Source of the DNA: Bacteroidota bacterium
GTDB taxonomy: Bacteria > Bacteroidota > Ignavibacteria > Palsa-1295
Direction: 5' to 3'
Length of the DNA stretch: 64,000 nt
Assembly (NCBI GenBank): GCA_018266755.1
Contig: JAFDZW010000002.1
Coordinates: forward strand, 1 to 64,000
The translations under genes and the position numbers were made by a program. Positions 1-64,000 of the stretch are shown here, in pieces. How positions within the stretch are numbered: the stretch's first letter is position 1; every line of letters starts with the position of its first letter. A model generated the notes under the pieces. That model did no database searches, was not told where the DNA came from, and saw only the letters and a program-made list of their open reading frames with translations.

Positions 1-180
1 CTGACCGAGGTTCGGAATGAACTCAAGACCGGAATTTGAAAGGGAAACCTGGGAAGTAGAATTGGACAACTTGGATACGAGCCGATATCGCGATTGAGCG
101 TATGCTTCGCTTCCCGGCAATAGACCCAGTGCACACATTAAGGCACAATACGCAAAAGATGGAATGAGCGATTTCCGCAT
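1..180 (-). CDS. Secreted protein, N-terminal fragment
   Basis: An open frame reads leftward from an ATG at 180 through the window edge without a stop, giving 60 residues. It starts with a classical signal peptide: basic MRKS, a hydrophobic stretch, and AYA-Q as a likely signal peptidase I site near residue 28. What follows (Ser/Asn-rich, SNSTSQVSLSNSG) is typical of secreted beta-rich proteins but does not identify a family. The body of the protein lies outside the window. It reads in the same direction as the large fibre gene to its right, with a hairpin between them, so it is probably a separate transcript. Confidence 0.6.
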   Translation of the reverse strand, partial: MRKSLIPSFAYCALMCALGLLPGSEAYAQSRYRLVSKLSNSTSQVSLSNSGLEFIPNLGQ

Positions 181-293
181 ATTGCCGTTATTTCATTGTC
201 CCCAGCTACTAATATACAGTGCGTTTCTTAACATTGTTCTTATTACATCAAAATTAATGTTATTTCTACCACGTCGGTCTGAAATGCTACACA

Positions 294-329
294 TACGCCG
301 GTATCCTTCTTAATGAGGACACCGGCGTA
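294..329 (-). terminator. Hairpin downstream of the fibre gene
   Basis: Two 13-nt arms (294-306 and 317-329) flank a 10-nt loop. In the leftward transcript they pair completely if one G-U is allowed; in the rightward transcript the same position would be an A-C mismatch. This favours a role for RNA read leftward, ending the gene that stops at 360. There is no long U tract, so a stabilising 3' hairpin is also possible. Confidence 0.55.
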
Positions 330-359
330 CGAATAGCGTCAGTTACTTGGATAGTCAAT

Positions 360-3185
360 TTATTTCACCACAGTCATTTTTTTCGACTGAGACTGGATAC
401 CATCCGCAATGATCGTATAGAAGTACTGCCCAGCGGCCAGTTTATCCGCACTGACAGTCACAGTACCGTTTTCAGCAACCGCAAGCGGCACACGCATAAC
501 TTCCGCTCCATTTGCCGCCAACACAAGCAATTCGGCATTCGAAATGCTCTGCGGTAAGTGGTAACTGATTGTCGTTGCGTTACTGAACGGGTTCGGATTA
601 TTCTGATAGAATACTACCTGATCTCCCGCCGAAGTTGTACTATTCGACTTATTGGCGGTTGCATTTGCTGAGAGTGCAAATACCGCTGCCTCAAGTTTGG
701 AAAGGCGCGCACTGAGATCAGCAATTTGAGCGTCCTTGGCAGCGATCTCACTTTGCTGTGCTTTTATCGCTTCACTCAGGTACGGGATCACCATCTGATA
801 GTCAACCGCGCGATAACCATCCTTTTTGATCGCGACAGCTTCCGGAATTACTTGCTCCAATTCTTGAGCAATATATCCGATCTGGTGGCGTGTCGTAAAC
901 TGGTATCCAGGGACCTCGCCGACCTTGAAATCGTACTGCACACCGCGCAGTCTAAGCACCTGCGCAAGCGGATCCGTAAGGTCGGTAATATTCTTCTTGA
1001 ATTGTCTGTCCGATACAGTCCATGAGCCGGATGTATTCCAACACGTGCCTGTTACGTTCAAGTCACCCGAAACATCCAACGTGTAACCGGGACTTGTTGT
1101 ACCGATTCCAACTTTCCCATTCGGATCGATGACCATTTTGGAAGATGGTGCATTATCTGAAGACCCCGATGAACCGGGGGTTGGCGTTTGGAATATGATG
1201 GTGCCTGCACCAGCAGCGTTTCCGGTCGAAATACCAGCAGACAAATACAGATTCCCACCATTTAGGTTTGACGAGGATTTTGCTCCCCCAGCTTGGATGG
1301 TAAGATCTTTACCAGTAGAGGACGAATTGCGTTCCAGCCACATGGTTCGATTGCTATTGCCGTCTAAGGATACGTCTTTTGTAGGTGACGTTGTGCCAAG
1401 ACCAAGCGCCCCGGCCCCGCTCAGGTACATTTTCGTCGCGGGCGTGCGGTCAGTCGTTCCACTGCTGCCTGCTGTAGCAACGTTGAATGCAATATTCGAT
1501 GAACCGGTACCGGTAGAAGTCCCGGCGCTGAGCGTCAGATCGCCGCCGGCAAGATTCGTACCACCGGATACTGCTGCACCCGACGTGATCGTCAGCGGGG
1601 TACCGTTCGCCGAAGCTGTCGTCGTACGTTCTACGCCGATCGTTTGCGCAGCAGGGGTTGTACCGGAATTGAAATTCAACGATACCGTGCTCGTCGGTGA
1701 TGCGACATTAACTCCGATACGGTTATTGGCATTATCTTCATATAAGATACTGCTGGTAAGACTGCTCGCGCCATTCCAGACTGCAAGCCGTGGCGAGGCA
1801 CCCGTGCCGGTCACGCCGCCACCGCCGCCTGCCGTGCAAAGAATGACATCGCCCGCCGTATTGACCGACAACATTACAGGGTTCACCAGCGGAGTAGTGA
1901 GTGGAACTGCACCGGCGAACTGGGAGAGTCGGAGTCCGCTCGTCGCGCTCGCACCGGCACCCGAGTTGATCTCGACCTGATTTCCTGGCGCATTCGATCC
2001 AAAGCCCGCAAAGCCTTGCACCATCAATCCGTTGAGCGGCGCGGCGGTGCCGGCGTATGCTGTGCCGATCGCTACGTTAGCGCGCGAAGCCGGGATAGCG
2101 GTACCCGGAATCGTCGCGTATCCAACGTCGAGCGCATTCGCGTGTGCAACATTATAGCCGATCGAGAAGCGGCCCGAGTTCTCCATCGAGAACAGTTGAT
2201 AATACACACCGCCGTTCGTTGCGCCAACGGTAAGTTGGTCGACACCATTTCCGAGATTCGGAGCCGGTCCCGGCAGTCCTTCCGGATTATCACCGACGCT
2301 CACCCGCAGTTCGGATACGTCGTTGGCGTTGTTCGACCGATTCATGAAGATCGGATCCGTATTCTCACCATTTGTCGGTGCGCCTCCAAGCAGACCGAAT
2401 GTTCCGGCGACACCGGAGAAATTCAGCGTGTTTCCTTGCCCTCCTACGAAGCCGGGGGGAGTAGGCACACCGGCAGGTGGAAAGATATTTCCGATGCGTC
2501 CGCTTCCCGAGACCTGCAGTACCTCCGCGCCGAGCAGGAAACCGCCCGTCGGACCGACGACGATCTGCGAACCGCCATTCTCATACATAATGCTGTTCTC
2601 GATGTTCGTCGGGGTTGTCCACTTCGGGATGTATGTGGGTGTACCGAAGAGCGTCGTGTTGACATTTCCACCGCCAACTGACGACCAGTTCAACCCAGCA
2701 GAGCCATTTGTAGTCAGCACTTGGCCTGCTGTTCCGTCATTTGCAGGCAATGAGTACGTGATGTTGGACCCTGCAACGGACTTGAACCCGGTTGAAAATG
2801 TCCCGGCCGCGTTCCACAGAGTCAGTGTCGATGCGACGCCTCCGTTCGGCAAGAACGAGCCGTTGCCGGTGACGCTCAGGTTTCCGTTCGTCAACGTTAG
2901 GTTACCATTATTGACGATCGAGTTGCCTCCGAACCAGGTCGTTCCGAAGACTTCGAACATGTGCGTCGGCACGTACGAACTCGGAGTCGTCGCACCGATG
3001 CTCACAAATCCTCCGCTTGGGAATTGTAAGTTAACGATGTTACAGCTACCTCCGGAGCTGATCAACCATTGTGCCTCGCTTTTTTGCGAAAGCATTGTAT
3101 TAATCGACATGGACAGAAGCACGAACATCGCTGTCCGCACGAATCGAGACCGAAGCCTCCTGTTATGACCACGTTGTGTTTTCAT
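360..3185 (-). CDS. T9SS-exported tail-fibre-like protein with S74 chaperone domain
   Basis: This 941-residue protein begins with a long signal peptide ending SEAQ near residue 39; an upstream ATG at 3326 would place 47 unlikely residues before it, so 3185 is chosen. The middle is low-complexity and repetitive, rich in Gly, Asn, Thr and Ser, with recurring GIGT(T)SP and SAG-STG units like those of fibrous adhesins and phage tail spikes. Around residues 720-800 is a peptidase S74 / intramolecular chaperone domain (SDRQFKKNI, IGYIAQELEQVIPEAV). S74 domains trimerise fibre proteins and often cleave themselves off. A short coiled coil (about 795-835) follows, then a T9SS type A sorting domain (YQNNPNPFSNATTISY to the C-terminus). 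Inference: a trimeric surface fibre exported through the type IX system. The repetitive middle makes a finer call impossible. Confidence 0.85.
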   Translation of the reverse strand: MKTQRGHNRRLRSRFVRTAMFVLLSMSINTMLSQKSEAQWLISSGGSCNIVNLQFPSGGFVSIGATTPSSYVPTHMFEVFGTTWFGGNSIVNNGNLTLTNGNLSVTGNGSFLPNGGVASTLTLWNAAGTFSTGFKSVAGSNITYSLPANDGTAGQVLTTNGSAGLNWSSVGGGNVNTTLFGTPTYIPKWTTPTNIENSIMYENGGSQIVVGPTGGFLLGAEVLQVSGSGRIGNIFPPAGVPTPPGFVGGQGNTLNFSGVAGTFGLLGGAPTNGENTDPIFMNRSNNANDVSELRVSVGDNPEGLPGPAPNLGNGVDQLTVGATNGGVYYQLFSMENSGRFSIGYNVAHANALDVGYATIPGTAIPASRANVAIGTAYAGTAAPLNGLMVQGFAGFGSNAPGNQVEINSGAGASATSGLRLSQFAGAVPLTTPLVNPVMLSVNTAGDVILCTAGGGGGVTGTGASPRLAVWNGASSLTSSILYEDNANNRIGVNVASPTSTVSLNFNSGTTPAAQTIGVERTTTASANGTPLTITSGAAVSGGTNLAGGDLTLSAGTSTGTGSSNIAFNVATAGSSGTTDRTPATKMYLSGAGALGLGTTSPTKDVSLDGNSNRTMWLERNSSSTGKDLTIQAGGAKSSSNLNGGNLYLSAGISTGNAAGAGTIIFQTPTPGSSGSSDNAPSSKMVIDPNGKVGIGTTSPGYTLDVSGDLNVTGTCWNTSGSWTVSDRQFKKNITDLTDPLAQVLRLRGVQYDFKVGEVPGYQFTTRHQIGYIAQELEQVIPEAVAIKKDGYRAVDYQMVIPYLSEAIKAQQSEIAAKDAQIADLSARLSKLEAAVFALSANATANKSNSTTSAGDQVVFYQNNPNPFSNATTISYHLPQSISNAELLVLAANGAEVMRVPLAVAENGTVTVSADKLAAGQYFYTIIADGIQSQSKKMTVVK

Positions 3186-3525
3186 ATTGGATGTTGTTAC
3201 TGTTGATGTATCCGTTGAATGATGAGTATCTACCGCTATTCGCTGAGCATTCGACGACCGGCAACAGTACAATGTGGACCCTGTTGTAGGCGAATGAGCA
3301 ATGTCAGTGAATAGGCAATAGCGCACGAATCTACGAAAACGGTTGCAGAAGTGACTACCTATATAGTACTCATATTATGCAGAAAAAACATAAATATCTT
3401 GACTTGCTATTTGCTCAATACATTTTTTCACAGGTTGGTAGATTCGCGAGTGGAGGTACCTTTCAAACCTAAACGTACAGTACTATAGGACCTACGGTGA
3501 GATATACTCACAAAAAGAGAAGTTG
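3186..3525. other. Intergenic region upstream of the fibre gene
   Basis: About 340 bp separate the fibre gene start and the tRNA. The right part is AT-rich (3361-3440) and is the probable promoter region for the leftward fibre gene, but no element matches TAnnTTTG convincingly at a good distance. An extended open frame runs to 3326 but has no coding character before the signal peptide. No RNA gene was seen here. Confidence 0.4.
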
Positions 3526-3599
3526 TAGCGGGGGAGGGACTTGAACCCACGACCTACGGATTATGATTCCGACGCTCTAACCAACTGAGCTACCCCGCC
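3526..3599 (-). tRNA. tRNA-Met (anticodon CAT)
   Basis: The reverse complement folds as a cloverleaf: acceptor GGCGGGG with CCCCGCT, D-arm GCTC/GAGC, an anticodon loop ATCATAA with anticodon CAT, and a T-loop TTCAAGT. The discriminator base is A73 and no CCA is encoded. CAT serves initiator Met, elongator Met or lysidine-modified Ile2. The first acceptor pair is G-U, unlike the mismatch expected of a bacterial initiator, and the overall sequence resembles elongator Met tRNAs. Position 27-43 and one T-stem pair look unpaired, so a covariance-model check is needed to separate Met from Ile2. Confidence 0.9.
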
Positions 3600-3677
3600 A
3601 CCATTGTATCAACAAAACCCTTGCGGGTGTTGTTGAGAGCGCCTTAAACGAATTCCCCGATAAGTCAAGTTCCGACG

Positions 3678-4340
3678 ATGGCAGCGGCTCAAAACACACT
3701 TCCCTACCTCGAACGCACACCGCGCAGCGGCGATGCGCAGTCGGCGCCCGTCCTGGTGTTGCTGCACGGGCGCGCGGCTCGGGCCGAGACGATCTTTTCG
3801 GTCGAGGGACTGCTCGATCCGCGCTTTCATATCATCTCCATCGGCGCACCGTACGAGAGCCCGCGCGGGGAGTTCGAGTGGTTCTTGCCCTACGATTACG
3901 ATCACCCGCTCGAGTCGTTCTCCGAAGCGCACTTCCGCGAAAGCGAAGAGCGACTGACTGCGCAGATCCGTTCGATGCTTGGCGAGCGCGGCGTCACGAA
4001 CGACCGCCTCGTGATCGGCGGCTTCTCGCAAGGTGCAGCGATGAGTCATATCCTCGCGATGCGCGGTATCCTCAAACCACGAGGCATCCTCGCCATGAGC
4101 GGCTTCTTCCCAAGGCCGTTGGAGAGTTGGACCGTACCTGATGCAATGCCCGACTACTTCATCTCGCATGGCACGAACGACCAAGTATTGCCGGTGAGCG
4201 AATCGAGATATGCGTATGATTTCTGCACAGCCCACGGCCTTGCGGCGGAGTTCTTCGAATACTCCGGCCGGCACAAGATGACGATACCGCTACTTGAAAA
4301 AGTGAGTGCATGGGTGAACGAGCACGTTCACTTATCGTAG
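3678..4340 (+). CDS. Phospholipase/carboxylesterase family alpha/beta hydrolase
   Basis: A 220-residue cytoplasmic alpha/beta hydrolase of the small carboxylesterase / lysophospholipase (YpfH-like) family, with the usual length. The oxyanion-side motif LLHGRAA is at residues 28-34. The nucleophile elbow GFSQG puts Ser at 117, the acid is probably Asp168 in GTNDQ, and the catalytic His is 199 in GRHKM. The family hydrolyses short acyl esters; the natural substrate cannot be read from the sequence. It lies alone on the plus strand just after the tRNA, and its 3' end overlaps the convergent secreted-protein gene by 13 bp. No signal peptide is present. Confidence 0.88.
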   Translation: MAAAQNTLPYLERTPRSGDAQSAPVLVLLHGRAARAETIFSVEGLLDPRFHIISIGAPYESPRGEFEWFLPYDYDHPLESFSEAHFRESEERLTAQIRSMLGERGVTNDRLVIGGFSQGAAMSHILAMRGILKPRGILAMSGFFPRPLESWTVPDAMPDYFISHGTNDQVLPVSESRYAYDFCTAHGLAAEFFEYSGRHKMTIPLLEKVSAWVNEHVHLS

Positions 4341-5968
4341 GTCTTGCCTTGCACGAAATCGAGGACGCGTTCGCTCTCGCCGCTTTTCATCGTTACAATT
4401 CCCGAACCGTAGGCGGAGCGGAGTGAGGGCGAGTTGATCAGCCATTTGCGATCGTCCGTGTCATACTCCCCTTTACCAGAGAACATCCGCGCGTCGATCC
4501 CGCCGTCGTTCGGACTATCACTCACATAGATCCAGAAGCCGCCCTTCCCTTTCGGCAAATCCATTCGCAACCGATATCCGCCCGGCGCATCGGTGATCGT
4601 GTAATCGCTCGAGGTATTGATCGTGACAAGTACTGAATCGTATCGCACGATGAGTTCGTGCCAGACGGTCGAGTCGGCGCTGACGATCACTCCCCAAGCA
4701 GGGATGAAGAGATCGGCGTGCTTGACGGGATAGTCCTTCGGAACATCGTAGGTGAGTCGAAGCTGATTCTTTCGCTGCCAGATCTTCTCATACGGCGACG
4801 CACCCACCCACTTATCTTCGCTCGTATACCCGTTCTTCACTCCTTCGATCTTCTCCATGCCGAATGACGCGGGCTCCGGGAAGAACGTACCGAGTTCTTT
4901 GGTGGAATGATACGGATGCAGACCGACAATAGCATTGAACCGCTCCTTCGAGCGAAGTGTCAGCGACCAACTTCGCTGTTGAATGGGTTGAACAATACCG
5001 CTCTCGATCGAGCCGAGCGCATAGTGTCGATTCACATAAGTGTACTTGCGAACGGACTTTACGGCGGGCGTCTCGAAGCGAATGCGTCGACGTGAGCGCA
5101 CGATCTCGCGGCACTCGAAGCCTCCGTCGTCATGCGCGATCTCGCGGATCACTCTCGGGACTCGGTAGTTGCATGCGGCGGCGAATGCGAAATCGGGCAG
5201 CAAATGCTTTATGGAGTCCTCGAAGAAGAACTCGCCATACGAAAGCACCTCGGCGTTCGTCGAAACGAGCGCCGCTTCGTTCGACTCGCGCGAGTGCGCG
5301 CCAACATACGAGCCTTCCTGATACTTTACCGCGTAGTTCGCCAAAAGATACTCAAGCATCATCTCCGACTTACGCTTCACTTCCGCATCGCGAGCGTATT
5401 CCGAAAGCAGGATGAGCGGCGTGATGTAGTAATACAGGTATCGAGGAGAATCGAACTCACTCATGCCTTGCTTCACCGTCTCTTCGATCCAGTGCAGGAG
5501 CCATTGCCTCGCTTCAGCATGGATCTCCACGGATGAGCGGCCCATGAACCACTCACTTGCAGGCAACGAGTCCCACTCCTCGCTCATAAGCAAGAGCGAT
5601 CCGTAGTACATCAGGAAATGATTTTCGGTGTCGCCGCGATACGGCGTGAAGAGCTTCCAACACTCTCTGATCTTTGCTTTGTAGGAAATCGGCAGCACGT
5701 CGCGGCAGGAGAAGTAGAGTCCGGCACAACCGTACATCCAGAACATATCGCCGTACTCGCGCGAGAGCAGCGTGTCGAGTTGCGCGTAGGCTCGCGGCCG
5801 GTTTTCGCCGAGGATGAGGTTCGCGGTGACAGCAGAGAACGTCGGATGATAGTCCTTTTGCGCGATGCGATCGAGCAGCTTGATATTGTGCCATGTCGGC
5901 TGTGCCTGAGCCGAGCGCACAGCGAGCACCGATAGGAGCGCGAGCATGATGAGTGTCCTCCGCTTCAC
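4328..5968 (-). CDS. Secreted protein of unknown function, helical-repeat body
   Basis: A 546-residue protein with a signal peptide ending AQAQ near residue 23. The first half is rich in amphipathic helices with Trp/Tyr/Leu pairs (YLYYYITPLILLSEYA, WLLHWIEETVKQG), resembling an alpha/alpha toroid such as those of polysaccharide lyases and heparinase-like enzymes; the second half is beta-rich. I do not recognise a named family and the toroid reading is an impression, not a match. It is the last gene of a leftward operon: its ATG overlaps the stop of the BNR gene by 4 bp (ATGA). Its position behind a transporter and a glycosidase suggests a role in carbohydrate processing in the periplasm or outside the cell. 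Confidence 0.6.
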   Translation of the reverse strand: MKRRTLIMLALLSVLAVRSAQAQPTWHNIKLLDRIAQKDYHPTFSAVTANLILGENRPRAYAQLDTLLSREYGDMFWMYGCAGLYFSCRDVLPISYKAKIRECWKLFTPYRGDTENHFLMYYGSLLLMSEEWDSLPASEWFMGRSSVEIHAEARQWLLHWIEETVKQGMSEFDSPRYLYYYITPLILLSEYARDAEVKRKSEMMLEYLLANYAVKYQEGSYVGAHSRESNEAALVSTNAEVLSYGEFFFEDSIKHLLPDFAFAAACNYRVPRVIREIAHDDGGFECREIVRSRRRIRFETPAVKSVRKYTYVNRHYALGSIESGIVQPIQQRSWSLTLRSKERFNAIVGLHPYHSTKELGTFFPEPASFGMEKIEGVKNGYTSEDKWVGASPYEKIWQRKNQLRLTYDVPKDYPVKHADLFIPAWGVIVSADSTVWHELIVRYDSVLVTINTSSDYTITDAPGGYRLRMDLPKGKGGFWIYVSDSPNDGGIDARMFSGKGEYDTDDRKWLINSPSLRSAYGSGIVTMKSGESERVLDFVQGKTYDK

Positions 5969-6840
5969 TTCCGTACCTCCGCTGCGTGAATGGACCAGAC
6001 CTGCAACGTCGGCAAGCCGAGAAGCACGAACTCGTCATCGTGCTTACCGGGGACGACCTTCCATACGCCTCCCGACAACGAGCCAACGAACAGATCGTTG
6101 CCGACAGCGGCCATCGCCTGCGCATTGCGTGGCGAGCGGCTAATAAGATGTGCCGCATACGTCGTATCGACGTGATACACACCACGTTCGCCGCCAACAT
6201 ACAACGTGCGGGGTACCGCAGCAATAGACCATAAGCCGCCACGCTTTGGCAACGGACGAACAATGAGTTTGCCCCCAATATAGACGCCACCTTCCGCGCT
6301 GAGTGTCGTAAGGCGACCATCGGCCAGCCGTACCGCATTCAACTCCGTGATGTTCCCGGTGCTCGAATCATAGAAGAGATGTTCTCGAAATTCGCGAGGC
6401 CCGAGTTCGCTCCAGTGCTCGCCGCTGTCGTTGCTTGTCCAGAGGCCGGTCGCGGTGGCAATCGTCAAATGTCCGGGACTCCGTTGATCGATGGCGACAT
6501 CCATCACTTCGGCAATTCGCCAATCGGTAAGCATGCGCCAATGCTCCCCGGCATCCGTCGAACGCATACAGCCATTGCCACAAGCGAGGTAGAGCGTTTG
6601 GCCGAAACTCGAATCGACGACGGAGACGGAGTAACACTTCACGTGGCTCCAGCCGATGTGCTTCCACGTTGCGCCGCTGTCGTCGCTTGTCCAGAGTCCG
6701 GAGCCGATCGAGCTCCCGCCCATGAATGCAGACGGATCGTCATTTGCTAATGCGCATGCATACAGACGCGTGTGCGTCTGCGCATGCAATGCAGTGCACA
6801 AAAGAATCGCGAAAGTCACTGTAGCGATCAGGCGGCGCAT
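5965..6840 (-). CDS. Secreted BNR/photosystem-II-stability-factor-like repeat protein
   Basis: The start at 6840 is preferred to 6900 because it begins directly with a signal peptide (MRRLIATV to LHAQ, about residues 1-21). The 291-residue product contains repeated units of the form TSDDSGATWKHIG, RSTDAGEHWRML and TSNDSGEHWSELG: the Asp-box (BNR) signature of beta-propellers such as sialidase-like and Ycf48-like folds. No sialidase catalytic set was found, so a structural or binding propeller is more likely than an enzyme. The start overlaps the stop of the glycosidase by 13 bp and its own stop overlaps the next start by 4 bp, which indicates translational coupling. There is no T9SS tail. Confidence 0.75.
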   Translation of the reverse strand: MRRLIATVTFAILLCTALHAQTHTRLYACALANDDPSAFMGGSSIGSGLWTSDDSGATWKHIGWSHVKCYSVSVVDSSFGQTLYLACGNGCMRSTDAGEHWRMLTDWRIAEVMDVAIDQRSPGHLTIATATGLWTSNDSGEHWSELGPREFREHLFYDSSTGNITELNAVRLADGRLTTLSAEGGVYIGGKLIVRPLPKRGGLWSIAAVPRTLYVGGERGVYHVDTTYAAHLISRSPRNAQAMAAVGNDLFVGSLSGGVWKVVPGKHDDEFVLLGLPTLQVWSIHAAEVRK

Positions 6841-8804
6841 TCGACGAAGGAATCGCGGAATCGTAGCCGCGCAGATACACCGCTCAGACGGGGGGTGCAT
6901 ATCAGCTCATCGTCTACAACGCGCGCACCAAGCACATCACGCATGACCAGAATGATCCACTCGGCCCATGACCACGGGAGTATCCCGACCGGAGGAAGCG
7001 GAGGCGTTGGGCGAACGCCATAGAACTCGAACCATGATCCGCCATCTCCTGCTTTCTTCGCGAGCCACTCAACGGTCTTTATGAACGCTGCTTCATCGCC
7101 GCATCGCAGCGCAGCCTGCGCATACATGATCGTCGCAAGCGACCACGGCCCGGGCGAATCGGGTTCGCCGCTGATGTCGTAGCGTCCGATTCCGCCGCCA
7201 TCCCAGGCTTGCGACCACAACGTGCTGACGAGCTTGAACGTGTTCTGCGCGACTTCGCTCGACGCATCGACAATACCAAGAAGGACAGGAAAGAGCTGCG
7301 TTACATCAGGCTCAAGGAGGTGTACGCCTTCCGTGCCAAGTGGCAACTCGGACGGTACAAATTTCGCGAAGTAATCGGACGACTCTTTCTTGCGATCGAC
7401 ATTCAACGTGTGTTGAATACTTCCCGAAGCAGTTCGACGCTTGACGATCCGCCCCTCTGCAACGAAGCTGTGCGTCGGATGCGAAAGAAACGACTGCCTC
7501 ATCTTCGCGGCAGCATCCGACCAACGCGTGGCATCCTCACCGTGACCATGCTGCCTCGCGATGCGTGCAATGCCATCAAAACCCTCGATACACATACTCT
7601 GGTGTGCAACATCATACCCGCGCTCGATGCCCATCGCCTCCATTCGCTCCCAGATATCTCGGGCGCTGATAAGCATGCCGGTGTCGTGGTCAAGAAACTC
7701 AGGGCGCAGCAGGTGGTCGGCGATGGCTTTGATACGAGGCCAGTGGTCAGTGACGAATGCAGTATCGTTCGTCCAATCGAGATAGGTGGCGACTGCTTCG
7801 AGCACAAAGCCGTTCGAATCAAGCTCCGAGTTCATCCCGCCACGGAAGCGGCTTGCCTCTGCAACCTGACCTTCGTCGTTCGAAAGATTGGTGAGGATAT
7901 TGGTGAGCACTGCCTTCGCACGCTCGAACTGACCGCTGTATACCAGTGCCTGAGCGACGCGTGATGCATCGCGTCCCCACTCCATGCCGTATTGCCACAC
8001 GGACGAATCGAAGCGGCCGCTCTCGGCAACCACTGCGCGGAGCCCTTGTGCGCTCGCGGTGAAATGCTTTGCGATAATCTCACGCTCTGTTGTTATAGTA
8101 TGAACGGAAGATGTGCTTTGCCAATACTCGCGCTCTGCCTTCCAAAGTGTTTCGATCTCGACCGTAGTTACATTCCCGACGGCATAAACCACATGAGCTT
8201 CGACATCGCCACCGAACGCAAGCTCCGGCTCTATCATCATGAACCGCTCGTTGATGCTCGCCGGTTGCTTCGAAGCGATGTAAAGCAATGCATGTCCGGC
8301 CGCGTAGAGTACGTTCGGCCGCGAGCCGAACTGAGAGAAGATCACTGGATTCGCATAGAGCGCCGTTTCGATCTTCACATCCTTCCCCGCAGCACCACGC
8401 ACGCAGATCCAGCGCACCATCACACTCGCACCGGCGGGACAATGGAAACTCTCGATGACCTCGTGCTCCCCCGCCTTCCAGGTCGCAAGGATGTTCGGGA
8501 CACCGTCGTGCTCGCTGCGCGACACGCAGAGATCACTCCCGGTAGCGTGATACGTGACTCCGTCAATGGTGACTGAGATCATCGTCCGCTCGAGCCCATA
8601 CTCGGGATGAAAGAGATAGCTGCCCCACTTGCGGGTAAAGTGTTCGGGCTGTTGGAGAATAACGCCAAGTGGTGTTGCACCCGGATCGCGCGACCACTGG
8701 ATGCACGCCGAAAGCTTCCCTGAGCCCACGAAAAAGTGGTCGGTCTCGGGGAGCGTGGTCTGGCTATCCGGGTGGAGTCGTTGCTCGGCGTTCACTGTCC
8801 GCAA
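6828..8804 (-). CDS. Six-hairpin glycosidase / glycogen-debranching-like enzyme
   Basis: A 658-residue protein without an evident signal peptide. The N-terminal 250 or so residues are beta-rich; the rest has the rhythm of an (alpha/alpha)6 glycosidase, with EWGRDASRVAQAL, a GGMNSELDSNGFVLEAV segment and a following DWTNDTAFV. These resemble GH15/GH63/GH116-type or amylo-alpha-1,6-glucosidase-like proteins; candidate general acids and bases include Glu and Asp in these segments, but I cannot assign them. Substrate is unknown. It sits 7 bp downstream of a sodium:solute symporter and overlaps the next gene by 13 bp, so import and hydrolysis of an oligosaccharide or glycoside is the simplest reading. 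Confidence 0.7.
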   Translation of the reverse strand: MRTVNAEQRLHPDSQTTLPETDHFFVGSGKLSACIQWSRDPGATPLGVILQQPEHFTRKWGSYLFHPEYGLERTMISVTIDGVTYHATGSDLCVSRSEHDGVPNILATWKAGEHEVIESFHCPAGASVMVRWICVRGAAGKDVKIETALYANPVIFSQFGSRPNVLYAAGHALLYIASKQPASINERFMMIEPELAFGGDVEAHVVYAVGNVTTVEIETLWKAEREYWQSTSSVHTITTEREIIAKHFTASAQGLRAVVAESGRFDSSVWQYGMEWGRDASRVAQALVYSGQFERAKAVLTNILTNLSNDEGQVAEASRFRGGMNSELDSNGFVLEAVATYLDWTNDTAFVTDHWPRIKAIADHLLRPEFLDHDTGMLISARDIWERMEAMGIERGYDVAHQSMCIEGFDGIARIARQHGHGEDATRWSDAAAKMRQSFLSHPTHSFVAEGRIVKRRTASGSIQHTLNVDRKKESSDYFAKFVPSELPLGTEGVHLLEPDVTQLFPVLLGIVDASSEVAQNTFKLVSTLWSQAWDGGGIGRYDISGEPDSPGPWSLATIMYAQAALRCGDEAAFIKTVEWLAKKAGDGGSWFEFYGVRPTPPLPPVGILPWSWAEWIILVMRDVLGARVVDDELICTPRLSGVSARLRFRDSFVECAA

Positions 8805-8811
8805 AATTACG

Positions 8812-10917
8812 TCACGAACCGATGTTCATGATCCAAATGTAGAGCACAATGATCAGCCCCACACCCGCGCAGGAAGCGACGAAGCCAACGATGTCTTCGC
8901 GCGTTGGTTTCCAGAACTCCCAGTTGGTGTGGGGGAAGAGTTTGTCCGCGTCGATGAGCGACGGATCGGCGATCCTGCGCTCCACCTCGCTCGCATCACG
9001 CGCGGCATCTGCGAGCGCCGGCGTATGAACGCGCGCGTAGAATTCCGTGAGCACTCGTTCGCTGTTCGGCTTTGTCAGCAGACTGACGATACAGAGGATC
9101 ACGAACGGGAAGATGATATCGAAGGCGAACCCTGCTGTATCGAGACCGGCCTTCGAATAGTTCGTAAAGTCGAAGCCAACGAGCGAGAGGAGCCACAGCT
9201 CGGCTTTAAACGTACCGACGCCAATCTTCGTAGAGTTCGGATCGGCTGGGTTTTTCCGCTCGATCTTCTCGAAGAAGATCGCAGACGGTGCGATCTCGAC
9301 CGTCTTCGAAATCTGTTCGCCCACTTGCTTCGCCGCGCCGTCTCGGACATCTTGTTCTTTCGCGCGAACTAGATGCGTCTCCTGCTTGCGGGTGGTCTCA
9401 GCCATCATTGCACTGTCGCCACGCACCGATGGGAGAAGCGGCATGACGTTCGGCAGTGCGACCGTCACCAATAGCGAAAGACACATTTGCGCTACCACTG
9501 CCTTCGTCGTGAGCCTGCGCCAGAAATACACGAGCCATATCGACGGGCCGATGACCGTACCGATGGCGAGCACATACTTGAAGACGACAAAAATGTCATC
9601 AACGACATACGCAAAGCCGATGCCGCCGATGAGCACGAGGAAAATGACAATGCGACCGACGAGCAACTGAGTCTTTTCTGTTGTCTGTGGTTTGAGCGGG
9701 AGCAGGATATTCTTCGTGAATGCGGCCGACCATTCAAGGCTCGACCCTGCTTTCGAAGCCATGTTCGCGGCCAGCACGCTTGCGATCATCAGACCAACGA
9801 AGCCGACACCGAGCAAGTCGTTCGTCATTGTGCCCCAGATGAAAGTTGCATCCGAAAGCTGCCCGCCGTAGATTGCGACGGCGATCATCCCGGTCAAGGC
9901 CCAGCCGATGATGAGAAAACGCTTCGCGAATGCGCCGCTGACCATCCCGATGCGTGCCGCAGAATCATCCTTCGCGCTGCCGCCGACGGTGAAGTTGCGC
10001 GGCGCGAGTCCGACAAGGTTCACCAGCACCATCGTCATGACGAAGTACCACGTGTAGTTACTCCCTGCCCCCGAGCCGAAGAGGTCGAATATCGCGTCCG
10101 GTACTTTGCGATGCAGCCCCTCGAAGCCGCCGAGCACGCTGAGTCCCACGGGGATGAGTGCGGTCGAAAGGAAAAAGATCATGATGCCCTGCAAGACATC
10201 GGTGAACGCAGCGGCGAACAGCCCACCCATGATCACGTATGCTGCTGTGATGCAACCGTAGATCAGATAGAACGTGACAAGGTTGAGATACGAGATGCTT
10301 GAGACGATCTCACCCTTCTTCGAGAGTTCGTGCAAGTATGCGAGTCGAACCTTCGATTTGCTATCGAGCTGCGCATTCGTCTCGCGCACCTCGAGTTGCT
10401 TCATCTCCGAGAACATCGCAACCTGTTGCTTCTCATGCTCGGTGTATTCCGATGCAGGCTTGATCATCACCGCCTGCATTGTCTTGCCCGTGATGAGATA
10501 CCCAAGCGACGACCCATAGATTGCCGACAACAGTAAATAGATTGCGAAGAGCCCGGACAAGAATTTCGACTCGAAACGATGCTCGTAGATATCGCCTGGT
10601 GCTACATAGCGTGCACGGCGTTGCAGCACGGCGCTGAACCAATAGAACGGAGTGATGAAGAGCACGAGATTCTGAAACCACACACCGGAAAGACCCTGAC
10701 GGTAGATCTCGCGTGTGACGCCGGCGGCTTGGTCGGCGCTGACCATGTTACCGAAATTCAGAAACGTCGTCAGCACCTTGCCGAAGCTGCGACCGCCTTG
10801 AAAAAAATCGCCGGTTGACTTGATCCGTCTGCGTGTAAGCCGCCCGATATACACCAGTGCTGCAACGTAGAGCAGAATGATCGACCAATCGAGGATGTGC
10901 AGGCCCCAGAGACGCAA
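8812..10917 (-). CDS. Sodium:solute symporter family transporter
   Basis: A 701-residue multi-pass membrane protein of the SSS family. The first helix is followed by the family motif GDFFQGGRSFGKVLTTFLNFGNMVSAD and by GVTREIYRQG; about 13 hydrophobic segments follow. Two long hydrophilic insertions (about residues 140-205 and 480-570) make it longer than the usual 500-550 residues. The first codon is TTG at 10917; the frame has no ATG before the upstream stop, and the protein begins immediately before the first helix. It is the first gene of the leftward operon with the glycosidase, BNR and unknown secreted genes. Sugars are the likely cargo by context, but the family also moves amino acids, solutes and anions. 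Confidence 0.88.
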   Translation of the reverse strand: MRLWGLHILDWSIILLYVAALVYIGRLTRRRIKSTGDFFQGGRSFGKVLTTFLNFGNMVSADQAAGVTREIYRQGLSGVWFQNLVLFITPFYWFSAVLQRRARYVAPGDIYEHRFESKFLSGLFAIYLLLSAIYGSSLGYLITGKTMQAVMIKPASEYTEHEKQQVAMFSEMKQLEVRETNAQLDSKSKVRLAYLHELSKKGEIVSSISYLNLVTFYLIYGCITAAYVIMGGLFAAAFTDVLQGIMIFFLSTALIPVGLSVLGGFEGLHRKVPDAIFDLFGSGAGSNYTWYFVMTMVLVNLVGLAPRNFTVGGSAKDDSAARIGMVSGAFAKRFLIIGWALTGMIAVAIYGGQLSDATFIWGTMTNDLLGVGFVGLMIASVLAANMASKAGSSLEWSAAFTKNILLPLKPQTTEKTQLLVGRIVIFLVLIGGIGFAYVVDDIFVVFKYVLAIGTVIGPSIWLVYFWRRLTTKAVVAQMCLSLLVTVALPNVMPLLPSVRGDSAMMAETTRKQETHLVRAKEQDVRDGAAKQVGEQISKTVEIAPSAIFFEKIERKNPADPNSTKIGVGTFKAELWLLSLVGFDFTNYSKAGLDTAGFAFDIIFPFVILCIVSLLTKPNSERVLTEFYARVHTPALADAARDASEVERRIADPSLIDADKLFPHTNWEFWKPTREDIVGFVASCAGVGLIIVLYIWIMNIGS

Positions 10918-10942
10918 TCGCCGGCGAGTTTGATGAATATTG

Positions 10943-10988
10943 CTTGTAGTGGAATTCTACCCTGAAGTAGAAAGTTTCTGACTACAAG
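10943..10988. promoter_or_regulatory. Nested inverted repeats between divergent genes
   Basis: In the 80-bp gap between the leftward transporter and the rightward ferritin-like gene, CTTGTAGT (10943-10950) is matched by ACTACAAG (10981-10988). Inside it TTCTAC-CCTGAA-GTAGAA (10955-10972) forms a second palindrome whose centre is offset by 2 bp. This is what a shared operator for two divergent promoters could look like. No regulator gene is adjacent, and short palindromes occur by chance. Confidence 0.35.
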
Positions 10989-10997
10989 GACACAACC

Positions 10998-12368
10998 ATG
11001 AACAACGACGAAGTCAACGACACGATGTGGACGGGCTCCAAGGACCTCTTGGGCAGCGGAAAACCGCTCGAACGCTACCGTTTTCCGAGCGACCCTCGCC
11101 AGATCGGCGGGGCATATACCGTCGAAGAGAACGCCCGTCTGTTGCAGCGCTATTTCTACTTCGAGCGCCTGCTCACGCGCGCGCTTGCCGGATGGTCCAT
11201 GGGGACACCGGAGTTCGAGGTGAAGATCGAATACGGCCGTCACATGTACTATCATGTCGAGGCTGCCGATGCGATCCGTACCCGTGTCACCGAACTTCGT
11301 ATCAGCCGCGAAGCAATCGATGAGTATCGTGACGACGAGATCGAGTCGTTCTTCACCGAACTATTGTATGCCGAATCGCCCGCTCACTTCCTGGCCGGGA
11401 CGTACGGCGTGCTGCTGCCGCAGCTCATGACGGCATACCAGACGCATCTCGTATCGACCGATCAGGTTGCCGATGCACCGACCGTTCGCGTCCTCAAGCG
11501 TATTCTCGGTGATTATACGGAAATGTATCTCTGGGGTCAGGCGGCGCTGCAAGCATATATCGACGGAGGCTACGACGGCGCGAACATAGTCTTTTCGCAA
11601 CTGCACGTCGAGCAGACGCTCGCGTCGATCGGCGGGATTACCGGTGTTGCCGATCGGGGCGACCGACCTTCGACACTGCGCAGCGAGGGCAAGGATCTAT
11701 TCGAGCGATCGTTCGTCGCTACCCGCGATCCACGGTTCACGACGTTCGAACACACCTACGAATATCGCAAAGCCGACGAAGGCAAGTTGGAATATGAGTC
11801 CGAGTACGACGAGACCCAGCTCGACCTCATCCGTTCCCAACGCGACGAACTCGATGCCATCGAAACCTTCTGTAACGTGCTCTATGAGATTCACAATGTC
11901 CCCTTCGATTTCGATTACGACATCGCACGCATCGTTTACGACGAGGTTCGCCACACCGAGCTTGGGCACAAGGCCTTAGAGAAACTTGGTCACGATCCGT
12001 ACGATCTGGCAAACCGATTGCTCGGCATCAAGGTCCGCACGAAACTCCCGCCGGAGTATTCTCTGGCTGAGATCAATCTCTTCGGCGAGGCCAATATCGT
12101 GCAGGAGGTTGCGCGTCAGTCCAAAGCCGGCTACAAACGCGGCGATATTTCAGGTATGCTCTTCGATTACGTCAACGCTGACGAACGCACCCACATTCAA
12201 AAAGGCACCCGTTGGCTGAAGCATCTTTTCAAAACGGACTCCATCACCGAGATCGAAGCAAAGACAAAAGAAGTAGCGGTGAATCGATTACTCGAACTCG
12301 GCATCATCGACCACGAAGTCGCCCTGACGATCACGCATAAGGAGTTGGCGAAGATTATCGGGGAGTGA
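10998..12368 (+). CDS. Ferritin-like di-iron protein (DUF455-like), extended N-terminus
   Basis: A 456-residue protein. Its C-terminal half has the ligand pattern of a four-helix di-iron protein: a Glu in ETFCNVLYEIH, an E-x-x-H in DEVRHTELGH, a Glu in GEANIVQE and an E-x-x-H in DERTHIQKGTRWL. The last two motifs resemble DUF455-type ferritin-like proteins, which are typically about 270 residues, so roughly 200 N-terminal residues are extra and may form a second helical bundle (EIESFFTELLYAE-SPAH). The family reaction is unknown. It is monocistronic and 2 bp short of the convergent gene. Assignment to the ferritin-like superfamily is fairly firm, to DUF455 tentative. Confidence 0.65.
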   Translation: MNNDEVNDTMWTGSKDLLGSGKPLERYRFPSDPRQIGGAYTVEENARLLQRYFYFERLLTRALAGWSMGTPEFEVKIEYGRHMYYHVEAADAIRTRVTELRISREAIDEYRDDEIESFFTELLYAESPAHFLAGTYGVLLPQLMTAYQTHLVSTDQVADAPTVRVLKRILGDYTEMYLWGQAALQAYIDGGYDGANIVFSQLHVEQTLASIGGITGVADRGDRPSTLRSEGKDLFERSFVATRDPRFTTFEHTYEYRKADEGKLEYESEYDETQLDLIRSQRDELDAIETFCNVLYEIHNVPFDFDYDIARIVYDEVRHTELGHKALEKLGHDPYDLANRLLGIKVRTKLPPEYSLAEINLFGEANIVQEVARQSKAGYKRGDISGMLFDYVNADERTHIQKGTRWLKHLFKTDSITEIEAKTKEVAVNRLLELGIIDHEVALTITHKELAKIIGE

Positions 12369-12370
12369 GT

Positions 12371-12907
12371 TTACAGGTGTACGCGTGCCCCGATGGCACC
12401 ATCGACGTCAAGATCGAAGATTTTCGTCATCGCCACCATCGGGCCAAGTTCGACAAAATATTCGATCCCTGAAGCGTTTGGGAGATAATCCAGACCGAAA
12501 ATCGCGCGGCCACCGACACCAAAATGTTTGTCCTCGATATCTTTGAAGATCTCCGTCTTTGGTTCGTGACTGTAGAACATGTTCGACCCTTTCGCAAATG
12601 CCACTGCAAGCCCGGGTCCAAGATAGGACTTCACCGTCGTTGAACGAAATGTGTCGAAGTGCCAAAGATAATCCACTTGCAACCGCGGCGAACCGAAATA
12701 ATCCGGTCCGAAATCCACGATGACCGAATGCATCGAGTTGAGGTGAAACTTCATGGAGATACCGAGCGGGTCGCCGATCATTACGCCATAGAGCGACTTC
12801 ACACTTGCCGAACTATCCTGTGCCTCGGAGGCTTGGGCGGTGAATACTATGATAACGATTGCCAGAAACGATCCGAACACATATACAAACAATCTGCGTG
12901 TATTCAT
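12371..12907 (-). CDS. Outer-membrane beta-barrel-like protein
   Basis: A 178-residue protein with a signal peptide ending SEAQ near residue 30. The mature part alternates polar and hydrophobic residues with many Gly and aromatic girdle residues (YLWHFDTF, SYLGPGLAVAF, GVGGRAIFGLDYL, YFVELGPMVAM) and ends ARVHL, as in small 8-stranded outer-membrane barrels. I do not recognise a family. It converges with the ferritin-like gene, leaving only 2 bp between stops, and no gene partner is apparent. Confidence 0.6.
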   Translation of the reverse strand: MNTRRLFVYVFGSFLAIVIIVFTAQASEAQDSSASVKSLYGVMIGDPLGISMKFHLNSMHSVIVDFGPDYFGSPRLQVDYLWHFDTFRSTTVKSYLGPGLAVAFAKGSNMFYSHEPKTEIFKDIEDKHFGVGGRAIFGLDYLPNASGIEYFVELGPMVAMTKIFDLDVDGAIGARVHL

Positions 12908-13040
12908 CCTCGAGAAATAGGTAATGGGCTGCGCAAGAATAAGCGTTGCAACACAACGTGAGATTACATCTATTTGAGGACACGCGAGAATGCCGTCTGT
13001 TTCAAGAACGACCGATTATCGGCAGGCCGTGTAGGTGTGT

Positions 13041-14012
13041 CTATCCCAATAGGCTCATCCCATCCACCAACTTCGCCTCGTCCGGCGTGGCGATGGCGTA
13101 TTGAAATCCCTTCTGGATTGCGAAGGCACCAGCCTCGCCCGCCTTGTTGATGGCGAGAAATGCTACCTGAAATTCCTTGTAATCCGGCTGCTTTTTCGCG
13201 ATGCGTTTGATCGCTTCTTCGCATGCGTCGGTCGGCGACGCGCCGCGGCGCATCATTTCGACGACAGTGTGCGAACCGACGATCTTCACCACTGCTTCAC
13301 CCTTCCCCGTAGAGCAGGCTGCGCCGACATCGCTATCGACGAACAGCCCCGCCCCTACGATCGGCGAATCACCGACACGGCCGTGATACTTCCATGCGAG
13401 GCCACTAGTCGTGCATGCGCCGCACATGCGTTGTTGCGAATCGATCGCGAGGATACCGATGGTATCGTGATTCTTGACGTAATCGTGAGGCATGTAGTGA
13501 TGCTCGGCCTTCCACTTCTCCCATGCTGCACGCGACGCATCTGTAAGGAGGTTTTCTTTTTTTAATCCTTCGGTAAGCGCGAATTGCAACGCTCCCGGAC
13601 CGGCAAGGTTGACGTGCGGCGAATGCTCCATCACGCGACGAGCAACCGACACGGCGTGCACGATCTCTTCGAGATCGAAGACAGCCCCTGCATTGCCCTT
13701 CTCGTCCATCACACAAGCATCGAGGCTGACGATGCCATCGCGATCTGGTAATCCGCCCAGCCCGACGCTCTGATTCTTCGGGTCGGCTTCCGGCACCTTC
13801 GCACCCGCCTCGACCGCATCGAGTGCGTAGCCGCCGCTCGATAATATTTTCCATGCCTCAGCGTTTGCCGCCATTCCGAAATTCCAGGTGCTAACGACGA
13901 TCGGGATATTCGTCGCTGTGGCGGATTCTACGGCTGCGGAAGAAGGAGCGGGCATGTTGGCGGCAGCAACGCCGACCCCAATGCCTTTGAGAAGGTCTCT
14001 GCGTGTGATCAT
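13041..14012 (-). CDS. N4-(beta-N-acetylglucosaminyl)-L-asparaginase family Ntn hydrolase
   Basis: The product (323 residues from the ATG at 14012) begins with a twin-arginine signal (TRRDLLKG), so it is probably folded before export to the periplasm. The earlier ATG at 14066 would bury this signal and overlap the cox terminator. It has the glycosylasparaginase/isoaspartyl peptidase fold marks: STWNFGMAAN near the start, GSG-like GLGGLPDRDGIVSLDA, and the autocleavage site NHDTIGILAID, in which Thr184 would become the N-terminal nucleophile. The family cuts the GlcNAc-Asn bond of glycoasparagine or isoaspartyl peptides. It lies downstream of the cox genes but beyond their terminator. Confidence 0.88.
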   Translation of the reverse strand: MITRRDLLKGIGVGVAAANMPAPSSAAVESATATNIPIVVSTWNFGMAANAEAWKILSSGGYALDAVEAGAKVPEADPKNQSVGLGGLPDRDGIVSLDACVMDEKGNAGAVFDLEEIVHAVSVARRVMEHSPHVNLAGPGALQFALTEGLKKENLLTDASRAAWEKWKAEHHYMPHDYVKNHDTIGILAIDSQQRMCGACTTSGLAWKYHGRVGDSPIVGAGLFVDSDVGAACSTGKGEAVVKIVGSHTVVEMMRRGASPTDACEEAIKRIAKKQPDYKEFQVAFLAINKAGEAGAFAIQKGFQYAIATPDEAKLVDGMSLLG

Positions 14013-14029
14013 GTTGCGAAGATACGCAC

Positions 14030-14060
14030 CAAAGCAAAAGGGCGGCCTTTCGGGCCGCCC
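14030..14060 (-). terminator. Rho-independent terminator of the cox operon
   Basis: Read leftward, GGGCGGCCCGAAAGGCCGCCC forms a stable hairpin (14040-14060 in the window) followed by TTTTGCTTT. It lies 28 bp beyond the stop of subunit I and before the start of the asparaginase-type gene. Confidence 0.85.
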
Positions 14061-14087
14061 TTGCATACGATTCGTGCTAGACTCACG

Positions 14088-15929
14088 TTAGTGTGCCTTC
14101 GAGTCGGTCGGTCCCCAGCCTGGCGGCGGGACATTCTGCGGATAGAAGTCCTGACCCTCCGGACAATCCGGAGCGCTGTACTCGTAGGGACCGCGGAACA
14201 CGTGCGGCATTTCGGCGAAGTTGCCGTGCGGGATCGGGTATGCAACCGTCCACTCGAGTGTGTTCGCATTCCACGGATTTACCGGAGCCTTCGGGCCACG
14301 GAAAATGCTGTAGAACAGATTGAAGAGGAAGATCAATACCGACAACCCGAGAATGAACGCACATACCGACATAAACGCATTCAGCGGCTGCAAGTGTGCA
14401 AGGTGTTCATACTGCGTGTAGTCGTAGATACGACGCATCATGCCATTGACGCCGAGAATGTGCATCGGGAAGAATACACCGTTAAACGAGAGGAACAGCA
14501 ACCAGAAGTGGAGCTTGCCGATTTTCTCGTTCATCATACGACCGAACATCTTCGGGAACCAGTAGTAGATACCACCGAAGATCGCCATGATCGAACCGCC
14601 GAAGAGCACGTAGTGAATGTGCCCGACGATGAAGTACGTATCGTGGATGAAGATATCGACCGGCGACGATGCCATGAAGATACCCGAGAGTCCGCCGATT
14701 GCAAACATCGACACGAAGCCGATGGCAAACAAGAATGCGGTGGTGAACTTGAAATTACCGCCCCAGAGCGTGCCGAGCCAGTTGAATGTCTTGATCGCCG
14801 ACGGAATGGCGATGGCCATCGTCGAGATCATGAACGTCGTCCCAAGCAGCGGATTCATGCCCGACTGGAACATGTGGTGACCCCACACGATGAAGCCGAG
14901 AAATGCGATACCGCAGATCGAGAGCACCATGGCCTTATATCCGAAGATCGGCTTTCGGGCAAAGACCGAGAGAATCTCGGACGTCAGACCCATCGCCGGC
15001 AAGATCATGATATACACTTCGGGGTGACCGAAGAACCAGAACAAGTGCTGCCACAGCAGTACCTGTCCGCCGCCAGTATGGCCGGTCAGCGGTGAACCTG
15101 CAACAAGAACACCGTGCGGAATAAAGAAGCTCGTTCCGAGCGTGCGATCGAAGAGCAACAGCACGAGTGCGGCTGCGAGCACTGGCACCGCTAGGAGCAA
15201 CAGGATTGCGGTCACGAACATCGCCCATACCGGAAGCGGCATACGAAGCCACGACATACCCGGGGCGCGCATGTTCACGATTGTCGTGATGTAGTTGATC
15301 GCCCCCATCAGCGATGCAACACCGCTGAGCAGCAAGCTGATGAGCCACAAGTTCTGTCCCCACGTCACGCCGGAGAGTTCGGGAATTGCCGAAAGCGTCG
15401 GGTAGCTCGTCCAGCCGCCGCCGGCTGCACCGCCGGGGACGATGAACGCGCAAAGCATAATCGCACCGGAAAGTAGCGACACCCAGAACGAAGCCATGTT
15501 GAGCTTCGGGAATGCCATATCGCCGGCGCCGATCTGCAACGGGATCAGGAAGTTCGCGAAGGTGCCCATGAGAAACGGCATGACCGCGAAGAAGATCATG
15601 AACGTCGCATGCATCGTGAACGCCGCATTATAGAACTCCGGAAGGATGATCGTGCCCGCGATCATCTTGTCTCCGAAGATGGCGTGGAAGAACTTTGCCA
15701 TCATCAGGTAAAACCACCCCTGATGGTCCGGCCAGCCAAGCTGCAAGCGAACGACCAGCGCCAGCAAGCCGCCGACGAGCAGGAAGAAGCAGCTCGAGAA
15801 CAAGAACTGGATACCGATCACCTTATGATCGAGCGAGAAAATGTACTTTCGCCAGAAGCTGAGCTCGTGGTGATGTGCGTGCTCGCCGTGTGCGGTCTTT
15901 ATCTCTTTTGGTAATACGATCGTAGACAT
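14088..15929 (-). CDS. ctaD: Cytochrome c oxidase subunit I
   Basis: A 613-residue heme-copper oxidase subunit I with about 12 transmembrane helices. The CuB and cross-link motif WFFGHPEVYIMILPAMG is present with its Tyr and Glu, as are the His-rich helix segments HHMFQSGM and HDTYFIVGHIHYVLFGG that carry further CuB and heme ligands. The HPEVY glutamate points to an A1-type proton channel. It reduces O2 to water in the cytoplasmic membrane and pumps protons. The gene follows subunit II by 23 bp, so the two are co-transcribed; subunits III and IV and assembly genes are not in this window. It ends at a strong terminator. Confidence 0.97.
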   Translation of the reverse strand: MSTIVLPKEIKTAHGEHAHHHELSFWRKYIFSLDHKVIGIQFLFSSCFFLLVGGLLALVVRLQLGWPDHQGWFYLMMAKFFHAIFGDKMIAGTIILPEFYNAAFTMHATFMIFFAVMPFLMGTFANFLIPLQIGAGDMAFPKLNMASFWVSLLSGAIMLCAFIVPGGAAGGGWTSYPTLSAIPELSGVTWGQNLWLISLLLSGVASLMGAINYITTIVNMRAPGMSWLRMPLPVWAMFVTAILLLLAVPVLAAALVLLLFDRTLGTSFFIPHGVLVAGSPLTGHTGGGQVLLWQHLFWFFGHPEVYIMILPAMGLTSEILSVFARKPIFGYKAMVLSICGIAFLGFIVWGHHMFQSGMNPLLGTTFMISTMAIAIPSAIKTFNWLGTLWGGNFKFTTAFLFAIGFVSMFAIGGLSGIFMASSPVDIFIHDTYFIVGHIHYVLFGGSIMAIFGGIYYWFPKMFGRMMNEKIGKLHFWLLFLSFNGVFFPMHILGVNGMMRRIYDYTQYEHLAHLQPLNAFMSVCAFILGLSVLIFLFNLFYSIFRGPKAPVNPWNANTLEWTVAYPIPHGNFAEMPHVFRGPYEYSAPDCPEGQDFYPQNVPPPGWGPTDSKAH

Positions 15930-15952
15930 TAGGAATCTCCCGTTACACTTAG

Positions 15953-16804
15953 TTATTTGGTCTCAGCCTTCTTAGCGGTGTCTGCAGCAGGTGCCACTGC
16001 GGCCGGTGCCGGCGGCGGCGGAGCCTGCGAGGCCATCCAACGCGAAAGCGAATCGTGGCTGACGATGTGCACGAAGCCCTTCATGCGATAGTGGCCGAGG
16101 CCGCAGAGTTCGGCGCAGGCGATATCGTACTCGCCCGTATGCGTCGGGTTGAACCACACGGCGGTCGGCATGCCCGGAACCGCATCTTGCTTGATACGGA
16201 ATTCCGGGACGAAAAAGCTGTGGATCACATCCTGACCTTGCAGCTTGATCTGGACCGGTTCGTTCGCTGCGAGGTAGAGATTATTGATCGTATTGATATC
16301 GTCCGGCGTATCGAACTTGCCGTCCGGGCCCGGGTAGGTAATATCCCACTCGAACTGACGCGGCATGATACGGATGACCGGAGCATTCTTCGGGAAACGA
16401 TCGGGGCTCTTGATCTCCGACCAGATCTTATTGCTAAATACGGCAAGGAAGACGAGAATCAAGGCCGGAATAGTCGTCCAGGTGATCTCGAGCTTGTTGT
16501 TGCCATGATAATAGACGGCCTTTCGTCCCGGCTTGTGGCGATACTTCCAGAGGAAATACACGAGACATCCTTCGACAAGCACGAAGACGATGAGCGTGAT
16601 CCAGAGGATGAGGTTGAACATACCGTCGACATCCGGCGCATAGGTGCTGGCCGTGTCGGGCAGGATGTTCATCCACCACGAATACCAGTGATGGTTAGGA
16701 TACCGGGGTTTGACGTCCTGTGCGAGGAGTACGGTGGGAACGGTGAGAAGCGCCGCGCCAAAAAGGCGACGGAGCCCCCGCGTGATACCTGAATTCATCA
16801 GCAA
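15953..16804 (-). CDS. ctaC: Cytochrome c oxidase subunit II
   Basis: A 283-residue protein: signal peptide (to about residue 29, LLAQ), two transmembrane helices (around 64-90 and 105-125), and a CuA cupredoxin domain. CuA ligands are visible in DVIHSFFVPEF (His) and CAELCGLGHYRMKG (two Cys, Glu, His, Met). A loop with PDGKFDTPDDIN looks like an acidic calcium-binding insertion. The Ala/Pro-rich C-terminal tail (PPPPAPAAVAPA) is low-complexity; there is no fused cytochrome c domain. It takes electrons from cytochrome c and passes them to subunit I. ATGs at 16804 and 16798 are both possible starts. Confidence 0.96.
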   Translation of the reverse strand: MLMNSGITRGLRRLFGAALLTVPTVLLAQDVKPRYPNHHWYSWWMNILPDTASTYAPDVDGMFNLILWITLIVFVLVEGCLVYFLWKYRHKPGRKAVYYHGNNKLEITWTTIPALILVFLAVFSNKIWSEIKSPDRFPKNAPVIRIMPRQFEWDITYPGPDGKFDTPDDINTINNLYLAANEPVQIKLQGQDVIHSFFVPEFRIKQDAVPGMPTAVWFNPTHTGEYDIACAELCGLGHYRMKGFVHIVSHDSLSRWMASQAPPPPAPAAVAPAADTAKKAETK

Positions 16805-16837
16805 TGAGATGGAATGAGATTACACGAAACACAAATG

Positions 16838-16871
16838 GGAAGCCGGCGCCAAGACACCGACACCGGCTTCC
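16838..16871 (-). terminator. Terminator between the lipoprotein gene and ctaC
   Basis: Perfect 9-bp arms (16838-16846 and 16863-16871) with a 16-nt loop, followed in the leftward transcript by ATTTGTGTTT. It would end the lipoprotein transcript, with ctaC starting just beyond. Confidence 0.65.
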
Positions 16872-16889
16872 GAAACCCGGAAACGATGC

Positions 16890-17708
16890 TTACTGTGCCT
16901 TCAGCGAGAAGTCCACCGTCTTGCTGTCCTTTGCAGCGACCGTGACCTTCTGATCGACGCTCATACCCTTGCCGTCGAGCGTCTCGTGCCAGCAGGTAAC
17001 CGTGAGATCGCCGGCCGGAACGCCCTTGATCTCGTACTTGCCGTCTTTACCCGTCACAGCGAAGAACGGGTGGTTCAGGACACCGGCGTAGCAATTCATC
17101 CAACCGTGCACGTCGCACTTGATCGGAACCATGACTTCCGGCTTGTCGAGCACTTTGTCCTTATCCGGCGAGCCGCCCGGCTGGCCTTCGTTGAACTGCT
17201 CGTTCTTCTCGCCATGTGCATGCACATTGTGCAAGGTCTTGTCGTCGTTCTTGATGATCAGGTGCTGACCGGCGACCATACCGAAAATGTGCGGCTGGTA
17301 CTGACAGCCCTGCTGGTTGAGCACAACCGGAGCATTGTTCACTGCTGCGTACGAAGCGCCACCGAGGCCGTCCTTCACGTACACGAACGCATTTGCAACC
17401 ACACCGCCGTCACCGACGATCCAGTGGTCTTCCATGACCGGAGCGGAGTGAGCAGCCTTACAGACCGGATCGGCATCCATTGCGATCGGCTTGTTGGCTG
17501 GAGCTGCACCATCGAGCTTCACGGTACCGGAGATGGTAGCACCATTTGCCATGTCGACCGTCTTCGCGGCTGCTGCAGCCGGGGCTTCGCCGCCCTTATC
17601 GCCTGCGTCGTCCTCATCGCCGCCCTTCTTACCGCCGCAGCTCATCAGGCCGACGACGACCAATAACGATAACAAATATGAAAGTTTCTTTACAATAGAA
17701 GTAGTCAT
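16890..17708 (-). CDS. Cupredoxin-like lipoprotein
   Basis: A 272-residue lipoprotein: the signal ends in the lipobox LMSC (Cys24), followed by an acidic Gly/Asp linker and an Ala-rich stretch. The body resembles cupredoxin-type proteins: LHNVHAHGE supplies His, and KCDVHGWMNCY gives a Cys-x2-His-x2-Met pattern like a type 1 copper site. The C-terminal segment (KDGKYEIKGVPAGDLTVTCWHE) is carboxypeptidase-regulatory-like. Its place upstream of ctaC and ctaD suggests a periplasmic or outer-leaflet electron carrier or copper donor for the oxidase, but a terminator separates them, so this is inference. Several extra Cys and His residues make copper chaperoning an alternative. Confidence 0.72.
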   Translation of the reverse strand: MTTSIVKKLSYLLSLLVVVGLMSCGGKKGGDEDDAGDKGGEAPAAAAAKTVDMANGATISGTVKLDGAAPANKPIAMDADPVCKAAHSAPVMEDHWIVGDGGVVANAFVYVKDGLGGASYAAVNNAPVVLNQQGCQYQPHIFGMVAGQHLIIKNDDKTLHNVHAHGEKNEQFNEGQPGGSPDKDKVLDKPEVMVPIKCDVHGWMNCYAGVLNHPFFAVTGKDGKYEIKGVPAGDLTVTCWHETLDGKGMSVDQKVTVAAKDSKTVDFSLKAQ

Positions 17709-17884
17709 CTCAATCCTCGATTATTAAATAATGAAACACCTGGTGCTCTGATACCCAGAAGACAAAAATACGGAGTTTTTCGGGTACAATGGGGAAATTC
17801 ACCCTGCCGGATTCCGGAGCTTTGCGATATCCGCAGCACAAGTCCGGGCGTATTCCCTTCTAATGTATTGTTATAAGCGCACGG

Positions 17885-18739
17885 ATGACGGATACCGTAC
17901 CCATACTCACCGAAGCCTATGCCGAATGCCGGCGGATGGCTGCGCATTACGAGAATTTTCCCGTCGGCTCGGTGCTCGTCCCGAAGCGGCTGCGGCATCA
18001 CTTTTTCGCGCTCTATGCCTGTATGCGCATGGCCGACGATTTCGCCGACCTCCCCGAACGGCCTCGCGAGGAGCGCCTTCGACTCCTGGCCGATTGGCGC
18101 GACCGCCTGTTGAACCCGCAGCGAGACAGCGAACATCCGATCTTTCTTGCCCTTCGTAATACCATCACGGAGTGCCGACTCGATACTGCTCCGCTGCTTC
18201 GGCTGCTTGAGGCATTCGAGTTCGACGCTCGGGGCAATGTCCGATTCGAGACGTTCGACGACCTGCGCTGGTACACCGCCCGATCTGCCGACCCTGTCGG
18301 CGAGTTGGTGCTGGCACTCTTCGGGCACCACGAGCCCAGGCTCATTCAGCTCTCGAACGAAATTTGCACCGGGCTGCAACTGCTGAATTTTATTCAGGAT
18401 ATTAAGGAAGATCTGGCAAACGGGCGGTACTACTTCCCAAAAGAGGATTGGGATCTCTTCGAGATCGAACCGTCGGCAGAACCGGACAAAAACCGTCTGG
18501 CCCTGCTGTCACTCTTTGAGGCAGACCGCGTAGAATCGTTGATCGACCGCGGAGCACCGCTGGCTGAAATCGTCGGGGGGAGGCTCGGCCTCGAGCTCCG
18601 GGCAGTCGTACACTCGGCCCGTCGAATGGTGGCAAATATCCGCCGGTTGGACGGCAACACATATTTAACACGACCTACGCTCACGAGGCGGGAACAAATA
18701 TCGGTACTTTTGCAGTCTTTGTTGACACGAGCGGCATAA
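17885..18739 (+). CDS. hpnC: Squalene/phytoene synthase family, HpnC-like
   Basis: A 284-residue head-to-head prenyl synthase. The two acidic prenyl-diphosphate motifs are MADDFAD (about residue 43) and NFIQDIKEDLANGRYYFPKED. In the hopanoid pathway HpnC converts presqualene diphosphate to hydroxysqualene, after HpnD joins two farnesyl diphosphates. The stop codon shares a base with the ATG of the next gene (TAATG), so the two are coupled. The gene name rests on the HpnC-then-HpnD order and motif style; a carotenoid-type C30 synthase is the alternative. The third partner, HpnE, is not in the window. Confidence 0.8.
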   Translation: MTDTVPILTEAYAECRRMAAHYENFPVGSVLVPKRLRHHFFALYACMRMADDFADLPERPREERLRLLADWRDRLLNPQRDSEHPIFLALRNTITECRLDTAPLLRLLEAFEFDARGNVRFETFDDLRWYTARSADPVGELVLALFGHHEPRLIQLSNEICTGLQLLNFIQDIKEDLANGRYYFPKEDWDLFEIEPSAEPDKNRLALLSLFEADRVESLIDRGAPLAEIVGGRLGLELRAVVHSARRMVANIRRLDGNTYLTRPTLTRREQISVLLQSLLTRAA

Positions 18740-19671
18740 TGCTGGACGAACGACCCATCCATAGCGCAGAATCGATCTTTACGGAAGAGCCTCTTCCGCC
18801 CCCGGCGACGGGCGGAAAGAGTAATTTCTTCTACTCGTTCTCGCTCTTGCCGAAAGATCAGCGGCTGGCGATGCAGTCGGTCTATGAGTTTTGCCGATAC
18901 ACTGACGACCTCGTCGACGAGGACATCGCGCTCGACCTGCCCGGCATTAACATCAAGAAGGAGGTCGCGCTCGAGAAGAAGCGTATTCGACTCGACTGGT
19001 GGCGCGCAGAGGTCGAAAAATGTTACGACGGAAGCTCGAAGCACCCGATCCTTCGCAATCTCTACAAAGTTATTTCCCGCTTCAAGATCCCGAAGCAATA
19101 CTTCCTGACGCTCATCGACGGAGTCGAGATGGATCTCGTGCGCAATCGTTACGAGAGCTTCGACGAATTGAAGGACTATTGTTATGCGGTCGCAAGTATC
19201 GTCGGGCTTATCACGATCGAGATCTTCGGCTATAAGTTCGAACGCACGAAAGAGTATGCGATCGACCTCGGCATCGCGCTGCAACTGACGAACATCCTGC
19301 GCGACATCAAGAAGGACGCCTCGATGGGCCGCATCTACATCCCGGCCGAGGACATGCGCCGCTTCGGTGTCACCGAGCAGGACATCCTCAGCGGCAACTA
19401 CAATCTGAACTTCATCAACCTGATGAACTTCGAGGTTGCGCGAGCACGCGAGTACTACGCCGCCGCCCGCGCAAAGCTCGGCAAAGGCGAACGCTTCACG
19501 CTCTTCGCGGCGCAGATCATGGATGCGATCTACTTCCGCTTGCTCCGTAAGATCGAACTGGCCGAGTATAACGTCTTCCGCCACCGCATCTCCGTGAGCA
19601 CGCCCCACAAGCTCCTGATCGCCTTCCGCTTCTGGTTCTCGAGCGTGATCTTCCGCGAACGCGGCTCGTAA
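18739..19671 (+). CDS. hpnD: Squalene/phytoene synthase family, HpnD-like
   Basis: A 310-residue prenyl synthase with the first Asp-rich motif YTDDLVDED and the second LTNILRDIKKDASMGRIYIPAEDM, where the RDIxxD core binds magnesium and the diphosphates. YEFCRYTDD and QLTNILRD are typical of presqualene diphosphate synthases. It overlaps the upstream HpnC-like gene by 1 bp. Together they should turn farnesyl diphosphate into a squalene precursor for hopanoids or C30 carotenoids; no cyclase is nearby. Confidence 0.82.
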   Translation: MLDERPIHSAESIFTEEPLPPPATGGKSNFFYSFSLLPKDQRLAMQSVYEFCRYTDDLVDEDIALDLPGINIKKEVALEKKRIRLDWWRAEVEKCYDGSSKHPILRNLYKVISRFKIPKQYFLTLIDGVEMDLVRNRYESFDELKDYCYAVASIVGLITIEIFGYKFERTKEYAIDLGIALQLTNILRDIKKDASMGRIYIPAEDMRRFGVTEQDILSGNYNLNFINLMNFEVARAREYYAAARAKLGKGERFTLFAAQIMDAIYFRLLRKIELAEYNVFRHRISVSTPHKLLIAFRFWFSSVIFRERGS

Positions 19672-19708
19672 GTACCGGGCAGGGCCTGTTCATCAATCGG
19701 AGCCATCC

Positions 19709-19936
19709 ATGACGGACGATCTCTGCAGAGCTTCCAAGAAGAAGAAATATGCATCACAAGCGGAAGCCAATGCCGCCATTGCCGCGCTTGCACAGGTCCG
19801 ACGCAACACGCAATCACTTTCAAGCTATGAATGCCCGTACTGCAACTACTGGCACATGACAAGCAAACCGAAACCGGATTCCTCAGAGTCACGCCCACAC
19901 TTCCTGAAGCACCCGAGGAGCCGAAAGGCGAGGTAG
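19709..19936 (+). CDS. Small zinc-ribbon-like protein
   Basis: A 75-residue basic protein. After a Lys-rich start and an Ala-rich helix (ASQAEANAAIAALAQV) comes YECPYCNYWHMTSK: Cys42, Cys45 and His49 form a partial zinc knuckle found in many short bacterial and phage proteins of unknown role. It lies 37 bp after the HpnD-like gene on the same strand and may be read through from it. It could bind RNA or DNA; nothing more can be said. Confidence 0.6.
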   Translation: MTDDLCRASKKKKYASQAEANAAIAALAQVRRNTQSLSSYECPYCNYWHMTSKPKPDSSESRPHFLKHPRSRKAR

Positions 19937-19962
19937 TTTTTTCTACGGCGAGGGATTACTCC

Positions 19963-21561
19963 CTACCTCTCAACCACCACCATGTTCGTGTACGGTCCGT
20001 ACGGAGTGGTGATGCCGGCGAGGTAGATACCGCTCGGGAGTTTCGATACATCGACGTCCACGCTGTACTCCGTCAGACGTTTGATCGGCACCGACTGTTC
20101 GCGGCCCATGATGTCAACCAACCGTAGCGTCGTAATCGGGCAATTACGCGCCAGGGCAATCTGCGTATGTTCTGTCGCAGGGTTCGGAAACACATTGACG
20201 AACTTCGGATAGTTCAACGGGACGTACTCTTCTACCCCCGAGTGTGGTTGTTCGCCTTCATAGCGGAAAATATATGTATGCGCTCCTCGCTCTGCTGCAA
20301 TCCACACGTGGTTGCGGTCACTCGAACTAATGATCGCTCCGTCAGACTCCCCGAGATCGGAATCCCACAAAGTGGTCGAGTCTATACTCCACGTCTGACC
20401 GCGATCGGTCGAATGCACGATCCAATATGCGTCGTAATTCGTCGTATAGATCCTCGTGTTCGCCCACGTGTAGTATTCGTTTGGCTGACGAAGCACGGTC
20501 ATCCAGATATCATTCGTATCTGCAGCAGCAAATCCGCGAGCACGGTACGGGAAGGAACAATTGAAATGCCAACTCTTTCCGTAATCAGGAGTATAGGTAA
20601 ATGTCATGAGAGCGCGTATACCTGACGGTGACGTTAATCCCTGTAACGATACTTCAGCGCTGGTCGCTCTAAATGCAAATCCTGTACCGGCAATCATATC
20701 GCACTCTGTTCTTTCAGGCGTTTCCGTTGTGTTCCCCCAGTCTGCCGTACTCGAGAACCACGCTAAATGAGATACCAGGGAATCGGGCAGGTCAGAAAAG
20801 TAAGGAAACCACTTGCGACCGCCGTCTGAACTTACGAATGTTGTAATCCCCTTCGGTGACTGGAGATGGAGCGTATCTGCCAGATCTGTAACGAATGCGA
20901 ACCAGTGCACACTATCGATGTACACATACGAAGGCACTAAAGTCGGGTTGAGTGTATAGCTGTGCCCGTCTATTTGGTACGTATAGAACTCGCTCGGCGT
21001 ATTAAGTGCATGTGTAGTAAGCCCTCCGTCGGTAGAACCGAGAAGTTGGCCATTGATCTTGTCATTGAGGCCAACAATATAGTTATGGGGAAGACATGCG
21101 AACGGATTGAACGCGCTTAGAGGCTTAATCCAGTGCAACCCAAGATCGTCGGAGCGAAACAGCAGTGCTGCTGATATCGCTCGACCTCCTGTCGTGTCAT
21201 ATAGTCTACAGTACAGAGCATCACCACTCCAATTCAGTATACACGGATCACCGTAATATACAGGTCTAAGGGGAGCCGGGAACTTCAAAGGCGACCAAGT
21301 CCGACCACCGTCTGCAGTAAAGAAGTGCATCGGGTGCAAATCTGATCCATACTTCTCCTCAGGAACAGTATAGCGTCTACATACTAAGAAGCCGCGAGAG
21401 CTGTCAATAAAAAACATTTGAACAGGCCATAAGCTGTCGCCGGGGACCCGAACAACAGACCAGCGCCCATTAGCGGCTTGGGCCGACGACACGGAAGGAA
21501 GAAGCGCCAGATTCAGCAATAACAATGTGGCGCCTATTAGGAACCTGCAACTCCAATTCAT
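19963..21561 (-). CDS. Secreted BNR-type protein with T9SS sorting domain
   Basis: A 532-residue protein from the ATG at 21561, chosen because the signal peptide (to about VSSAQA) follows closely; an ATG at 21582 adds 7 residues. The body carries repeated Asp-box-like segments (FTADGGRTWSPL, VSSDGGRKWFPY, STDRGQTWSIDS), as in beta-propellers. The C-terminus is a T9SS type A domain: NVFPNPATEHTQIAL, LVDIMGREQ, LPSGIYLAGI. Expected to be exported and anchored or released. There is no sign of catalysis. Its architecture resembles that of the protein at 33442, so the two may be distant paralogues. Confidence 0.8.
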   Translation of the reverse strand: MNWSCRFLIGATLLLLNLALLPSVSSAQAANGRWSVVRVPGDSLWPVQMFFIDSSRGFLVCRRYTVPEEKYGSDLHPMHFFTADGGRTWSPLKFPAPLRPVYYGDPCILNWSGDALYCRLYDTTGGRAISAALLFRSDDLGLHWIKPLSAFNPFACLPHNYIVGLNDKINGQLLGSTDGGLTTHALNTPSEFYTYQIDGHSYTLNPTLVPSYVYIDSVHWFAFVTDLADTLHLQSPKGITTFVSSDGGRKWFPYFSDLPDSLVSHLAWFSSTADWGNTTETPERTECDMIAGTGFAFRATSAEVSLQGLTSPSGIRALMTFTYTPDYGKSWHFNCSFPYRARGFAAADTNDIWMTVLRQPNEYYTWANTRIYTTNYDAYWIVHSTDRGQTWSIDSTTLWDSDLGESDGAIISSSDRNHVWIAAERGAHTYIFRYEGEQPHSGVEEYVPLNYPKFVNVFPNPATEHTQIALARNCPITTLRLVDIMGREQSVPIKRLTEYSVDVDVSKLPSGIYLAGITTPYGPYTNMVVVER

Positions 21562-21637
21562 GCGCGCAAGATCGTCAATCAAGAGTTAAACATCAGCCCT
21601 GTGCGGATATGGTTCCCGCACAGGGCTTAGCAGTAGC

Positions 21638-22546
21638 TTATTGGCATGGCCCGCCGCACGTCGCAGTAGGCGGCGTCGTTGAATAGTCCATGCCACCAAC
21701 CATGTTGGTTGTAATGGTTGGATTATTAAATGTCGCCGACACAGTCTTGAACGGTGTTGGAATAAGTCCCCCCGGTTCCTTCCCGTTCCAATCCGGATCA
21801 CCGTTCGAGTCCCAGATATAGTACACCGTAGCGGAATTCACAGCCTGAATGCCATCCATTTCCCAAGTTAGATGGGCGAGCGGTGGTATTTCCCAGTACG
21901 TTGGGGTCGAACACGTCGTGCAAGTCGGCAGTGCGATGAGCCTGAACCTACAAATAAGATTTCCGGACGCATCGTAGCTACAATAGTCGCTGCCACCCCC
22001 ACGGCCATTGCACACTCCGTAGAATGTAGTATCCCACCTACTAAGCGCAAAATTCCACGCCTTGATACCCCAACTGTCATTATTCCATGGTGAGACGCCG
22101 AAATTCTTCATCACGTTACACACAACCACATTCCCACCAAATGGTCCGTTTTGTGCAATTTGTACCTCAAGATCAACCTGAACGACTGCCGGTGCATGTC
22201 CGTATGGACCGCAATCTGCAAGACATCCGGTATTGTTCCGCAAACTGAAGTAGTGATATGAGTTGGAGGGCACCGGACAGATGGTCCCGTTCGGGCGAAG
22301 CGTACACGGGACTGCCTGCTTGGAACAGGTAGTGATCCCGAGATAAATACCCGGTGTCGGCGGGGGGTTCGGGACAGAGTAAGTCCCAAGTATACAATTC
22401 CAAATCCAACAGTAATCGGTCGTCAGAGTCGTCTCGCCAAAGTCGCCGGTATTTGTGCCACACACATTGGACTGGCCAAAGCTTGTGCGATGCAGGGCAA
22501 CAAGAGCAAGCACCACAACTAATGTGAAATACAGCTTAGTTTTCAT
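21638..22546 (-). CDS. Cysteine-rich secreted protein, unknown
   Basis: A 302-residue protein with a signal peptide ending SFGQ near residue 25. The mature part has many cysteines, often paired with aromatic or Pro residues (CGTNTGDF, CWIWNC, CTLRPNGTIC, GCLADCGPYG, CTTC), so it is probably disulfide-bonded. No T9SS tail or known domain was recognised. It lies between the T9SS gene at 19963 and the sigma factor at 22697, all leftward, so the sigma factor might control both; gaps of 76 and 150 bp allow separate promoters. Confidence 0.6.
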   Translation of the reverse strand: MKTKLYFTLVVVLALVALHRTSFGQSNVCGTNTGDFGETTLTTDYCWIWNCILGTYSVPNPPPTPGIYLGITTCSKQAVPCTLRPNGTICPVPSNSYHYFSLRNNTGCLADCGPYGHAPAVVQVDLEVQIAQNGPFGGNVVVCNVMKNFGVSPWNNDSWGIKAWNFALSRWDTTFYGVCNGRGGGSDYCSYDASGNLICRFRLIALPTCTTCSTPTYWEIPPLAHLTWEMDGIQAVNSATVYYIWDSNGDPDWNGKEPGGLIPTPFKTVSATFNNPTITTNMVGGMDYSTTPPTATCGGPCQ

Positions 22547-22696
22547 AGAGCAACATCATCCATTCGTATTCTTTACAAACCAATATCGTCTGCATTCAAC
22601 GCAGAGATTAGGCAATGATAGGCCCCCTCATGTCCGGACATTACATGGGCGTTACTTTATATACGATTGAACCGGCAGAATCGGGTAGGTTGATGA

Positions 22697-23236
22697 TTAT
22701 GAATTCTTATGAATAATTCGTTCATCGTGCAGCGCAAGAGCCCGAAGTGTACGCAAGGCGGCTGTGATGCGGGCTTTGGCTGCATCGCTTGAAATGTTCA
22801 GAATCCGTCCTACTTCCGAGACAGTGTGCCCTTCCAGATAGTGTAACCGAACCGCTTCCGCTTGTTTCGGAGACAGCCGTTCGATCAATTGCTCGATCGC
22901 CAACCGTTCAAGCGTCAAATGTTCGGGGTTCGGGATTCGTATCGCACTATTCTGGTCGTGCGTATCAATCTGGGAGAACGGTACGAGCCGCTTGCGGCGG
23001 CGGATCTCGTCGATCAGCTTGCGCTTCGCTGCGGTGTATATCCGAGCGACGATAAATGGGTCGTCGATCGGTACATGAAGCAGAACCGACGAGACAGCCT
23101 CACCGATGGCAATCTCGAGAAAATCGTTTTTGTCGAGCCGGTATGAGGTCAGCATATATCGTACTGTGGCCTGAATTTCATTCACATCCGTGAATGGGGG
23201 GGGGGGGGGGGGGGGGACTGTTGTTTCATGTTTCAT
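22697..23236 (-). CDS. ECF-type sigma factor with a hypermutable poly-C tract
   Basis: A 179-residue sigma-70 family protein. Residues 8-14 are seven prolines encoded by a run of 21 C, just before region 2 (DFLEIAIGEAVSSVLL and KRKLIDEIRRRKR, the region 2.3-2.4 type of helix). Region 4 is clear: RLSPKQAEAVRLHYLEGHTVSEVGRILNISSDAAKARI. The start at 23236 is favoured because a TATATTTG element lies about 57 bp upstream and the earlier frame to 23407 has no coding character. As written, the tract leaves the gene in frame; loss or gain of one C would truncate it. No anti-sigma gene is adjacent. A start at an internal ATG (residue 29) would avoid the tract but cut into region 2. Confidence 0.8.
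   Translation of the reverse strand: MKHETTVPPPPPPPFTDVNEIQATVRYMLTSYRLDKNDFLEIAIGEAVSSVLLHVPIDDPFIVARIYTAAKRKLIDEIRRRKRLVPFSQIDTHDQNSAIRIPNPEHLTLERLAIEQLIERLSPKQAEAVRLHYLEGHTVSEVGRILNISSDAAKARITAALRTLRALALHDERIIHKNS
23196..23216. repeat. 21-nt G homopolymer inside the sigma factor gene
   Basis: An uninterrupted run of 21 G on the plus strand, equal to C21 in the coding strand. Runs this long slip readily during replication. The length may also be affected by sequencing or assembly, since such runs are hard to read. Confidence 0.9.
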
Positions 23237-23292
23237 AGTCTGAATTGCTACGTGATAATGGTACGGTCTGCTAAGACACAGGGCCTGATGAA

Positions 23293-23326
23293 CAAATATA
23301 TGCACTTTTTTGCCGCCGCCATGCAA
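23293..23326 (-). promoter_or_regulatory. Bacteroidota-type promoter of the sigma factor gene
   Basis: Read leftward, TTG (23324-23326) is followed after 23 bp by TATATTTG (23293-23300), an exact match to the TAnnTTTG -7 element. The spacing is slightly longer than the usual 19-21 bp. The leader to the ATG at 23236 would be about 50 nt. Confidence 0.5.
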
Positions 23327-23456
23327 AAACTCAGCCTCTCGTGTTCTTGCATTATCAACTAGAAACGGAATGTGACCTGTCTTCGTATTGTTGCCAGTGC
23401 TGATCAAATTCTACCGTTTAGTATTCCAGCGGTCGTTGTTTACCAACTCAAGAAAC

Positions 23457-25097
23457 ATGAAGATATTCCTCGCTCTCCTCGTCGTGTTCGTCGCTGCGTC
23501 AGCGGCATCGGCACAGATTACAGTCCATGGCATGGTGCATTGTGCTGACGGCTCCGCGCCGATCCTTGCACATGCGCATCTCGGGAAGATGCATGAAAAT
23601 GCGACGAAGAGCTCGAGCGTCGAGTGCAACGCAAAAGGCGCGTTCACGATGACCGTACCTGCTCCGGGTATCTATGAACTCCGGGTGAGCGCCGTCAGCC
23701 ATACCGAGGCAAGCATTCCCCTGATCGTCACCGAACCGAAAAAAGAGATCACGCTCGACGTGATGCTCAAAGCGAACAATTACGATCCGATGCCCGAGCA
23801 TGTGCGGATCATCGGCGACTGGAACAAGTTCGAATTCGCCGGTACCGATACGCTCGCGCCGGTGCAAGACCCGAACGGCATCTATACGTTTGTGGGCGAC
23901 CACATCGCTACGGCCGATACGCTTGCCTATCAGCTCCTGAGCGTCGCCGGCAATCATAGCGTCAATGGGTCGCAGGCCGATTACTACACCTATGACGGCG
24001 GCGGCGATTACCGTTCTGTACTTCGCACGAAGAAAGGCGAGAAGGTCACGATTACCTACGATCCGGCGAAGATGCAGTATGCATCGTCGATGCGTCTGCC
24101 ACGGATTCAGTTTAACGACGAGTTTTTGATGAAAGCGTATGCGCTCTATTCGACAGTCGAGCAAATGAGCGAGGAGATGATCGTCGAAACGAATGGTCAG
24201 CGCTCGATCTCCGGCGAGAAATATCAGGCAATGCTCGGCTACATCCGTACTGCCCTCTCCGGTGCGCAGGCCAGCGGTAACACAACGTTGGCGCAGTATG
24301 CGGCCGTCGTGTTGGCAAGCCAGTACAACCCCGACCTGCCGCTTTCAAAGGACGATGCAGCGACGATCCTTGCTGCCGTGCCGGCAAACTCGCCGATGTG
24401 GTCGCTCGCCCCGCATGAAGTGATAGAACTCACGTCGCTCGTCGAGCCGAATCAGGGAGCAGCCTATCGTACTGGCTTGGAGTCGAACCCCGAACGTTCG
24501 GTCCGCGCGGTCGCGCTTGCAAATCGTCTTGAGACGGCCTATACCGCAAAGCGGACGGACGAAGCGCGAACACTCTATACAACACTCAAGACCGAGTATA
24601 AAGATATCGACGATATCAAATACGAAATCACGAAGTTCAATCCCGACGCGGCGGTGCAACTCGGCAAGCATGTTCCTCCGTTCGAACTTGCGTTGCTCGG
24701 CGAGGCATCGAAAGTCAGCGACAAGTCGATGCTCGGACATTATTATATGATCGACTTCTGGGCAACGTGGTGCGGGCCGTGTGTGCGCGAGATGCCGGCA
24801 ATCCACAAAGCATACGAGAAATTCCGCGGACGAAAGGGCTTCGAGATCCTCTCTATTTCGATGGATGCCGCCGAAGGACAAATCGCTCCGTTTCGCGCCA
24901 AGAAGTGGAAGATGCCGTGGCTGCATGCGTTCATTCCCGGCATCTTCAATGCCGATCTGGCGAAAGAATTCGAAGTAGCCGGTATTCCACGGCCGATTCT
25001 TGTCGGACCCGACGGCACGATCGTCGCCATGGAAGATTCGATGCGTGGCGAGAACCTCGAGAAGACGCTCGCGAAATTCCTCGGCGAGCCCAACTGA
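23457..25097 (+). CDS. TlpA-like thiol-disulfide protein with N-terminal beta domain
   Basis: A 546-residue secreted protein, with its signal peptide at residues 1-20 from the ATG at 23457; the frame extends further upstream without coding character. Residues 22-110 resemble a carboxypeptidase-regulatory-like beta sandwich (ELRVSAVSHTEASIPL). The long middle is helical and unassigned. The C-terminal 140 residues are a TlpA/ResA-type thioredoxin fold with active site WCGPC near residue 438 and the cis-Pro segment AGIPRPILV. Such proteins reduce periplasmic disulfides, for instance during cytochrome c maturation. It is divergent from the sigma factor and ends at a bidirectional terminator. Confidence 0.85.
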   Translation: MKIFLALLVVFVAASAASAQITVHGMVHCADGSAPILAHAHLGKMHENATKSSSVECNAKGAFTMTVPAPGIYELRVSAVSHTEASIPLIVTEPKKEITLDVMLKANNYDPMPEHVRIIGDWNKFEFAGTDTLAPVQDPNGIYTFVGDHIATADTLAYQLLSVAGNHSVNGSQADYYTYDGGGDYRSVLRTKKGEKVTITYDPAKMQYASSMRLPRIQFNDEFLMKAYALYSTVEQMSEEMIVETNGQRSISGEKYQAMLGYIRTALSGAQASGNTTLAQYAAVVLASQYNPDLPLSKDDAATILAAVPANSPMWSLAPHEVIELTSLVEPNQGAAYRTGLESNPERSVRAVALANRLETAYTAKRTDEARTLYTTLKTEYKDIDDIKYEITKFNPDAAVQLGKHVPPFELALLGEASKVSDKSMLGHYYMIDFWATWCGPCVREMPAIHKAYEKFRGRKGFEILSISMDAAEGQIAPFRAKKWKMPWLHAFIPGIFNADLAKEFEVAGIPRPILVGPDGTIVAMEDSMRGENLEKTLAKFLGEPN

Positions 25098-25116
25098 TCG
25101 TACCCTCATACGAAAG

Positions 25117-25157
25117 AAAACGCGCCCCAAGCGAATTGCCGGGGCGCGTTTTGTTTT
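25117..25157. terminator. Bidirectional terminator
   Basis: Arms AAAACGCGCCCC (25117-25128) and GGGGCGCGTTTT (25141-25152) pair perfectly over 12 bp, followed by GTTTT. It serves the convergent TlpA-like gene and the ric-cytochrome-peptide operon. Confidence 0.85.
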
Positions 25158-25172
25158 CTACTATATCATTTA

Positions 25173-25346
25173 TTATCGTTCGATGCGTTGCGTACACTGG
25201 CACGGGTTCTCTTTCCCGCCGACCGTCATCATCTTTTGATTATTCTTGCCTCCGGAAAACGAACTGCGAACGAACAGACTTGCGATCACGAGCAGCGCCG
25301 TGCCTGCCATGAGAATACCAACCCTGATATATGATTTGCTGAACAT
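25173..25346 (-). CDS. 57-residue single-pass membrane peptide
   Basis: A short frame with a strong ribosome site: AGGAGGT lies 6 nt before the ATG at 25346 and overlaps the stop codon of the cytochrome gene, leaving 2 bp between genes. The peptide has one hydrophobic segment (VGILMAGTALLVIASLFV, about residues 9-26) and a hydrophilic tail ending PCQCTQRIER, with a Cys-x-Cys that could bind metal or heme or form a disulfide. Coupling to the cytochrome gene suggests it is a subunit or assembly partner. No family is recognised. Its good ribosome site, unusual in this window, is the main reason to believe it is translated. Confidence 0.65.
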   Translation of the reverse strand: MFSKSYIRVGILMAGTALLVIASLFVRSSFSGGKNNQKMMTVGGKENPCQCTQRIER

Positions 25347-25348
25347 AC

Positions 25349-27028
25349 TTACCTCCTGACGATACCGTTCGAATCGACGGACGATGCGAACTTGGTTCTG
25401 AAATCTTTCAAGTGCAGTACGGGCCGTTCGCTCGGTGAGAGCGAAAGCACATACGCGACGAGCGCCCAGCGTTCGTCATCCGACTTGAAAATATCCTTGA
25501 ACGACGGCATTGGTGTCCCGTTGAGTCCGGCGTTGAAGGTGCGGTAGATATCCTCGGGTCGGTGGCCGTTCTTGAACTGCCATTTGTACGTGAGATCCGC
25601 AGTCCTGATCGGCTGCTCCCAAGTATCTTTCAAACCAACCGACGATGGGCCGTTGCCTGCGCCCGATTCTCCGTGGCACTTTGCACACTGCATTTGCGCG
25701 AATACCTGTTTCCCTTGTTCGACCATCGACGCGAGATTGCTCGGTACCGGTGGGATCTTCAACACCTCCGGCTCTTTCCTCGCGTTCCATGCGTCGAGGA
25801 ATCGTTCGGAGAAGGTCACGAGGTACACTGCAACATTGTGAATCTGCTCCGGCGTCAGGAATTCGCCCCATGCAGGCATCGTGCCGCCATTGACACCGAC
25901 GCGAATGATGTGCTCGAGGTCTCCCATTGTCGGGAATGCGCCGCCGACGGTCGAGCGGAATTTGTAGAGGCCGAGACGGAAATCGCGCGGAGGTACTTCG
26001 AAGCCAGCCGCAAGGAAGCCTTTGCCGTCGCCATTGACGCCGTGACATGGCGTGCATTGCTGACGGTAGACAGTTTGCCCTGCAACCGCTGCATCATGTT
26101 CGCGCATGTGCGCCGGAACAGTCGGAAGCTGCGGGTTTGGGTTGTACTTCGTCGCCCACGCAACGCCCGGTTTGGTCATCCACTTGCTGGTGTCGTCGGT
26201 AAACGAGAGCCCATGTTCGGTGGCATTGAGCTTGTTCTTCGCCCAACCGGTCATCGATGCGAAGCCGGGACCGTACAGATCGTACATCTGGAAGAACTGA
26301 TACGCACGCGCATCGGTAAGGACTTCACGCAACTCGTGGTAATATCGTTCGAAGCTATACTCGAACTCCACGCCCTGTCCGCCGATCAGATAGATCTTGT
26401 TATGGACGGGATCGACAACAGATTCCTGATGGAAGAGGTAGCGGTAGTACGGGCTGTTCGGTCCGCCGCAGTAATCGAGGAAGTCGACCCAGCCGTTGGG
26501 CGATGCCGTATCGATCTCTGCGAGTCGGTCCTTCACGTTGATCCCGTACGTACCGCCATACTTTTCGAAGAACTCCGGAAATTGGGTATCCTTCCATTGA
26601 TGCTCACCGATGGTGTGGCCGATTGTGAACCCGAAGCTTGCAAGCGTGTGCGTTTCCCATCGCGAGCCCGGAGCCCAATGGAAAATCACGCCGCCTTTGG
26701 GGCCGTCCCAATCGGTGCCGCCGTAGGCTTCGACCTGATGTTCGGCGACTTTGTTGTTGAAGCACCAGAACACGAAATCGAGCCAGCGCGGGTCACCCGG
26801 CACGAGCGTCAGGGTTTCGGTATTGAGGTCGTGATCGGGATTGTAACTCGTACGAATCCCTTTGGTACGCTTTGCCCATTCATCCTTGTCCCAGGCGAAT
26901 GCGCTCATGTGTTTGTATTTGGCGGAGCCTTCCGTCTTCCCAAAGAAGAACGCGGCAACGCCGACAACAATGATAGCAAGACTGCCTACGAGTGTAAGTC
27001 GTTTTGAGTCGATTGGTTTCGTGGTCAT
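25349..27028 (-). CDS. Membrane-anchored diheme cytochrome c with unassigned N-terminal domain
   Basis: A 559-residue protein with a membrane anchor (about residues 11-30) and two c-type heme sites, CTPCH near 325 and CAKCH near 447. Each belongs to a mono-heme domain with a distal Met candidate (GTMPAWGEFLTPEQ; GTPMPSFKDIF). Residues 35-290 form a large Trp- and Tyr-rich globular domain with several conserved-looking His (HWAPGSRWETHT, GHTIGEHQW) that I do not recognise. It follows ric by 63 bp and precedes the 57-aa peptide by 2 bp, so it belongs to a nitrosative-stress-linked operon. It may be part of a nitrogen-oxide or other respiratory chain; the N-terminal domain would decide this. Confidence 0.8.
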   Translation of the reverse strand: MTTKPIDSKRLTLVGSLAIIVVGVAAFFFGKTEGSAKYKHMSAFAWDKDEWAKRTKGIRTSYNPDHDLNTETLTLVPGDPRWLDFVFWCFNNKVAEHQVEAYGGTDWDGPKGGVIFHWAPGSRWETHTLASFGFTIGHTIGEHQWKDTQFPEFFEKYGGTYGINVKDRLAEIDTASPNGWVDFLDYCGGPNSPYYRYLFHQESVVDPVHNKIYLIGGQGVEFEYSFERYYHELREVLTDARAYQFFQMYDLYGPGFASMTGWAKNKLNATEHGLSFTDDTSKWMTKPGVAWATKYNPNPQLPTVPAHMREHDAAVAGQTVYRQQCTPCHGVNGDGKGFLAAGFEVPPRDFRLGLYKFRSTVGGAFPTMGDLEHIIRVGVNGGTMPAWGEFLTPEQIHNVAVYLVTFSERFLDAWNARKEPEVLKIPPVPSNLASMVEQGKQVFAQMQCAKCHGESGAGNGPSSVGLKDTWEQPIRTADLTYKWQFKNGHRPEDIYRTFNAGLNGTPMPSFKDIFKSDDERWALVAYVLSLSPSERPVLHLKDFRTKFASSVDSNGIVRR

Positions 27029-27091
27029 GATACTGATAGTTTCGGTGGTTCGGTAGTCGATGATCGCTCGGCGATCCGGTGTGATGGATGC

Positions 27092-27838
27092 TTACGATTG
27101 CATGCGTGGTGCTTGCGCAGCTTCTTCTTCAAGGCGAATCGCCTTGGGAAACAAGATCGCATTTTCGAGAAAGACATGCTTGTGTAGGTCGCGTTCAAAT
27201 GCATCGAGTTCTTTGTAGAGCAGGCGCATGGTCGTGCAGGCATCGGCCGGAGGAGTGTAGTCTGCAAGCAGTCCGCGGATCCGGGCCATCGCATCGCCGG
27301 TCTGTTCATGCTCGTCGAGCATCATACCGATCGGGCCGGCAACGCTGCCAAACGACGGACTCTGGAGCTGGCCACCGTCACGATGCGCACGATAGAGCAC
27401 TTTCATGAACGGGAACAGGATCTGCTCTTCTTTGGCCATGTGATCCTCGAACGCCTCGCTCTCGCTTCGGAAAATCTCCGCCGCTTCGTAGACCTCCGGA
27501 TGGCGTTCGCCGTGTGCGCGTTCGACCTTACTAAGATGAAGACCGATCAGCGGGATCTGTGCCCGAACGTATGCGTGGTGATTGTTGACGATGTAATCAA
27601 TGAGGAACGGCAGCTCCCACTGAATGTGCCTAGGCGAGGCTTCGTCGGCTTCAACCGTCGCAAGCTCGGATGCAATCGTCGCAACATCAAGCCCTTTGCG
27701 GCTGCATGCTTCGGTGAGTGTCGCGCCGCCGTTACAGCAGAAATCGAGACCGTACTTCTCCAGCACCGACGCGCTGGCAAAGTTCTCCGATACAATTTCT
27801 CTAAGGGTTCGCTCCGATGTGATTGGAATTGTGATCAT
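27092..27838 (-). CDS. ric: Iron-sulfur cluster repair di-iron protein
   Basis: A 248-residue RIC (YtfE/ScdA) protein. The N-terminal ScdA domain is clear: TLREIVSENFASASVLEKYGLDFCCNGGATLTEAC, with the conserved Cys pair. The remainder is a hemerythrin-like bundle with spaced His and Glu (FLIDYIVNNHHAY, VERAHGERHPEV, EDHMAKEEQILFPFM, DEHEQTGDAM, DLHKHVFLENAILFP) that bind a di-iron centre. RIC repairs iron-sulfur clusters damaged by nitric oxide or oxidants in the cytoplasm. It is the first gene of the leftward operon with the diheme cytochrome and the short peptide; promoter elements upstream are described separately. Confidence 0.93.
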   Translation of the reverse strand: MITIPITSERTLREIVSENFASASVLEKYGLDFCCNGGATLTEACSRKGLDVATIASELATVEADEASPRHIQWELPFLIDYIVNNHHAYVRAQIPLIGLHLSKVERAHGERHPEVYEAAEIFRSESEAFEDHMAKEEQILFPFMKVLYRAHRDGGQLQSPSFGSVAGPIGMMLDEHEQTGDAMARIRGLLADYTPPADACTTMRLLYKELDAFERDLHKHVFLENAILFPKAIRLEEEAAQAPRMQS

Positions 27839-28006
27839 ATCATTAGGTGGTAATGTGCAGCCGCTGACGAAGTACCGATATTCATTCCGACAACGACTGC
27901 GTGGATGTATTTCCCCCGACCATCCGGATCATGACCACCGTACGACATCTCTTCGTCCGGCTGCTGTGCGCTGGCGGTTTGTTAGCCCAATCCCGCTGCG
28001 CAACAC

Positions 28007-28073
28007 ATCACGATCTCGTGATCGTGATACAAAATTACTCGGTCTCCCTTATAATTCTTTATGACCTATGTCA
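28007..28073 (-). promoter_or_regulatory. Predicted ric promoter with Fnr-like site and palindromic operator
   Basis: Read leftward: TGACATAGGTCA (28062-28073, a TGAC-N4-GTCA palindrome as bound by Crp/Fnr-type factors), then TAATTTTG (28030-28037, matching the -7 element TAnnTTTG), then the palindrome ATCACGA-TC-TCGTGAT (28007-28022). If transcription starts near 28025, the first site is centred near -42, the class II activator position, and the second covers the start region. The leader to ric would be about 185 nt. The rest of 27839-28235 shows no gene. All of this is inference from pattern and spacing. Confidence 0.45.
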
Positions 28074-28235
28074 CAATGCAGACAAATACCGTCCGATTTA
28101 CTTTGGAGCCCAATCTATTTACCTGAATAACGCTAACTGCTACAAGCACATGAGTTACGGCCGACCGACCGCTCTCGCCGTCGACTACACACCACAGTTA
28201 CAGACCACGTTAAGGCAAATAATGACCAGAAAGGA

Positions 28236-28634
28236 CTATTGTTTCTTTCGAAACGAGTCAAGACTCCACACACCCGCCCCTGCTGCGGAAAAATAGAGCC
28301 AGATAAAACAGAACAGCACTGCCGAGCCACCGCCGTTCTCCACGGTCCAGAAGGCCTTCGGTGCATGTGCCTGGAAATAGGCGATAGCCATTTCGCCCGA
28401 GAGTATGAATGCGACCGGCCGCACACAGAAACCGACGAGTATCATCGCCCCGCCGAACGCTTCGAGCACACCGGCAAACCAGACCTGTGAGAACGGGACG
28501 AGCGTATTTCCCGGCGGCATACCGATCGGCCAGCTAAAGAGCTTCAATGTCCCCGACTGAATGAACACAATGGCCGCAACGATGCGCAAGAGCGCAAGAA
28601 ACTGCGGCGTATAGGATTTCCACTTGTCTATCAT
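28236..28634 (-). CDS. DoxX family membrane protein
   Basis: A 132-residue four-helix membrane protein of the DoxX/DoxD-like family: LALLRIVAAIVFIQSGTLKLFSW with the family Gly, then GVLEAFGGAMILVGF and a third helix around AFILSGEMAIAYF. Family members take part in thiol/redox and oxidative stress responses, but the activity here is unknown. It is the last gene of the ArsR/SRPBCC operon, 117 bp beyond the neighbouring VOC gene, and an inverted repeat lies in that gap, so it could be partly independent. Confidence 0.85.
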   Translation of the reverse strand: MIDKWKSYTPQFLALLRIVAAIVFIQSGTLKLFSWPIGMPPGNTLVPFSQVWFAGVLEAFGGAMILVGFCVRPVAFILSGEMAIAYFQAHAPKAFWTVENGGGSAVLFCFIWLYFSAAGAGVWSLDSFRKKQ

Positions 28635-28660
28635 GTTGCTTCTGGTATTGGGTGGTTGGA

Positions 28661-28743
28661 TAGTAGTCAGTAGCCAGTAGCCAGGATGTTATCGTCAAAT
28701 AGAAGATTCTACCTGACTACTGACTACTGGCTACTGACTACTA
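28661..28743. repeat. 20-bp perfect inverted repeat of TAGCCAGTAG type
   Basis: TAGTAGTCAGTAGCCAGTAG (28661-28680) is exactly matched in reverse complement at 28724-28743, with more partial units (TGACTACTG) between and after. The same core, GTAGCCAGTAG, occurs again at the dus/queA junction (38211). It is a dispersed repeat that could fold into a long hairpin in the operon's mRNA before doxX. Confidence 0.8.
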
Positions 28744-28751
28744 ATTACTAA

Positions 28752-29177
28752 TTACTTCTTCACAGGTGTGTGCGAGATCATCCAGCTCACGCCGAACTTG
28801 TCGACGACTTGTCCATAGTAGTCGCCCCAGAATTGGTCGCCCATCGCGAGACGAACGTTGCCGCCGGCGGCGAGTTTGTTAAAGACGTTGTCGGCCTGTT
28901 CGCGGCTATCCGAATGGAACGAGAGATGGATGTTGTTGCCAACCTGCAGCTTGTCGCCCATGCCCTCGACCGCATCGGTACCCATCAGCGTCGTGTCGCC
29001 AACAGGCAACGAAACGTGCATGAGCATATTCTTCACGTTCTCCGGCGTATTGTCCATTCCCGGCACCTCGCCGAAACGCATGAGCATGCGGAAATCGCCG
29101 CCAAAGACGGACTTGTAGAAATTGAATGCCTCTTCAGTATTGCCCTGAAAGTTCAGGTACGGATTGATGATTGCCAT
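28752..29177 (-). CDS. VOC family protein, PhnB-like
   Basis: A 141-residue glyoxalase/bleomycin-resistance-fold protein, close in pattern to PhnB/YjdN-like members: NPYLNFQGNTEEAFNFYKSVFGGDF at the N-terminus, a central HVSLPVGDTTLMGTD, and WGDYYGQVVDKFGVSW near the end. Such proteins bind a metal or small ligand at a paired beta-alpha-beta-beta-beta fold. The substrate is unknown. It is in the ArsR/SRPBCC operon, 30 bp after the double VOC gene. Confidence 0.88.
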   Translation of the reverse strand: MAIINPYLNFQGNTEEAFNFYKSVFGGDFRMLMRFGEVPGMDNTPENVKNMLMHVSLPVGDTTLMGTDAVEGMGDKLQVGNNIHLSFHSDSREQADNVFNKLAAGGNVRLAMGDQFWGDYYGQVVDKFGVSWMISHTPVKK

Positions 29178-29207
29178 AATAGATGATTGAATTGCGATTG
29201 AATGAAA

Positions 29208-30065
29208 TTATACGAGCGCTGCTTCGATGTCAGCAATGATGATCCTATCCATCTTCAGCATCGCCTGCATTGCACGTCCTGCCTTTGCCCGATCCGGATT
29301 CGAGAGCGCCTTGCCGAGCGCCGTGGGGATGATCTGCCACCAGACACCGAACTTGTCGGCAAGCCAACCGCAACGGCTGTACGTACCGCCATCGCCGAGC
29401 TTGCTCCAATAATAGTCTACTTCGTCTTGCGTGGTGCAGTTGACAAAGAGCGACTGTGATTCGTTGAAGTTGAACGCATGCGGTGCGTTGCTATCCATGA
29501 CCATGAGCTTCGTGCCCAATATCGTGCAAGCACCGTGCTTCACGGTGCCTTCCTGCCCCATCTCGCCGGCGCCGAAGTACGTGATGTTATCGATTGTCGA
29601 GCCCTTGAAGATCGACGTGTAGTGCTCAAGCGCCTCTTTTGCTCGGGCATGCTGCGGGCCGACAAAGAGCAGGAACGGCGAGACCGACATCGTGCTCCCC
29701 GGCGAAAGAAAGAGCTGCCACGACTGCCCGAACTTGTCCTGCACCCAGCCGAACTTCTCGCTGAACGGATACTTGTCAAGCGGCATGAGTTCAACGCCAC
29801 CGTCGGTGAGCACCTTCCACGCATGATCCACCTCGGCCTCGTTGCCGAGCGTCACGAAGAACGAGATCGCCGGCGTCAACGGCTGATGCGGGCCTCCGTT
29901 GAACGTGATGATCTCGGTACCGGCGATGTCGATCGTCACGCCCATCGGCTTGCCGGGCCCCGGCATCGTGCTGAGCATCTTGGAGTTCTTGAATGCGGCG
30001 AGATAGAGCTTCGCCGCGTCCTCAGCCTGGTCGACGTACCAAACGAATGTCTGAAGTTTGTGCAT
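29208..30065 (-). CDS. Double VOC protein, 3-demethylubiquinone-methyltransferase-like
   Basis: A 285-residue protein with two copies of the PhnB-like VOC fold. The first half has LQTFVWYVDQAEDAAKLYL and WVQDKFGQSWQLFLS; the second repeats it as SPFLLFVGPQHARAKEALEHYTS and WLADKFGVWWQIIP. These are often annotated as 3-demethylubiquinone-9 3-methyltransferase domain proteins, but that label does not establish an enzyme activity. It follows an SRPBCC gene by 5 bp. The paired architecture forms within one chain the dimer usual for VOC proteins. Confidence 0.88.
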   Translation of the reverse strand: MHKLQTFVWYVDQAEDAAKLYLAAFKNSKMLSTMPGPGKPMGVTIDIAGTEIITFNGGPHQPLTPAISFFVTLGNEAEVDHAWKVLTDGGVELMPLDKYPFSEKFGWVQDKFGQSWQLFLSPGSTMSVSPFLLFVGPQHARAKEALEHYTSIFKGSTIDNITYFGAGEMGQEGTVKHGACTILGTKLMVMDSNAPHAFNFNESQSLFVNCTTQDEVDYYWSKLGDGGTYSRCGWLADKFGVWWQIIPTALGKALSNPDRAKAGRAMQAMLKMDRIIIADIEAALV

Positions 30066-30070
30066 GGGGC

Positions 30071-30574
30071 TTACTTGGTTAGTTCTGAGAGATATGCTTC
30101 GAGATACTCGAACGTGCCGTTCCAGCCGCCGTTCATGCTGTCAAAAGACGAATTGAACGTGGTGATCTCTTCGTCGGATGCGTTGTACGGCGACCATGCG
30201 ATCGTAAGATCGGTCTTACCTGCATTATCCACCAGTGTTGTGACCGACGTCATCTGCAACGGCCACGTAGGAGCCATCGGGTGGTGGGTGATTCCACCTT
30301 CTGCGTCGGAGAACGAGTGCAGCAGATCGATCTTTTCCGGCTTCACGATCTCGCGGAAGATCCACTTGCCCCACATCTGCTCGCCGCTCGGCGATTCCTG
30401 GCAGTAATGAAATGTGCCGCCGACACGAAAGTCCATATCGCATTTCGGCATGATGAATCCTTTCGGCGCGAACCACTTCATCAAATGATCCGGCTGTGTC
30501 CAAACGTCCCACACCAACTGTCGCGGCGCATTTAGTGTGCGAGTGATTGTGAATGTTTTCGGTGATACTTCCAT
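30071..30574 (-). CDS. SRPBCC (AHSA1) protein A
   Basis: A 167-residue START-like (Bet v 1/AHSA1) protein: FTITRTLNAPRQLVWDVWTQPDHLMKWFAPKGFIM opens it, and the central FHYCQESPSGEQMWGKW is shared by the group. The fold makes a large hydrophobic cavity for lipids or aromatic small molecules; in ArsR-linked clusters these proteins are of unknown function. It follows the next SRPBCC gene by 36 bp and precedes the double VOC gene by 5 bp. It differs from its neighbours in lacking the WWGP version of the motif. Confidence 0.88.
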   Translation of the reverse strand: MEVSPKTFTITRTLNAPRQLVWDVWTQPDHLMKWFAPKGFIMPKCDMDFRVGGTFHYCQESPSGEQMWGKWIFREIVKPEKIDLLHSFSDAEGGITHHPMAPTWPLQMTSVTTLVDNAGKTDLTIAWSPYNASDEEITTFNSSFDSMNGGWNGTFEYLEAYLSELTK

Positions 30575-30610
30575 AATGGTACGTAATACGATGAATGATT
30601 GAGTAGAAGA

Positions 30611-31102
30611 TCAGTTGTGTTCTGCAGCAAGCAGGTCGTCGAGGCGTTCGTAGCCTTCGCGCATGCCCCACTCCATGCCGTGTTCGATCATGCCGTCGCG
30701 GTCTGCTCGAGATTGGTATGTGGATACCGATGTCATCCGTGTTCTGCCACCGATGTCTTCGAAACTCACATCCTGCACGATGATGTGCCCTGCCATCGGT
30801 TCGAACTCGAACGTCATCTGCAGCGACGACGGAGGATCGATCGCGAGAAACTCTCCGCGAAAGGCATACTCTTTGCCTTCCGGGTCATACTGCAAGAAGC
30901 GCCATTTGCCGCCGACATACGGTTCGAGCGTCTCGACAACGGTGCGCAGCATACGCGGACCCCACCACTTCGGGATCATCTGTGCATCAGTCATCGCGCG
31001 AAACACGAGTTCTCGCGGTGCATTGAACTCGCGCACGACGTGGATCGTCGTATCCGATGGCAACGTCATCACGTGCATCGGATGGACAGTTGTTGTTTCC
31101 AT
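30611..31102 (-). CDS. SRPBCC (AHSA1) protein B
   Basis: A 163-residue protein from the ATG at 31102; an ATG at 31162 would overlap the DUF2277 gene in another frame. It carries the family opening VVREFNAPRELVFRAMTDAQMIPKWWGPR and a helix GMIEHGMEWGMREGYERLDDLLA at the end. It belongs to the same ligand-binding START-like superfamily as its neighbours. Spacing to DUF2277 is 16 bp. Amino acid differences from the other SRPBCC copies suggest old duplication, not recent amplification. Confidence 0.86.
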   Translation of the reverse strand: METTTVHPMHVMTLPSDTTIHVVREFNAPRELVFRAMTDAQMIPKWWGPRMLRTVVETLEPYVGGKWRFLQYDPEGKEYAFRGEFLAIDPPSSLQMTFEFEPMAGHIIVQDVSFEDIGGRTRMTSVSTYQSRADRDGMIEHGMEWGMREGYERLDDLLAAEHN

Positions 31103-31118
31103 TGTTGTCAGTGAAGTC

Positions 31119-31385
31119 TTATCCGAACCGCTGCATCGCCTTGGCTTTCGCTCGGGCAGCAACGACCAAACGGTCTCGCGGCGCAGATGTAGTTGTCAAT
31201 GAATCGATCAGTTTCCGTGCAACCTGTGCCGTCTCCTCGACTGCCGCATCGAACGCTGCCGCGTTTGCAAGCGACGGCTTCGTAAAGCCGCTGAGCTTGC
31301 GCACGAATTGCAGCGCTGCGTCGTGGATCTCTTGATCGGTTGCCGGGGGATCGAAGTTAAAGAGTGTTTTGATATTTCTGCACAT
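31119..31385 (-). CDS. DUF2277 family protein
   Basis: An 88-residue protein beginning MCRNIKTLFNFDPPAT, a hallmark of DUF2277, and continuing with two helices (IHDAALQFVRKLSGF and AAVEETAQVARKLI). The family has no known activity; it commonly lies beside SRPBCC and ArsR genes, as here, where it sits between two SRPBCC genes with gaps of 16 and 24 bp. The invariant CRNIK may bind a metal or nucleic acid, but that is a guess. Confidence 0.9.
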   Translation of the reverse strand: MCRNIKTLFNFDPPATDQEIHDAALQFVRKLSGFTKPSLANAAAFDAAVEETAQVARKLIDSLTTTSAPRDRLVVAARAKAKAMQRFG

Positions 31386-31409
31386 GGCTTTGGCTCGATG
31401 TTGGGGAGT

Positions 31410-31892
31410 CTATCGAAGACTAACATCAAGTTTCTCGAACGACTCGTTCCAGCTTGCTTTGGTCATCTCGACCATCTCAGCCGACTGGAATTCACCGTGA
31501 CGCAAAGTCATCTTCGTCTTCGCGCCGAGATCTTCGAACGTGAGGCTGACCCGCATGATCGTCGGCATCGCATCGCCAAACCCATAGTGAGCGGGGCCTA
31601 CCATATTTCCCTGCTCATCGGCGAAGCAATCGGTGTACTCCACGAACTCCATCGGGCGGATCGTTTCATACGTCCCCGTGACCCAAATCTTCTTTCCCTC
31701 CGGGTCCATGAATGCGAAGAGATACTTCCCTCCCTCGCGGAAGTCGATCGTGCAGTTTGGGACCGTGAAGACTTTCGGGCCAAACCATTGCTGGAAGTGC
31801 TTCGCATCGGTCCAGGCGCGCCAGACAAGTGCGCGCGGCGCGTCAAAGATGCGCTCGATAACCAGATCGGTTGCTTGTGCTGTCGTTGCCAT
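31410..31892 (-). CDS. SRPBCC (AHSA1) protein C
   Basis: A 160-residue START-like protein: ATDLVIERIFDAPRALVWRAWTDAKHFQQWFGPKVFTVP at the start, FREGGKYLFAFMDPEGKKIW in the middle, and an ending ASWNESFEKLDVSLR. It resembles protein A more than protein B. It follows the tandem SRPBCC gene by 4 bp, so translation is likely coupled. The ligand is unknown. Confidence 0.88.
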   Translation of the reverse strand: MATTAQATDLVIERIFDAPRALVWRAWTDAKHFQQWFGPKVFTVPNCTIDFREGGKYLFAFMDPEGKKIWVTGTYETIRPMEFVEYTDCFADEQGNMVGPAHYGFGDAMPTIMRVSLTFEDLGAKTKMTLRHGEFQSAEMVEMTKASWNESFEKLDVSLR

Positions 31893-31896
31893 GTGA

Positions 31897-32901
31897 TTAT
31901 TTTGTTAAGTGAGTGAGCACGTATTCTTCGAGGTTCGCAAGGTGCTGCTTGCCGCCTTCGATCGCGCCGTATTTCTCGACGACATGATCGCGCAACTTCA
32001 GGCTCGGGAACACGCTGCGCATCATCACGCGAGTCTTGTTTCCCATCGACTCGAAGGTGACCGTCGCATGGAATTGCGCATCGTATACCCCTTCCGGATC
32101 GCCGCCGCCGTGATCGTACGATATCAACTCGTTCGGAATGATGGTATCGAACATCGACCAGTTCGGATAATCCTTCCCATCGGGTCCGTGCATCACATGG
32201 TGCCAACTCCCGCCTTCACGGAAATCGAATGTTTCCGTGGTGGTGGTAAACGCGTTCGGTCCCCACCACTTTTCGAGGTGCTTCGGATCGGTCCAGGCTT
32301 CGTACACCAGCTCGCGCGGGGCGTTGAGCACGCGGATGATAACGATCTCGCGATCGATCCCTTCGTCGGTGACCAACTCTTCGAGGCGTTCGAGGCTCTC
32401 GCTCCAGCCTTCCGACATTTGCAGCTTCACGTAGCCGTCGCGCACCGCGTTCGATTCGAAGTTCGTCGTGATCGTCAGCTTCGTCTTGCCGGCGACGTCG
32501 TCGAACGTCACCGTCACGACCGAGTCGAGGTAGTTCGTGTTCTTGCCGTCTTCGATCATGCCCGCGAGCATATCCTTCCACGACTGCGGATGCTCCGAGA
32601 GATCGGTCGTATAGACGATCTTCGAAGGCGGATCGATCTCGAGGTACTCGCCTTTCATCGTGAACGGGCCTCTGAACTCCTCGGGGATGTTACCTTGTCC
32701 GTACATCGAGAAGCGGTACTTCCCGGCGACGTGCGCATTGCTCGAGCAGTCGGTCGCGAAGATGCGCGGACCGAACCAGCGCGCCAGATGCTCCGGCTTG
32801 GTGAATGCCTCGAATACGAGTTCTCTCGGTGCGTTGATCATGCGCGAGATCACGACCTCGCAGTCACGCGTTTCAACCGTTGATGTCATTGTTTGCGGCA
32901 T
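31897..32901 (-). CDS. Tandem SRPBCC (AHSA1) protein
   Basis: A 334-residue fusion of two START-like domains, the first opening with VVISRMINAPRELVFEAFT (about residues 17-35) and the second with IVIIRVLNAPRELVYEAWTDPKHLEKWWGP (about 170-200), ending LANLEEYVLTHLTK. The ATG at 32901 is chosen because GGAGA stands about 8 nt before it; it overlaps the arsR stop region by 29 bp. Two linked cavities on one chain may hold one larger ligand or two. This is the longest protein of the operon and the one next to the regulator. Confidence 0.88.
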   Translation of the reverse strand: MPQTMTSTVETRDCEVVISRMINAPRELVFEAFTKPEHLARWFGPRIFATDCSSNAHVAGKYRFSMYGQGNIPEEFRGPFTMKGEYLEIDPPSKIVYTTDLSEHPQSWKDMLAGMIEDGKNTNYLDSVVTVTFDDVAGKTKLTITTNFESNAVRDGYVKLQMSEGWSESLERLEELVTDEGIDREIVIIRVLNAPRELVYEAWTDPKHLEKWWGPNAFTTTTETFDFREGGSWHHVMHGPDGKDYPNWSMFDTIIPNELISYDHGGGDPEGVYDAQFHATVTFESMGNKTRVMMRSVFPSLKLRDHVVEKYGAIEGGKQHLANLEEYVLTHLTK

Positions 32902-33223
32902 CGTGTTTCTCCTTTGATTGTAGTTCTTGTAAATACTCTTCCAACGCATCGAGCTTTTCTTCCCAGAACTTCCGGTACTGCTCGACCCAATCGGACACTT
33001 CCCCGAGCTTGGCAAGCTTTGCCTCGCAGAAGCGCTCGCGCCCTTGCTGCTTGACATCCACCAACCCGCACTCGGAAAGGATCTTCACATGCTTCGAGAT
33101 CGCCGGACGGCTGACCTGGAAGTGTTGTGCGATCCCGTTGATCGTCATCGCGTGCATCGCCAGCAGCGCCAGAATGGCTCGGCGCTTGGGGTCTGCTATG
33201 GCTTGAAATACGTCGCGTCTCAT
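32873..33223 (-). CDS. ArsR-family transcriptional regulator
   Basis: A 116-residue winged helix-turn-helix protein: MRRDVFQAIADPKRRAILALL, then the recognition helix region HFQVSRPAISKHVKILSECGLV and the wing KQQGRERFC. The C-terminal helices are charged (WVEQYRKFWEEKLDALEEYLQEL), and there is no classical metal-binding ELCVC motif, so it probably senses a non-metal signal. It is the first gene of the operon and should repress it by binding the paired GTAAC operators just upstream. ArsR with SRPBCC is a recurrent pair in many bacteria. Confidence 0.92.
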   Translation of the reverse strand: MRRDVFQAIADPKRRAILALLAMHAMTINGIAQHFQVSRPAISKHVKILSECGLVDVKQQGRERFCEAKLAKLGEVSDWVEQYRKFWEEKLDALEEYLQELQSKEKHDAANNDING

Positions 33224-33230
33224 ATCATGA

Positions 33231-33278
33231 GTAACTGAACGGTTACAAACATACGTAACTATTCGGTTACTTGTTCAA
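33231..33278 (-). promoter_or_regulatory. ArsR operon promoter with two paired operators
   Basis: Two 16-bp inverted repeats of the form GTAAC-N6-GTTAC lie at 33231-33246 and 33255-33270, with centres 24 bp apart. Read leftward the promoter is TTG (33276-33278), 22 bp, TATGTTTG (33246-33253). One operator lies between the TTG and -7 elements, the other immediately downstream of the -7 element. An ArsR dimer at either would block polymerase, fitting autorepression. Confidence 0.65.
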
Positions 33279-33340
33279 TAAATTTAAAAATAATTTTACC
33301 GGCACTCTAAACGATTACTTAGCAACAACTTGCAAGGACG

Positions 33341-33358
33341 ATCTATGTGGACATAGAT
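33341..33358. repeat. Perfect palindrome ATCTATGT-GG-ACATAGAT
   Basis: Eight-base arms with a 2-bp spacer, about 120 bp upstream of the arsR start. It could be an operator for a second regulator or part of a transcript end for the gene at 33442; there is no T tract. Confidence 0.4.
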
Positions 33359-33441
33359 ATGGGTAGGGACAACCGTAGGCGCAAACGAAGGCGATCTGCT
33401 CTTACAATTGTGAAGGCAAAGCCGAAGGTCGGAGTCCGTTC

Positions 33442-34863
33442 CTACTGCACGACAATCTTTCCGGCGCAGAATTGGAGATCGAAGTATTCCAGGACCACTG
33501 CGTACATGCCGGGTGGTAAGTGAGAAACATCGATGTCGGCGGTGCCCTCTGCGGAAAGCACCCCTCGTGCGACCACCCTCCCGAAGATATCATACAGACC
33601 GTAACGATTCGAGTGGTCGATCGACGAAATATGCACGACGTTGTGAGCCGGATTCGGATAACAGTAAGTGTAGTATCGGATCTTCTCAACCACTTCGACG
33701 TGCGACAAGCCGGATCTGCCACGTGAGAGTATCGATGCGCGTGGGAAGATGTCGAAACTGAAGCTGGCTATCGGATGACCATCACCCGTCATCGCCAGCC
33801 CCCAACAAGCGGATGGTGAGAAGCTGGTATCCACGATGATCGTGTCACTACGCCACGACGCACCGCGATCGGTACTGAAGAGGATGTTGAAGTTACTGAA
33901 TCCGTCCGCGTAGATCGTATCGCGATCGAGTGGGGTGGTCTTCGTAACGTAGCTAATCTTCGAGGTCGGGTAAATCGATGGCTTCTCCCAAGTGACTCCG
34001 CCGTCGGTCGAACGCATGATCAGCCCGTATCCACCACCAATGTCGACGGTATCCTTCGGCCAAAGGCGCCCGTATGCAAGAATTGTGTCGCCTGAAGTAT
34101 ACGTACAGTTCTCGATATCATAGTGATTCTTCGGGTCCGACAACGAATCGAATATCAACTTCGATGAATCGACCGTCTTAAAGTTATTTCTCGTTGTATA
34201 GATCGGACCGTGGCCGATCCGGAAAAATCGAAAGACACCGTTGCCGAAGGACCGGCATGAGCAAAGATAGGAGTAACCCGGCTGCGTCCGATCCGTCCAG
34301 GTACTGCCTCCGTCGGTCGTGGTGAACACTTCACTGTCTAACCCAACGCCAACAACAATGCCAGTCAGTGAATCGGAGTAGTCGATGTCCGAAAGCTGCC
34401 GGTTTACGGGAAAAGGCAGCTTCCTCCAGGTAATGCCAGCGTCCGTCGTCCGGATGACATACCCTGCGTCGGCAATGCCAACCGCATGCAAGGAGTCGAT
34501 CTGCTGGATTTTCGTGATGCCCGAATTCGTGAGGAAGAGCGGATATTGTATCTGAAACGGTTGCTCGTGCCACGAGACTCCTCCGTCATTACTACGAAAG
34601 ATAGTCAAGCGTTTGCTTACCGCATGATTCGGATCTGTCGTAATAATCGCTCCGGCAGTACAGTTGTTTCCTTTGCACGATAACGACGTGAAGCAAATCA
34701 GCGAATCCAGATGCCCGGTCGACGATACCCAGCTATCCGAATGCGTCATGTGCCACGTCACTTGCCCGTCTGCTTGCCGAACTGTCGTAGTTAGCAACAG
34801 CAGCAAGAGGCAGACGGGCACTAACCGAAAAACCACAGATCTGATCGAAACGGTTACTGACAT
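33442..34863 (-). CDS. Secreted BNR-type protein with T9SS sorting domain
   Basis: A 473-residue protein from the ATG at 34863, which gives a clean signal peptide (SVTVSIRSVV to ADGQ). Asp-box-like segments recur (FRSNDGGVSWHEQP, RTTDAGITWRKLP, TTTDGGSTWTDRT, RSTDGGVTWEKPS, STDRGASWRSDT), about five in all, as in a beta-propeller. The C-terminus (CYPNPAHNVVHI, LYDIFGRVVARG, LPPGMYAVVL) is a T9SS type A domain. A decayed copy of the arsR promoter lies about 180 bp upstream, so this gene may share ArsR control. No catalytic residues are evident. Confidence 0.82.
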   Translation of the reverse strand: MSVTVSIRSVVFRLVPVCLLLLLLTTTVRQADGQVTWHMTHSDSWVSSTGHLDSLICFTSLSCKGNNCTAGAIITTDPNHAVSKRLTIFRSNDGGVSWHEQPFQIQYPLFLTNSGITKIQQIDSLHAVGIADAGYVIRTTDAGITWRKLPFPVNRQLSDIDYSDSLTGIVVGVGLDSEVFTTTDGGSTWTDRTQPGYSYLCSCRSFGNGVFRFFRIGHGPIYTTRNNFKTVDSSKLIFDSLSDPKNHYDIENCTYTSGDTILAYGRLWPKDTVDIGGGYGLIMRSTDGGVTWEKPSIYPTSKISYVTKTTPLDRDTIYADGFSNFNILFSTDRGASWRSDTIIVDTSFSPSACWGLAMTGDGHPIASFSFDIFPRASILSRGRSGLSHVEVVEKIRYYTYCYPNPAHNVVHISSIDHSNRYGLYDIFGRVVARGVLSAEGTADIDVSHLPPGMYAVVLEYFDLQFCAGKIVVQ

Positions 34864-35010
34864 CCTTGTAGGAAGCATGTATCGTACGAATATCCCCACG
34901 GGCCGGTCCAGGTCTGGCCTACCGTCGTAGCCCCCCACCCGGAAAACTCAGGGCAGTCGGCGGTGTAGATCATCGTAGTAGAACAATTTGTTTCTACAAC
35001 GTGGTCCGAA

Positions 35011-35112
35011 CTATTGTGGCAGATATCGCAGGTACGTTTGCAATATGTCGCGTCTCATATCATGAGTATCCGGATGGTTAGAAATATACGTGACTTTTCG
35101 GTTACTTGTATA
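35011..35112 (-). pseudogene. Relic copy of the arsR start and promoter
   Basis: From 35048 to 35110 the sequence matches the arsR 5' end and promoter (33211-33274) over about 63 bp with roughly nine differences, including an unbroken match of about 20 nt. Read leftward it starts MRRDILQ, close to the regulator's MRRDVFQ, then runs out at a stop (35011) after 15 residues. The upstream operator is kept as GTAACCGAAAAGTCAC, the second one is damaged, and the -7 element is TATATTTC in place of TATGTTTG. It is a duplicated fragment, not a working regulator. Confidence 0.75.
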
Positions 35113-35287
35113 TACATTCCGATTTTTCTCCCAGCGATTAAACATTTTATTTTCAATACTTTATATTAGAATGCATCCAGGATGCAATCTCTCGTTCACC
35201 AGTAGATTGCCTCCGGTCATCCGGTGCGTTGGTCAGAAATCAATCACCAGTGTATATTTTCCCTGAGAGCATCTTATTTTTGTTGCT

Positions 35288-36316
35288 ATGAAACCTGCCC
35301 TGATAATTCTGCTTTTCCTGACCACCCCAGGTCCACTAGTGGCACAGCAGCCGACCATTACTAAACTAGTGGCCGACGAAGCGAAAAGTTTACTACAGAT
35401 CAGGGGTCAATTCGGAACGGTGACAGGTTCGGTTCTGATAGCGGATACAACTCTCGATGTCGTCTCTTGGAGCGATTCGCTTATAGTGTGCAACCTGCCT
35501 GATAGTGGGCGAGGAGCAGGAGGAAATGTAACAGTCAAAACTCAAGATGCCATAAGCAATGAGAGGTTTCTGAGCGTTTTCAAGCTCGATGTGTTTCACT
35601 CAGATTGGTATTTCGCCAATGGGGGCAACAATCCCAAAGGCTATTTCTCGTGGTCCATCGCATTCCGGGCAGACATAGGGTCGTACCTCGGGTCGGATTC
35701 CCTACAAGTATTCGAGGCTTCAAAAGTGTCCTATGGAAGTGCCCTAGACCCTATTACTTCTGAGTCAAGAAAAGTCAACTGGGAGGATACAGCAGCCCAT
35801 CAGACTTCAGGAATTGCTGTTTCAGGCGTGCTCAACAAGTATAGTCGAACGATCAAACTAATTGCTGGAATGCAGTTTGATAACCCCTTCGGAGCTGCGC
35901 ATTACTCTTCCTCGGGTTATGCCACGAAGCCGTTTACGTACGATACGCTAGGGAATATATTTGGGTACTGGGACTTTATCACCATAGGGGGCGGAATGCA
36001 AGCTGATCAGAATTATGTCTCCGGCAAAATCCTATTCCCTCCGTCAATGATAAACACGGTTGTGGTTAGCCCTCCCAAGGACGATCAGATACGATTGACG
36101 CGCGATCGACATTCGATAAAAATTCACTCGAGCTGTGACCTTGGCAAGACGACTATCTTGCTTTACTCGGTCAATGGTACCCTGCTTTCACACGATATAG
36201 TCAATCTGGCAGTAGGCGGAGAATACACCATTGATGTGAAAAGTATATCCGCGCAAGAGGGTTTTGTGGTACTACAGACTGAGAAGGGGTTGATCTGCAG
36301 GAAGATAATATTATAA
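35288..36316 (+). CDS. Secreted IPT/TIG-type protein
   Basis: A 342-residue protein with a signal peptide (to about VAQQ, residue 20). Residues 22-95 look like an IPT/TIG immunoglobulin-like domain (ITKLVADEAKSLLQIRGQFG, VVSWSDSLIVCNLPDS). The rest is beta-rich with no recognised domain. The tail (ILLYSVNGTLLSHDIVNLAVGGEYTIDV) resembles a T9SS sorting domain but lacks the NPNP motif, so export by that route is likely but not certain. Codon use looks more AT-rich than its neighbours, and it lies between two repeat-like stretches. Confidence 0.7.
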   Translation: MKPALIILLFLTTPGPLVAQQPTITKLVADEAKSLLQIRGQFGTVTGSVLIADTTLDVVSWSDSLIVCNLPDSGRGAGGNVTVKTQDAISNERFLSVFKLDVFHSDWYFANGGNNPKGYFSWSIAFRADIGSYLGSDSLQVFEASKVSYGSALDPITSESRKVNWEDTAAHQTSGIAVSGVLNKYSRTIKLIAGMQFDNPFGAAHYSSSGYATKPFTYDTLGNIFGYWDFITIGGGMQADQNYVSGKILFPPSMINTVVVSPPKDDQIRLTRDRHSIKIHSSCDLGKTTILLYSVNGTLLSHDIVNLAVGGEYTIDVKSISAQEGFVVLQTEKGLICRKIIL

Positions 36317-36489
36317 TGTATAGACTGACCGCATTAATCGGAACAGTATACCTAGCAGCTGCAAATGTACCTGCCCGTTGATCAAGACGCCTTCGTAAGT
36401 TACCAAGCGTCTAACTAATGACCCATCGGCTATTCGGGGGCAGGCAAGGTGCCCGCAATATTAAATCTCAAAAATAAGCACTTTGCCTA
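36317..36489. other. Gap after the IPT/TIG gene
   Basis: No coding frame is supported. A weak hairpin, AGACGC with GCGTCT (about 36383-36410), may end the upstream transcript; the remainder is AT-rich up to the next promoter. Confidence 0.4.
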
Positions 36490-36520
36490 TTGACAATTAG
36501 TACATATTTCCGTATATTTG
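36490..36520 (+). promoter_or_regulatory. Strong Bacteroidota-type promoter with overlapping operator
   Basis: TTG (36490-36492), 20 bp, TATATTTG (36513-36520): a full match to the Bacteroidota consensus in sequence and spacing. A perfect 11-bp inverted repeat, GTACATATTTC (36500-36510) with GAAATATGTAC (36527-36537), straddles the -7 element and start site, as a repressor site would. Confidence 0.65.
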
Positions 36521-36524
36521 CATC

Positions 36525-36592
36525 GTGAAATATGTACCACACGGCCATCGGCCCAGAGTGTCAAAACGTCCGCTTCGGCGGACGTTTTCGTT
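36525..36592 (+). ncRNA. Candidate small RNA of about 65 nt
   Basis: Between the promoter above and a strong terminator there is room only for a short transcript. It would contain the 3' arm of the operator repeat, an unstructured CGGCCATCGGCCCAGAG segment (with a small GGCC palindrome), and the terminator. An ATG at 36533 opens a frame that runs through the terminator, so translation is not well supported. An independently transcribed sRNA is the simplest reading, unproven. Confidence 0.4.
36563..36588. terminator. Perfect terminator hairpin with TTCG loop
   Basis: AAAACGTCCGC-TTCG-GCGGACGTTTT: 11 perfect pairs closed by an extra-stable tetraloop. It would terminate in either direction. No protein gene ends close by on either side, which leaves the candidate small RNA as its owner. 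Confidence 0.85.
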
Positions 36593-36679
36593 TGGGGTGG
36601 TTGGTGGTGTGTGCACAATCATATTGTTTGATTGTAATGGGTTACAGACCCAATTTCCGGATTTGAGTACCTGGTACTG

Positions 36680-36837
36680 CCCGCCCACGACTAAAGTCGT
36701 GGTCTATGTGTCATTCGGTCCTTCGGACGCTGAATGCGGGCTTCGTCCGAAGGACCGAATGAAACATAGACCGGGGTTTCAACCCGGGCGGGGGTCGGGG
36801 TGGCTCCGCCGAAGGAGCACGGACTAAGAGTCCGTGC
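36680..36837. repeat. Multi-hairpin palindromic element
   Basis: An outer stem CCCGCCC (36680-36686) / GGGCGGG (36786-36792) encloses three hairpins: CCACGAC-TAAA-GTCGTGG (36685-36702), a long one with 27-nt arms differing at one base (36703-36729 and 36744-36770), and CCGGG/CCCGG (36771-36787). Two more follow: GCTCC/GGAGC (36803-36818) and GCACGGACT-AAG-AGTCCGTGC (36817-36837). The last recurs in queA (39044) and in part at 48343. It looks like a REP-like or miniature mobile element. A frame across this stretch (36525-36827) has no coding features. Confidence 0.75.
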
Positions 36838-36897
36838 CACTGCTGGGGCAACACAGGCGTTCGGAATGCCTCCTACTCACCGATTGTTTGGCAGACA

Positions 36898-37221
36898 ATG
36901 AAGATCCTGTTTTCCGTCATTCTTCTCGTCGGGGCGTTCTACTTTATCTGGTGGGGATATAAGAACTTACTCCGTCGCGAGCGCGACCGCGACGCTGGCG
37001 TCCCGGAAGGCGTGGCCTGCCATCTCTGTGGCGAGGGCTATGCGGCCGAAGAGGTTGTGACCGTCGAAAAGCGAGCGGGCTTCGAAAATTACTTCTGCGG
37101 CAATTGCATCGCAAAGCTTGCGGCAGCGTACAACGAATTGGTGATCGAAGGCACCGCACGACCCATCTTCGAACATCACGTGCTCAACGGCGATAACGGA
37201 TCGGTCGCGCACTATAACTAA
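36898..37221 (+). CDS. Small membrane-anchored zinc-ribbon protein
   Basis: A 107-residue protein: an N-terminal transmembrane helix (residues 3-20), a basic stretch (RRERDRD), then a rubredoxin-type zinc knuckle with Cys41-x2-Cys44 and Cys67-x2-Cys70, and a short tail. It overlaps the dihydrouridine synthase start by one base (TAATG). I do not recognise the family. The coupling with a tRNA-modifying enzyme may simply reflect shared expression. Confidence 0.65.
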   Translation: MKILFSVILLVGAFYFIWWGYKNLLRRERDRDAGVPEGVACHLCGEGYAAEEVVTVEKRAGFENYFCGNCIAKLAAAYNELVIEGTARPIFEHHVLNGDNGSVAHYN

Positions 37222-38225
37222 TGGCAAGGATCGGAACCATAGACCTGGGCGAACGGCCGCTGCTACTCGCGCCGATGGAGGACGTGACGGATGTCTCGTT
37301 CCGCATCATCGCGCGCCGCATGGGCGCCGATGCGGTCTATACCGAATTCATCTCGAGCGAAGCGATCATCCGCGCGATCGCCAAGCAGATGAAGAAGATG
37401 ACGATGCTCGAAGAAGAGCGGCCACTTGCAATACAGATCTATGGCGGCGACCCCGATGTGATGGGCGACGCTGCGCAAGTCTCCGAAGCCGCTGGCCCCG
37501 ACTTCCTCGACATCAATTGCGGTTGTTGGGTGAAGAATGTTGCCGGCAAAGGCGCAGGTGCCGGACTCTTGAAAGATCCGCCGCGCATGATCAAGATGGT
37601 CAAGTCGGTCGTCGATGCCGTGAAGCTTCCGGTGACGGTCAAGACGCGACTCGGTTGGGATCAGGAGACGATCAATATCCTCGACCTCGCACCGATGCTC
37701 GAACAGGCAGGCGCGGCGGCGCTTACGATCCATTGCCGAACCCGTTCGCAAGGACATAGTGGGGCGGCCGATTGGAGTTGGATCCCCCGCATAAAAGAGC
37801 GTGTGAAGATCCCGGTGTTTCTCAACGGCGACGTCAACTCACCCGAAGCTGCCGACCGCGCATTCCGCGAGACGGGCTGCGACGCCGTCATGATCGCCCG
37901 CGCCGCGATCAGCAACCCGTTCATCTTCCGCGAGACGAAGGAATTCTTCAAGACGGGTTCGTACTCGCCTGCGTCGCTCGAAGAACGCATCGAGCTGTGC
38001 TTGAGTCACTTGCGCCACTCGATCGACCTTCGCACTGAGAAGGGCGGCATCCCGAACTTCCGCAAATATTATCTCGGCTACTTCAAAGGCGTCTATGGCG
38101 CATCGAAGCTCCGCGCCGATCTGATGCAGATCTGGAGCTACACCGAAGTAGAAGAGCGCCTCTGGAAATTCGCGGCGGAAGCGAAGGAGCGATCAACCAT
38201 GCTTGTTGAAGTAGCCAGTAGTTAG
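37221..38225 (+). CDS. dusB: tRNA-dihydrouridine synthase
   Basis: A 334-residue flavoenzyme that reduces uridine to dihydrouridine in tRNA D-loops with NADPH. Typical segments: LLLAPMEDVTDVSFRII at the N-terminus, FLDINCGCWVKNVAGKGAGAGLL with the catalytic Cys, PVTVKTRLGW, and LTIHCRTRSQGHSGAADW. NCGCW differs slightly from the usual NMGCP. The last codons (VASS and stop) lie inside the dispersed GTAGCCAGTAG repeat, so the C-terminus may have been altered by it. It forms a unit with queA 5 bp downstream. The DusB subgroup is the most likely. Confidence 0.9.
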   Translation: MARIGTIDLGERPLLLAPMEDVTDVSFRIIARRMGADAVYTEFISSEAIIRAIAKQMKKMTMLEEERPLAIQIYGGDPDVMGDAAQVSEAAGPDFLDINCGCWVKNVAGKGAGAGLLKDPPRMIKMVKSVVDAVKLPVTVKTRLGWDQETINILDLAPMLEQAGAAALTIHCRTRSQGHSGAADWSWIPRIKERVKIPVFLNGDVNSPEAADRAFRETGCDAVMIARAAISNPFIFRETKEFFKTGSYSPASLEERIELCLSHLRHSIDLRTEKGGIPNFRKYYLGYFKGVYGASKLRADLMQIWSYTEVEERLWKFAAEAKERSTMLVEVASS

Positions 38226-38230
38226 TAGCC
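38211..38230. repeat. GTAGCCAGTAG-type repeat at the dus/queA junction
   Basis: GTAGCCAGTAGTTAGTAGCC covers the last four sense codons and the stop of dus and ends at the queA start. It is the same repeat type as the inverted repeat at 28661-28743. Confidence 0.7.
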
Positions 38231-39310
38231 ATGCTCCATCTGTCAGACTACGACTACGTTCTTCCCGAAGATCTGATCGCAAAATATCCGCTGCCGAATC
38301 GGAGCGATTCGCGGATGCTGGTTCTCGATCGCGAGAGTGGTTCGCTCATTGATACAAGTTTCAAGTCGATCGTTGACTACATCAATGCAGGCGATTGTCT
38401 GGTCGTCAACGAGACGAAGGTGATCCCGGCACGCCTGCATGCGGTTCGTGAGGCGACGGGCGCACGGGTTGAGATATTCCTTGAGCATCGTCAGGCCGAT
38501 ACGACCGACACATGGCGGGTACTCGCAGCGCCGGCGAAGAAATTGAAAACCGGCGAGCGATTCGTCATCACGGGTGACCTATCATGCACAGTCCTTGAGG
38601 AATTGCCCGAGGGTGAGCGCATCGTACGATTCGAATCGGCAAGCGGGAATGTCGAAGATGCACTCGATGCGGCAGGGCAAATGCCGATCCCACCCTACTT
38701 GCATCGCGAGGCAGATGCGTCAGACCGCGAACGCTACCAGACTGTCTATGCGAACACGATAGGCGCCGTCGCTGCACCGACAGCGGGGTTGCATTTCACC
38801 CCGGAGATATTATCCGCTCTCGAGGCGAAGGGCGTGAAGATAGCCAAAGTGACGCTGCACGTCGGACTCGGGACGTTCCGTCCCGTCGAGACCGAAGACA
38901 TCACGGCCCACCGCATGCATAGCGAGCGATACGTCGTGACGAAGGAAGCCGCGACGATCATCAACGAGCCCCGCAAGAACGGAGGCCGCATCGTAGCCGT
39001 CGGGACGACGGCAGCGAGAACACTGGAGACCGTTGCATCAGTGGAACGGACTCTTAGTCCGTTCTCGTCGGCTGAACGCCCGCGTCACTTCATCGAGGCA
39101 GGCGAAGGCGACACGGCCATCTTCATTTACCCGCCCTACAAATTCAAAGTGGTTGACGTTCTACTGACCAACTTCCACCAGCCGAAGTCAACGCTTCTGA
39201 TGATGATCAGCGCGCTGGCAGGCTACGACAATATCCGCAACGCATACGCACATGCGGTCGAACAGAGGTATCGGTTCCTCAGCTACGGCGATGCGATGCT
39301 GATCCGCTGA
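38231..39310 (+). CDS. queA: S-adenosylmethionine:tRNA ribosyltransferase-isomerase
   Basis: A 359-residue queuosine-pathway enzyme that transfers a ribosyl group from SAM to 7-aminomethyl-7-deazaguanine in tRNA. It has YDYVLPEDLIAKYPLPNRSDSRML, LVVNETKVIPARLHA, GAVAAPTAGLHFTPEIL, GLGTFRPVETEDI and the closing VVDVLLTNFHQPKSTLLMM. Between GTTAARTLE and DTAIFIYP there are 27 residues, where Escherichia coli QueA as I recall it has about 16; the extra part coincides with the palindrome at 39044-39064, encoding VERTLSPF. The insertion keeps the frame, so the enzyme is probably active. Confidence 0.95.
   Translation: MLHLSDYDYVLPEDLIAKYPLPNRSDSRMLVLDRESGSLIDTSFKSIVDYINAGDCLVVNETKVIPARLHAVREATGARVEIFLEHRQADTTDTWRVLAAPAKKLKTGERFVITGDLSCTVLEELPEGERIVRFESASGNVEDALDAAGQMPIPPYLHREADASDRERYQTVYANTIGAVAAPTAGLHFTPEILSALEAKGVKIAKVTLHVGLGTFRPVETEDITAHRMHSERYVVTKEAATIINEPRKNGGRIVAVGTTAARTLETVASVERTLSPFSSAERPRHFIEAGEGDTAIFIYPPYKFKVVDVLLTNFHQPKSTLLMMISALAGYDNIRNAYAHAVEQRYRFLSYGDAMLIR
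39044..39064. repeat. Palindrome GAACGGACT-CTT-AGTCCGTTC inside queA
   Basis: Its 17-nt core is the exact reverse complement of the core of the last hairpin at 36817-36837. It lies within the coding sequence where the protein is longer than usual. Confidence 0.75.
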
Positions 39311-39312
39311 AC

Positions 39313-39846
39313 CTACTTGCAGTCCTGCGGCATCATCTCCACCTTCGACGAATCGAAGCCGAGTGACTGGGCCTTTGAGAGCAGCGTGGAGATCGTCTCT
39401 TTCGGAAGCGTCTTCTCGCGGGCGAGGATCCAAAGGTAATCGCGGGCCGGTTCACCAACCATGGCGTACTTGTAGTCGGGGTCCAAGGCTATCACCCAAT
39501 ATGCCCCCGCGAACGGCCAGAAGAAACGCACCTTCAATTTTGCCGGCTCGGCAGGATCGACAACCCAGGCTGTGCCGGTCGCACTTTTTCGGACGTTCGG
39601 TTCGTCAACTTTGTATCCGGCGTTCGTCACTTTGATGTCGCCGTTTTCTTTGAGTTCGTAGTTGGCCGTGACGCACGTCAAACCGGATTCAAAGCGGTTC
39701 GGTAGTTTCGCAATCTCATACCAAGTGCCGAGGTAGCGTTTGAGATCGAGCGACGCAACCACGGGCAATGCAGGTGTGGTCGCGGTACACCCAACGAATG
39801 CCGCAAGACCTGCGACCATTATAACGGGCAAGAATAGGTTTCTCAT
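39313..39846 (-). CDS. blc: Outer membrane lipoprotein, Blc-type lipocalin
   Basis: A 177-residue bacterial lipocalin. The signal ends in the lipobox AFVGC (Cys20), and the first barrel motif LKRYLGTWYEIAKLPNRFE is canonical, with the later YAMVGEPARDYLWILAREK. Blc proteins bind lysophospholipids or fatty acids at the outer membrane and rise under envelope stress. It converges with queA, leaving 2 bp, and is transcribed with or after holA, which ends 70 bp upstream. Confidence 0.92.
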   Translation of the reverse strand: MRNLFLPVIMVAGLAAFVGCTATTPALPVVASLDLKRYLGTWYEIAKLPNRFESGLTCVTANYELKENGDIKVTNAGYKVDEPNVRKSATGTAWVVDPAEPAKLKVRFFWPFAGAYWVIALDPDYKYAMVGEPARDYLWILAREKTLPKETISTLLSKAQSLGFDSSKVEMMPQDCK

Positions 39847-39915
39847 GATTGTATATACGTTTTCGGACTCTGGGATGGTTTTGTCGTCGGGAAAAGGTGG
39901 GTCCGACGGTTGGGA

Positions 39916-40950
39916 TCAATGGGTGGGGATGATCTCCGACACTAAACGCTCGACCAACAACGTCTCGTCCACCCGCGCGCGACGGGTCTGAAGCTCGGCT
40001 CGAACGATCGCCTTCATCGCATCGTCAAGCTGCTTGCCGGAGAATGCACGAGCAGCGTTGATGTAATCTTTCACGTAGTACGCCGCGCCGCCATAGAGGT
40101 CGAGTGCTTTGGCGATCTCCTGATCGCCCGACTTCCCTGCCATTTCTCTCGCAACCGTTAGCTGTTCGAAGTAGCGGGCGAGCGTCGAGAGGATGCCGTA
40201 CATCCCGCGCTTGTCGGCCTGCATGATGCCAAGGACGATCTCGGTCGCAAGTGCCTTATTGCGCACACCGACGGCTTTGGAGAGATTAAAGACGTTGTAC
40301 GTTGGCGAAATACTGATGCATGCCTCAACGTCAGTCTGCGTGATGGCATCGTTGTCGCCGACATACGTCACCAGCTTTTCCAGCTCATTGGCAAGTGCAC
40401 GCAGATCGGTGCCGATGAGGCTCACCAGCATCTGCGCCGCTCGTGTGTCGAGTCGCTTCGCGTAGCGCTCGGCTCGTTCGGCGATCCACTGCGTCGCTCC
40501 GCTTTCGCGCATCGGTGCGAACTCGGCGGCCGTCGAATTGGCAAGCAGTCCTTTCCACGGATGTGTGTTCTTGGCTCCGGGCTTTGATGTGTCGAGGATC
40601 AGTACGCATGATCGATTGGGATCTTCGAGATATCCTGCGATCATCTCATTCTCTTCCTGCTTGCGTTGTTCGCTACGGGCGGTGAAAAGCTTCTCGCAAT
40701 TTCGGCAGATGACGAGCCGGATATCCGCCATCACCGGATATGCACGAGCTGCGGCGAGGATATCCCTGAGCTTCGCTTCTGCGCCATCGAACTGATCGAA
40801 ATTGAACGAGCGAAGCGCCGCATCGGGCTGCAGCAGTTCGATGGCCTTACGCAGGAGTTCGTCGCGCAAGAATTCTTCCTCACCATAGAAGAAGTACACC
40901 GCGTCTGCGCGGCCCGACTTCCAGGCTTTCTCGATCTGTTCAGGTGTCAT
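39916..40950 (-). CDS. holA: DNA polymerase III subunit delta
   Basis: A 344-residue clamp-loader delta subunit. The N-terminal AVYFFYGEEEFLRDELL, SFNFDQFDGAEAKLRDILAAARAYPVMADIRLVICRNCEKL and a middle GTDLRALANELEKLVTYVGDN are typical. It opens the beta clamp within the replisome. Its ATG overlaps the stop of the T9SS-like gene by 4 bp (ATGA), an odd pairing for a replication gene. It ends 70 bp before blc. Confidence 0.92.
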   Translation of the reverse strand: MTPEQIEKAWKSGRADAVYFFYGEEEFLRDELLRKAIELLQPDAALRSFNFDQFDGAEAKLRDILAAARAYPVMADIRLVICRNCEKLFTARSEQRKQEENEMIAGYLEDPNRSCVLILDTSKPGAKNTHPWKGLLANSTAAEFAPMRESGATQWIAERAERYAKRLDTRAAQMLVSLIGTDLRALANELEKLVTYVGDNDAITQTDVEACISISPTYNVFNLSKAVGVRNKALATEIVLGIMQADKRGMYGILSTLARYFEQLTVAREMAGKSGDQEIAKALDLYGGAAYYVKDYINAARAFSGKQLDDAMKAIVRAELQTRRARVDETLLVERLVSEIIPTH

Positions 40951-41663
40951 CGGATACGGGTGAGCGAACGACGGAGCACACGATTCCCGGCTTGCAAAAC
41001 GATCGGGTACGAACCGGACTGCAGATCGCGCACATTGATACGAACGCTGTGCCAGCCGACTGCCGGCGAAGACTCGTCAACGATGCGCTTGATCTCGAAC
41101 CCCATCTGATCGAACAAGGCAAGGCGGACAAGCGGATAATCGCGGTCCACGTAATATCGAATGGTGGTCCAATCCCCGGTGACGTAGGAAACCGGGTTGG
41201 GTACATTCTGCTCGAGTGCAAGAGGATTCTCGATTACGGGTGTCGTTTCGACAGGCTCGGGCGCCGCTGTCACATCGTCACTCAATCCGATCGTCCCGCC
41301 GGACGGTGATATGAGAATATGATTATTCGGATCGTTGCTCGTTGGTCCGATAATCATCTTTCCTTTGATATCGATCAAGCCGCTCGAAACCATCAACGAA
41401 CGAATGTGAATCTCGGGACCGGAATCGACGGTCATACGGACGTCGCGGTCGATGACGACATCGACATTGCGGCTCTGCGGCGAGCCCGGGTACACGCCGT
41501 CGGGTGGTCTGAGCCAGATGCCGCCGTTATCTTGCTCCCAGTTGCGGCTGTCGGACCAGTTACCGCTGGCAGCCGCGTGGAATATCGGTTGTGCAACGCT
41601 ATCGACTCCGCCCACCAGCAGGAAGCAACTCACGAGCAGACAATATGCGGAACTGGCCTTCAT
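40947..41663 (-). CDS. Secreted protein with T9SS-like C-terminal domain
   Basis: A 238-residue protein from the ATG at 41663, preferred to 41678, with a signal peptide ending SVAQ. The N-terminal part is a small beta-helix-like or G8-like stretch (GNWSDSRNWEQ, VVIDRDVRMTVDSG, IHIRSLMVSSGLIDIKGKM). The C-terminus (LEQNVPNPVS, YYVDRDYPLVRLALFDQMGFEI, SGSYPIVL) resembles a T9SS sorting domain of the type following Q-N-x-PNP. It overlaps holA by 4 bp. Its role outside the cell is unknown. Confidence 0.75.
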   Translation of the reverse strand: MKASSAYCLLVSCFLLVGGVDSVAQPIFHAAASGNWSDSRNWEQDNGGIWLRPPDGVYPGSPQSRNVDVVIDRDVRMTVDSGPEIHIRSLMVSSGLIDIKGKMIIGPTSNDPNNHILISPSGGTIGLSDDVTAAPEPVETTPVIENPLALEQNVPNPVSYVTGDWTTIRYYVDRDYPLVRLALFDQMGFEIKRIVDESSPAVGWHSVRINVRDLQSGSYPIVLQAGNRVLRRSLTRIR

Positions 41664-41816
41664 TCGTACCATGCACAACCTTGCACGCGCGCGATGCGGT
41701 TCCGACGCACCGTGCGGGCATACCGATTCGATGAATTCCTTTTCAGCAAGATGTTATTAAACAAGTCCTTCCAAACTGCGTCTACACTAACAACGACAAT
41801 GAGAAAGGGACAGATC

Positions 41817-42239
41817 ATGAAGACCACAACGATTATTCGCCGCACATTCCTCCTCTTCGCGCTGGCTGGTGCCACGACACAAGCCGTCGCACAACCGAAC
41901 GACGAGAACGCACGGCAGCAACGTATCGACCGCCGCATCGAGCACATGAAGAAGCACCTTGCGATTAGCGATGAACAAGCATCGAAGATCGCGAGCGTGC
42001 TTCAAACCGAACACAAAGTAATTGCTGACGACCGTGCAGCGCTTCGTGCGGCAGCACCGGAAGGAAAGCTCTTGGCGCGGACACAACTGCAAAAAGACCG
42101 GATCGAAATGCGCTCACAAGTTCTGGCGAACCTCAATGCAAACCAATTAGCAAAAGCAGAAGAGCTTCGCAAACGGCATGCGGCACGCGAACATATTCAA
42201 CGAATGTCTTACCACGATATGCGCTTGATGCACCGCTAA
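41817..42239 (+). CDS. Spy/CpxP-like periplasmic helical protein
   Basis: A 140-residue protein starting at 41817, with a purine-rich AGAAAGGGA before it and a signal peptide ending AVAQ near residue 23. The mature part is a charged helical hairpin with repeated spacing (RIDRRIEHMKKHLAISDEQASKIASVL and QVLANLNANQLAKAEELR), of the LTxxQ / Spy family that chaperones unfolded periplasmic proteins. The later ANQLAKAEELRKR is the expected second copy. It is preceded by a divergent secreted-protein gene. Confidence 0.75.
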   Translation: MKTTTIIRRTFLLFALAGATTQAVAQPNDENARQQRIDRRIEHMKKHLAISDEQASKIASVLQTEHKVIADDRAALRAAAPEGKLLARTQLQKDRIEMRSQVLANLNANQLAKAEELRKRHAAREHIQRMSYHDMRLMHR

Positions 42240-42262
42240 CGATTCATGGTATTCTCTATATC

Positions 42263-42292
42263 GCCTCGCTGTCCTATGACGGACGGCGAGGC
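42263..42292. terminator. Hairpin between convergent genes
   Basis: GCCTCGC (42263-42269) and GCGAGGC (42286-42292) pair, with an inner GTCC/GGAC; a short T-containing tail (TTGTT) follows rightward. It probably ends the Spy-like gene, and may act on rnhB as well. Confidence 0.6.
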
Positions 42293-42296
42293 TTGT

Positions 42297-42947
42297 TCAT
42301 TCCACGAAGAGCGTCGGCACCGATGACTTGAGGACAAAACTGCGACGATGTACATCACAATAACCATGCTCCGCGATCGCCAGACGATGCTCGTGCGTAC
42401 CGTAGCCTTTGTTTTTGTCGAACCGATAAGCCGGGTAACGCAAGTGGAGCTCTCGCATGATCCGGTCTCTGGTCACTTTTGCAACGATCGATGCTGCAGC
42501 AATGCTCGGACTCTCGGCATCTCCGCCTACGATCGTGCGGAACGGGAGATCGAGCGACGTTCGAAAATAATTGCCATCGACGAGCAGTATGTCCGGTTCG
42601 ACCGTTCGTCGTAACTCCTGCACCGCATCGGTCATTGCAAGCATCGTTCCACGGAGAATATTGTGGTGGTCGATCTCTTGGGGAGAACGGATCCCGACCC
42701 CGATGCCGAGACAGATTGACGGCAATACGTCGAACAGCGCCTCGCGTGCATCTTCACTCAGTTGCTTGGAATCGTCCAGCCCAAACGCAGAGCGCGGGAG
42801 AGGACCATCGAGTCTGAGCGCGACGGCTGCCGCGACGACCGGTCCGGCGAGCGGGCCGCGCCCCGCTTCGTCGATCCCAACGATCACGCGCTTGCCTTCT
42901 GTGCGGAGTGCTCGCTCGTGTCGCCAGGTGATCGTTCGCTCTTTCAT
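42297..42947 (-). CDS. rnhB: Ribonuclease HII
   Basis: A 216-residue type 2 RNase H that cuts RNA-DNA hybrids and single ribonucleotides. The catalytic segment VIVGIDEAGRGPLAGPVVAAAV (Asp26, Glu27), the Asp of LLVDGNYFR and the SIAAASIVAKVTRD and YDVRY-like YPAYRFDKNKGYGTHEH segments are present. Length is as usual. It lies 17 bp downstream of the Omp85 gene in the same direction. Confidence 0.95.
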   Translation of the reverse strand: MKERTITWRHERALRTEGKRVIVGIDEAGRGPLAGPVVAAAVALRLDGPLPRSAFGLDDSKQLSEDAREALFDVLPSICLGIGVGIRSPQEIDHHNILRGTMLAMTDAVQELRRTVEPDILLVDGNYFRTSLDLPFRTIVGGDAESPSIAAASIVAKVTRDRIMRELHLRYPAYRFDKNKGYGTHEHRLAIAEHGYCDVHRRSFVLKSSVPTLFVE

Positions 42948-42964
42948 GCGGCAAAACTACGACG

Positions 42965-44455
42965 TCAGAATGCGGTGCGAAGTCCGAGATGTAATACGGC
43001 TGCATCGAGCGGGACCCCTCGGGCAAGCGCGATCGCACCTTGCACGTAACCGATCTGTGTGTCGAACAACATACTGATCCCGTATCCTACTGCCGACCAC
43101 TTGCGCCCCACAATGCCCGCGTAAGCAACTTGCTCAAGCCCTCCGATATCGACAAATGCTCCGAAGTACGACCTCGACGACATCATGAATCTGGGTTCGA
43201 TGGTTGCGATCAAATACCTCGACGCAACGAAGCTTGCTTCGCGATACCCGCGCAGCGAGTTGATACCACCCAACCGATACAGATCTGAGAGATCGAGCGC
43301 ATCGGACGTCACCTCACGGGCAGTGACCCGCATAACACTGACCACCCGTGCTCCGCCAATCGGCACAACTGCCTCGGCGCTGCCAGCAAGCGAGCGAATG
43401 GCGGCGATGGTCGTGTACCCGAGTGTATCCGTCGCACTCTTCGACCCGAATGTCGCGCCAAGCGAGATAGCGTACCCCGAATGCGGCGCATAGCGGTCGT
43501 CTCGGTTGTCGATACTAAAAGTGATTCCTCCGCTCAGGGTATGCGACTCGCGCACGATTTCGCTCCGTCCCGGCGTGATCCCGTCATACGAAGCCGTACC
43601 TGCAATGCTGACCGATGCGATCGAATGAAGCGTCGCGGAGAGCTCTGCATGCGTTGCAACAAACAGACTGTCCTCGTCATGCCGTCCGAGCGTTAGTTGT
43701 GCATCGACGGGCCATGCGGCAAGCCACGGTTCGGTGTATGCTGCAGCAAGATCGGAGGTGTTTGGCGTTAGCCGTTCGTAGCGCAATCGTGCGCTGCGCG
43801 CCGTACCGCCGATATTTCTGAATGCAAGATCGAGAAATCCGTTGATGTATGCACTCGTGCCTGATGCCGGGTTCGGAACATAACCCAATACCCCATCGAT
43901 ATTCGTCGTCCGCGCTTCCTGCACCGAGAGCGTGATCCCGACGCTCGAATCATTCACTCGGAAGAGCTGCGGTTCGCTGACACTCGTGAATAATCCGCTC
44001 TGTCGCAGACGTAACACGCCGGCATCGAGCAACTCACGACTCAATGGCGGCAAAGAACGAATCAAAAACTCGCGTGCAACCACATCCGAATCGGTTTCGA
44101 GAATACCTGTTGCAACCACACAAACGAGATGAGCAATCCGTCCTTCCCTCACGCGCAAGGTTACTGCAATGTGCGACGAATCGGTTCGGCGCAGACCGCT
44201 CGGTCTGATCTCGGCAAACGCATACCCTTTATCGCTGTAATGGGTGAGCAGACGTTCGATATCGTCTTCGAGGACTTGCTCGTCATACACGCTGTCCGTG
44301 CGAGTGCGCACGAGCGACGTGAGTTCCTCGCTACTGAGATGTTCGGCTCCAACGATATCGAATGATGACACCGAAACGGGAGACTGTGCGAATGTCGCGG
44401 TGCAACAGGCACTGAAGATCAGGACCAACACGATGGCTTCTCGCGCAAGGCGCAT
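42965..44455 (-). CDS. Omp85/BamA-type outer membrane protein
   Basis: A 496-residue protein, with the ATG at 44455 giving a signal peptide that ends TFAQ. One or more POTRA-like domains (VSSFDIVGAEHLSSEELTSLVRTRTDSVYDEQVLEDDIERLL, with a second one following) lie before a C-terminal barrel (LGYVPNP, RNIGGTARSARLRYER, GGINSLRGYREASF, YGISMLFDTQIGYVQ) with the GYRE pattern of Omp85 proteins. At about 500 residues it is shorter than BamA (about 800), so it is probably a TamA/ShlB/Toc75-like assembly factor or a BamA-like paralogue. Confidence 0.82.
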   Translation of the reverse strand: MRLAREAIVLVLIFSACCTATFAQSPVSVSSFDIVGAEHLSSEELTSLVRTRTDSVYDEQVLEDDIERLLTHYSDKGYAFAEIRPSGLRRTDSSHIAVTLRVREGRIAHLVCVVATGILETDSDVVAREFLIRSLPPLSRELLDAGVLRLRQSGLFTSVSEPQLFRVNDSSVGITLSVQEARTTNIDGVLGYVPNPASGTSAYINGFLDLAFRNIGGTARSARLRYERLTPNTSDLAAAYTEPWLAAWPVDAQLTLGRHDEDSLFVATHAELSATLHSIASVSIAGTASYDGITPGRSEIVRESHTLSGGITFSIDNRDDRYAPHSGYAISLGATFGSKSATDTLGYTTIAAIRSLAGSAEAVVPIGGARVVSVMRVTAREVTSDALDLSDLYRLGGINSLRGYREASFVASRYLIATIEPRFMMSSRSYFGAFVDIGGLEQVAYAGIVGRKWSAVGYGISMLFDTQIGYVQGAIALARGVPLDAAVLHLGLRTAF

Positions 44456-44516
44456 GCGAACGAGCAACGAGTACTTCGCGGATGCGATTCCGCAGAACGC
44501 CGTGACCACGCTGCGC

Positions 44517-45026
44517 TTAGCGGCGCGACTTCGGCCGATCAAAAATCTCCTTCGCAATGATAAAATCGCGGTAGGAATTCGTGCTGACGCCGCTGAGCAG
44601 CCGGCGTTTTGCGACAGGTTTTGTATCGTATGCAGCGCGCTCTTCCGCCGACTCTTTATACGAACTACCGGTGACACCGGTCGCCATCCCGAAATCATCG
44701 GTATAATCTGCCTTCCGTTGTGCCGCGGCAGAATTGTCGGGTCTCGTAGAGTCGCTCCGGTACGCCGCTTCGAAATCTTCCGTCGTCGCTGCCCACGCAC
44801 TTTCGTCCTGCAGCTCGCGTGCTTGTTCTTGCAGGACCTCCGCCGCGATGCGGATATTATCGCCAGTTTCCGTCCGTCGTTTCCGGCGGGCTTCGTCGGC
44901 GACCGCTTTACGAAGACGATCCGCTTCGGTCGTCTTTGCAGCTTCGGCCTGCTTCTTCGCGGCAGACGTAAAGAGCCGGATGATGAAGAAAATGATCGCG
45001 ACGAAGAATATCCAATTACTTTTCAT
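44517..45026 (-). CDS. Membrane protein with charged coiled-coil tail
   Basis: A 169-residue protein: an N-terminal transmembrane helix (residues 4-20) followed by a long Ala/Lys/Glu-rich helix (KKQAEAAKTTEADRLRKAVADEARRKRRTE) and a C-terminal segment SYRDFIIAKEIFDRPKSRR of a kind that closes many short membrane-tethered bacterial proteins. No family is recognised. It overlaps hutI by 4 bp, so it may be co-translated, but no functional link is clear. Confidence 0.65.
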   Translation of the reverse strand: MKSNWIFFVAIIFFIIRLFTSAAKKQAEAAKTTEADRLRKAVADEARRKRRTETGDNIRIAAEVLQEQARELQDESAWAATTEDFEAAYRSDSTRPDNSAAAQRKADYTDDFGMATGVTGSSYKESAEERAAYDTKPVAKRRLLSGVSTNSYRDFIIAKEIFDRPKSRR

Positions 45027-46264
45027 AAGCCTCCGGCGAGAATGCTCCCGCGTTTGATCACGGCCACAACATCGCTGACGCCAATATGGTACGGCAAATA
45101 TGCGAGCGAGGGGATGTCATAGAGCACCAGGTCGGCGGACTTCCCGATCTCGATCGAGCCATGCGTCGCTGCACGATCGATCGCTGCTGCACCGTTGAGT
45201 GTCGCAGCCGTCAGTGCTTCTTCGGGTGTCATCCCCATCCCAATGACTGCGAGCGAGACAGCAAGCTGCATGCTCTCACTCATCGAAGATCCGGGATTAC
45301 AATCGGTGGCGATCGCAACGGCGCAACCTGCACCGATCATCCTGCGGGCCGGGGCGTAGGGCGAACGAATACACATGGCCGTGACCGGAAGCAGCGTCGC
45401 AACGGTACGATCCGAAGCCGCCAGCGCTGCAATTCCCTCGTCGTTGATCTTCAGAAGATGATCGGCACTGAAACTGCCGAGTTCGGCGGCAAGTGCGGCT
45501 CCCGACGTGTCTGCAAGTTCGTCGGCGTGCAGTTTGATCTTCAGACCCGCAGCGCTTGCGGCAGCACAGATCTCGCGCGTTTCATCGTTTGTAAAGTACC
45601 CTTCGTCACAGAACACATCCGCAAACTCGGCAGCCCGATTGCCGATAACGGCAGGGAGTTGTTCTTCGATCAATTCGCGCACATATACCGACTGCGATTT
45701 CTCCTTCGGCACCGCATGGGCTCCGAGCCAGGTGCGAACGATCTCCATGCCGCAGCGCTCACCGACATACTTTGCCGCGTTGAGCAACGCAAGCTCCGAC
45801 TCGGTCGAGAGTCCGTAGCCCGACTTGACCTCCATGGTCGTCGTGCCGAGCGTAAAGGCCGAGCGAACGAACCGAATCGAATGTTCGGTGATCTCCTCAG
45901 CCGTGGCCGCCCGAACCTTCTCGACACTCGAACGGATGCCTCCGCCCATTGCCGCAATTTCCTGGTACGACCTACCCGAGGCCCGCATGCAAAACTCGTT
46001 GCTCCGCTCGCCCATGAATACGGCATGTGTATGCGAATCAACAAATCCGGGCAGTGCAAGCAGCCCCCGGCAATCGAGCATATCGGTACCCCCAGGGGTC
46101 TCACTTCGTACCGCCGTTTCGGTATCGACGGCAACGACCCTGCCCGCATCGTCCACGAGAACGGCGGCCTGCTCGATCGTACGAACGTCATTCATTGCCG
46201 CACCACGAAGAGCTGTTCGCCCGGTCGGGGTGACAAGGAGTCGGATATTGTGATAGCACTTCAC
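45023..46264 (-). CDS. hutI: Imidazolonepropionase
   Basis: A 413-residue amidohydrolase that opens 4-imidazolone-5-propionate in histidine degradation. It has the metal-binding GFVDSHTHAVF, the family-specific NEFCMRASGRSYQEIAAMGGGIRSS, IKLHADEL, ADHLLKI and the Asp/Asn of ATDCNPGSS, plus a characteristic MEVKSGYGL. No other hut genes are in the window, so the pathway is incomplete here. It overlaps the coiled-coil gene by 4 bp. Confidence 0.94.
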   Translation of the reverse strand: MKCYHNIRLLVTPTGRTALRGAAMNDVRTIEQAAVLVDDAGRVVAVDTETAVRSETPGGTDMLDCRGLLALPGFVDSHTHAVFMGERSNEFCMRASGRSYQEIAAMGGGIRSSVEKVRAATAEEITEHSIRFVRSAFTLGTTTMEVKSGYGLSTESELALLNAAKYVGERCGMEIVRTWLGAHAVPKEKSQSVYVRELIEEQLPAVIGNRAAEFADVFCDEGYFTNDETREICAAASAAGLKIKLHADELADTSGAALAAELGSFSADHLLKINDEGIAALAASDRTVATLLPVTAMCIRSPYAPARRMIGAGCAVAIATDCNPGSSMSESMQLAVSLAVIGMGMTPEEALTAATLNGAAAIDRAATHGSIEIGKSADLVLYDIPSLAYLPYHIGVSDVVAVIKRGSILAGGL

Positions 46265-46386
46265 GGCTCAAAATTACGGAGCCGAGCGGCGTAGTGGACC
46301 GGATATAAAAAATTTAGGATTTCCATCGAACTTCCGAACCCCCTCACCCCTCCTTGAGACATCACTTAACTATATTCGCTCAAACC

Positions 46387-46914
46387 ATGAAAACACGCAA
46401 TCTTCTTACGATCGCACTGGTGCTGGTTGCCACGACCTCTGCGATACACGCACAGCAAACGGTGGCGGACGCACAGCAATATCTGCAGAAATTTGTCGGC
46501 AACTGGGTGGCCAAGAACGCCAGCGTCGAAATGGACGGCAACAAGTCGAGCGTCGAGTACCACGCCGACTTCAAGGCTGCCGCCGGGGGCACGGGGTTGA
46601 CCATGCACGAGTGGTTTTCGGCCGAGGGGCTCGGCAACTACATCGGCGAGAACATCGTCGGCTACGACCCGAACACGGCGACCATTCATTGGTATAGCAC
46701 CGACAATACTGGCACCTGCCACGATCACTACGGATTCTGGTCGAACCCAAACCATCTGTTCGTTCAGTATAACGGGGTAGTGGACAAGAAAATGTATGTC
46801 GAACAGCTCGACATGGAATTCGTCTCGCCGACGCGCATGCATGTGAAAGTTACCGGCATGACCAACGGCACGACGAATCTTCGGATAGAAGGCACATTCG
46901 AGAAAGTGCAGTAA
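46387..46914 (+). CDS. Secreted DUF1579-like protein
   Basis: A 175-residue protein from the ATG at 46387 with a signal peptide ending IHAQ. The mature part (YLQKFVGNWVAKNASVEM, GNYIGENIVGYDPNTATIHWYSTD, THMFVQYNGV-like) resembles DUF1579 or lipocalin-like beta-barrels that appear in small secreted proteins of unknown function. It ends at a hairpin just before the second ECF sigma factor, with which it may be linked. Confidence 0.6.
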   Translation: MKTRNLLTIALVLVATTSAIHAQQTVADAQQYLQKFVGNWVAKNASVEMDGNKSSVEYHADFKAAAGGTGLTMHEWFSAEGLGNYIGENIVGYDPNTATIHWYSTDNTGTCHDHYGFWSNPNHLFVQYNGVVDKKMYVEQLDMEFVSPTRMHVKVTGMTNGTTNLRIEGTFEKVQ

Positions 46915-46933
46915 CACCACAACACCCGCACAA

Positions 46934-46972
46934 GGAGGCTGCCCGCCTATTGTATGCACGCCGGCAGCCTCC
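46934..46972 (+). terminator. Hairpin after the DUF1579-like gene
   Basis: GGAGGCTGCC (46934-46943) and GGCAGCCTCC (46963-46972) pair perfectly. There is no T tract, so termination may need other factors. Confidence 0.5.
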
Positions 46973-47015
46973 GGTGTGCCTTGCATGACGGCAGAGTTTT
47001 TCGTAACTTTCCAGT

Positions 47016-47972
47016 ATGAATTCGCAAATCGAGCACCGTGATCTGACCGATCTGGCTGTTGCTGCCCTCGGCGGCAACAGCACGGCTATGAACACCTTGC
47101 TCGCATGCGTGCGTCCGCGACTCTATGCCTATGCGTTGCGGATCTGCAAGCATCGCACACAAGCGGACGATGCTATTCAGGATGCCTTTCTCCATGCCTA
47201 TACTCACATCCGCCAACTTCGGCAACCGTCCGCCTTCTACCCGTGGATCCGATCAATTGTCCGCCGTTCGGCCTGGCGCGAACTTCGTATAACCCAAGGG
47301 CCGATCCGATCCGCCGACAACCTGCAGTTGATCACCCATCCAACCGAGGAGTCGCTCGAATCGGCGATCGAACAACAACTGGCGCACAACACCATCTACG
47401 AATCCATCGGCAAACTTACCGACACGCTGAAACTGCCGGTGTTGCTCCGCTACTTCTCGGGGCATCAGGAATACGAGCAGATCGCGGAAATCCTGTCCAT
47501 CCCGGTCGGCACGGTACGAAGCCGGCTCAATGAAGCGAAGAAGCAGTTACGGCTGGCCTGGACAGGCGGAGTGGACCTTCCCGCCGCATTGCAACAGGAA
47601 GCCGAGCGATGGAATGAATTCTACCGTGAGGTCTGGAGCAAGGTGTACGACGCTCCCGATGCGCGCAAGCGGTTAACGTCTCATCTGGCAAACGATCTGC
47701 ACATCCATTTCACGAGCGGAGCACGCACGCGCGGGCGTTCGGTCATCGAACGTGAGATCGAGGACGATATGCGCTATGGCAGCCGCTCGACACCAGCGAG
47801 CGTGTTCAACGTCGGGAATATCGGGATCGTCGAATGTACGAATGAGAATTCAGCGGAGTACCCTGACCGCTGCCCTGCCGCCACGACATTCATCTTTCAC
47901 CGCGACCGTGAGCAGACCGTCCTGCTACAGCTCCACCACGCGTCGCGTTCTCTCGAAATGGCCTGCAGTTAG
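47016..47972 (+). CDS. ECF sigma factor with SnoaL-like C-terminal domain
   Basis: A 318-residue sigma factor. Region 2 is clear (LYAYALRICKHRTQADDAIQDAFLHAYTHI and WIRSIVRRSAWRELRI), as is region 4 (LPVLLRYFSGHQEYEQIAEILSIPVGTVRSRLNEAKKQL). Beyond residue 190 about 120 extra residues (NEFYREVWSKVYD, HLANDLHIHF, IEREIEDDMRYGSR) look like a SnoaL/NTF2-like domain, as in ECF41/ECF56-type factors, where the tail modulates activity in place of an anti-sigma factor. No anti-sigma gene is adjacent. Its target genes cannot be told from the sequence. Confidence 0.85.
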   Translation: MNSQIEHRDLTDLAVAALGGNSTAMNTLLACVRPRLYAYALRICKHRTQADDAIQDAFLHAYTHIRQLRQPSAFYPWIRSIVRRSAWRELRITQGPIRSADNLQLITHPTEESLESAIEQQLAHNTIYESIGKLTDTLKLPVLLRYFSGHQEYEQIAEILSIPVGTVRSRLNEAKKQLRLAWTGGVDLPAALQQEAERWNEFYREVWSKVYDAPDARKRLTSHLANDLHIHFTSGARTRGRSVIEREIEDDMRYGSRSTPASVFNVGNIGIVECTNENSAEYPDRCPAATTFIFHRDREQTVLLQLHHASRSLEMACS

Positions 47973-48118
47973 CAGAGTAAGCATAGATCGTCTTCGTGAG
48001 ACTACTCTGCGTTCACAGTTCGATAAATTGATACCGAAGCGGATAGGATGCACACCGCACCCCCGTAGGGTGGGTGTACCGTTCGTGGCTTCTGACGTAC
48101 TGCCCCAAGCAGTAGCGT

Positions 48119-48313
48119 TTAGGCTGCGTCGGCGTGCGGGCGGCTATCGAACATCACTGTTTCCGCTTCTTCCAGATAATCATCTGCAAGACGCTTCAAC
48201 AGCTGAAGCTCGTTAAGCGTGAGACCTACGTATATGGGTTCGCTCTCGCTTTGGACGCGTGCGTCATGGAGTTTACGGCTCAAAGCGAGTAATCTGTCGA
48301 GTGTTGCGATCAT
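48119..48313 (-). CDS. Small helical protein, unknown
   Basis: A 64-residue protein starting at 48313 (IATLDRLLALSRKLHDARVQ, then LTLNELQLLKRLADDYLEEAETVMFD). Two amphipathic helices are predicted by eye. An upstream ATG at 48391 would run through the palindromic repeats and is disfavoured. No family is recognised. Its existence is supported by codon pattern only. Confidence 0.45.
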   Translation of the reverse strand: MIATLDRLLALSRKLHDARVQSESEPIYVGLTLNELQLLKRLADDYLEEAETVMFDSRPHADAA

Positions 48314-48342
48314 GTGTCGTGTATATGAGGGGTTGATACACC

Positions 48343-48405
48343 GAAGGAGTCCGTGCCACTTCCAATAACGTGCTCCGAATATCGGGAGCACGGTTCTCCG
48401 TGCTA
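48343..48405. repeat. Cluster of palindromic repeat pieces
   Basis: GAAGGAGTCCGTGCCAC (48343-48359) matches the element at 36813-36840 with 12-13 nt missing. GTGCTCC / GGAGCAC (48371-48377 and 48386-48392) and AGCACGG-TTCT-CCGTGCT (48388-48405) then form overlapping hairpins. Confidence 0.65.
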
Positions 48406-48485
48406 CAAATATGCAACATAATTACGCCAAATCCAAATTAATTTTTGAAAAAAATGAAAATAAGTGCAATTTGTTGAAAATAGAC

Positions 48486-49685
48486 CTAACGTGCTCCCAC
48501 AGCACGGAGCACTATTCTTACTTCTGATGCTTCCGAAAGCATACTATCGTGCTCCCGGTGCCCAATTGCCGAGATTTCAAGCAGATCGTACCGCACAACG
48601 TCATAGAACTGCTTATTCGATACTGTCTTATCCCGTTTATTTAGAACCACATCGCACTTCCCCGCCGCCGAACAACACATCGCACGCACTCGCCCCTTTT
48701 CGTCGGACCGGTCTCCTACGACCCTCCAGGCAGGGCTCTGTATGTCGAACGCGCCCGAAAGAGTAGCCCCATGACAATTCAGTGTAATATATGACGACTT
48801 GATCGATAGCCGCACAAGTCCGGCGATCTCGTCGATGAGCGCAATAAATCGCGGACGCTCCCATTGATATTCTCCGTGACACCAGTCGTCTTCTTGGCTG
48901 AGCGCTGGGCAGTCGGCCTGCCTGGTACACGGCGCATAGATCGTGTAGCCGACGGTCACCGCTGCATCCCTGAACTCGAGCAATCCGCGGGAGGCGCTCT
49001 TCGATGCCGGCTCGATTACGATCGCGTGGCCATGGTCGCCGATGATCCGAGCAAATGTCCGGTGCAGTTGTTTGTGCAGGCGTGGGCTGAGCTCATTGAG
49101 CGTGTTCATCATCGTCACCAGATCGAACGCCCCGGGCACGAATGTCTCGTCCGATACCGACTCAAGGTCGAGTAGCTGGGTTGTGACCACGAGCGTCACA
49201 TAGCGGCATCGTTTCGCAACTGCCTGTGCCATTGTACGAACGAATGCAAAGTTCTCACTGACCGCGTCGATCGCCGTTACGTGCAGCGTGATCGGCTTTC
49301 GAAGATCTTCCTCGACGAATTGAATCAGCCCCCAGATCGCGGCGCCGGTCCCAGTGCCGAGGTCGAGCACCCGGAGCGAATCGCGGTCGAAGAATCCCGA
49401 AGCATGCAATTCGCGCAGCGGCGGGACGATCTTCAGGAAATTGGTGGTAGTGTAATAGAGCCTGTATGCGCGCTGAAATCGCGGCTTCGCAAGGTAGTGT
49501 CGTTGACGCACCGCGCCGGCTTGCCCCGTGAGCGCATCGCTGAGGGCACGTACATCGGCGGCGACAGACACAATCTCTTTACGGGCGATCTTAGCGTGCA
49601 GCGAGTCGGCATCGAGCGATAGCCCGAGAACCTCTTCGAGACTTTCCGTGTAGATTCTCCCCGGCGACAACAGTACCCGCTTCAT
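48486..49685 (-). CDS. Rsm22-like rRNA methyltransferase family protein
   Basis: A 399-residue protein from the ATG at 49685. It has a SAM-binding methyltransferase core (VLDLGTGTGAAIWGLIQFVEE, VTAIDAVSENFAFV) and an Rsm22-like cysteine cluster (CTRQADCPALSQEDDWCH), with FDLVTMMNTLNELSP in between. Rsm22 proteins act on the small ribosomal subunit. The last residues (IVLRAVGAR) lie on a palindrome (48491-48512), so the C-terminus has probably been rewritten by a repeat. It is divergent from mtgA, with start codons overlapping by 2 bp. Confidence 0.8.
   Translation of the reverse strand: MKRVLLSPGRIYTESLEEVLGLSLDADSLHAKIARKEIVSVAADVRALSDALTGQAGAVRQRHYLAKPRFQRAYRLYYTTTNFLKIVPPLRELHASGFFDRDSLRVLDLGTGTGAAIWGLIQFVEEDLRKPITLHVTAIDAVSENFAFVRTMAQAVAKRCRYVTLVVTTQLLDLESVSDETFVPGAFDLVTMMNTLNELSPRLHKQLHRTFARIIGDHGHAIVIEPASKSASRGLLEFRDAAVTVGYTIYAPCTRQADCPALSQEDDWCHGEYQWERPRFIALIDEIAGLVRLSIKSSYITLNCHGATLSGAFDIQSPAWRVVGDRSDEKGRVRAMCCSAAGKCDVVLNKRDKTVSNKQFYDVVRYDLLEISAIGHREHDSMLSEASEVRIVLRAVGAR
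48491..48512. repeat. Palindrome at the 3' end of the Rsm22-like gene
   Basis: GTGCTCC (48491-48497) and GGAGCAC (48506-48512) pair, with GTGCT/AGCAC nested inside. Same family as the pieces at 48343-48405. Confidence 0.65.
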
Positions 49686-50442
49686 GAGTATCGATTCGTT
49701 AGACGCAGCACAACCACGATCTTCGGCAGTTCGCTCCACCGGCGCTCGCGTCTGGGGATGGATCTGGAAACTCGCGCTTATCGCGCTGTTGCTGCCCGTT
49801 CTTCAGGTCATCATCTTAAAGTGGGTGAACCCTCCATTCTCGACCATGATGATCTATCAAAGTATAGAGCATCTCTTCAGCGGCGAAGCGGTCACATTCT
49901 CGCATAGCAATCTTTCGTGGGACGAAATCCCGGATGCATTCGTCCAAGCATCGATCGCCGGAGAAGATCAGCGGTTTTTCTCGCATAATGGGTTCGACTG
50001 GACGGAGATCGAGAACGCGCAGCTCGAACACCAACGACATCCGAACCGCCCCATGCGAGGAGCAAGCACACTCTCGCAGCAAACCGCAAAGAACCTCTTC
50101 CTGCCCCCGTGGCATTCGTTCATCCGCAAAGGCGTCGAGGCATACTACACCGTTCTCATCGAATTCTTCTGGAGCAAGCAGCGAATCCTGCAAATGTACT
50201 CGAATATCGCGCAGCTCGGACCCAATCAGTTCGGTCTCGAAGCAGCAGCTGAGTACCACTTCCATAAACATGCCTGGGAGCTTTCGGCTGTCGAGTGCGC
50301 AAGGCTTGCCGCCACGCTGCCAAACCCGGAACGCTGGAGCGCTTCGCACCCTTCCCCCTATATTCTACGTAGGTCTGGGCGTATCCTTAATCAAATGAGA
50401 GGGTTACCGGCAAGCGACGAGGACGACGGCGATCCGGACTAA
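49684..50442 (+). CDS. mtgA: Monofunctional peptidoglycan transglycosylase
   Basis: A 252-residue protein with one N-terminal transmembrane helix (about residues 26-48) and a GT51 domain. The catalytic Glu is in AGEDQRFFSHNGFDW, followed by GASTLSQQTAKNLFLPPWHSF and QRILQMYSNIAQLGPNQFGLEAAAEYHF. It polymerises lipid II glycan strands without a penicillin-binding domain. The acidic C-terminal tail is short. It is divergently transcribed from the Rsm22-like gene; the starts overlap. Confidence 0.92.
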   Translation: MSIDSLDAAQPRSSAVRSTGARVWGWIWKLALIALLLPVLQVIILKWVNPPFSTMMIYQSIEHLFSGEAVTFSHSNLSWDEIPDAFVQASIAGEDQRFFSHNGFDWTEIENAQLEHQRHPNRPMRGASTLSQQTAKNLFLPPWHSFIRKGVEAYYTVLIEFFWSKQRILQMYSNIAQLGPNQFGLEAAAEYHFHKHAWELSAVECARLAATLPNPERWSASHPSPYILRRSGRILNQMRGLPASDEDDGDPD

Positions 50443-50471
50443 GAAATGCGATCCGCGACGTTTGCCACTAC

Positions 50472-50728
50472 TTATCCACGACTTATGAGGCGATTTATGC
50501 CGGCAGGTGTGCGCCCAAGTGGTCAACTCCCGATTCTCTAACACAACGTGGAAACTCGTGAAAACTGCAAATAGCGACCGTATTGGTGAATAACTTGCCA
50601 GTGCTCCACATCTTGCTCACAGCGGCAAGATGATCCCTGAGTTAATCCACAAAGTTATCCACTTTGTTGTTGGTAAATATCAACAACCGTTCTGAAGCCC
50701 GTTTTATCTGATTGTTATCTGTGGAAAA
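50472..50728. other. Cluster of DnaA-box-like sequences
   Basis: Compared with TTATCCACA: TTATCCACG (50472-50480), TAATCCACA (50643-50651), TTATCCACT (50655-50663) and, in reverse, TGTGGAAAA (50720-50728) each differ by one base. GTTGTTG/CAACAAC arms (50666-50687) lie between. The 50443-50887 gap has no gene. A replication origin or a DnaA-controlled region is possible; four sites with one mismatch each are not proof. Confidence 0.35.
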
Positions 50729-50887
50729 GCCTCCGAAGGCATATCCGACAACGAGTTCAAATTTGACCGAATTAGGAAATGCTTGATCTATGTGCATTCG
50801 TCAGGGCGAAGCAGCCCCAAACGCCCGCACTGCAAGGCTTTGGGAAGGGAGACGTGCGATGAAATTTCCTCAAAAAATAGGCTGTAT

Positions 50888-51700
50888 TTACATGTATTCT
50901 CCTATCCGAGTACCGGTTGTTCTGTCGATGGTGATAAAATGCGCCGGACGGTCGGTCCAGCAACCTGAATTGAAGTAGCGAATTCCTTCTGTTTGTCGTT
51001 CCATCGCTTGGTGGGTGTGGCCGCAGAACACGTATGTCGCCTTGCGCTCACGAGCATACTCAATGGCAGCGGATGCAACCGCATCCGAAACCCTGAGCCA
51101 TGTTTTGCTTCGACGTTTGAGCCACCGGCTGACCCGCTGATTATCGGTATCGATCTTTTGGAAGAACTTATAGAAGATCGTCGCAAGCTCGCTGACAACG
51201 ACATTGTTCGAGAGAAACCGATCGAACTGATGCCCGTGAATCGCAAGGTAGCGCTCGCCATCGCTTTCCCATTGGTACTCGTCGTACACCTTGATGCCAA
51301 GCAGATGCGTCAGTATCTCGGCGATGCCGTCATGGTTACCCGCTACCCATACGACCTCTACCCCTCGCTTCGGGTTTGAACACTTCCGGATGTATGACAG
51401 AAATTTCCAGTCGTCTTTGCGAAGCCGCTTGAAGTTTAGGTCCTCGAATACATCGCCATTAAGGATTAACCGACGGAACGAGTAGCTCCGAAGCAGCCGC
51501 AGTGCATCGCGCGAACGAGAGACGTCGGAGCCAAGGTGGATATCGCTGATGACAAGCGTATCGACAAACCGGACCGAGGCGAGCAGCTCGACGGTACGTT
51601 CGTCATCGAGTTCGAGTTCGTCATGTACAATACGGTCCGGCAGGAAATCCGCCGTCGTCGGTTCGTTGTACGAGGATTCATCTATTACATGTTGGCTCAT
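50888..51700 (-). CDS. Calcineurin-like metallophosphoesterase, LpxH-like
   Basis: A 270-residue phosphoesterase. Metal-binding motifs: TLVISDIHLGSD (DxH), LILNGDVFED (GDxxxD-type), VWVAGNHDG (GNHD), and YVFCGHTHQAME (GHxH). The arrangement and length fit the UDP-2,3-diacylglucosamine diphosphatase (LpxH) group, which cuts the pyrophosphate in lipid A synthesis at the inner membrane face, but relatives with other substrates share the pattern. Its ribosome site is not evident and the stop lies in the oriC-like intergenic region's right edge. Confidence 0.85.
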   Translation of the reverse strand: MSQHVIDESSYNEPTTADFLPDRIVHDELELDDERTVELLASVRFVDTLVISDIHLGSDVSRSRDALRLLRSYSFRRLILNGDVFEDLNFKRLRKDDWKFLSYIRKCSNPKRGVEVVWVAGNHDGIAEILTHLLGIKVYDEYQWESDGERYLAIHGHQFDRFLSNNVVVSELATIFYKFFQKIDTDNQRVSRWLKRRSKTWLRVSDAVASAAIEYARERKATYVFCGHTHQAMERQTEGIRYFNSGCWTDRPAHFITIDRTTGTRIGEYM

Positions 51701-52132
51701 AGAATGGACTGTTGGTTACTCAGGAATGTCGCATCAAGGCTCGTGGACGCAGGGTGCGACAAGCCGCCCACAAGGTTAGCCACAAAGCGAACTACAGCCT
51801 ATAACACCGAATCGGTGTCCCGATCGAATATGACCATGTAATGTCTGTATGATTTCTCTGTTACCAGGTGGAAGGGCATCCGGTCCGAACGAAGATATAT
51901 AGAAACTATTCTGCAATGTCTGGCATTTATTCGGTTGCCACGTACAGCTATATTTCATCACCATCGAACATGCGGGAATTGTTCGATCTTTATTCTTGAA
52001 TCAGCGTACGCACGAACCGACCCTCTGTTCATCAGGAGGAGCGGGTCATTTTTTCATCCGCAGACCAGTCATTCTCCACGGGATGACGATCTGATTGACA
52101 GTACAGCTACGGGATCAGCCCCCTCGTGCCGT
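51701..52132. other. Intergenic region before the T9SS gene at 52133
   Basis: Some 430 bp without a supported gene. A long open frame runs from 51935 into the next gene but has no coding character before the signal peptide at 52133. No TAnnTTTG element at a usable distance was found; TATATTTC at about 51949 is the nearest approach. Confidence 0.4.
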
Positions 52133-53557
52133 ATGAGACAACCGACTACTTTGATCTGCACACAACTTTGGAGTGTGTGCGCGCTTGTATTGTCGCTTCT
52201 GGGAGGACCGCGACAAGCCAATGCGCAGCAATCGGCGAATGTCATCGCGCCTCAGGCGCAGATCGACCTTCTTGGCGTCCGCATTGGTGAAACCGTATCC
52301 CATAGAGTCATTGCACGGAACGATCGATCCGTAAACATTACCATCTCTGCTGCGAACATGGTCTGCGGCAGTGCACCGATTCCGTTTACTCGCAATACGT
52401 CGTTTCCCGTTACCCTCCATCCGGGCGATTCCGTTGTGCTTGGTAGTGTTGCATTCACCCCCATCGCTGCGAACCTTGATTATGTGGGGTATCTCGTCGT
52501 CGACCACACGCCAAAAGCAAATTCGGAAGAAGGCGAAGTTCGCATCCATGCCACAAGCGAAACCGATGCTCCGACCACATCGGCTGGTGTAACGGCGACG
52601 CTCGACTCATCCGTCTTCGGTCCCGTACTCTATGGCGGTACCGTCGTACGCAAGCTGACCGTTCGTAACGACCTCGCCGAAGCACACACATTCCGTTGCG
52701 TTGACTTTACGATTCAGGATCGAGAACAATTCTCCGCCCTTCCCGGACAATTCCCGCTCACCGTCGCAGCACACTCAAGCGCGACCATTCTTATCGCGTT
52801 TAAACCGACCATCCCGAAGAACGACGGCAGCAATCTCTTTACAACGGACGTACTCGTCGAGCCGATGGAGTCGACCGACAAGATCCAGCCGCATTGCGCG
52901 CTTCGCGGCATCGCGTTCGCTCCGATGGGCCCGAAGCAGATTACCTCGATCACCGATACGACGCAGTATCTGGGCATGACGAGCACCGAGTGGCAGTTCG
53001 CTCATGACTTTACGTTCCAAAACCGCACGCAGCAAGAGATCACGATCACCGACGCCGAACTCGCAAGCGAGAATGCAGCGATGTCGCTCACGTCGCTCTG
53101 CGGTGCCTCGCTGCCGGTAACGCTCGCACCGGGCCAGACGATGAGCGCCCGCATCAGCTATACGGCGCCGGATATGAGTGTACATTATGACAAGCTCGTC
53201 CTCTCGACGGAAAACGGAGCAGGCTATACCTTTTCGTTGCAGGCAATGCGTGTCGAGGCTTCGGCAGTAAAGAACGGGTTGGCGCGTCGCCAGATCGCGT
53301 TGAGCATCCGACCGAATCCGGCAGCACGCACTGTCAATATCGAGCTGCAGTACGGGTTTAAGGGCGATATGGCAATCTATTCGTCGAGCGGTGCGCTCGT
53401 TGCCGAGCACAAGAATGCAACGTCCTGGGTCTGGAACGCCTCGACGGAAGATTCGACACATATCGCTCAGGGAGAGTATATGCTCCGTGTCGTTTGTCAC
53501 GATACGGACGGTGTTACACTGACGAGAACGGAAAAGATCGTTCTCGCCGGTCAATGA
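52133..53557 (+). CDS. T9SS-exported Ig-like repeat protein
   Basis: A 474-residue protein, with the ATG at 52133 chosen because it opens the signal peptide (to ANAQQ, about residue 33). The body has repeated ASPM/Hydin-like or Ig-like beta segments (LGVRIGETVSHRVIARNDRS, FGPVLYGGTVVRKLTVRND, FAHDFTFQNRTQQEI) of about 110 residues each. The C-terminal domain (IRPNPAARTVNIELQYGFKGDMAIYSSSG, GEYMLRVV) is a T9SS type A domain. It ends at a strong terminator. The role is presumably structural or adhesive at the surface. Confidence 0.82.
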   Translation: MRQPTTLICTQLWSVCALVLSLLGGPRQANAQQSANVIAPQAQIDLLGVRIGETVSHRVIARNDRSVNITISAANMVCGSAPIPFTRNTSFPVTLHPGDSVVLGSVAFTPIAANLDYVGYLVVDHTPKANSEEGEVRIHATSETDAPTTSAGVTATLDSSVFGPVLYGGTVVRKLTVRNDLAEAHTFRCVDFTIQDREQFSALPGQFPLTVAAHSSATILIAFKPTIPKNDGSNLFTTDVLVEPMESTDKIQPHCALRGIAFAPMGPKQITSITDTTQYLGMTSTEWQFAHDFTFQNRTQQEITITDAELASENAAMSLTSLCGASLPVTLAPGQTMSARISYTAPDMSVHYDKLVLSTENGAGYTFSLQAMRVEASAVKNGLARRQIALSIRPNPAARTVNIELQYGFKGDMAIYSSSGALVAEHKNATSWVWNASTEDSTHIAQGEYMLRVVCHDTDGVTLTRTEKIVLAGQ

Positions 53558-53613
53558 TCTGGGCTGCAGCGCACTGTTGTATGGGTTAGTGATTCGTTGC
53601 AGTATCCAACTGC

Positions 53614-53652
53614 GCAGGCCTCCAAACCCCGGAGGCCTGCGTTTTTTTTTTA
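53614..53652 (+). terminator. Rho-independent terminator
   Basis: GCAGGCCTCC (53614-53623) and GGAGGCCTGC (53631-53640) pair perfectly over 10 bp, with a run of about 10 T after. It ends the T9SS gene before the atpZ-like gene. Confidence 0.93.
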
Positions 53653-53701
53653 TTTAAAGAGCACGGGCGCAAAAGAGTGTCCTCTCACTGTTAGCCTTTC
53701 G

Positions 53702-54058
53702 ATGAACGATCGCGAGCGCCCACGACTGACCCAGGAAGAGATCGAACAGATCGCTCGTGACGAGTCCATCGGTCGCACCCCGCGGCGTTCGCACGGCCAT
53801 AGCGACGAAGATGCACGCCGGCAGTATCAGTCGGCGCTTCGCGAGAATGCACCGTATCTCACCCTCGGCATGCAGATGGCACTGACGATCGCACTGGGTG
53901 CCGGCATCGGCTGGTGGGTGGATCAGTCGACGGGATCGACACTCTGGCTGGGGCTCGGTGCCGGCATTGGCGCGGTCGCGGGGATGGGATATTTCATTTT
54001 GATCGTCCTTCGTATGGAAGGTGCGGCCAAGAAGAAACACCGCCGCTCAAACACGTAG
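53702..54058 (+). CDS. AtpZ/AtpI-like small membrane protein
   Basis: A 118-residue protein with a charged N-terminal half (RPRLTQEEIEQIARDES) and two transmembrane helices (LTLGMQMALTIALGAGIGWWVDQ and LWLGLGAGIGAVAGMGYFILIVLRM) ending in basic residues, the AtpZ/AtpI pattern. These small proteins assist assembly of the F0 ring or ion supply to ATP synthase. Here it precedes rodA by 7 bp and no atp genes are in view, so its partner is not shown. The start at 53702 places it just after the terminator. Confidence 0.75.
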   Translation: MNDRERPRLTQEEIEQIARDESIGRTPRRSHGHSDEDARRQYQSALRENAPYLTLGMQMALTIALGAGIGWWVDQSTGSTLWLGLGAGIGAVAGMGYFILIVLRMEGAAKKKHRRSNT

Positions 54059-54065
54059 TTGTTCC

Positions 54066-55316
54066 ATGGCTTATAAGATCGGACAGAGCGCCACTGCAGA
54101 AGCACTCGACGTCAGAGATTTCGATGTCGCGACGTTTGTACTTGTGCTGATCCTTACCGCCGCAGGATTCGTATCGATCTACAGCGCCACCTATGCGGCA
54201 CAGATGAACGATCGGTTCGGGCTGCAATTGCTCTTCGGTGCGATCGGCATCGTCGTCCTGTTAGCGATGGCATTGATCCCTGTTCGCTGGCTGTCGGTCG
54301 CGTCCTATCCGTTCTATGGTGTTTCGCTCATGCTGCTGGGCCTTGTGCTCGTTGCCGGAAAAGTCGTTTACAGCCAAAAGAACTGGCTGGCGCTCGGCGG
54401 CATCAACTTCCAACCGTCGGAGCTCTCGAAGCTGGCGACGATCATGGCCCTTGGCAAATTCTGTTCGGGCGATAGAAAACTGACGCGTCCGCTCGACCTC
54501 TTCATTGCGTGCATGATTGTGCTCGTCCCGATCGGTCTGATCATGGCAGAGCCCGATCCGGGCAGTGCGCTCATCTACATTGGTCTCTTGCTGATCATCC
54601 TATTATGGGCAGGAACGGACCTGTTTTTGCTTATTGCGATTGTGGGCCCCGGGGTCGTTGCGGTACTCTCGCTCTTCGGAAAGACAGCGATGCTTGCCTC
54701 GGTATTTGGCGTCGGTGCATTGTTATTCCTGACCTTCAAACGAAATCTTGTCTCGACGATACTGGTCTTTCTGCTTGTCATCGGAGCATCGTTTTCCGCT
54801 GACACGCTCTATTCAAGACTTCACCCGTACCAACGAGAGCGTATCGACCTCCTCGTCAACCCGGAAGCCGACCCACAAGGCGGCGGTTACAACATCATTC
54901 AGGCGAAGATGGCCATCGGCTCCGGCGGTGTGGTCGGCAAAGGGTATCTGAAGGGCACACAAACGCAATTGCGCTATGTACCGAAACAGTGGACGGATTT
55001 TATTATCAGCGTTCCGGCTGAAGAATTCGGTTTTATCGGCGCAGCGGTGCTGCTCCTGCTGTATCTGATCCTGATCTATCGCGGTCTTGCGATCTCGTCG
55101 TCGGTGCGCAGCAATTTTTCCAGTGTCGTCGCCATCGGGATTACGGGAATCTGGCTCATGCATGTCACGATCAACATCGGGATGACACTCGGACTGATGC
55201 CGGTTGTCGGCATCCCACTTCCGTTCATGAGCTACGGCGGGTCGGCACTCATCACCAATATGCTCATGGCCGGCATCATGATGAACCTGTATCGAAACCG
55301 AAGGATACAGTTCTAA
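54066..55316 (+). CDS. rodA: Rod shape-determining SEDS protein RodA
   Basis: A 416-residue integral membrane SEDS glycosyltransferase with ten or so helices, starting at the ATG at 54066 (a GTG at 54021 is disfavoured). Family segments include AEPDPGSALIYIGLL, YNIIQAKMAIGSGGVVGKGYLKGTQTQL, FIISVPAEEFGFIGA and MPVVGIPLPFMSYGGSALITNM. RodA polymerises glycan strands in elongating cells, with a class B penicillin-binding protein and MreB. It is 7 bp downstream of the atpZ-like gene; the other elongasome genes are elsewhere. Confidence 0.95.
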   Translation: MAYKIGQSATAEALDVRDFDVATFVLVLILTAAGFVSIYSATYAAQMNDRFGLQLLFGAIGIVVLLAMALIPVRWLSVASYPFYGVSLMLLGLVLVAGKVVYSQKNWLALGGINFQPSELSKLATIMALGKFCSGDRKLTRPLDLFIACMIVLVPIGLIMAEPDPGSALIYIGLLLIILLWAGTDLFLLIAIVGPGVVAVLSLFGKTAMLASVFGVGALLFLTFKRNLVSTILVFLLVIGASFSADTLYSRLHPYQRERIDLLVNPEADPQGGGYNIIQAKMAIGSGGVVGKGYLKGTQTQLRYVPKQWTDFIISVPAEEFGFIGAAVLLLLYLILIYRGLAISSSVRSNFSSVVAIGITGIWLMHVTINIGMTLGLMPVVGIPLPFMSYGGSALITNMLMAGIMMNLYRNRRIQF

Positions 55317-55341
55317 GCACCACGACAGTTATACTACAAGC

Positions 55342-55376
55342 AAAACGCCCGGCAGTCTGTGACTGCCGGGCGTTTT
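55342..55376. terminator. Bidirectional terminator after rodA
   Basis: AAAACGCCCGGCAGT (55342-55356) pairs perfectly with ACTGCCGGGCGTTTT (55362-55376) over 15 bp with a CTGTG loop. It serves rodA and the convergent kelch gene. Confidence 0.92.
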
Positions 55377-55400
55377 CGTACAATCTGCTCGATACCCCGA

Positions 55401-56897
55401 TTACTTCGAAACGAAGAACTTGAAGATCGAACGCTGCGACCCGTTCACATACCGAATGAAGTATGTTCCGTTCGACAGGTCGCTGGTCGGGATGACGAAG
55501 CTGTTCAAACCGGCTGCGGACGGAGCGCCTTCGATCTGCTTTGCCGTCTTGCCATCGACCGACATTACTTCGAGCGTCACCGGTGTACCATCGCTCACAT
55601 ACTGAGCAACGATCGAGCCGTCCGCCGCATACGTCGCGTTGAACGACAGAGCAACATTGCGATCCGGACCGACGGCAGCATTGATCGGCATCTTCATGTA
55701 CGCCTTCAATGCAGCAGGGGTCACATCGAGGATCTCCGATGTGTTGGTGAATCCGGGAGTGTAGGTATGCACACCTGAGCTATCCTGCGTTGCCGAACCC
55801 ATCTGACCGCCCGCAACAAGCAATACCTCACTCGGCACTCCGTCGACATGGGTAGGATGCAAATACACTGCGCAATGGCGGCAGCGAGAGAGGTTCAACT
55901 GCGGCGCAAAATTCCACTGCTGGAGCGAACGATCGTACCATTCGCACTGTGCGGAGGTAATATCGTCAAGCCCATACAGGTCCTGCCATGCGGACGATGC
56001 GATTCCGCCCGTGATCATAAAACGATCGTCTGGGAATTGAATGCTTCCCGCCCAGCACACCGGCTCGTGTACAGGAGCCGTCGGTTGCCACAGCATCGTG
56101 GAGGGATCGAGTATTTCCGAGCCCGGAGCCGACGACGACGGACTGTTACGGCCTGCAGCGGCAAGCACCGTGTTATCGGAGAAGCATGCCATGATCGCTT
56201 CCATACGTGCCTGGAACATCGAAGTGATAACCGTCCACGAGTTTGTTGACGGGTCGTAGACTTCGCATTCGTTGAAGTAGTTGGATCCCGAGCCGCCATC
56301 GCGTCCGCCGGTCACGAGCACTCGACCGTCGTTCATGAGTACGGCCTGATGTTCATACCGATTCTGGTGCATCGAACCAGCCATCACGCTGGTGTTCGAT
56401 ACCGGATCGTACAGTTCACACGAAGCTGTCGTCCCGGACGAAGTCAATCCGCCGGCGATCAGGATACGACCGTCTTGCAGAAGGGTAGCCGTTGCGACCA
56501 TTCGGCCGTTTAGTAAATGGCCAACAACCGTCCATGTCATTGTCGTGGGATCGTAGTCTTCCACAACATCTGTGACTGAGCCATTCCCATCGACAGCACC
56601 GCCGGTAGAAAGCACATGCCCGTTCGATAATTTTACGAGCTTCGGATACGCTCTCGCAACATTCAAGTTGCCGCTCCGTGCCCATGTCCCTGTAGAAGGA
56701 TCATAGAGTTCAGTGGTCGAGAGCGCTTGAAACTGGTCGTCGAATCCTCCGACGATCAATGCGGTCTGGTCGTCTAATGCGACCATTTCTGCCAGCCAGT
56801 GGACAGAATTCATATTGCCGGTGTATTGCCACGTCTGTGCCCGGGAGACAAGAGGCATTGCTACCAACACGACCAATAAAAGGTAGATCTTTTTCAT
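55401..56897 (-). CDS. Kelch-repeat protein with T9SS-like C-terminal domain
   Basis: A 498-residue protein with a signal peptide ending SRAQ near residue 20. Five to six kelch repeats follow (WLAEMVALDDQTALIVGGF, LVKLSNGHVLSTGGAVD, ATLLQDGRILIAGGLT, AVLMNDGRVLVTGGRD, and ACFSDNTVLAAAGRN), each with the double-Gly and aromatic pattern of a galactose-oxidase-type beta-propeller. The C-terminal 80 residues are T9SS-like (NVALSFNATYAADGSIVAQYV, VMSVDGKTAKQIEG, LSNGTYFIRYV). No copper site of galactose oxidase is evident. Likely a surface-associated binding protein. Confidence 0.85.
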   Translation of the reverse strand: MKKIYLLLVVLVAMPLVSRAQTWQYTGNMNSVHWLAEMVALDDQTALIVGGFDDQFQALSTTELYDPSTGTWARSGNLNVARAYPKLVKLSNGHVLSTGGAVDGNGSVTDVVEDYDPTTMTWTVVGHLLNGRMVATATLLQDGRILIAGGLTSSGTTASCELYDPVSNTSVMAGSMHQNRYEHQAVLMNDGRVLVTGGRDGGSGSNYFNECEVYDPSTNSWTVITSMFQARMEAIMACFSDNTVLAAAGRNSPSSSAPGSEILDPSTMLWQPTAPVHEPVCWAGSIQFPDDRFMITGGIASSAWQDLYGLDDITSAQCEWYDRSLQQWNFAPQLNLSRCRHCAVYLHPTHVDGVPSEVLLVAGGQMGSATQDSSGVHTYTPGFTNTSEILDVTPAALKAYMKMPINAAVGPDRNVALSFNATYAADGSIVAQYVSDGTPVTLEVMSVDGKTAKQIEGAPSAAGLNSFVIPTSDLSNGTYFIRYVNGSQRSIFKFFVSK

Positions 56898-56991
56898 TTA
56901 TCCTCCGATGATATTATGATGGACGTCAAAGAGTACGATTCAAATATACACAATAAACCCTCTCCCCCCGCAGAGGTTACATCCTTTTACC

Positions 56992-57831
56992 CTATTTCTT
57001 TATGAAATATCCGTAGTAGTGGTCGTAGAACGAGGCTGACCTCAGACCCGGCATCGAAAATATTTGCCATAACGATATTTTTTCTAACAACTTAACGAAT
57101 TTCGAACCTGAGAATGTCATGCCGCCGGGGCTGAAGCGATGTGACCTCTCGGTCAGACCAAATTCTGACGCAACCATTCGCAACGCCCGACGCGAGAAGA
57201 AATAGTGATGCAGCGGCGGAATATACATATGCCACTTCGGTCCGAGCATCGACGCTTTTGTCGTTTTCCAATCGCCGGTCATAATCACTGCCAGTCCGCC
57301 GGGCTTAAGGATTCTGGCAATCTCGGCGAGTAGTGAGCGAGGGTCATTAAGATGTTCGATGAGCGCGTAGAGCGTTACAATATCGAACGAGTTCTCGGCC
57401 AAGCCTAACTCCTCGAGCGGCCGCCGATATACCGTAATCCCCTTTTGCTCGGCCATTGTTGCCGGTACGTCCGCGATCTCAATTCCAAACCGTTCATACC
57501 CCGGCCCCATACAAAAAAGAAATTCACCGGTGTTACATCCGATATCGAGAATTTTCCCGCCAGTAAAGCCCAACCGACGAACGTGCTCTGCCTCGGAACG
57601 CCAGTACCGATGCACTTTCTCGAGGTTCGCGATCGTATACAGATCCTCGTCGAAGAAATGCTGTTGGACCGCTAGCTCATCGATCGTACCGGGTTCGATC
57701 GGGCTGTATCGAGTGGTGCAGTGATCACACTCGAGGACTCGGAAGGTCCCGCTGGTGTTTGTGAGCGTGAATACTTCAGAGCAATGGCCCTTCTGACAGA
57801 AAGGGCAGGTGGTCGTTTGGGTCATACTCAT
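56992..57831 (-). CDS. SAM-dependent methyltransferase with N-terminal zinc ribbon
   Basis: A protein of about 279 residues from the ATG at 57831 (57897 and 57930 are also in frame). A zinc knuckle opens it (CPFCQKGHC and CDHC), then a class I SAM methyltransferase: ILDIGCNTGEFLFCMG, with the acidic end of strand 2 in FGIEIAD, and FDIVTLYALIEHLNDPRSLLAEIARILKPGGLAVI. Such Zn-ribbon methyltransferases often modify polysaccharide or lipid intermediates; the C-terminal segment GMTFSGSKFVKLLEKISL is hydrophobic. The substrate is unknown. Confidence 0.85.
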   Translation of the reverse strand: MSMTQTTTCPFCQKGHCSEVFTLTNTSGTFRVLECDHCTTRYSPIEPGTIDELAVQQHFFDEDLYTIANLEKVHRYWRSEAEHVRRLGFTGGKILDIGCNTGEFLFCMGPGYERFGIEIADVPATMAEQKGITVYRRPLEELGLAENSFDIVTLYALIEHLNDPRSLLAEIARILKPGGLAVIMTGDWKTTKASMLGPKWHMYIPPLHHYFFSRRALRMVASEFGLTERSHRFSPGGMTFSGSKFVKLLEKISLWQIFSMPGLRSASFYDHYYGYFIKK

Positions 57832-58007
57832 ACTGTTGGAATCGATCAGCAACACCCCATACTTACAATTGGATTCTCGGTTAGATTGATTGCTCATGAT
57901 TCTCCGTCCGAACGGGGGCGTCTGGAGCAATGAACTTATCCGAGGAGGGCACGGTTATTTGCCCGCTCTTATATTAAGGCTGTGTCGGGACATCCGACAT
58001 ACACTCT

Positions 58008-60101
58008 ATGGACAACGTACCGAAACCTGGCGAATCATCGCTCGAGACGCCGGAACAAGCGCCTGCCGACCCGCTTAGTAAGTTGGAACAGACTACGCCC
58101 CTTGGCGGAGCCTCCAACGAAAGCTTCTTTAAGCGATTCAAACACACCGTTCTCGGTGCACCGCGTAACCTTCGCGATCCACACGTTTTCCACTCGATCT
58201 CGCTGATCGCCTTTTTGGCGTGGGTCGGGCTCGGGGCGGACGGACTGTCGTCGTCGGCGTACGGCCCGGACGAATCCTTCCGCGCACTCGGCAGCCACAC
58301 CTACCTTGCGATCGCACTGGCGGGCGCGACAGCTTTCACGGTATTTATCATTTCATACGCATACTCACGCCTGATCGAGCACTTCCCTTCGGGCGGCGGA
58401 GGATACGTCGTCGCTTCGAGCCTGATCGGTCCCCGCTATGGGGTTATCAGCGGATCCGCATTGCTCGTGGATTATGTATTGACGATCTCCGTATCCATCG
58501 CAAGCGGAGCAGACCAAGTATTCAGCGTACTGCCGCCGAGTTGGGCACAATATAAGCTGCTGATCGAGACATTTACGATCTTCGTCCTGCTCGTTCTGAA
58601 TTTGCGTGGTGTTAAAGAATCGGTGACTGCCTTGATGCCGATCTTCATGATATTCCTGATTTCCCACGCAATTCTGTTGTTCGGCGGCATCATCTCGCAC
58701 GTTCCGGAAGTTGGCCGAGTTTCTCAAGAAGTGACCCATGGGTTCAGCACTGGGATCTCGACAATGGGCTATATGGGCCTGTTCCTGATCTTCATTCGAG
58801 CCTACTCGATGGGTGCGGGTACGTATACCGGTATCGAAGCAGTCTCGAACGGTCTGCAGATCATGCGCGAACCAAGGATCCACACGGCGCGCAAGACAAT
58901 GCTATACATGTCGCTGTCGTTGGCCATCACGGCCGGTGGTATTATGATCTGTTACTTGCTCTTCCATGTGACACCGACACCCGGCAAGACGATGAACGCC
59001 GTTCTCGCCGAGAACTTTGCGGGCAAGTGGGAGATCGCCGGCATCCCTGCAGGCCAATTCTTCATCTGGATCATCCTCGGCTCTGAAGCAGCCTTGTTGT
59101 TCGTTGCGGCGCAGGCAGGTTTCATCGACGGCCCTCGTGTGATGGCAAACATGGCAGGCGACTCGTGGTTGCCTCACCGCTTTACCTCGCTCTCCGACCG
59201 TTTGACGATGCAGAACGGCGTCATCCTGATGGCCGGCGCTGCGATCGCCACACTGTTGGTCACCGGCGGCGACGTCTCGACGCTCGTCCTGATGTACTCG
59301 ATCAATGTGTTCGCGACATTCTCGCTCACCGAGATCGGCATGGTACGTTTTTGGTACAAAGGCCGCCACGAACACCACGATTGGTATCGGAAAATCGTCA
59401 TTCACGTGATCGGTCTGACCCTGTGCTTATCGATCTTGATCGTGAACATCCTGGAGAAATTTCTTGAGGGCGGCTGGATCACTTTGGTCGTGACGATCGG
59501 TCTGATCCTTGTCTGCTTCTGGATTCGCAAGCACTATGACGATGTCAAGGGCCGTGTCAAAAAGCTCGACTCGATGCTCGCCGACATCCCGTTCCCCGAT
59601 GCGAACGTGATCCCGGAACTCAAGCCGAATGCCCCGACGGCAGTCATGCTCGTCGGCGGATATGGCGGTCTCGGGTTGCATACACTGCTATCGATCCAGC
59701 GGCTGTTCCCGAACAATTTCAAGAATGTGATCTTCGTGTCAGCAGGTGTGCTCGATACCAAGAAGCTCAAGGGTGTTGCCGAAGTTGAAAATCTATCTCG
59801 CTCGACGGAGTCCGACCTTGCCCGGTATGTTGAGCTTGCCCACAAGCTCGGCTTCGCGGCTGAGTATCGTTTTGGCGTCGGGATCGAAGTCGTCGATGAA
59901 GTCCGGAAGCTCTGTCTGGATATCGCAAAGCAGTATCCACGTTCGATCTTCTTCGCCAGCAAGCTGCTCTTCGAAAAGGAGCGCTGGTACCAACGCCTGC
60001 TCCACAACGAGACGGCGAACCAGATTCAACGTCGCCTGCAGTTCGAAGGCCTCAACTCCATGATCCTCCCGGTCAGAATCTTCGATACGCAGAGTGCTTA
60101 A
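58008..60101 (+). CDS. APC-superfamily permease with large C-terminal domain
   Basis: A 697-residue transporter. After a 70-residue hydrophilic start come about twelve transmembrane helices with the amino acid/polyamine/organocation pattern: LGADGLSSSAYGPDESF (first half-helix), SYAYSRLIEHFPSGGGGYVVASSLIG, GAGTYTGIEAVSNGL, VAAQAGFIDGPRVMANM. Residues 500-697 form a cytoplasmic domain (AVMLVGGYGGLGLHTLLSIQRLF) that looks nucleotide- or ligand-binding, longer than the typical family member. It is a candidate amino acid or potassium-type permease; the substrate is not shown. Its 3' end overlaps the convergent gene by 4 bp. Confidence 0.85.
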   Translation: MDNVPKPGESSLETPEQAPADPLSKLEQTTPLGGASNESFFKRFKHTVLGAPRNLRDPHVFHSISLIAFLAWVGLGADGLSSSAYGPDESFRALGSHTYLAIALAGATAFTVFIISYAYSRLIEHFPSGGGGYVVASSLIGPRYGVISGSALLVDYVLTISVSIASGADQVFSVLPPSWAQYKLLIETFTIFVLLVLNLRGVKESVTALMPIFMIFLISHAILLFGGIISHVPEVGRVSQEVTHGFSTGISTMGYMGLFLIFIRAYSMGAGTYTGIEAVSNGLQIMREPRIHTARKTMLYMSLSLAITAGGIMICYLLFHVTPTPGKTMNAVLAENFAGKWEIAGIPAGQFFIWIILGSEAALLFVAAQAGFIDGPRVMANMAGDSWLPHRFTSLSDRLTMQNGVILMAGAAIATLLVTGGDVSTLVLMYSINVFATFSLTEIGMVRFWYKGRHEHHDWYRKIVIHVIGLTLCLSILIVNILEKFLEGGWITLVVTIGLILVCFWIRKHYDDVKGRVKKLDSMLADIPFPDANVIPELKPNAPTAVMLVGGYGGLGLHTLLSIQRLFPNNFKNVIFVSAGVLDTKKLKGVAEVENLSRSTESDLARYVELAHKLGFAAEYRFGVGIEVVDEVRKLCLDIAKQYPRSIFFASKLLFEKERWYQRLLHNETANQIQRRLQFEGLNSMILPVRIFDTQSA

Positions 60102-61294
60102 AAGTGGTAGCTCCCGCTGACAAGCGGTAAGATCGGGAAATCGGATGCGCCAAAGACATATTCGCCGAGCGATTTCGTCGTGCGGGCTGCGCCGGATTTG
60201 TAGAGTGAGAAGACCACCCCGACATCGATCGTCAGATCGTTCTGAAAGTATCGGATCGACGCAAGAACCGGCACGATATCGAAGTTCGAAATGAAAAAGA
60301 GCTCGACGTTGAATTTTAGGTTCTCGCCGACACGCTCCGTCCCGGCAATTGCGATCAGCGGATCCTGCGTCGTGTAGCGCACACCGTTGCTATCGAGCGC
60401 ATTCTTCCACGTCTGCCCAGCAAGCATCGTCAGGCTGGCATCCCAACGACCGTACGTGACCGCACCGTAGACCATCCCCAGCCGAGTGATATTCACTACC
60501 TCCGAATAGAGCGCTTGGCCACCCACGGCAAGATGCCACAGCTCCGATTCGTACGGGGTGACCTTCAAACCGCCGGTTGCCACGATAATATTATTTTTTA
60601 GCGGGAGGAATGCCCCCCCTGCATTGAGCGAAAGCCAATCGGTCGGGCCGTAATTAAGCTGGAGGCTTCCGAAGAGATAATCGGAGAGGAATCCATTTCC
60701 CGAACCGAACGGAAGCGCCGTCGGCGTAATAAATGCCTGTGACGAACGCGGGTCGTATGCAGCGATCCATGTCGGTGTGCGAAATTCGCTGCGCCGGTCG
60801 TTCTGACCACTGAAGTTTTCGATCGAGGAAAGATACTGGTAATCGAAATACAGATCGCCCCATTCGGTCGCAAGTACGACATGGGCGGTATCGTCGAAGA
60901 GATAGCGGTTACCCCGGAAAGAATCATGCGTCGATGTGTGTACGATCGAAATAAACTCGGCTCGCGGCTGGCTCGTGAGCGACAGAAGCGACTGCTGCTG
61001 CCGCTCCACCTCGTTCTTCGCTGCCGCTTCTTTGAGGTCGTCGTTCAGGACATAATTGAATCGGTAGTCGATCGCATAACTAATATCGCTTAGCGGAATT
61101 TCGAGACGCCCGTAGCGCGTCTGGAACAGAATCCGGTCCGGCACCGGACGCTGCAAGACAATCCCGAAAAATTGTGTCGAGTCCTTCATCACGAGATCGA
61201 CCAGAAAGTCGCGGCCCAGATCGTTCGGCGACATTTGCGCGTGCGCGGCAGCAGTGAAGGCAAGCAGGATCAGCACGCAGGCAACGGATCGCAT
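60098..61294 (-). CDS. Secreted beta-rich (outer membrane-like) protein
   Basis: A 398-residue protein from the ATG at 61294 with a signal peptide ending AHAQ near residue 20. The first part has small beta segments (VDLVMKDSTQFFGIVLQ, ILFQTRYGRLEIPLSDISYAIDY); the second is a Gly/aromatic alternating stretch like an outer membrane barrel (GFLSDYLFGSLQLNYGPTDWLSLNAGGAFLPLKN). It ends ASDFPILPLVSGSYHF. No family is recognised. It follows ruvC by 7 bp in the same direction. Confidence 0.65.
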   Translation of the reverse strand: MRSVACVLILLAFTAAAHAQMSPNDLGRDFLVDLVMKDSTQFFGIVLQRPVPDRILFQTRYGRLEIPLSDISYAIDYRFNYVLNDDLKEAAAKNEVERQQQSLLSLTSQPRAEFISIVHTSTHDSFRGNRYLFDDTAHVVLATEWGDLYFDYQYLSSIENFSGQNDRRSEFRTPTWIAAYDPRSSQAFITPTALPFGSGNGFLSDYLFGSLQLNYGPTDWLSLNAGGAFLPLKNNIIVATGGLKVTPYESELWHLAVGGQALYSEVVNITRLGMVYGAVTYGRWDASLTMLAGQTWKNALDSNGVRYTTQDPLIAIAGTERVGENLKFNVELFFISNFDIVPVLASIRYFQNDLTIDVGVVFSLYKSGAARTTKSLGEYVFGASDFPILPLVSGSYHF

Positions 61295-61301
61295 CCCTTG
61301 T

Positions 61302-61856
61302 TCAGCGCGGTTTCTTAATACGTTCAGGATTGGCATCGATGAATTGCTTCCAGTTAGTCGCCGTTGCGGTACGACCGGTTCGTTTGAGTGCGTGCGTGAT
61401 GGCAACCGCCAGCGCGTCGTACGCATCGGGGAGCTTGCGGTCATGTGCTTCGATCGACAGCAGTTTGCCGACCATAAACTCAACCTGCTCTTTTGACGCA
61501 TTCCCATTGCCCGTGACGGCACGTTTGACGACACGGGGGGCATATTCCCCGATCGCCAGCCCTGCCAGCTCCGCCGCAACTACAGCAACACCACGGGCTT
61601 GTCCGAGTTTCATGGCTGACTGAATGTTCTTGTCATAGAACGCCGTTTCGATCGCGCACTCGTCGGGGGAGGTTCGTTCGATGACCTTCGTCAGACGCAA
61701 AAAGATGAGCGCCAGCCGTTTGGGGATCGCATCGAGTTTCTTTGCCTCGATAGCGCCGAACTCGACGAGCGTGATCTTGTTCGCGCTGCCGCCTACACAG
61801 TTGATGACACCATAACCCGTCACGACAGTGCCGGGGTCGATTCCGAGAATGATCAT
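61302..61856 (-). CDS. ruvC: Crossover junction endodeoxyribonuclease RuvC
   Basis: A 184-residue Holliday-junction resolvase of the usual length. The acidic catalytic set is in place: Asp7 in ILGIDPGT, Glu70 in CAIETAF, and two Asp in KLPDAYDALAVAITHAL (144 and 147). The RNase H-like fold is clear. It resolves four-way junctions with RuvAB, which are not in the window. It lies 7 bp before the secreted beta-rich gene. Confidence 0.96.
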   Translation of the reverse strand: MIILGIDPGTVVTGYGVINCVGGSANKITLVEFGAIEAKKLDAIPKRLALIFLRLTKVIERTSPDECAIETAFYDKNIQSAMKLGQARGVAVVAAELAGLAIGEYAPRVVKRAVTGNGNASKEQVEFMVGKLLSIEAHDRKLPDAYDALAVAITHALKRTGRTATATNWKQFIDANPERIKKPR

Positions 61857-61914
61857 TGTCCGAAGCGCAAATTACGAAGGTGCGTTCGCTCGTCACAGCG
61901 AAGTCGCGGTTCGG

Positions 61915-62607
61915 TCATTGACTGGTGTTCGTCGTAATGAGCGCGACGAGAATGCTGAGGTCGACTGCGAGTCCGGTTCCGGAAAGCATATCACGATACT
62001 TGTGGTTCGGCGTGAGCGCCTCGACTCTGTTGAACTGGTTGTTAACCATCGAGAACCTGCCGGAATCGTCTTCGAACTCCAATACTGCATTGACCGGAAC
62101 ACGGTTATTCCAAACCATCCATTGCATTTCTTCGCCGGAGATGCTCGAATGCGTCGCGATCTGTTCGACATGATCGATTCGATCATAGCGTACCGAATCG
62201 TGTCCGTTGACGGCGATCGCATCCGGCATATAGCCGCCGAAGGCGGCGACCGATGGCTCCCCTGCTCCCTGCGTCCCGAAAATCCGGATCGGTTCGTTGA
62301 GCGCCAATGCGAAGCCGGAAGAATCCGTACTGCGAAACGCCTGATATCGGCGACGATAAAGACTGTCCGGTTCTCGATGATAACCCTTCAGCGTGGCAAA
62401 CCCATACGCAACGGCCGAATCGATGTAGGTTACGCGTACGACGGTGCCGATGTGCCCGTTGATATCGTTGAAGACAGAGACCGTATCGCGTTTGCCGCCG
62501 TCGGCAACACTACCGGCAGCAAGGCCAAGAAGACTGCATCCTTCCATCGTGAACTGGGCGACCACCAGCAAAGCCGCAAACAGGATATGGACACGTGTTT
62601 TATTCAT
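61915..62607 (-). CDS. Lipoprotein, unknown
   Basis: A 230-residue protein with a lipobox TMEGC (Cys24) after a hydrophobic signal. The mature part is beta-rich with no recognised domain (NGHIGTVVRVTYIDSAVAYGFATLKG, HDSVRYDRIDHVEQI); a C-terminal hydrophobic stretch (AVDLSILVALITT) may be a further membrane contact. It lies 58 bp upstream of ruvC in the same direction, and diverges from the PTS gene. Confidence 0.65.
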   Translation of the reverse strand: MNKTRVHILFAALLVVAQFTMEGCSLLGLAAGSVADGGKRDTVSVFNDINGHIGTVVRVTYIDSAVAYGFATLKGYHREPDSLYRRRYQAFRSTDSSGFALALNEPIRIFGTQGAGEPSVAAFGGYMPDAIAVNGHDSVRYDRIDHVEQIATHSSISGEEMQWMVWNNRVPVNAVLEFEDDSGRFSMVNNQFNRVEALTPNHKYRDMLSGTGLAVDLSILVALITTNTSQ

Positions 62608-62765
62608 CGTACCGAGGATAATGATGTATGCCAGCGGTACGTGCGCCGCAATGCGATTGTTGCAATGAAAAGAAATTCATGTTGCGCGGCGACGCTGCTG
62701 AAGTACTTTCCCTTCGAACGTGGACGTTTTCCTCGTAACTTTGTAATCTCTTTTACAACAGCTTG

Positions 62766-63233
62766 ATGAAGCTCATCACCTATCTTCGCCCGGAGTACGT
62801 CGAGATCGGCATTCGTGCCGCCTCGAAGGACGAACTCATTTCCACCATGGTCGAGATTGCGGCCCGCAATCCGAACGTCCTGGATAAATCCAAAGTCGCG
62901 ACGGCAATCACCGAGCGCGAGCGTATCATGAGTACCGGCGTCGGAAAAGGGTTTGCGATTCCCCACGGGAAGACAGATGCAGTCAGCGACATCGTCCTGG
63001 CATTCGGCGTCACGGCAGAGCCGGTCGATTATGCATCGATGGATAATGAGCCGGTGCGACTGGTCCTGCTGCTCGTCAGCCGCGAGAGCGATGTCGGCGT
63101 TCGCTTGAAGTTGCTCTCGAGAGCATCGAAAGTGATGAATTCGGAATCTGCACGCAAAGCGCTCACCGAAGCCACATCCAAGGAAGAAGTACTCGAGATC
63201 TTCCGAAGCGAAGAGGAGAAGATCGGAGACTGA
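62766..63233 (+). CDS. PTS IIA protein, PtsN-like
   Basis: A 155-residue fructose/nitrogen-type IIA domain from the ATG at 62766 (a TTG at 62763 precedes it). The phosphorylated His is in GKGFAIPHGKTDAV; upstream EIAARNPNVLDKSKVATAITERERIMSTG and later LLLVSRESDVGVRLKLLSRASKVM complete the fold. PtsN-type IIA proteins often regulate potassium and carbon metabolism in place of sugar transport. It precedes hisS by 3 bp and is probably co-transcribed with it. Confidence 0.87.
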   Translation: MKLITYLRPEYVEIGIRAASKDELISTMVEIAARNPNVLDKSKVATAITERERIMSTGVGKGFAIPHGKTDAVSDIVLAFGVTAEPVDYASMDNEPVRLVLLLVSRESDVGVRLKLLSRASKVMNSESARKALTEATSKEEVLEIFRSEEEKIGD

Positions 63234-63236
63234 CGT

Positions 63237-64000
63237 ATGAATATCAAAGCACCGCGCGGAACGAAGGATATCATCGGGCCAGAATCGCTCTTGTGGCAAG
63301 AGATCGAACGCGCCGTCGACGAAACTGCACGCGAGTTCGGATTTCTTGAGATCCGCACGCCGATCTTCGAATCGAGCACACTCTTCAAGCGATCGGTCGG
63401 CGAAGCAAGCGACCTGATGGTCGCAAAAGAGATGTATCTGTTCACCGATAAAGGCGGCGAGGAGATGGCTCTTCGACCGGAGCTCACAGCATCGGTCGTC
63501 CGGGCGGCCGTCGAACACAATCTTCTCAACGCACAGGGCGCTCTGGCAAAGCTCTACTATAACAGTGCGCCGATGTTCCGCTACGAACGTCCGCAGCTTG
63601 GCCGCCAACGGCAATTTCATCAGTTCGGGATCGAACTCCTCGGTTCGGGCAGTCCGCTGGCCGATTTGCAGGTGATCTCGTTCGCACATGCAGTGTATCG
63701 CCGCCTCGGATTTGTGAATTTCGAGCTTCGGCTCAATACGCTCGGTTCGAACGAGGTCCGGGCGAAGTGGCAGGAATATCTTGTCACGTATCTAAAGAAA
63801 TATCTGGGCGATCTTTCGGAAGATAGCCGTCGCCGTCTCGAAACGAACCCGATCCGGATTCTCGATTCGAAGAATCCTCGCGACCGCGAGATCGTCGCCG
63901 ATGCTCCGGCCATTCTCGACTATCTCGACGATGCCGATCGCGCGCACTTCGAATCGCTCGGGCGGCATCTGACCGATGCCGGTATCGTATTTCGTATCGA
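63237..64000 (+). CDS. hisS: Histidyl-tRNA synthetase, N-terminal part
   Basis: From the ATG at 63237 an open frame runs to the window edge, giving the first 254 residues of a class II synthetase. Seen: APRGTKDIIGPESLLWQEIE, EIRTPIFESSTLFKRSVGE (motif 1 region), ALRPELTASVVRA, and RYERPQLGRQRQFHQFGIELLG (motif 2). The remainder, including motif 3 and the anticodon-binding domain, lies outside. It follows the PTS IIA gene by 3 bp. It charges tRNA-His with histidine. Confidence 0.95.
   Translation, partial: MNIKAPRGTKDIIGPESLLWQEIERAVDETAREFGFLEIRTPIFESSTLFKRSVGEASDLMVAKEMYLFTDKGGEEMALRPELTASVVRAAVEHNLLNAQGALAKLYYNSAPMFRYERPQLGRQRQFHQFGIELLGSGSPLADLQVISFAHAVYRRLGFVNFELRLNTLGSNEVRAKWQEYLVTYLKKYLGDLSEDSRRRLETNPIRILDSKNPRDREIVADAPAILDYLDDADRAHFESLGRHLTDAGIVFRI

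Follow-up and report, generated by a model that had tools for sequence, protein, structure and literature searches.

A C21 tract at the start of an ECF sigma factor gene in a Bacteroidota-like lineage: a candidate phase-variation switch for adjacent secreted-protein genes

An ECF sigma factor gene in the window (the whole analysed stretch of 64,000 nucleotides) carries 21 consecutive cytosines a few codons after its start, and the best-supported reading of this arrangement, which we consider probable, is that slippage in the tract acts as an on/off switch for the sigma factor, and thereby for the adjacent secreted-protein genes at the least. The sequence-only reading had proposed a phase-variable regulator here. 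The anatomy of the locus indeed fits a contingency locus, and a functional switch gains likelihood from further regulators that bear tracts, both in this genome and in its family; on the other side stand several long tracts that are clearly noncoding. The features on which the argument draws are as follows.

18739..19671, plus strand: squalene/phytoene-synthase-like gene, named by resemblance, at one flank of the block
19963..21582, minus strand: gene for a BNR-repeat protein with a type IX secretion sorting domain (profile match)
21638..22546, minus strand: gene for an orphan secreted protein of 302 aa, directly downstream of the sigma factor gene, without a Pfam match (ORF and profile search)
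22697..23236, minus strand: gene for a 179-aa ECF sigma factor, its frame open with 21 C in the tract (ORF and profile matches)
23183..23185, minus strand: in-frame GTG at codon 18, a possible downstream start or re-initiation site beside the off-frame stops (sequence)
23196..23216, minus strand: homopolymer of 21 C within codons 7-14 of the sigma factor gene (sequence)
23293..23300, minus strand: TATATTTG, a putative Bacteroidota-type -7 box (TAnnTTTG), with a TTG at 23324-23326 (motif)
23457..25097, plus strand: TlpA/ResA-like thioredoxin-fold gene, divergent, at the other flank (profile match)

The tract reads as G21 on the plus strand at 23196-23216 and hence as C21 on the minus strand, where it runs from the third base of GTC through six CCC codons to the second base of CCA and encodes V-P7 immediately before the sigma domain. 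Both the 21 cytosines and their position at codons 7-14, as originally reported, are confirmed by the sequence and the ORF, the exact count, and with it the open frame, being the value of one assembly; the interval first given, 23196-23236, comprises the tract and the first codons, with the minus strand of the gene left unstated. No other C or G run of at least nine bases occurs in the 64-kb window. Runs of at least 21 are expected, by a Markov estimate, 1e-9 times in the window and 6e-8 times in the 3.55-Mb genome, and the tract is a frame-setting simple repeat far above chance length, as in contingency genes. Computed translations keep the frame at tract lengths of 18, 21 and 24 and stop after 16-20 codons at the other lengths tested; thus, any change in length not divisible by three truncates the protein within 20 codons.

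Under the preferred reading, replication slippage would add cytosines to the tract or remove them. Lengths of 18, 21, 24 and so on would give a full-length sigma factor with a disordered poly-proline leader (ON), and other lengths would end translation no more than about five codons past the tract (OFF). The OFF state could be leaky, since the off-frame stops adjoin the in-frame GTG at codon 18, where translation might re-initiate. The ON sigma factor would most likely drive its own neighbours, namely the genes for the orphan secreted protein and the BNR protein exported by the type IX secretion system (T9SS), and a clone would split into secretors and non-secretors. In this scheme we infer the variation of tract length in cells, the activity of the sigma factor and its transcription targets; any regulon wider than the neighbouring genes is conjectural.

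The sigma factor ORF is intact from the ATG at 23236 to the stop codon at 22697-22699 (179 aa), and the N-terminus of its product reads MKHETTVPPPPPPPFTDVNEIQ. Its assignment as an ECF sigma factor was made with Pfam and NCBIfam, in which both sigma region 4 and the ECF superfamily profiles score above their curated cut-offs (PF08281, 48.4 vs 25.7 bits; PF07638, 38.2 vs 21.1; TIGR02937, 47.6 vs 42.9). The TIGR02937 (sigma70-ECF) and PF07638 (Sigma70_ECF) matches cover residues 59-165, and, as regards region 2, most profiles begin only at residues 59-68, with a SigV profile alone extending to residue 20. A single-sequence structure model of the protein has a mean pLDDT of 55. A cognate anti-sigma gene next door is usual for ECF sigma factors, if not universal; no adjacent anti-sigma gene was recognised here, the next gene being the one for the 302-aa orphan secreted protein, which matches no Pfam family. 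In comparison with the ECF sigma factors gathered by TIGR02937 and PF07638, this protein stands apart in its tract-encoded proline leader and in the lack of a recognised adjacent anti-sigma gene. A paralogue in the same genome (G000, C5:1209794-1210303) is 35% identical and shares part of the leader, and no orthologue was found in the genus, the family, 391 genomes of the class, a scan of GTDB r220 contigs or plasmids.

Secreted-protein genes had been said to lie directly downstream, and this is borne out by the 302-aa secreted protein, for which no homologue was found in the family, and by the BNR protein with its type IX sorting domain. In one relative (G002) the homologues of the gene at 18739-19671 and of the TlpA-like gene at 23457-25097 are adjacent, about 110 bases apart, and another (G006) shows a like arrangement, with a 307-aa gene adjoining the TlpA-like gene. 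The block of sigma factor, secreted-protein and BNR genes is therefore lineage-specific, whether by gain here or by loss there. Scans for sigma-70-type promoters and for terminators across 19600-23600 returned nothing above chance. An inverted repeat, CCCTGTGCGG..CCGCACAGGG, lies at 21583-21637 between the 302-aa and BNR genes and is possibly a terminator or an attenuator.

A census of the same genome by pattern searches yielded 16 C/G runs of at least nine bases, four of them of at least 16. Besides C21, those of at least 16 are a G20 beside an IS transposase, a C16 directly after a stop codon and a C9-GTA-C18 directly after another stop; three of the four are noncoding. Noncoding tracts similar in size to C21 are at C2:396012, C5:1086749 and C6:194974. 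The G20 at the IS end, in the copy on C2 (L054, 2513-2532), is matched by only G5 and G4 in two relics of that end elsewhere in the genome (L120, L121), which indicates that such runs can grow without a gene to switch. The other long runs have clean flanks and unique contexts. Contingency tracts typically lie just after a start codon or lipobox, or at the 5' ends of genes for secreted or outer-membrane proteins. One small LuxR-type regulator gene with a tract near its 5' end (L201, G000:C5:1664000-1667500, tract 1587-1597, at about C5:1665588) is followed by a secreted-protein gene and reads MENLVVPNAEERVTPPP, then C11 followed by an AC repeat, then a GerE domain (HTH); it is out of frame in the assembly and would form a single open frame at a length of 9 or 12. 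Likewise, a lipoprotein gene has a G10 just past its lipobox (L202, G000:C5:1504500-1508500, tract 1564-1573, at about C5:1506064), with the body in another frame at length 10 and a single open frame at 9 or 12. As separate observations, a C11 run directly adjoins the ATG start of a DUF1800 gene (L074, G000:C2:91283), and the poly-C runs at L082 and L086 adjoin an interspersed repeat, CGTCATTCTGAGCG..GAAGAATC.

Runs of at least 13 are present in 29 of 100 relatives, the genome itself counted, many of them at contig ends. Within the family, three of the six interior tracts of at least 13, the query gene excluded, fall in sigma factor or LuxR-type genes. These are a C15 in a LuxR-type ORF of G012, whose GerE match (E 0.005) is below the cut-off and where N's follow the run, and G14 tracts in sigma-like genes of G008 and G009 (sigma region 4, Pfam), which sit at the gene's 3' end, where they would not give an on/off effect. 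Sigma factor and LuxR-type genes make up about 0.7-1% of G000, and the binomial p of about 2e-5 at 1% is optimistic because the gene category was picked after the data had been viewed. A directed search additionally brought up a LuxR-type gene in G006 that reads ATGAAAAATG-C9 in frame, and it was excluded from this count on account of its origin. In the rest of the class, two of the first 16 interior tracts lie in regulators, one in the sigma-like C-terminus of a G037 gene and the other a C13 in G091 (L115, G091:C44:46358) with response regulator receiver and GerE domains in different frames on either side. None of the 10 further class tracts added in an extension set beforehand lay in a regulator; the enrichment is therefore claimed for the family only, and there is no clear regulator enrichment of tracts outside it. 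Other class tracts (L204, L208, L210, L211) are located inside or immediately ahead of the 5' ends of genes for secreted or outer-membrane proteins. Those at L211 (G050:C52), L210 (G050:C26) and L208 (G025:C136), C/G runs of 13-14 in or just before signal peptides in other families, are by their position likely contingency loci. The gene at L204 (G043:C130) is a DUF1800 gene with an in-frame C13 near the N-terminus.

Further, a gene order in which a small regulator precedes an orphan secreted-protein gene occurs not only with the query sigma factor but also with its paralogue, the C11 LuxR-type gene, the C9 LuxR-type gene of G006 and the G14 sigma-like gene of G009, where secretion was assessed by visual inspection of the N-termini. 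The same gene order is found at the tract-free LuxR loci L168, L169, L173, L174, L183 and L189. That tracts turn up repeatedly in small regulators, some of them beside secreted-protein genes, suggests a recurring on/off switch.

In the window TAnnTTTG, the -7 promoter box of Bacteroidota, is five-fold denser in noncoding than in coding sequence (0.74 vs 0.14 per kb), and TATATTTG is its sole match upstream of the sigma factor gene, with the TTG 23 nt before the box. This placement would set the transcription start before the ATG and leave the tract inside the transcript and not in the promoter; a role for the tract as a promoter spacer is disfavoured, as the promoter-like box is about 80 nt upstream of it, and so is a start at TTG 23407, which would give a longer open frame but lies upstream of the box. 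An alternative is that the tract belongs to a 5' leader, with translation from GTG 23185 or ATG 23155, so that its length would tune translation or do nothing. The sigma profile matches do start past the tract, the first helix of the low-confidence structure model begins at residue 18, and a C11 run abuts the ATG in another gene. Against this, the paralogue ORF begins 12-13 residues before the equivalent of V18, which together with the position of the box supports a start upstream of the tract, and upstream of the GTG there is only the C run and a short linker. An A at -3 favours initiation in Bacteroidetes (PMC6847099); ATG 23236 has one and the downstream candidates do not, weak evidence because seven of 21 starts in the window have an A at -3. 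On balance, we consider a leader role for the tract improbable.

A serious alternative, though in our judgement an unlikely one, is neutral expansion, by which poly-C runs would grow by slippage anywhere in this lineage and this one would be tolerated, with no selection for switching, because it sits in a disordered leader that a newly acquired accessory gene can do without; any frame flips would amount to decay or noise. Its main argument is the growth of the run at the IS end to G20 from the G4 and G5 of the relics; it draws further on the noncoding position of three of the four longest tracts, on the absence of the sigma block from relatives and on the empty class extension. These noncoding tracts, the IS-end run and the extension, together with the G14 tracts at 3' ends, also speak against a switch, as do the orthologue search that gave no gene for comparing tract lengths and, for the G012 tract, the N's and the GerE score below the cut-off. 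Neutral expansion is in turn opposed by the family tracts, which hit small regulators far above their 1% share, by the several tracts placed directly after a start codon or lipobox, as is typical of contingency loci, and by a sigma factor frame that is otherwise intact. It might also be supposed that the assembled length is wrong, with the gene usually out of frame, or that the run is partly an artefact of assembly. Long homopolymers are error-prone on all sequencing platforms and are miscounted in assemblies, and the contigs of relatives often break at such runs; yet the other long runs of this genome have clean flanks in unique contexts, and an artefact would not produce so long a run in a contig that is otherwise good. 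We regard an error of this kind as very improbable, and slippage switching of the sigma factor remains the reading we favour.

Most known slippage switches come from host-adapted pathogens, where they act on surface genes, methylases or two-component regulators. In mechanism the locus resembles homopolymer phase variation of flgR/flgS in Campylobacter jejuni (PMC3930126): there too a regulator gene is switched by the gain or loss of bases in coding homopolymers and the regulon follows, as shown for flgR, but the tracts are of A and T and the system is a two-component one, whereas here a C21 lies in the sigma factor itself in a Bacteroidota-like lineage. With the 'phasevarions' formed by the phase-variable type III Mod methylases of Helicobacter pylori (PMC3930126), the locus would share the property that one slippage event alters the expression of many genes, those systems acting via DNA methylation and a sigma factor acting via promoter recognition. 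The sigM C2/C3 polymorphism of M. tuberculosis and M. bovis (PMC1501019) likewise concerns an ECF sigma gene whose C-run length differs between genomes and alters the ORF, but the run has two to three bases and represents a fixed difference between strains rather than a hypermutable tract. No description of a slippage-switched sigma factor was found in a literature search that covered few subscription journals.

If the switch is real, slippage control of a sigma factor would alter an entire class of promoters in one step. The tract-bearing small regulators, several of them beside orphan secreted proteins, constitute a short list of loci for testing the idea. More tentatively, it is possible, although we hold it with some doubt, that the family maintains a set of small one-gene regulators, comprising ECF sigma factors and LuxR-type HTH proteins of a single domain, many placed before their own orphan secreted protein and several randomly switched by poly-C tracts, which would amount to a distributed phase variation at the level of regulators that includes phase-variable sigma factors.
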